Shown here in pieces: positions 1 to 12,011 of a stretch of DNA of 12,011 bases. The notes under the pieces are model-generated. The model ran no database searches and was not told the origin of the DNA. It was given only the letters and a program-made list of their open reading frames with translations. Each line of letters opens with the position of its first letter. The stretch's first letter is position 1. The DNA is from Syntrophaceae bacterium (lineage in GTDB: Bacteria; Desulfobacterota; Syntrophia; Syntrophales; UBA2185), in contig JAFNGM010000101.1 in assembly GCA_017885225.1 (NCBI GenBank), positions 2,526 to 14,536 on the forward strand, written 5' to 3'. The position numbers and the translations under genes were made by a program.

Positions 1-95
1 GCATCTCTGAGGGCGCGCTCAAAGGAATGTAATTCGTCCTTGTGAGTACCGGCCCCCTTGGTAAAAAAAATCTTTGTGGGAACAAAATATTTCAC
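1..95 (-). CDS. pdaD: Pyruvoyl-dependent arginine decarboxylase, N-terminal part (runs off the left edge)
   Basis: Reading leftward from a GTG at 95-93, the first 31 codons encode a peptide beginning [14 protein letters not shown] and continuing with [15 protein letters not shown]. This pattern (P-K-x-F-F-T-K-G, then H-K-x-x-L-x-S-F-E-x-A-L-R-D-A) is what I know from the start of bacterial PvlArgDC proteins, which convert arginine to agmatine for polyamine synthesis or acid resistance. A strong ribosome binding site AGGGAGGTG (101-109) lies 5 nt before the GTG and fixes the start. The self-cleavage site and the rest of the protein lie outside the window, so the call rests on the N-terminus alone. 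It reads in the same direction as the protease gene upstream of it. Confidence 0.8.
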
Positions 96-332
96 GTCTC
101 CACCTCCCTAAAAATCATTGTCCCCATATCTCGATGAGAGCCGTCAGGGTATTGTTATAGTACTTTCGTAACAGATAACAGTTTAGGATAACCAAGAGCT
201 ATTGGTCGTCTCATTATCAGCTTGTTGTTTCTATGTCAATGAAACCTTTGAAAGAAGTCTCTCTTCGAGGTGTAAGACCCTCAGAATCAAAGAATTATTA
301 TTAAATTTAAGCAGTTATTGATGTGCGTTCGG

Positions 333-378
333 AAATTTCTAAGAGCTTTGAAATAGTGTTCAAAGCTCTTAGAAATTT
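333..378 (-). terminator. 20-bp perfect hairpin over the stop codon of the Do-family protease gene
   Basis: Arms at 333-352 and 359-378 are perfectly complementary (20 bp) with a 6-nt loop. The hairpin begins inside the protease gene's TAA stop (377-379). There is no uninterrupted U tract after it on the minus strand, so it may act as a terminator, a 3'-end-stabilising hairpin, or both. The plus-strand side is T-rich. Confidence 0.5.
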
Positions 379-1843
379 ATTTCGTTGATTCTTTTTTCAG
401 CGTGACAAAGAAGGTCGTTTCCCCTCTCTTGATTAACAACAGAATCGTTTCTTCCTGAGAATCTTTCGTCATTTCGTTGAGAAAATCTTTGATGGAGAAA
501 ATTTTTACCTTATTGATCTGGAGAATAATATCCTGGGCTTTCAATCCGGCGTCATCGGAAGGGCTTCCCTCCCGAACCTGGGTGATAATAACCCCGTATT
601 TATCGGAAAACCCGAAATGTCTGGCCATCTCGGGGGTAATATCCTGGACGGTCATGCCGTAGTGTTCGCCAATTTTGCCTTTGCGGGCGATCTCTTTCTC
701 TTCCTTTCGTTCACCGATGATGACGTCAATCTTTTTTTCCTGGCCATCGCGGATTAATTTCACAGGGGCCTTCTCTCCTGCTTTCAACGCGGCAACAATT
801 CTCAATAAATCCTTGGTATTCTGGATTTTTTTCCCGGCGATTTCTATAATGATGTCACCTGTTTTTACACCTGCTTTGTCTGCGGGGTCCCCCTCAAATA
901 CCTGACCCACGAGGGCGCCTTTTACATTTTTCAGCTTCATAGTTGCGGCAATGTCATCGGTGATATCCTGGACGGAAATCCCCAGCCAGCCGCGGCTCAC
1001 ACTGCCCTTTGCCTTGAGATCATCGAGAATGCTCTTTGCCGTGTTGATAGGAATGGCAAAACCGATCCCGTGTGCCTGAGCAACAATGGCGGTATTGATA
1101 CCGATGACTTCTCCTTCGAGGTTGAAAAGAGGACCGCCGCTGTTGCCGGGATTTATGGAAGCATCCGTTTGAATGAAATTATCATACGGGCCCGAACCTA
1201 TGACACGTCCCTTGGCGCTTACGATTCCCGCGGTGACCGTATGTTCCAGCCCATAGGGGTTGCCGATGGCAAAAATCCAATCACCAATGCGTAATTTATC
1301 TGAGTTGCCAAGCTTCACCACGGGCAGGCTGTTGTCCGGATTAATTTTTATCAGGGCGATATCGGTAGAGGGGTCTTTGCCTTTCACTTCCGCATCGTAT
1401 TCTTTGCCAGTCGCAAGCTTGACCCTGATCTTGGTAGCCTTCTCCACAACATGGTTGTTGGTGAAGATGTAACCGTCGCTGGAAATGATGAATCCTGATC
1501 CGAGGCTCTGCTGTTTGAAGTCCCTTTCCGGCGAATTTTCAAAAAATCTTTTGAAAAAGTCATCCTCGCCGAAAAATCTCGGGTAGGGCATGCGTTGACC
1601 AAAAGGATGACCCGGGCGACCTTTAGTAATGGTTGTCGTCCTTATATTGACCACGCTGGGACTCAATGTATCCACGAGGTCAGCAAGAGACGCCGGTGCT
1701 CCCGCGAGCTTTCCCGCAGGAGCAGCAAAGGCCATATCTGCATCCGTTTCCCCAGGATAGAACGTAACATGTGCCGGATATAGAGAGAAGAGAAAAACTA
1801 CAAGGGGAATCAAAAACAAAAATATTTTAGGTCTGTTTACCAT
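377..1843 (-). CDS. htrA: Do-family periplasmic serine protease with two PDZ domains (HtrA/DegP/DegQ type)
   Basis: This 488-residue protein is a typical full-length HtrA/Do protease that degrades or refolds damaged proteins in the periplasm. Residues about 6-24 are a hydrophobic signal segment. The chymotrypsin-like domain shows the full catalytic triad: His131 in TNNHVV, Asp161 in STDIALIKI and Ser235 in NPGNSGGPL. PDZ1 spans roughly 285-378 and PDZ2 roughly 395-485. A ribosome binding site GGGAGG (1858-1863) lies 14 nt before the ATG. The gene is preceded by a terminator hairpin (1920-1946), so it probably has its own promoter between 1844 and 1920; I see no clear sigma-70 boxes there. The long hairpin at 333-378 closes it. 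Whether it is DegP-, DegQ- or DegS-like cannot be settled here, though two PDZ domains exclude DegS. Confidence 0.96.
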   Translation of the reverse strand: MVNRPKIFLFLIPLVVFLFSLYPAHVTFYPGETDADMAFAAPAGKLAGAPASLADLVDTLSPSVVNIRTTTITKGRPGHPFGQRMPYPRFFGEDDFFKRFFENSPERDFKQQSLGSGFIISSDGYIFTNNHVVEKATKIRVKLATGKEYDAEVKGKDPSTDIALIKINPDNSLPVVKLGNSDKLRIGDWIFAIGNPYGLEHTVTAGIVSAKGRVIGSGPYDNFIQTDASINPGNSGGPLFNLEGEVIGINTAIVAQAHGIGFAIPINTAKSILDDLKAKGSVSRGWLGISVQDITDDIAATMKLKNVKGALVGQVFEGDPADKAGVKTGDIIIEIAGKKIQNTKDLLRIVAALKAGEKAPVKLIRDGQEKKIDVIIGERKEEKEIARKGKIGEHYGMTVQDITPEMARHFGFSDKYGVIITQVREGSPSDDAGLKAQDIILQINKVKIFSIKDFLNEMTKDSQEETILLLIKRGETTFFVTLKKESTK

Positions 1844-1919
1844 GATTCTTTATTGAACCTCCCTGCAATAAAAATCTTGATAATGATGAAACGAAACCAC
1901 ATGAAGGACAAATAAATGT

Positions 1920-1946
1920 AAACTGGGGGACCGTGTCCCCCAGTTT
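1920..1946 (-). terminator. Strong GC-rich hairpin between the selenoprotein unit and the protease gene
   Basis: Arms 1920-1930 and 1936-1946 form 11 perfect base pairs (AAACTGGGGGA with TCCCCCAGTTT) around a 5-nt loop. It lies about 80 nt behind the selenoprotein stop codon and is followed on the minus strand by a T/A-rich stretch, as expected for an intrinsic terminator. The GGGGAC core also resembles the dispersed repeat at 6587 and 8516, so it could itself be a repeat that serves as a terminator. Confidence 0.65.
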
Positions 1947-2006
1947 TACTCACCATAACGAATGTAGAATGGGTTTGCCTTGAAAGATATTTTCCCCCTT
2001 CATTTC

Positions 2007-2027
2007 AAGCCGATTACCTATCGGCTT
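2007..2027 (-). promoter_or_regulatory. SECIS-like hairpin for the C-terminal UGA (Sec69)
   Basis: Read on the minus strand, AAGCCGAT and ATCGGCTT form a perfect 8-bp stem around the loop AGGTA. The loop starts 17 nt after the UGA at 2037-2039, within the spacing known for bacterial SECIS elements, and has the GGU typical of SelB-binding loops such as that of fdhF. It lies wholly after the UGA stop at 2028-2030, so it carries no coding constraint. Confidence 0.75.
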
Positions 2028-2243
2028 TCACACCCCTCATGTGCCGCCGTAGCCGATTGTAACTTTTTTTCCTTCCACAATGACGGGAACCTGCCGAGCG
2101 CCGCCGGAGAGTTTGAGCATCTCCTGTAATTTCGACGCATCGGATTTCACGTCTATGTAAGTTGCCTTTTTACCATATGCCGACCTGGCATCATCTGTGT
2201 AGGCTCACCCCGCCTTTCCGTAAATAATAATCTCGTCTGCCAT
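2028..2243 (-). CDS. UXX-star-type glutaredoxin-like selenoprotein with two selenocysteines (Sec13, Sec69)
   Basis: From ATG 2243-2241 the frame reads 71 codons if two UGA codons are read as selenocysteine: 2205-2207 (residue 13) and 2037-2039 (residue 69), with the real UGA stop at 2028-2030. The first UGA gives Y-G-K-A-G-U-A-Y-T, the place of the CPYC active site in glutaredoxins. The fold continues with the R-Q-V-P-V-I-V segment (cis-Pro53) and a G-Y-G-G-T tail. The last residues are U-G-V, which fits the (seleno)protein family I remember as 'UXX-star' family 1, named for a C-terminal U-x-x-stop. Homology persists across both UGAs, and each has a SECIS-like hairpin (2177-2191 and 2007-2027). 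Function is probably thiol/selenol redox chemistry; the substrate is unknown. A ribosome binding site GGGAGA precedes the ATG, 16 nt after the upstream cyclic-nucleotide-domain gene, so the two are probably co-transcribed. Confidence 0.87.
2177..2191 (-). promoter_or_regulatory. SECIS-like hairpin for the active-site UGA (Sec13)
   Basis: On the minus strand ATGCC and GGCAT form a perfect 5-bp stem around the loop AGGTC. The loop starts 18 nt after the UGA at 2205-2207. In E. coli fdhF, as I remember it, the GGUCU loop sits at the same distance. This hairpin lies inside coding sequence, and its loop nearly equals that of the second hairpin (AGGTC and AGGTA). Confidence 0.75.
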
Positions 2244-2259
2244 GATTCTTTCTCCCTCA

Positions 2260-2745
2260 TTACATTTCAGTCAGAGTAGACAAACCTCTTTCGCCAACCA
2301 GAATGATCTCCGTATGGGTGAGACGGGTGGCGATAACTTTGGCAACGGCGTGCATGAATTTAAACCCCAGGGCTTTGTCTGCATTGAGCATTTCCCTTAA
2401 TTTCGCGGCGTCTAAAGAGAGCAGTTTCGATTCGTCAATACATCGGGCGCCCAATCTGTATATATAGGGTTCCACAACTGCCGACCATCCCATGGCTTCG
2501 CCCTTCGTGACAATATCCACGGTGACCTGCATTGGGGGCCTGTGTGGTCCTACGTACGTATCCATGACCATCAGGACCTTTCCCTCTACCAGCAGCAAGA
2601 GAGCTTTTGCCGGATCCCCCTTTTTCCATACCTGGACACCGGCTTTATACGTATCTTCCGTGGCAACAGCCGCAAATTTCTTTAACTCTTCATCACTAAA
2701 CCCTTTAAAAAACGCGAATTGCTTTAAGAGATCTACCGAAATCAT
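2260..2745 (-). CDS. Cyclic nucleotide-binding-domain protein without a DNA-binding domain
   Basis: This 161-residue protein is a single CRP-like effector-binding beta-roll: an N-terminal L-K-Q-F-A-F-F-K-G-F-S-D-E-E-L helix, a Y-K-A-G-x-x-V-W-K-K-G-D-P-A strand turn, L-L-L-V-E-G-K-V, and the G-E-A-M-G-W-S phosphate-cassette region, followed by a C-helix (about 120-150). CRP/FNR regulators are about 200-250 residues and end in a helix-turn-helix; that part is absent, so this is not a DNA-binding regulator by itself. The usual phosphate-binding Arg of cAMP receptors is not evident, so the ligand is uncertain. The ribosome binding site AAAGGAGGGA (2753-2762) fixes the start. It is probably the first gene of a unit with the selenoprotein 16 nt downstream, which hints at a redox or energy-sensing job (inference). 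Confidence 0.88.
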   Translation of the reverse strand: MISVDLLKQFAFFKGFSDEELKKFAAVATEDTYKAGVQVWKKGDPAKALLLLVEGKVLMVMDTYVGPHRPPMQVTVDIVTKGEAMGWSAVVEPYIYRLGARCIDESKLLSLDAAKLREMLNADKALGFKFMHAVAKVIATRLTHTEIILVGERGLSTLTEM

Positions 2746-2829
2746 GTGTCAATCCCTCCTTTCTGAAATGAGATACAAGTTCTGGAGCGTTTATCTTCTC
2801 GCCGCCTCTTTAATTTTATAATAACAATA

Positions 2830-2851
2830 TTTTATGGGTAATGCCATAAAA
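2830..2851. promoter_or_regulatory. 8-bp inverted repeat in the divergent intergenic region
   Basis: TTTTATGG (2830-2837) and CCATAAAA (2844-2851) are perfect complements around GTAATG. The repeat lies between the divergent genes starting at 2745 (minus) and 2987 (plus), where an operator would be expected. No regulator can be named. Confidence 0.35.
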
Positions 2852-2904
2852 AAATTATCATATGAAAGGCTTTGCGAAAATATCCGGAAGGGTACATAAA
2901 AGTA

Positions 2905-2933
2905 TTGCGCTTGTGAAAAAAAATGCCTAAAAT
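2905..2933 (+). promoter_or_regulatory. Candidate sigma-70 promoter for the NlpC/P60 lipoprotein gene
   Basis: TTGCGC (2905-2910) and TAAAAT (2928-2933) are 17 nt apart. The -10 box matches 5 of 6 consensus bases and the -35 box only 3 of 6. The placement, about 50 nt before the preferred ATG at 2987, is suitable. Confidence 0.4.
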
Positions 2934-2986
2934 GACAATAGCGTTTGCATAGTTATGGAATGATGCAGGGAGGAGTTTTTTCGTTA

Positions 2987-4450
2987 ATGGTAAAAGCTGC
3001 TGTTGTTTTTTCCTTCTCTATAACAAGATCGTATAAAAGATGTCTGTGTACATTCGTTTCGCTTTTCCTTGTTCTTCTTGTATGCGGGTGCGCAAGCGTC
3101 CCCGAGACAATCAGGGATATACAGAATCTCACACAGGATCACATGTCGTACATCGATAAATCTTCCTCCGAACGGGAGCTTGTCACCGCGGATGACCAGA
3201 AAAAAATGGATGATCATTATAACTCTCAGTATTTTGGACCATGGCATCGGGACAAGCCTTATTATCAGATAGATATTGTCGAGAGGGCATTCAAAAAATA
3301 CAGAAAGAATTTAGGATATGGTGAAAGTGGCAGAAAACTAAGGAAATCCTGGCTGAAGGCGTTGATTGCCAGCGCCGACCTGGAACACTATCCGAACAGT
3401 GGCCTTACCGCCATCACGATAGGGAGTGCGGATGTGCGGGTTATGCCGACCCATAAGCCCCGCTTTTTCGATGCGAGCTATTCCCACAACGGGTATCCTT
3501 TCGATACCCTGCAGGAGTCGTCTATTGCTCCTAATACCCCCTTGTACATATCCCATGTCGCAAAGGATAAGGACTGGGTGCTCGTCGAAACTCCCTATGT
3601 AGTAGGCTGGATGTCAGTAAGGAGTATCGCTTTTGTCGACAGCGATTTCATCAAAGCATGGGAAACAGGACAGTACGCGGTGTTCATTAAGGATAAAATT
3701 CCTCTCTACGATGCTGAAGGGCGTTATCTTTTCAGGGTTCCACTGGGGGCGATGTTTCCTAAAGTCGGGGAGGACGAAAAAACCATAACGCTGCGTGTGG
3801 CCCTGGCGGATGATAATGGGAAGGCGCGCATGAGAACCGCGGTAGTATCGAAGGATGCGGCAACGGCGAAACCCTTGAAGTTGGCGCATTTCAATATTGC
3901 GAAAATAGCGAACGAACTCATCAATGAGCCTTATGGCTGGGGGGGGTTGTATCAGAACAGAGACTGTTCAGCCCTGATCAAGGATATATTCGCTCCCTTC
4001 GGCATCTGGTTGCCAAGGAACTCCACTGACCAGGCTCACGAGGGGGGCACATTCATAGACCTCCAGAACCTTTCTCCGGCAGAGAAAGAAGCGATGATCA
4101 TGAAGCAAGGTATGCCCTATCTTACCTTACTATGGCGCAGGGGACATATTATGCTCTACGTGGGGAATTATCAAGGAAAACCACTCATTTTTCACAACAT
4201 ATGGAGTGTCAGAACGCAGGATTTACTGGGCAGGGTAGGCAGAAAAATAGTAGGCCATGCGGCAATTACAACCCTCAATCCGGGATTGGAATTCCGGAAT
4301 GATGATACTCCCCGAAACAATTATGTGAACAGTATTCTGGGTATGACCATTTTAATAAATCCAAACAATCCGCAACACCCCCACCCGTCCCTTCCCCCGC
4401 GAGAGGGAGGAAAACAGGAAGAGGTTTTCAGAAATGAGGTGCAAGAATGA
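2987..4450 (+). CDS. Lipoprotein with SH3 domains and an NlpC/P60 (C40) peptidase domain
   Basis: The product (487 residues from ATG 2987) begins with a basic, hydrophobic signal peptide ending in a lipobox, L-V-C-G-C-A-S, so it is probably a lipoprotein. A helical region is followed by SH3b-like domains (about 125-300; A-D-V-R-V-M-P-T-H and D-W-V-L-V-E-T-P-Y-V-V-G-W). The C-terminal NlpC/P60 domain has a likely catalytic Cys327 in N-R-D-C-S-A, His387 in R-R-G-H-I-M-L-Y-V-G and His403 in I-F-H-N. Such enzymes cut gamma-D-glutamyl-diamino acid bonds in peptidoglycan stem peptides. A TTG at 2945 would add 14 residues; I prefer 2987 because AGGGAGGA lies about 12 nt before it and it starts a proper signal peptide. 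The last ~25 codons come from a proline-rich repeat (4373-4415). The stop overlaps the next gene's ATG (ATGA). Confidence 0.9.
   Translation: MVKAAVVFSFSITRSYKRCLCTFVSLFLVLLVCGCASVPETIRDIQNLTQDHMSYIDKSSSERELVTADDQKKMDDHYNSQYFGPWHRDKPYYQIDIVERAFKKYRKNLGYGESGRKLRKSWLKALIASADLEHYPNSGLTAITIGSADVRVMPTHKPRFFDASYSHNGYPFDTLQESSIAPNTPLYISHVAKDKDWVLVETPYVVGWMSVRSIAFVDSDFIKAWETGQYAVFIKDKIPLYDAEGRYLFRVPLGAMFPKVGEDEKTITLRVALADDNGKARMRTAVVSKDAATAKPLKLAHFNIAKIANELINEPYGWGGLYQNRDCSALIKDIFAPFGIWLPRNSTDQAHEGGTFIDLQNLSPAEKEAMIMKQGMPYLTLLWRRGHIMLYVGNYQGKPLIFHNIWSVRTQDLLGRVGRKIVGHAAITTLNPGLEFRNDDTPRNNYVNSILGMTILINPNNPQHPHPSLPPREGGKQEEVFRNEVQE
4373..4415. repeat. CCCTTCCCCCGCGAGAGGG-type imperfect palindrome inside the 3' end of the lipoprotein gene
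   Basis: This C-rich then G-rich imperfect palindrome around CGCGAG looks like a repeat usually found between genes in environmental bacterial genomes. Here it is read as a low-complexity tail (H-P-H-P-S-L-P-P-R-E-G-G-K) after the end of the conserved peptidase domain. Confidence 0.4.
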
Positions 4451-6588
4451 GAGGTCTTGATGCAATTTTTTCTCCTGAATCAGTGGCCATTGTGGGGGCT
4501 TCGAACACCCCGGGGAAGGTAGGACATGACATATTCGCCAACATCTTGAGCGGTCACTATCAGGGTACACTGTATCCGGTCAATCCCAAGGCCCGGTCAA
4601 TCCTCAGTGTCAAGGCGTACCCTTCGATCACGGAAATACCTGACAGCATAGATCTGGCAATCATTATTCTCCCGCCCATGGCTTCCCTCGCGGCGATAGA
4701 GGAGGGGATACGAAAAGGGATAAAGGGGTTTGTCATTGTATCTGCGGGTTTTCGGGAAGTCGGCGGAGAAGGTCTTGAGATCGAGAACAGGATCGTTGCC
4801 CTTTGCAAAGAAGCAGAGGTGCGACTCGTGGGTCCCAACTGCCTCGGCGTCATCAATCCTCTTCCCACGGTCAGTTTAAATGCCAGTTTCTCTCCCCGCA
4901 TGCCTGCTCCCGGCAATATATCGTTTATTTCCCAAAGTGGGGCATTGTGTACGGCCGTACTCGATTTTGCCGCGGACAGGGATATCGGATTTTCCAAGTT
5001 TATCTCCATAGGAAACAAGGCGGATGTTGATGAGCTGGATCTTTTGAAGTTCTTTCATGAGGACCCCGATACTTCGGTAATCATGCTGTATATAGAGGAG
5101 CTGCGCAAGGGAGCAGAATTCGTAGCGGCGGTAAAAGAGATCACCTCCGGGGCGAGACCGACGCCGGTTCTTGCCATAAAATCTGGAAGGACAAGAGAGG
5201 GAGCTATGGCGGCGGCTTCCCATACAGGCGCGTTAGCGGGAAGGGATGCCGTATACGATGCGATCTTTAAGCAGGCGGGTATCATTCGCGCCGACTCCGT
5301 CGATGAGCTTTTTGATTACGCGAACGTTTTTTCCTATAAGCAGGAGAGCAAGCTGGGAAAGCGGACAAGAATACTGCCGCGAGGGAATCGAGTTGCCATA
5401 GTCACCAACGCCGGAGGACCGGGGATACTGGCAACGGATATGACGGTATCATCGGACCTTGTCCTTGCGAAATTTGGGAAGGAAACGGTTGCTGATCTCG
5501 CAAGCCACCTGCCATCGACAGCGAACATTCATAACCCCGTCGATGTCATTGGGGATGCGTCTTCCGAGCGCTACGAAAATGCCCTCAAGGCGGTAATAAA
5601 GGACGAAGGGGTCGATGGAGCCCTCGTCATCCTGACACCCCAGTCCATGACGGATGCCCTGGGTACGGCACAGGCCATCGTCAGGGTTGCGAGAGGAGCC
5701 GGAAAACCGATCATATGCTGCTTCATGGGTATATTCGATGTTTCTGCCGGTGTGAAATATCTTCAGGAGAACGGGTATCCTGTGTACAAGTTTCCGGAAA
5801 ACGCGGCCAAGGCATTCGGGGTAATTTACCGATACACTCATTGGCTGGAGAGACTACACCTCCCTCAGTTTACCTTGACACATGACAAGGAAAAGGCCGC
5901 CGGGGTTATTGCGCGGTATCTTGCCCAGGGGAAAACGCACCTGGACGGTCTGGACAGTATGGACATACTGAAGAGTTATGGATTTAATGTTCTGTTTGCG
6001 CAGTTTGCAAAAACCGAGGATGAGGCTGTAGAGATTGCAGAAAAAATGGCGTTCCCTGTGGTTATGAAAATCGTATCCGAACAGATTCTCCACAAGACAG
6101 AGGTATGCGGCGTCAATGTGGGTATCAGGAGCAAGGAAGAGGCAAGAGAGTCCTTCCGGGGAATAATGGAGAATGCGAAAAAGTTCCGTCCGGATGCGAT
6201 CGTAGAAGGAGTCATGATTCAAAAGATGGCCATGCCGGGGGAAGAAATAATACTCGGCATGAACCGGACCAGTTTCGGACCTTTGCTCATGTTCGGCCTG
6301 GGCGGGATATTCGTGGAGGTTTTTAAGGATGTCGCGTTTCGTCTCGGTCCCATATTGCGAAACGAGACGCACAGAATGATCCGGGAGATTAAAGGATATA
6401 AACTTCTTACAGGTTTCAGAGGACGGCCGATAGCGGACATTGAAGCGATCGAAAGGGCCCTAGTAGGGCTGTCCGATATGGTCGCAAATCATCCGGAAAT
6501 CAGAGAAATGGATATAAATCCCCTTATGGTTCACGCGGAGGGAGAAGGCGCCACTGTGGCCGATTGCCGGATCATCCTTGAGCGATAA
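4447..6588 (+). CDS. Acetate--CoA ligase (ADP-forming), fused alpha and beta subunits
   Basis: This 713-residue protein is a single-chain NDP-forming acyl-CoA synthetase. It makes ATP from acetyl-CoA (or another acyl-CoA) and ADP plus phosphate, or runs in reverse. Order of domains: CoA-binding Rossmann domain (about 5-130; S-V-A-I-V-G-A-S), succinyl-CoA-ligase-like domains (about 150-460) with I-S-Q-S-G-A-L at 161-167 and the phosphorylated His259 in S-H-T-G-A-L-A-G, then an ATP-grasp domain (about 490-713) with the H-K-T-E-x-x-G-V motif and G-L-G-G-I-F-V-E. Length is normal for the fused form. Its ATG overlaps the stop of the lipoprotein gene by ATGA, so translation is probably coupled, although no functional link between the two is obvious. 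Acyl-chain preference cannot be read from sequence. The stop codon is the first part of a dispersed repeat. Confidence 0.95.
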   Translation: MRGLDAIFSPESVAIVGASNTPGKVGHDIFANILSGHYQGTLYPVNPKARSILSVKAYPSITEIPDSIDLAIIILPPMASLAAIEEGIRKGIKGFVIVSAGFREVGGEGLEIENRIVALCKEAEVRLVGPNCLGVINPLPTVSLNASFSPRMPAPGNISFISQSGALCTAVLDFAADRDIGFSKFISIGNKADVDELDLLKFFHEDPDTSVIMLYIEELRKGAEFVAAVKEITSGARPTPVLAIKSGRTREGAMAAASHTGALAGRDAVYDAIFKQAGIIRADSVDELFDYANVFSYKQESKLGKRTRILPRGNRVAIVTNAGGPGILATDMTVSSDLVLAKFGKETVADLASHLPSTANIHNPVDVIGDASSERYENALKAVIKDEGVDGALVILTPQSMTDALGTAQAIVRVARGAGKPIICCFMGIFDVSAGVKYLQENGYPVYKFPENAAKAFGVIYRYTHWLERLHLPQFTLTHDKEKAAGVIARYLAQGKTHLDGLDSMDILKSYGFNVLFAQFAKTEDEAVEIAEKMAFPVVMKIVSEQILHKTEVCGVNVGIRSKEEARESFRGIMENAKKFRPDAIVEGVMIQKMAMPGEEIILGMNRTSFGPLLMFGLGGIFVEVFKDVAFRLGPILRNETHRMIREIKGYKLLTGFRGRPIADIEAIERALVGLSDMVANHPEIREMDINPLMVHAEGEGATVADCRIILER

Positions 6589-6694
6589 AGGGGACGGTTT
6601 TCTTTATTTTGAAAAACGATAAGTATAGAATTGATAAGGCAATCAAGTTAAAAGGGAATCAAAGAAGATAGCAAGAATAAATGGAACCGCCCCC
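6587..6694. repeat. Small palindromic dispersed repeat, copy 1
   Basis: The left end AAAGGGGACGGTTTTCTTTA (from 6587) and the right end (6673-6694, complement GGGGGCGGTTCCATTTATTC) are imperfect inverted repeats about 22 bp long enclosing about 65 bp. The same termini occur at 8516-8641. No ORF lies inside. It looks like a non-autonomous element of the REP/MITE kind, perhaps moved by a REP-associated (RAYT-like) transposase elsewhere (inference). Its first bases overlap the TAA stop of the acyl-CoA synthetase gene. Confidence 0.65.
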
Positions 6695-6824
6695 ATTATC
6701 ATTCATTATCATTATCACACAGGGTAAACTCCGGGACAGCTCCTTAAATAGCATTGTTTTTTTAATCGGGTTTTTGTAATGTACCACATCGAGATGGATT
6801 TATTTTGCAACAAGGAGGTTAAAG

Positions 6825-7481
6825 ATGGCGAAGGTAGGAGTAGTATTATCGGGCAGTGGAGTATTTGATGGCGCCGAAATTCATGAGGCAACCCTCACAT
6901 TGTTATTCCTGGACAAAGCGGGGGCGGAAATAATCTGCATGGCTCCGAATATCGATCAGATGCATGTGGTTGACCACACAAAAGGTGAGGCCACCGGCGA
7001 GAAGAGGAATGTGCTCGTTGAATCGTCCCGCATCGCGAGAGGGGTTATCAGAGACATGAAAGAGGTAAAAGCAGGCGATCTCGATGCCCTCATCTTCCCC
7101 GGCGGTTTTGGCGCGGCGAAAAATCTGTGCAACTTTGCCGTGAAAGGGGTGGACTGCACCGTCAATCCCGAAGTTGAGAGATTGATAAAAGAAATGCATG
7201 CGGCAAAGAAACCATTGGGATTTGCCTGCATCGCCCCGGTGGTTGCGGCAAAGGTGCTTGGTTCGTTATGCCCCCGTTTGACCATAGGGAATGATAAAGG
7301 CACGGCGGAGGCCATAGAAAAAATGGGCGGAAAACACGTCGATGCGCCTGTTGACGGTGCGGTGGTCTGCCAGCAAAACAAGATCGCGTCCACGCCCGCG
7401 TACATGCTGGGACCGACCATTTCTAAAGTCGCGCTGGGGATCGAAAAAATGGTGAAAGAAGTGTTGAGGTTGGCGGGCTGA
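6825..7481 (+). CDS. elbB: ElbB-type DJ-1/PfpI superfamily protein (glyoxalase-like)
   Basis: The 218-residue product has the length and sequence pattern of ElbB: V-G-V-V-L-S-G-S-G-V-F-D-G-A-E-I-H-E-A at the start, the H-V-V-D-H-T-K-G-E stretch, the F-P-G-G-F-G-A-A-K-N-L loop, and nucleophile Cys135 in G-F-A-C-I-A-P. ElbB is a class I glutamine-amidotransferase-like fold protein; the E. coli protein is reported to have weak glyoxalase activity, and the older link to isoprenoid synthesis is indirect. An ideal ribosome binding site AAGGAGG (6812-6818) precedes the ATG by 6 nt. It stands alone, with about 236 nt of non-coding DNA (including repeat copy 1) before it and 125 nt after it. Confidence 0.93.
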   Translation: MAKVGVVLSGSGVFDGAEIHEATLTLLFLDKAGAEIICMAPNIDQMHVVDHTKGEATGEKRNVLVESSRIARGVIRDMKEVKAGDLDALIFPGGFGAAKNLCNFAVKGVDCTVNPEVERLIKEMHAAKKPLGFACIAPVVAAKVLGSLCPRLTIGNDKGTAEAIEKMGGKHVDAPVDGAVVCQQNKIASTPAYMLGPTISKVALGIEKMVKEVLRLAG

Positions 7482-7559
7482 TATATAACATTACAAACGC
7501 TTACTTGCCTTCAAGCAATCAATAGTATCGGGCGAGATGCCCAACCTACGTAACGGGAG

Positions 7560-7578
7560 GACAGGCGTCTTGCCTGTC
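7560..7578 (+). terminator. Hairpin after elbB
   Basis: GACAGGC (7560-7566) and GCCTGTC (7572-7578) form a 7-bp stem around GTCTT, followed by a moderately T-rich stretch. It could terminate elbB transcription. The motif (acaggc-gtctt-gcctgt) also resembles dispersed intergenic palindromes, and a similar hairpin is present at 10756-10780. Confidence 0.45.
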
Positions 7579-7606
7579 TATTCCCTTATTTCTCCTTAGC
7601 GAGTAA

Positions 7607-8431
7607 ATGAAAGACGGGGATTTCTTTTTGACTAACGTGAAATATAAAATCATCCTCGAATACGACGGGACCAATTATCGGGGCTGGCAGACACAGGAGA
7701 ATGCGAAGAGCGTCCAGGGGACATTGATAGAAGCAGCCCGGAAACTATTCGATGAGAAGGTGGAGATCCAGGGGGCAGGTCGCACTGATGCCGGTGTCCA
7801 CGCCCTCGGGCAGGTTGCCCACATGGGCACGACAAAGGCAATGCCGCCCCGTAAAATCCTGGAAGGCCTGAATGATCTGCTCCCCTCCAATATCAATATT
7901 CTCAGGGTTGAGGAAGTCCCCCTCAGTTTCCATGCCCGGCATTACGCACAGGCCCGAAGCTATGTGTACGTCATTTCGAAACACCGGACCGCCTTCGGGA
8001 AACGGTATGTCTGGTGGGTGAGGGATGTGCTGGATACAGAGAAGATGCGGTCCGCATGTAGTCTGTTTGAGGGATTCCATGATTTCGCATCTTTTGCGGA
8101 CAAAAGGCTGGATAAAGACGCGTCCACAAAGGTCAAGCTGGATAGTGCGGAAATGCAGGTGATTGGAGACCTCATAGTCCTTCGCTTTGTAGGTTCCCAC
8201 TTCCTCTGGAAGATGGTACGCAGAATGGTGGGAATTATCGTCGAAGTTGGGAAGGGAAATCTTACTTACCGGGATGTAAAAAAAGTGCTCGAACAACCCT
8301 CTGAATTACCGGCCAAACACACAGCGCCGCCTTCCGGTCTTTTCCTGGAGCGTGTCGTATACGAAGGTGACGAAGAGAAAGCGGCATACCGGGGTGGGCT
8401 ATTGTTCCCTCTTATTTTGCGCGGTCGTTAA
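7607..8431 (+). CDS. truA: tRNA pseudouridine(38-40) synthase TruA
   Basis: This protein isomerises uridines at positions 38-40 of the tRNA anticodon arm to pseudouridine. The N-terminal Y-K-I-I-L-E-Y-D-G-T-N-Y-R-G-W-Q motif, the catalytic Asp61 in G-A-G-R-T-D-A-G-V-H-A, the F-H-A-R-H-Y-A region and the C-terminal F-L-W-K-M-V-R-R-M-V-G helix are all diagnostic. At 274 residues the length is usual. The start is uncertain: ATG 7607 has no clear ribosome binding site. A TTG at 7628 or GTG at 7637 would remove 7 or 10 residues and give an N-terminus closer to the family norm. Confidence 0.95.
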   Translation: MKDGDFFLTNVKYKIILEYDGTNYRGWQTQENAKSVQGTLIEAARKLFDEKVEIQGAGRTDAGVHALGQVAHMGTTKAMPPRKILEGLNDLLPSNINILRVEEVPLSFHARHYAQARSYVYVISKHRTAFGKRYVWWVRDVLDTEKMRSACSLFEGFHDFASFADKRLDKDASTKVKLDSAEMQVIGDLIVLRFVGSHFLWKMVRRMVGIIVEVGKGNLTYRDVKKVLEQPSELPAKHTAPPSGLFLERVVYEGDEEKAAYRGGLLFPLILRGR

Positions 8432-8491
8432 AAACGAAGAAGAAAATCGACTTGAAAGAATGTCTTCATTTCACTTTTGCCCCTCGCTCCA

Positions 8492-8526
8492 GCGTTAAAG
8501 GGAGCGTTAAAGGGAGTTAAAGGGGA
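8492..8526. repeat. Short tandem repeat leading into dispersed repeat copy 2
   Basis: GCGTTAAAGGGA occurs twice in tandem (8492-8503, 8504-8515) and runs into GTTAAAGGGGA at 8516, the end of the dispersed repeat. This looks like duplication of the repeat terminus, by slippage or repeated insertion. Confidence 0.55.
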
Positions 8527-8641
8527 CGGTTCTATTTAAATTCCATTCCCTATCCAGACGAGTCTCTTGCTACCCTCAGCAAGATTTAAAGAAGCCATTG
8601 ATTTTCATTTCTATCAAATAAAGAGAACCGTCCCCTTTAAC
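8516..8641. repeat. Small palindromic dispersed repeat, copy 2
   Basis: The termini GTTAAAGGGGACGGTTCT (8516-8533) and its perfect complement (8624-8641) form 18-bp inverted repeats enclosing 90 bp without an ORF. The ends match repeat copy 1 at 6587; in the right arm similarity extends to TCTTTATTTG. It fills the gap between truA and the zinc-ribbon gene. Confidence 0.75.
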
Positions 8642-8656
8642 ACTCTCATCTCCCTG

Positions 8657-8968
8657 TCAATCCAGCCATAACCCGAAATATGCCCGGTGCGCCTCGCAAC
8701 GGCATTTTTTGTCCCATGGTTCCAGACACCGTTGAATCAATGTGACTTTCGCATCGCCTTCTGATTTGGACACCGGCCCCCGTGCAGAAATTTCGTCCTC
8801 TCCCAGAAATCGGTCATGATAAATCTCAACAGTGTAAAGCCCGCAAGTATTGCAAAAAAAATACGACTCAATATATTCGTCTCCCATGATACTTCCGGAG
8901 ATAGAGGCCACGAACTTGTCTTCTCCTTTCCTGTCAAACTCCCTTTCGCACTGCGAACATCTGATCAT
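8657..8968 (-). CDS. Small zinc-ribbon-like protein of unknown function
   Basis: From ATG 8968 the product is 103 residues long with two CxxC knuckles, Cys4/Cys7 and Cys39/Cys42, suggesting one zinc ribbon, and further cysteines at 81, 89 and 91 near His94. An in-frame ATG at 9010 would add 14 residues; I prefer 8968 because M-I-R-C-S-Q-C at the very start is typical of zinc-ribbon proteins. Only a weak AAGG lies upstream. I do not recognise a named family. It may be the last gene of the integron-like array, since a weak attC-like site lies just upstream (9026-9086), but no attC follows it; the dispersed repeat lies there instead. Confidence 0.65.
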   Translation of the reverse strand: MIRCSQCEREFDRKGEDKFVASISGSIMGDEYIESYFFCNTCGLYTVEIYHDRFLGEDEISARGPVSKSEGDAKVTLIQRCLEPWDKKCRCEAHRAYFGLWLD

Positions 8969-9025
8969 GTGGCTTTTACCTTGAAGTCTGTGGCCATAGG
9001 GCCATCGCATGAACTGTGCGACTCA

Positions 9026-9086
9026 GCGTAACATAGCCTGCACGAGTGTTTGGTGAGAATCAGGATGCTTTTTTAAGTCGTTCTGC
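9026..9086 (-). other. Possible degenerate attC site
   Basis: On the minus strand the segment runs from GCAGAAC (R''-like, 9086-9080) to GTTACGC (R'-like, 9032-9026), with a partly paired interior (CAGG...CCTG). GCAGAAC matches 5 of 7 bases of GTCGAAC, the sequence predicted from the R' at 9275-9281. This is clearly weaker than the other sites. Confidence 0.35.
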
Positions 9087-9096
9087 CACCCAGACT

Positions 9097-9261
9097 TTAA
9101 TATATGATTTTGCCGTCCTCAGCCACCAATGATAGATATTCGGGGCAGGTCTGCCGTAGCTTATCAACAATGTTGGCCTCCGCAGGCTGTTCAAATGACT
9201 GTTCATTGAGGGTGCGCACCTGCAAAACGTCTTCTTGGTTTTCAAGTCGTATGTTGATCAT
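9097..9261 (-). pseudogene. Truncated GNAT acetyltransferase (N-terminal 54 residues)
   Basis: From ATG 9261 the frame reads 54 codons to a TAA at 9099-9097. The peptide (M-I-N-I-R-L-E-N-Q-E-D-V-L-Q-V-R, then N-E-Q-S-F-E-Q-P-A-E-A-N-I-V-D-K-L, ending L-S-L-V-A-E-D-G-K-I-I-Y) matches the N-terminus of YhbS-like GNAT N-acetyltransferases, which normally run to about 150-170 residues. The acetyl-CoA-binding part is missing and I could not find it in other frames before 8968. A good ribosome binding site (AAGAGGAGA, ending about 4 nt before the ATG) lies directly after the attC-like site, so this is the remnant of a cassette gene. A longer overlapping frame at 9060-9245 has no recognisable features. 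Confidence 0.6.
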
Positions 9262-9274
9262 GAATTCTCCTCTT

Positions 9275-9330
9275 GTCGAACACGAAGTTCACCGGGAGCG
9301 TACGCGATCCGGTGGAACGTTTCGTTACCC
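9275..9330 (-). other. attC-like recombination site after the parE-type toxin gene
   Basis: Minus strand, left to right: R'' GGGTAAC (9330-9324), arm GTTCCACCGG (9318-9309), loop, arm CCGGTGAAC (9295-9287), R' GTTCGAC (9281-9275). The arms pair perfectly except for one extrahelical C, a hallmark of attC. The toxin's TAA stop (9327-9325) lies inside R''. R'' is the exact complement of GTTACCC at 9985-9979, the R' at the cassette's other end. Confidence 0.75.
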
Positions 9331-9624
9331 GTTATTTTTCTCAGGTTCATCAGGAAGCTGAGCACCATGCCATACAGCTACAATCCAAACGACATCATCT
9401 TTGACCCTATAAAAAAAACGATATGACCTTACAATCACTTCACGAAAAGGGAGATCAGGGAACTCCGGCAGTAGTCTGCCAGAATCGGGAAATTCCTTGA
9501 GACGGGAAAGTGTTTTCTCTGCCTTTTGGAGAAAGCTCACCGCCGCAGAAGGCTTATCGTGGTGAATATAAGAAACTGCTTCAAGAAACTGGCGACGGCC
9601 TGTGGGTGTAAATAAGATTTTCAA
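9325..9624 (-). CDS. RelE/ParE-superfamily toxin
   Basis: The 99-residue basic protein has the ParE/RelE pattern: an N-terminal strand (M-K-I-L-F-T-P-T-G-R-R-Q-F), two helices, L-K-E-F-P-D-S-G-R-L-L-P-E, and a C-terminal sheet with R-E-V-I-V-R-S-Y-R-F-F-Y-R-V and V-W-I-V-A-V-W-H-G. ParE-type members poison gyrase and RelE-type members cleave mRNA on the ribosome; the sequence fits the ParE/plasmid-stabilisation branch better, but the target is not proven. The start is a TTG (9624-9622) that overlaps the antitoxin's TGA stop, so translation is coupled and the toxin is made after the antitoxin. A GAGG lies about 12 nt before it. Its stop codon lies inside the attC site. Confidence 0.9.
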   Translation of the reverse strand: MKILFTPTGRRQFLEAVSYIHHDKPSAAVSFLQKAEKTLSRLKEFPDSGRLLPEFPDLPFREVIVRSYRFFYRVKDDVVWIVAVWHGAQLPDEPEKNNG

Positions 9625-9902
9625 GGTTTTGCCGCCTCAAGAAAACGATCAGCCTCCTTCAAAACGTCGTCAAGCGTGTAACCAAGGCCTGATGCTATTT
9701 CTTTCTCGCCTCTCGCCAACAAGTGCAAAATAGTCATTTCGTGTTGAGAGTTCTCATATACTTCCATACTGACCATGACTGCTGCTGCTCTTCCGCGTTG
9801 GGTGATGAATACAGGATCTCTCGAAGAAGACACCTTCTTGATCACATCGCTGGCATTTTGTCTAAGATCGGAAATTGGTATAATTCGGGGTGCCCTTGGC
9901 AT
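9621..9902 (-). CDS. Phd/YefM-family antitoxin
   Basis: The 93-residue protein opens with the typical I-P-I-S-D-L-R-Q-N-A-S-D-V-I-K-K-V DNA-binding region followed by P-V-F-I-T-Q-R-G-R-A-A-A-V-M-V-S-M-E-V-Y-E, the Phd/YefM signature. The C-terminal part (about 55-93) is the flexible toxin-neutralising segment. It lies first in the operon with the ParE-type toxin. A ribosome binding site AGGAGG (9911-9916) lies 8 nt before the ATG and a near-consensus promoter is just upstream (9929-9957). Such antitoxins repress their own promoter, and the palindrome at 9939-9953 is a likely operator. Confidence 0.92.
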   Translation of the reverse strand: MPRAPRIIPISDLRQNASDVIKKVSSSRDPVFITQRGRAAAVMVSMEVYENSQHEMTILHLLARGEKEIASGLGYTLDDVLKEADRFLEAAKP

Positions 9903-9928
9903 TAGTTGTACCTCCTAAGATGGTGTTA

Positions 9929-9957
9929 ATTGTACTACCAAAGGATACCTTTGTCAA
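9929..9957 (-). promoter_or_regulatory. Near-consensus sigma-70 promoter of the phd/parE module
   Basis: On the minus strand TTGACA (9957-9952) and TACAAT (9934-9929) are separated by exactly 17 nt; the -35 box is perfect and the -10 box matches 5 of 6. It lies about 27 nt before the antitoxin start, inside the cassette, which therefore carries its own promoter. Confidence 0.82.
9939..9953. promoter_or_regulatory. Candidate antitoxin operator between the -35 and -10 boxes
   Basis: CAAAGG and CCTTTG flank a central ATA, a perfect 6-bp inverted repeat within the promoter spacer. This is where an autorepressing Phd/YefM dimer would be expected to bind (inference). Confidence 0.5.
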
Positions 9958-9978
9958 GAATCTTCATCGTCTATTTGC

Positions 9979-10033
9979 GGGTAACGAAAAAATCAGCCGG
10001 AGCGCAGCGATCGGCTCAAGCGCCTGGTTATGC
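9979..10033 (-). other. attC-like recombination site after the brnA-type gene
   Basis: Minus strand: R'' GCATAAC (10033-10027), arm TGAGCCG, a 12-nt loop, arm CGGCTGA (one mismatch), R' GTTACCC (9985-9979). The brnA TAA stop (10030-10028) lies inside R''. R'' is the exact complement of GTTATGC at 10617-10611, at the other end of the same cassette. The block GCATAAC, 8-9 nt, TGAGCCG is shared with the start of the site at 10611. Confidence 0.72.
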
Positions 10034-10267
10034 GTTCTTTTGATAATGTGAGGCGTACCAATCTACTACTTCTCTAATCATTCTCTGGTAAGAAGTCTTT
10101 TGTACTTTTGCTTGTTCTTTGAAGAAGTTGATGCTGGATTTCTTCAAGGAAATAGTTACTTTCACATTATCTTCTTTCAGCACTAACTTATCCGGGGGCG
10201 GGAGAAAGTCTTTAACGACTCTCAGATGGCCCAAAGGTTCTTCAGTATATTTTGTTTTGCTCTTCAT
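10028..10267 (-). CDS. brnA: BrnA-type (CopG-like) antitoxin
   Basis: The 79-residue product from ATG 10267 has the BrnA-like pattern K-x-K-Y-T-E-E-P-L-G-x-L-R-V-V-K-D-F-L-P, then V-K-V-T-I-S-L-K-K-S-S-I-N-F-F-K, and a C-terminal Y-Q-R-M-I-R-E-V-V-D-W-Y helix, a ribbon-helix-helix DNA-binding arrangement. In-frame codons up to 10324 could extend it, but they lie in the coding region of brnT, and a ribosome binding site (AAGGAAGG) sits about 7 nt before 10267. It overlaps the 3' end of the broken brnT gene by 26 nt, the usual toxin-first order of brnTA. It should neutralise BrnT and repress the operon. Here the partner toxin is disrupted, so it may be an orphan antitoxin. Its stop lies in the attC R'' box. 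Confidence 0.85.
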   Translation of the reverse strand: MKSKTKYTEEPLGHLRVVKDFLPPPDKLVLKEDNVKVTISLKKSSINFFKEQAKVQKTSYQRMIREVVDWYASHYQKNA

Positions 10268-10529
10268 AGATTTTCCTTCCTTTCCTCCAATAGCCCGCAC
10301 CATAGATGCGAATAACGTTACCATGATACATAAACCTGACCGTTAAGATACCTTCACCGACACACCCTATACAATAATACCGATCTTCTTCAGCGCTATG
10401 GGTAATGTCTTCCGCAATAACACGATGAGGATCGAGAAAAGCCTGTTGCGCGATTAGAAAAGAAACACCGTGCTTAGATTGGTTTTCCTTGTCTTTGACT
10501 TAATCCCATTCAAAGGTCGCTTTTTTCAT
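10242..10529 (-). pseudogene. brnT: BrnT-type toxin with a nonsense codon at position 10
   Basis: From ATG 10529 the frame reads M-K-K-A-T-F-E-W-D, then TAA (10502-10500), and then continues without any shift for 85 more codons to TGA 10244-10242. The continuation has all the BrnT landmarks: K-H-G-V-S-F, F-L-D-P-H-R-V-I-A-E-D, E-D-R-Y-Y-C-I-G and R-I-Y-G-A-G-Y-W-R-K-G-R-K-I-Y. BrnT is a RelE-fold ribonuclease toxin. In relatives the residue after W-D is usually E or P, so one G-to-T change of GAA would explain the stop. No good in-frame alternative start lies soon after it. Everything else is intact, which points to a recent inactivation, or a sequencing error. Confidence 0.8.
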
Positions 10530-10541
10530 AGTATTACTATG
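10527..10541. promoter_or_regulatory. Perfect palindrome over the brnT start codon (candidate BrnA operator)
   Basis: CATAGTA and TACTATG (7-bp arms, 1-nt centre) include the brnT ATG. On the minus strand TTGCAA (10564-10559), 17 nt, CATAGT (10541-10536) makes a weak promoter whose -10 box lies in the palindrome. No ribosome binding site precedes the ATG, so a near-leaderless transcript is possible. Confidence 0.5.
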
Positions 10542-10610
10542 CCAGATTGATGTAGATATTGCAATATAAAAGTATGGATATATGTATGGCTAAAAAGAAT
10601 TATTTTCATT

Positions 10611-10726
10611 GCATAACGGCGGCAAATGAGCCGCGAGCATCCCAAGTCTGAGAGAGCGCGACAGCAATCACTCAGACTGAGAAGCGGAGTGTGAGCGGAG
10701 CTCGCGGTCAGCTTCTCATAGCAATA
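10611..10726 (-). other. Large attC-like structured site upstream of brnT
   Basis: On the minus strand this about 116-nt block ends in GTTATGC (10617-10611). It folds with arms TGACCGCGAGC (10710-10700) and GCTCGCGGCTCA (10638-10627) that pair fully except for one extrahelical base, and an inner perfect 8-bp pair (10645-10652 with 10671-10678) around an 18-nt loop. The R'' end near 10725 is degenerate: the conserved AAC is not seen. Size and shape recall long attC sites such as VCRs. Confidence 0.6.
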
Positions 10727-10995
10727 AGTGGAAAATTGTCCGCCATGTAATCAATATAGGCGGACGGACTGTCCGTCTATGTTTAGATTATAGCATAAAA
10801 AATGGAAAAACAGCCATATTTCTTGCCACTTATTAAGATATTAGGATGGTAAAAATGTACTCCATATACCCCTTGATGGCGGGATAGCTCTGGAAGGCAG
10901 CGAGCGCATTTCCTGCAGCGTACTGCGGAGAGTTTCAATATCCCCTTGCAAAAAAGAGGAATTACAGGATAGTGTGAAAAGAGGAATTCCTTACT
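10727..10995. other. Gene-free stretch before the helicase gene
   Basis: I see no convincing gene here. It holds a hairpin at 10756-10780 (ATAGGCGGAC and GTCCGTCTAT, 10-bp arms with one G-T pair, 5-nt loop), AT-rich DNA around 10785-10850, and a direct repeat of AAAAGAGGAATT at 10952-10963 and 10977-10988, the second copy providing the helicase ribosome binding site. A minus-strand frame from 11220 to 10783 overlaps the helicase gene and has no family features. Confidence 0.5.
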
Positions 10996-12011
10996 ATGAC
11001 AGGAAAAATTCAAAGCCCGGTCGCCATCGATTTCAATCCCCAGTTTCAACGTGCCCTGGATCTCATGGAGAAAACACACAGGAACGCCTTTATTACAGGC
11101 CGTGCGGGGACGGGCAAGTCCACCCTGCTCAATTATTTCTGTGACCATACGGACAAAAAGGCTGTTGTCCTTGCTCCTACCGGCGTGGCCGCGATCAACG
11201 TGGGCGGCCAGACCATTCACTCCTTCTTCGGGTTCAAGCCCGATGTGACCCTGCGGGCTATCCGTAAAAAATATCGTGATGAGAAAAAGAATATTTATAG
11301 AAAGCTGGAGGCGATTGTCATCGATGAAATCTCCATGGTGCGGGCGGATCTTTTAGACTGCGTGGATAAATTCCTCCGCCTCAACGGTCCTGATGAGACG
11401 CTTCCCTTCGGGGGCGTCCAGATGATTTTTATCGGAGACCTCTATCAGCTTCCACCGGTGGTGACGGGTCATGAGAGGGAAATATTTCGGGAACACTACA
11501 CGACTCCCTACTTTTTCAGTGCGAAAGTGTTTCAGGAACTGGAATGGGAATTCATCGAACTGGAGAAGATTTACCGCCAAAAGGACGATGAATTCATCCG
11601 CCTCCTGAATGCCATCCGCAACCGTACCGTGACCGACAATGATCTGGTTCTCCTTAATCAACGTTTCGCTCCCAACTTCGCCGCCCCGCCCGACGATTTT
11701 TACATTTATCTCACCACGACGAACGAAATGGCCGATCGTCTCAATGAGGAGGAACTTGCGAAATTGCCCGGCAGGGCCCGGTCGGTCTATGGCCTCATTG
11801 AAGGTGATTTCGGTAAGGAATACCTGCCCACGGCCTTAGATCTCAATCTCAAGAAGGGCGCCCAGATCATGCTCCTCAACAACGATTCGTCGGGACGATG
11901 GGTGAATGGGACCGTGGGAAAAATGATGGGCATCAAGAAGGATGAAGAGGGGCAGGAGGTAATCCAGGCCAGGCTGGATAACGGTAAGAAAGTGGAAATT
12001 ACCCCCTACAC
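10996..12011 (+). CDS. PIF1/RecD-like superfamily 1 helicase, N-terminal part (runs off the right edge)
   Basis: From ATG 10996 the frame is open for 338 codons to the window edge. Walker A is G-R-A-G-T-G-K-S with Lys41. The A-P-T-G-V-A-A-I-N-V-G-G-Q-T-I-H-S-F motif Ia follows. Walker B is V-I-D-E-I-S-M (Asp110, Glu111), and motif III is G-D-L-Y-Q-L-P-P-V (147-155). The set, with H-S-F-F and Q-L-P-P-V, is that of PIF1-like 5'-3' DNA helicases, which unwind forked, G-quadruplex or R-loop structures. The C-terminal domains are not visible. GAGG (10981-10984) lies 11 nt before the ATG. It is oriented away from the cassette cluster and is not part of it. Confidence 0.92.
   Translation, partial: MTGKIQSPVAIDFNPQFQRALDLMEKTHRNAFITGRAGTGKSTLLNYFCDHTDKKAVVLAPTGVAAINVGGQTIHSFFGFKPDVTLRAIRKKYRDEKKNIYRKLEAIVIDEISMVRADLLDCVDKFLRLNGPDETLPFGGVQMIFIGDLYQLPPVVTGHEREIFREHYTTPYFFSAKVFQELEWEFIELEKIYRQKDDEFIRLLNAIRNRTVTDNDLVLLNQRFAPNFAAPPDDFYIYLTTTNEMADRLNEEELAKLPGRARSVYGLIEGDFGKEYLPTALDLNLKKGAQIMLLNNDSSGRWVNGTVGKMMGIKKDEEGQEVIQARLDNGKKVEITPY

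Follow-up and report, generated by a model that had tools for sequence, protein, structure and literature searches.

A glutaredoxin-like protein of UXX-star family 1 with two predicted selenocysteines and a candidate SECIS element beyond its stop codon

Introduction

UXX-star family 1 is tabulated in a 2026 review as a glutaredoxin-like family with two selenocysteines (Sec) and a UxxT site (PMC13188914). No function is stated for this family in the portions of the literature consulted, and its name does not occur in the consulted part of PMC2398784, the work credited by the review (reference 61). The consulted text of the same review describes bacterial SECIS elements (bSECIS) as located in the coding region, with a loop of 3-9 nt, a stem of 4-16 bp, a G in the first two loop positions, a spacing of 16-37 nt and a minimum free energy of -7.5 or below (PMC13188914). 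Among related proteins, the seleno-glutaredoxin cGrx1 of Clostridium oremlandii (7c10/7c12) is described in the part of PMC7642778 consulted as having a U(or C)PxC site that contains a resolving Cys and as being finally reduced by glutathione, unlike the protein reported herein. Classical glutaredoxin 3 (TIGR02181; 3grx) differs in possessing a third helix, which is replaced in the present protein by a Sec-containing tail. To our knowledge, cGrx1 has no C-terminal Sec. Glutaredoxins bind glutathione at the residues preceding the cis-Pro.

In the present study, a gene with two in-frame UGA codons was analyzed in a stretch of 12,011 nucleotides from a Syntrophaceae bacterium (the window). The interest of this locus lies in its unusual tail, a candidate SECIS element beyond the stop codon and an arsenic-associated branch of the family. 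Two problems are raised, namely the capacity of a protein tail to substitute for glutathione within the glutaredoxin fold, and the means by which a Sec-UGA and a stop-UGA only three codons apart are distinguished by the ribosome when the signal lies outside the reading frame.

Materials and Methods

The 118 distinct loci analyzed are those with a seed-profile score of at least 60 bits, drawn from 162 profile hits, among which are duplicates and four weaker glutaredoxins; the loci fetched are part of the matches listed. Profile A1 comprises 91 sequences from the 118 at <80% identity, and profile A2 comprises 33 chosen sequences. The 'Ext' class was set by the insertion motif and not by the tail. 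A second set of 38 named loci, five of which repeat the first set and 33 of which are new, was retrieved by a pattern demanding Cys13. The printed bSECIS rules were coded by the analyst with unbroken stems. Covariation was taken on all 94 non-redundant hairpins; a by-eye subset of 58, in which clean hairpins are favoured, flatters the signal. E. coli served as the control in the search for glutathione genes and was positive each time.

Results

Identification of the gene and its family

An ATG-started frame extends from 2243 to 2028 on the minus strand (Table 1), and its translation is MADEIIIYGKAGUAYTDDARSAYGKKATYIDVKSDASKLQEMLKLSGGARQVPVIVEGKKVTIGYGGTUGV followed by a stop, with TGA as the codon of U13, of U69 and of the terminator. 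The coordinates, strand, length, two TGA codons, C-terminal U-G-V and 12-residue stub given in a preliminary description of this DNA all agree with the reading frame, and the TGA terminator at codon 72 was absent from that description. The locus is thus confirmed as encoding a 71-residue glutaredoxin-like protein with two predicted selenocysteines, of which ordinary software would leave 12 residues. The view that the gene is unannotated holds for ordinary gene callers, whose products end before residue 69 or show Trp at the UGAs, but not in general, as at least one MAG record (P0018) is already named UXX-star. One database entry (P0002), nearly identical to the window protein, carries Cys13-Pro14 and terminates ahead of residue 69; the Ala14 of the window may represent strain variation or an assembly error. 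A chance open reading frame is ruled out by the family profile score, the alignment of 118 distinct homologous loci across these positions and the covarying hairpin described below.

Table 1. Features of the window discussed in the text (positions are those of the window)
Feature	Position	Strand	Remarks
UXX-star family 1 selenoprotein gene	2028..2243	minus	71 codons plus stop
TGA codon 13, predicted Sec at the glutaredoxin active site	2205..2207	minus	motif U-A-Y-T
TGA codon 69, predicted Sec, third-last residue	2037..2039	minus	reading frame, aligned loci
TGA codon 72, true stop, 9 nt after UGA69	2028..2030	minus	reading frame, aligned loci
Candidate SECIS 1, hairpin after UGA13	2177..2191	minus	ATGCC-AGGTC-GGCAT; 5 bp, loop 18 nt downstream
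Candidate SECIS 2 for UGA69, 8-bp hairpin	2007..2027	minus	AAGCCGAT-AGGTA-ATCGGCTT; -9.9 kcal/mol
Cyclic-nucleotide-binding-domain protein	2260..2745	minus	PF00027 sole Pfam match; 16 nt upstream, same strand
DegP/HtrA-type serine protease	377..1843	minus	downstream, same strand

The window protein scored 110.5 bits over residues 5-71 on NCBIfam NF041114 (gluta_UXX_star_1, also called 'distant Grx-like protein 1'; cut-off 72), which bears out the family name given in the preliminary description, and 83.9 bits on the Uxx_star subfamily NF041212 (cut-off 66). The scores on UXX-star families 2 (NF041211) and 3 (NF047338) were 55 bits, under the cut-offs of 100 and 97, and TIGR02181 gave 28 bits, short of its cut-off of 90. 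The NF041114 traits are present, namely the UxxT site (U13-A-Y-T16), U69-G-V-stop and a Sec-decoding host. The relation to glutaredoxins and the two Sec positions, also proposed earlier, are supported by the profile matches, by the AlphaFold model and by the table in the part of PMC13188914 consulted. No Rfam family was matched in the window at its gathering score.

Judged from its sequence, the gene belongs to an already catalogued family, and it shares with NF041114 members the UxxT site, two Sec residues and U-x-x-stop. It is otherwise typical except for residue 14, which is Ala (GCC; window 2202-2207, minus) and is Pro in the other 117 of 118 loci, so that the active-site motif is U-A-Y-T rather than the U/C-P-x-T of other insertion-free relatives. 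The family is common in the phylum, with matches over the NF041114 cut-off in at least 100 of 395 sampled genomes and in 23 of 41 genomes comprising the window's own and 40 relatives. Named Cys13 relatives come from deltaproteobacterial MAGs, Syntrophus, Pelotomaculum, Nitrospirae, Acidobacteria, Planctomycetota and Anaeromyxobacter, among others.

The preliminary description had named an absence of selABCD from the genome as evidence against Sec. The entire machinery was found, including selA (508 bits), selB (398 bits), tRNA-Sec (72 bits) and selD (L173, G000:C79), the last with one in-frame TGA of its own.

Conservation of the two selenocysteines and the tail

Residue 13 is Sec in 104 and Cys in 14 of the 118 distinct loci, and residue 69 is Sec in all 118. 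The 38 loci of the second set, which are silent on the frequency of Cys13 because the retrieval pattern demanded it, have Sec69 in 35, Cys69 in two (L208 and L211) and Ser69 in one (L209); after removal of the five repeats, Sec69 is present in 148 of 151 distinct loci. These alignments, in which conservation continues through both UGAs and Sec or Cys occupies position 13, agree with two expectations raised at the outset, and indicate that Sec69 is near-obligate and Sec13 is exchangeable for Cys. Therefore, the C-terminal selenium is harder to lose, which runs opposite to a simple view of an active-site Sec plus an accessory tail.

The form of the tail is also maintained. Exactly two residues follow Sec in 106 of the 107 insertion-free members (L065 has three), and the second of these is Val or Ile in 107/107. 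Thr16 is likewise found in 107/107; thus, there is no CxxC-type resolving residue, and one would be needed elsewhere. The Cys69 forms L208 and L211 keep the tail form and represent two natural Cys13/Cys69 proteins. No Cys69 form was found among 86 hits in the protein collection (37 read individually); the 86 sequences either terminate ahead of residue 69 or carry Trp at that position. Together with L209, the two Cys69 loci provide a set for studying the loss of Sec. Downstream of the stop in L211 and L209, visual inspection suggests a decayed version of the hairpin seen in related loci.

Candidate SECIS elements

In the window, the hairpin assigned to UGA69 lies wholly 3' of the stop codon (2030-2028), with its loop 17 nt after UGA69. 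A corresponding hairpin was observed in 105 of 107 insertion-free members, with the loop 16-25 nt past UGA69 in 104, GG or GT in the loop in 103, and a stem that starts after the stop codon in 100 and inside it in 5. The mean score of these hairpins was 17.9, compared with 9.9 in shuffles of the same stretch. Across the 94 non-redundant members, the covariation score was 0.615 (0.251 shuffled, at most 0.153 slid), 77.8% of cells pair (58.0% shuffled), and 190 cells are changed on both sides (78.6 shuffled, at most 74 slid). This covariation reflects RNA, because the stretch is non-coding in this frame.

The window hairpin for UGA69 satisfies the coded bSECIS constraints; it shares the loop size, stem, loop G, spacing and energy of the consensus and differs in position, as it is not in the coding region. 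Fits to the coded model were obtained for UGA69 in 74/107 members (the remaining 33/107 second hairpins fail it), for the stop-UGA72 in 2/55 and for ordinary TGA stops of neighbouring genes in 7/128. The published placement of bacterial SECIS elements in coding regions would need qualifying, as they may lie after the stop codon. TGA is the true stop, 9 nt after UGA69, in 55 of the 107 insertion-free members, and no avoidance of a TGA terminator was seen (55/106 versus 129/288 neighbouring ORFs, Fisher p 0.21). Since TGA stops are not avoided and the stop-UGA rarely fits the model, spacing may suffice to separate the two UGAs. A third Sec at codon 72 was rejected, as the hairpin spacing fails the coded model in 53 of the 55 TGA-stop members and the downstream stretch looks unconserved by eye.

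The candidate for UGA13 is less certain. Its energy is -5.2 kcal/mol alone and -12.5 kcal/mol with an outer 4-bp stem. A hairpin with a GG or GT loop follows residue 13 in 95/104 Sec13 and 8/14 Cys13 members, and the loop is 14-22 nt past residue 13 in 75/104 and 7/14, respectively. The scores were 13.2 versus 10.3 codon-shuffled for Sec13 members and 12.2 versus 10.9 for Cys13 members, a weak contrast that led us to reject this hairpin as a sharp discriminator between the two forms.

Predicted fold and glutathione

The glutaredoxin fold is supported by a Pfam PF00462 match (27.7 bits), by the A1 profile, which matches solved glutaredoxins by sequence (best 1.5e-8), and by the predicted model. 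The AF2 model of the window protein, with Cys for Sec, has a mean pLDDT of 87 and aligns to solved glutaredoxins over residues 1-67; a Foldseek search of the PDB yielded nothing within an E threshold of 0.001 (lowest E 1.7e-3). Strand is assigned at residues 51-52 and 69-70, and their presumed pairing is read from DSSP letters; confidence is lowest at the last residue (pLDDT 72). The model of a paralogue with a 13-residue insertion has strands at 51-52 and 82-83 (Sec82) with low confidence in the tail (residues 69-77 pLDDT <50; block 81-90 mean 63), and its other short strands at 65, 70-71, 75-76 and 80 are possible partners too.

Lys10, which we equate with the Lys used by glutaredoxins to bind the carboxylate of glutathione, is present in 99 and missing in 8 of the 107 insertion-free members. 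Glutathione has nothing equivalent to the conserved terminal Val/Ile. No match to gshA-type (PF04107, PF04262) or gshB (PF02955) profiles was found in 41/41 genomes (the window's own, which is ~90% complete, and 40 relatives), which gives weak support to a role of the tail as a glutathione substitute because many anaerobes are without glutathione.

Gene neighbourhood and the Thr10 branch

The gene order on one strand of the window is cNMP-binding protein, UXX-star, HtrA. Within three ORFs of insertion-free members, the cNMP gene was found in 13/107 and HtrA in 12/107, and in 8 loci, the window included, the two directly flank the UXX-star gene. No single partner gene for the whole family was found among up to three ORFs (at least 70 residues) per side, and neighbours vary by clade.

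Thr replaces Lys at residue 10 in 16/118 loci, which form a separate branch. A gene for the arsenite pump Acr3 is near 15/16 Thr10 loci and 0/102 others, a contrast that is suggestive and not a test because the flanks are of unequal length and relatives cannot be counted as independent; in the remaining Thr10 locus (L056), Acr3 was not found even in 7.2 kb. Among the 33 further named loci, Acr3 is near 1/2 Thr10 and 0/31 Lys10 loci. The identity of Acr3 was checked on four of the 15 Thr10-linked pumps, on L201 and on the L003 fragment. These observations are suggestive of a link between the Thr10 branch and Acr3.

Two further glutaredoxin-like genes with in-frame TGA are present in the window's own genome; L003 exceeds the NF041114 cut-off and L004 falls short of it. 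The former (L003:441-713, +) is an Acr3-linked Thr10 paralogue with a longer tail that scores 87.6 bits on NF041114; thus, this model, named for U-x-x-stop, may hold two functions under one name. In L003 (G000:C169), an arsenic-type cluster comprises an Acr3 fragment (run of N), the Thr10 paralogue (U-P-F-C, insertion), an IscA/HesB protein with an in-frame TGA (NF038090) and then a thioredoxin-like protein. The extra tail K-R-P-L-G-E-E of the paralogue overlaps the hairpin (by eye).

Discussion

Several explanations for the second selenocysteine were considered. That UGA69 is a real stop, giving a 68-residue product with one Sec, would agree with gene callers, which end there, and with the 68-residue proteins common in the protein collection. 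We regard this as hardly credible, since the hairpin after UGA69 covaries and in the window conforms to the published SECIS constraints, U-x-x-stop with a last Val or Ile is kept in 106/107 members, and two relatives carry Cys69 with the same tail. Alternatively, the tail Sec might be a flexible relay arm that passes electrons from Sec13 to a partner protein and does not dock in the groove. Mammalian thioredoxin reductase carries its Sec adjacent to the C-terminal residue, and the low certainty of the last modelled residue would suit such an arm; however, the fixed tail length and the fixed type of the last residue argue for a docking site, and no flavin domain was found in the window protein with NCBIfam and Pfam profiles, so that we consider this unlikely.

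Another reading is a metal(loid) site, in which both Sec residues would form a bis-selenolate ligand for a soft metal (arsenite, mercury or another), serving either to hand it to a pump or to sequester it. In favour of this reading, the consulted part of the 2026 review says that a UXX-star Sec may be a metal ligand (PMC13188914), the Thr10 branch of NF041114 is near Acr3 in 15/16 fetched members, and the window's own genome holds an Acr3-linked copy (L003). Against this, the window copy has Lys10 and its listed neighbours are HtrA and the cNMP-binding protein, with no Acr3, and Acr3 is near none of the 102 fetched members without Thr10 and none of the 31 further Lys10 loci. For the window protein, we therefore consider a metal(loid) site rather improbable.

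Herein, we propose that the window protein is a glutathione-independent glutaredoxin with a built-in glutathione substitute and two SECIS-read UGAs, a reading to which we give an even chance. The protein would be a 71-residue selenoprotein of UXX-star family 1, with a glutaredoxin fold from which helix 3 is missing. SelB would read UGA13 via the intragenic hairpin and UGA69 via the hairpin beyond the stop codon, and, judging from the published spacing rules, UGA72 would terminate because it is too close to the 3' hairpin. Sec13 would act as nucleophile in a UxxT site of the monothiol type. The tail T-Sec69-G-V-COO- might fold back along the residues before cis-Pro53, the usual glutathione groove, placing Sec69 where the glutathione Cys would sit. 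The adduct of Sec13 and substrate could then be resolved by Sec69 through formation of an intramolecular diselenide, and an external reductase, probably of the thioredoxin type, would reopen this bond. The host bacteria appear unable to make glutathione, and the tail would supply a substitute. An internal Se-Se or Se-S relay between residues 13 and 69, as suggested in the preliminary description, may operate, with a geometry to which the predicted model lends weak support. Points that weigh against the proposal are the low-confidence tail of the paralogue model with its other candidate strands, the Foldseek result, the ~90% completeness of the genome, Ala14 in this copy, the 8/107 members that do not have Lys10, the terminal Val/Ile, the 33/107 second hairpins outside the coded bSECIS model and the weak evidence for SECIS 1. 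The cNMP-binding and HtrA neighbours of the window copy suggest a role in stress.

Taken together, the propositions that the tail replaces glutathione in the groove, that a Sec13-Sec69 diselenide cycles in organisms without glutathione, that a SECIS element lies past the stop codon with a UGA terminating 9 nt after UGA69, and that a change from Lys10 to Thr marks an arsenic branch are offered tentatively, and we somewhat doubt that all of them hold at once. We do not claim that the 3' SECIS element, the idea of the tail or the link between Thr10 and Acr3 is unpublished.

Additional observations

The second glutaredoxin-like gene of the same genome (L004:1474-1989, -) encodes a protein that combines DUF4124 with glutaredoxin and has a single in-frame TGA (U-P-Y-C); it scores 71.3 bits on NF041212 (cut-off 66) and is without a U-x-x tail. 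Elsewhere in the window, a ParE/RelE-type toxin and Phd-type antitoxin pair was observed at 9325-9902 on the minus strand.
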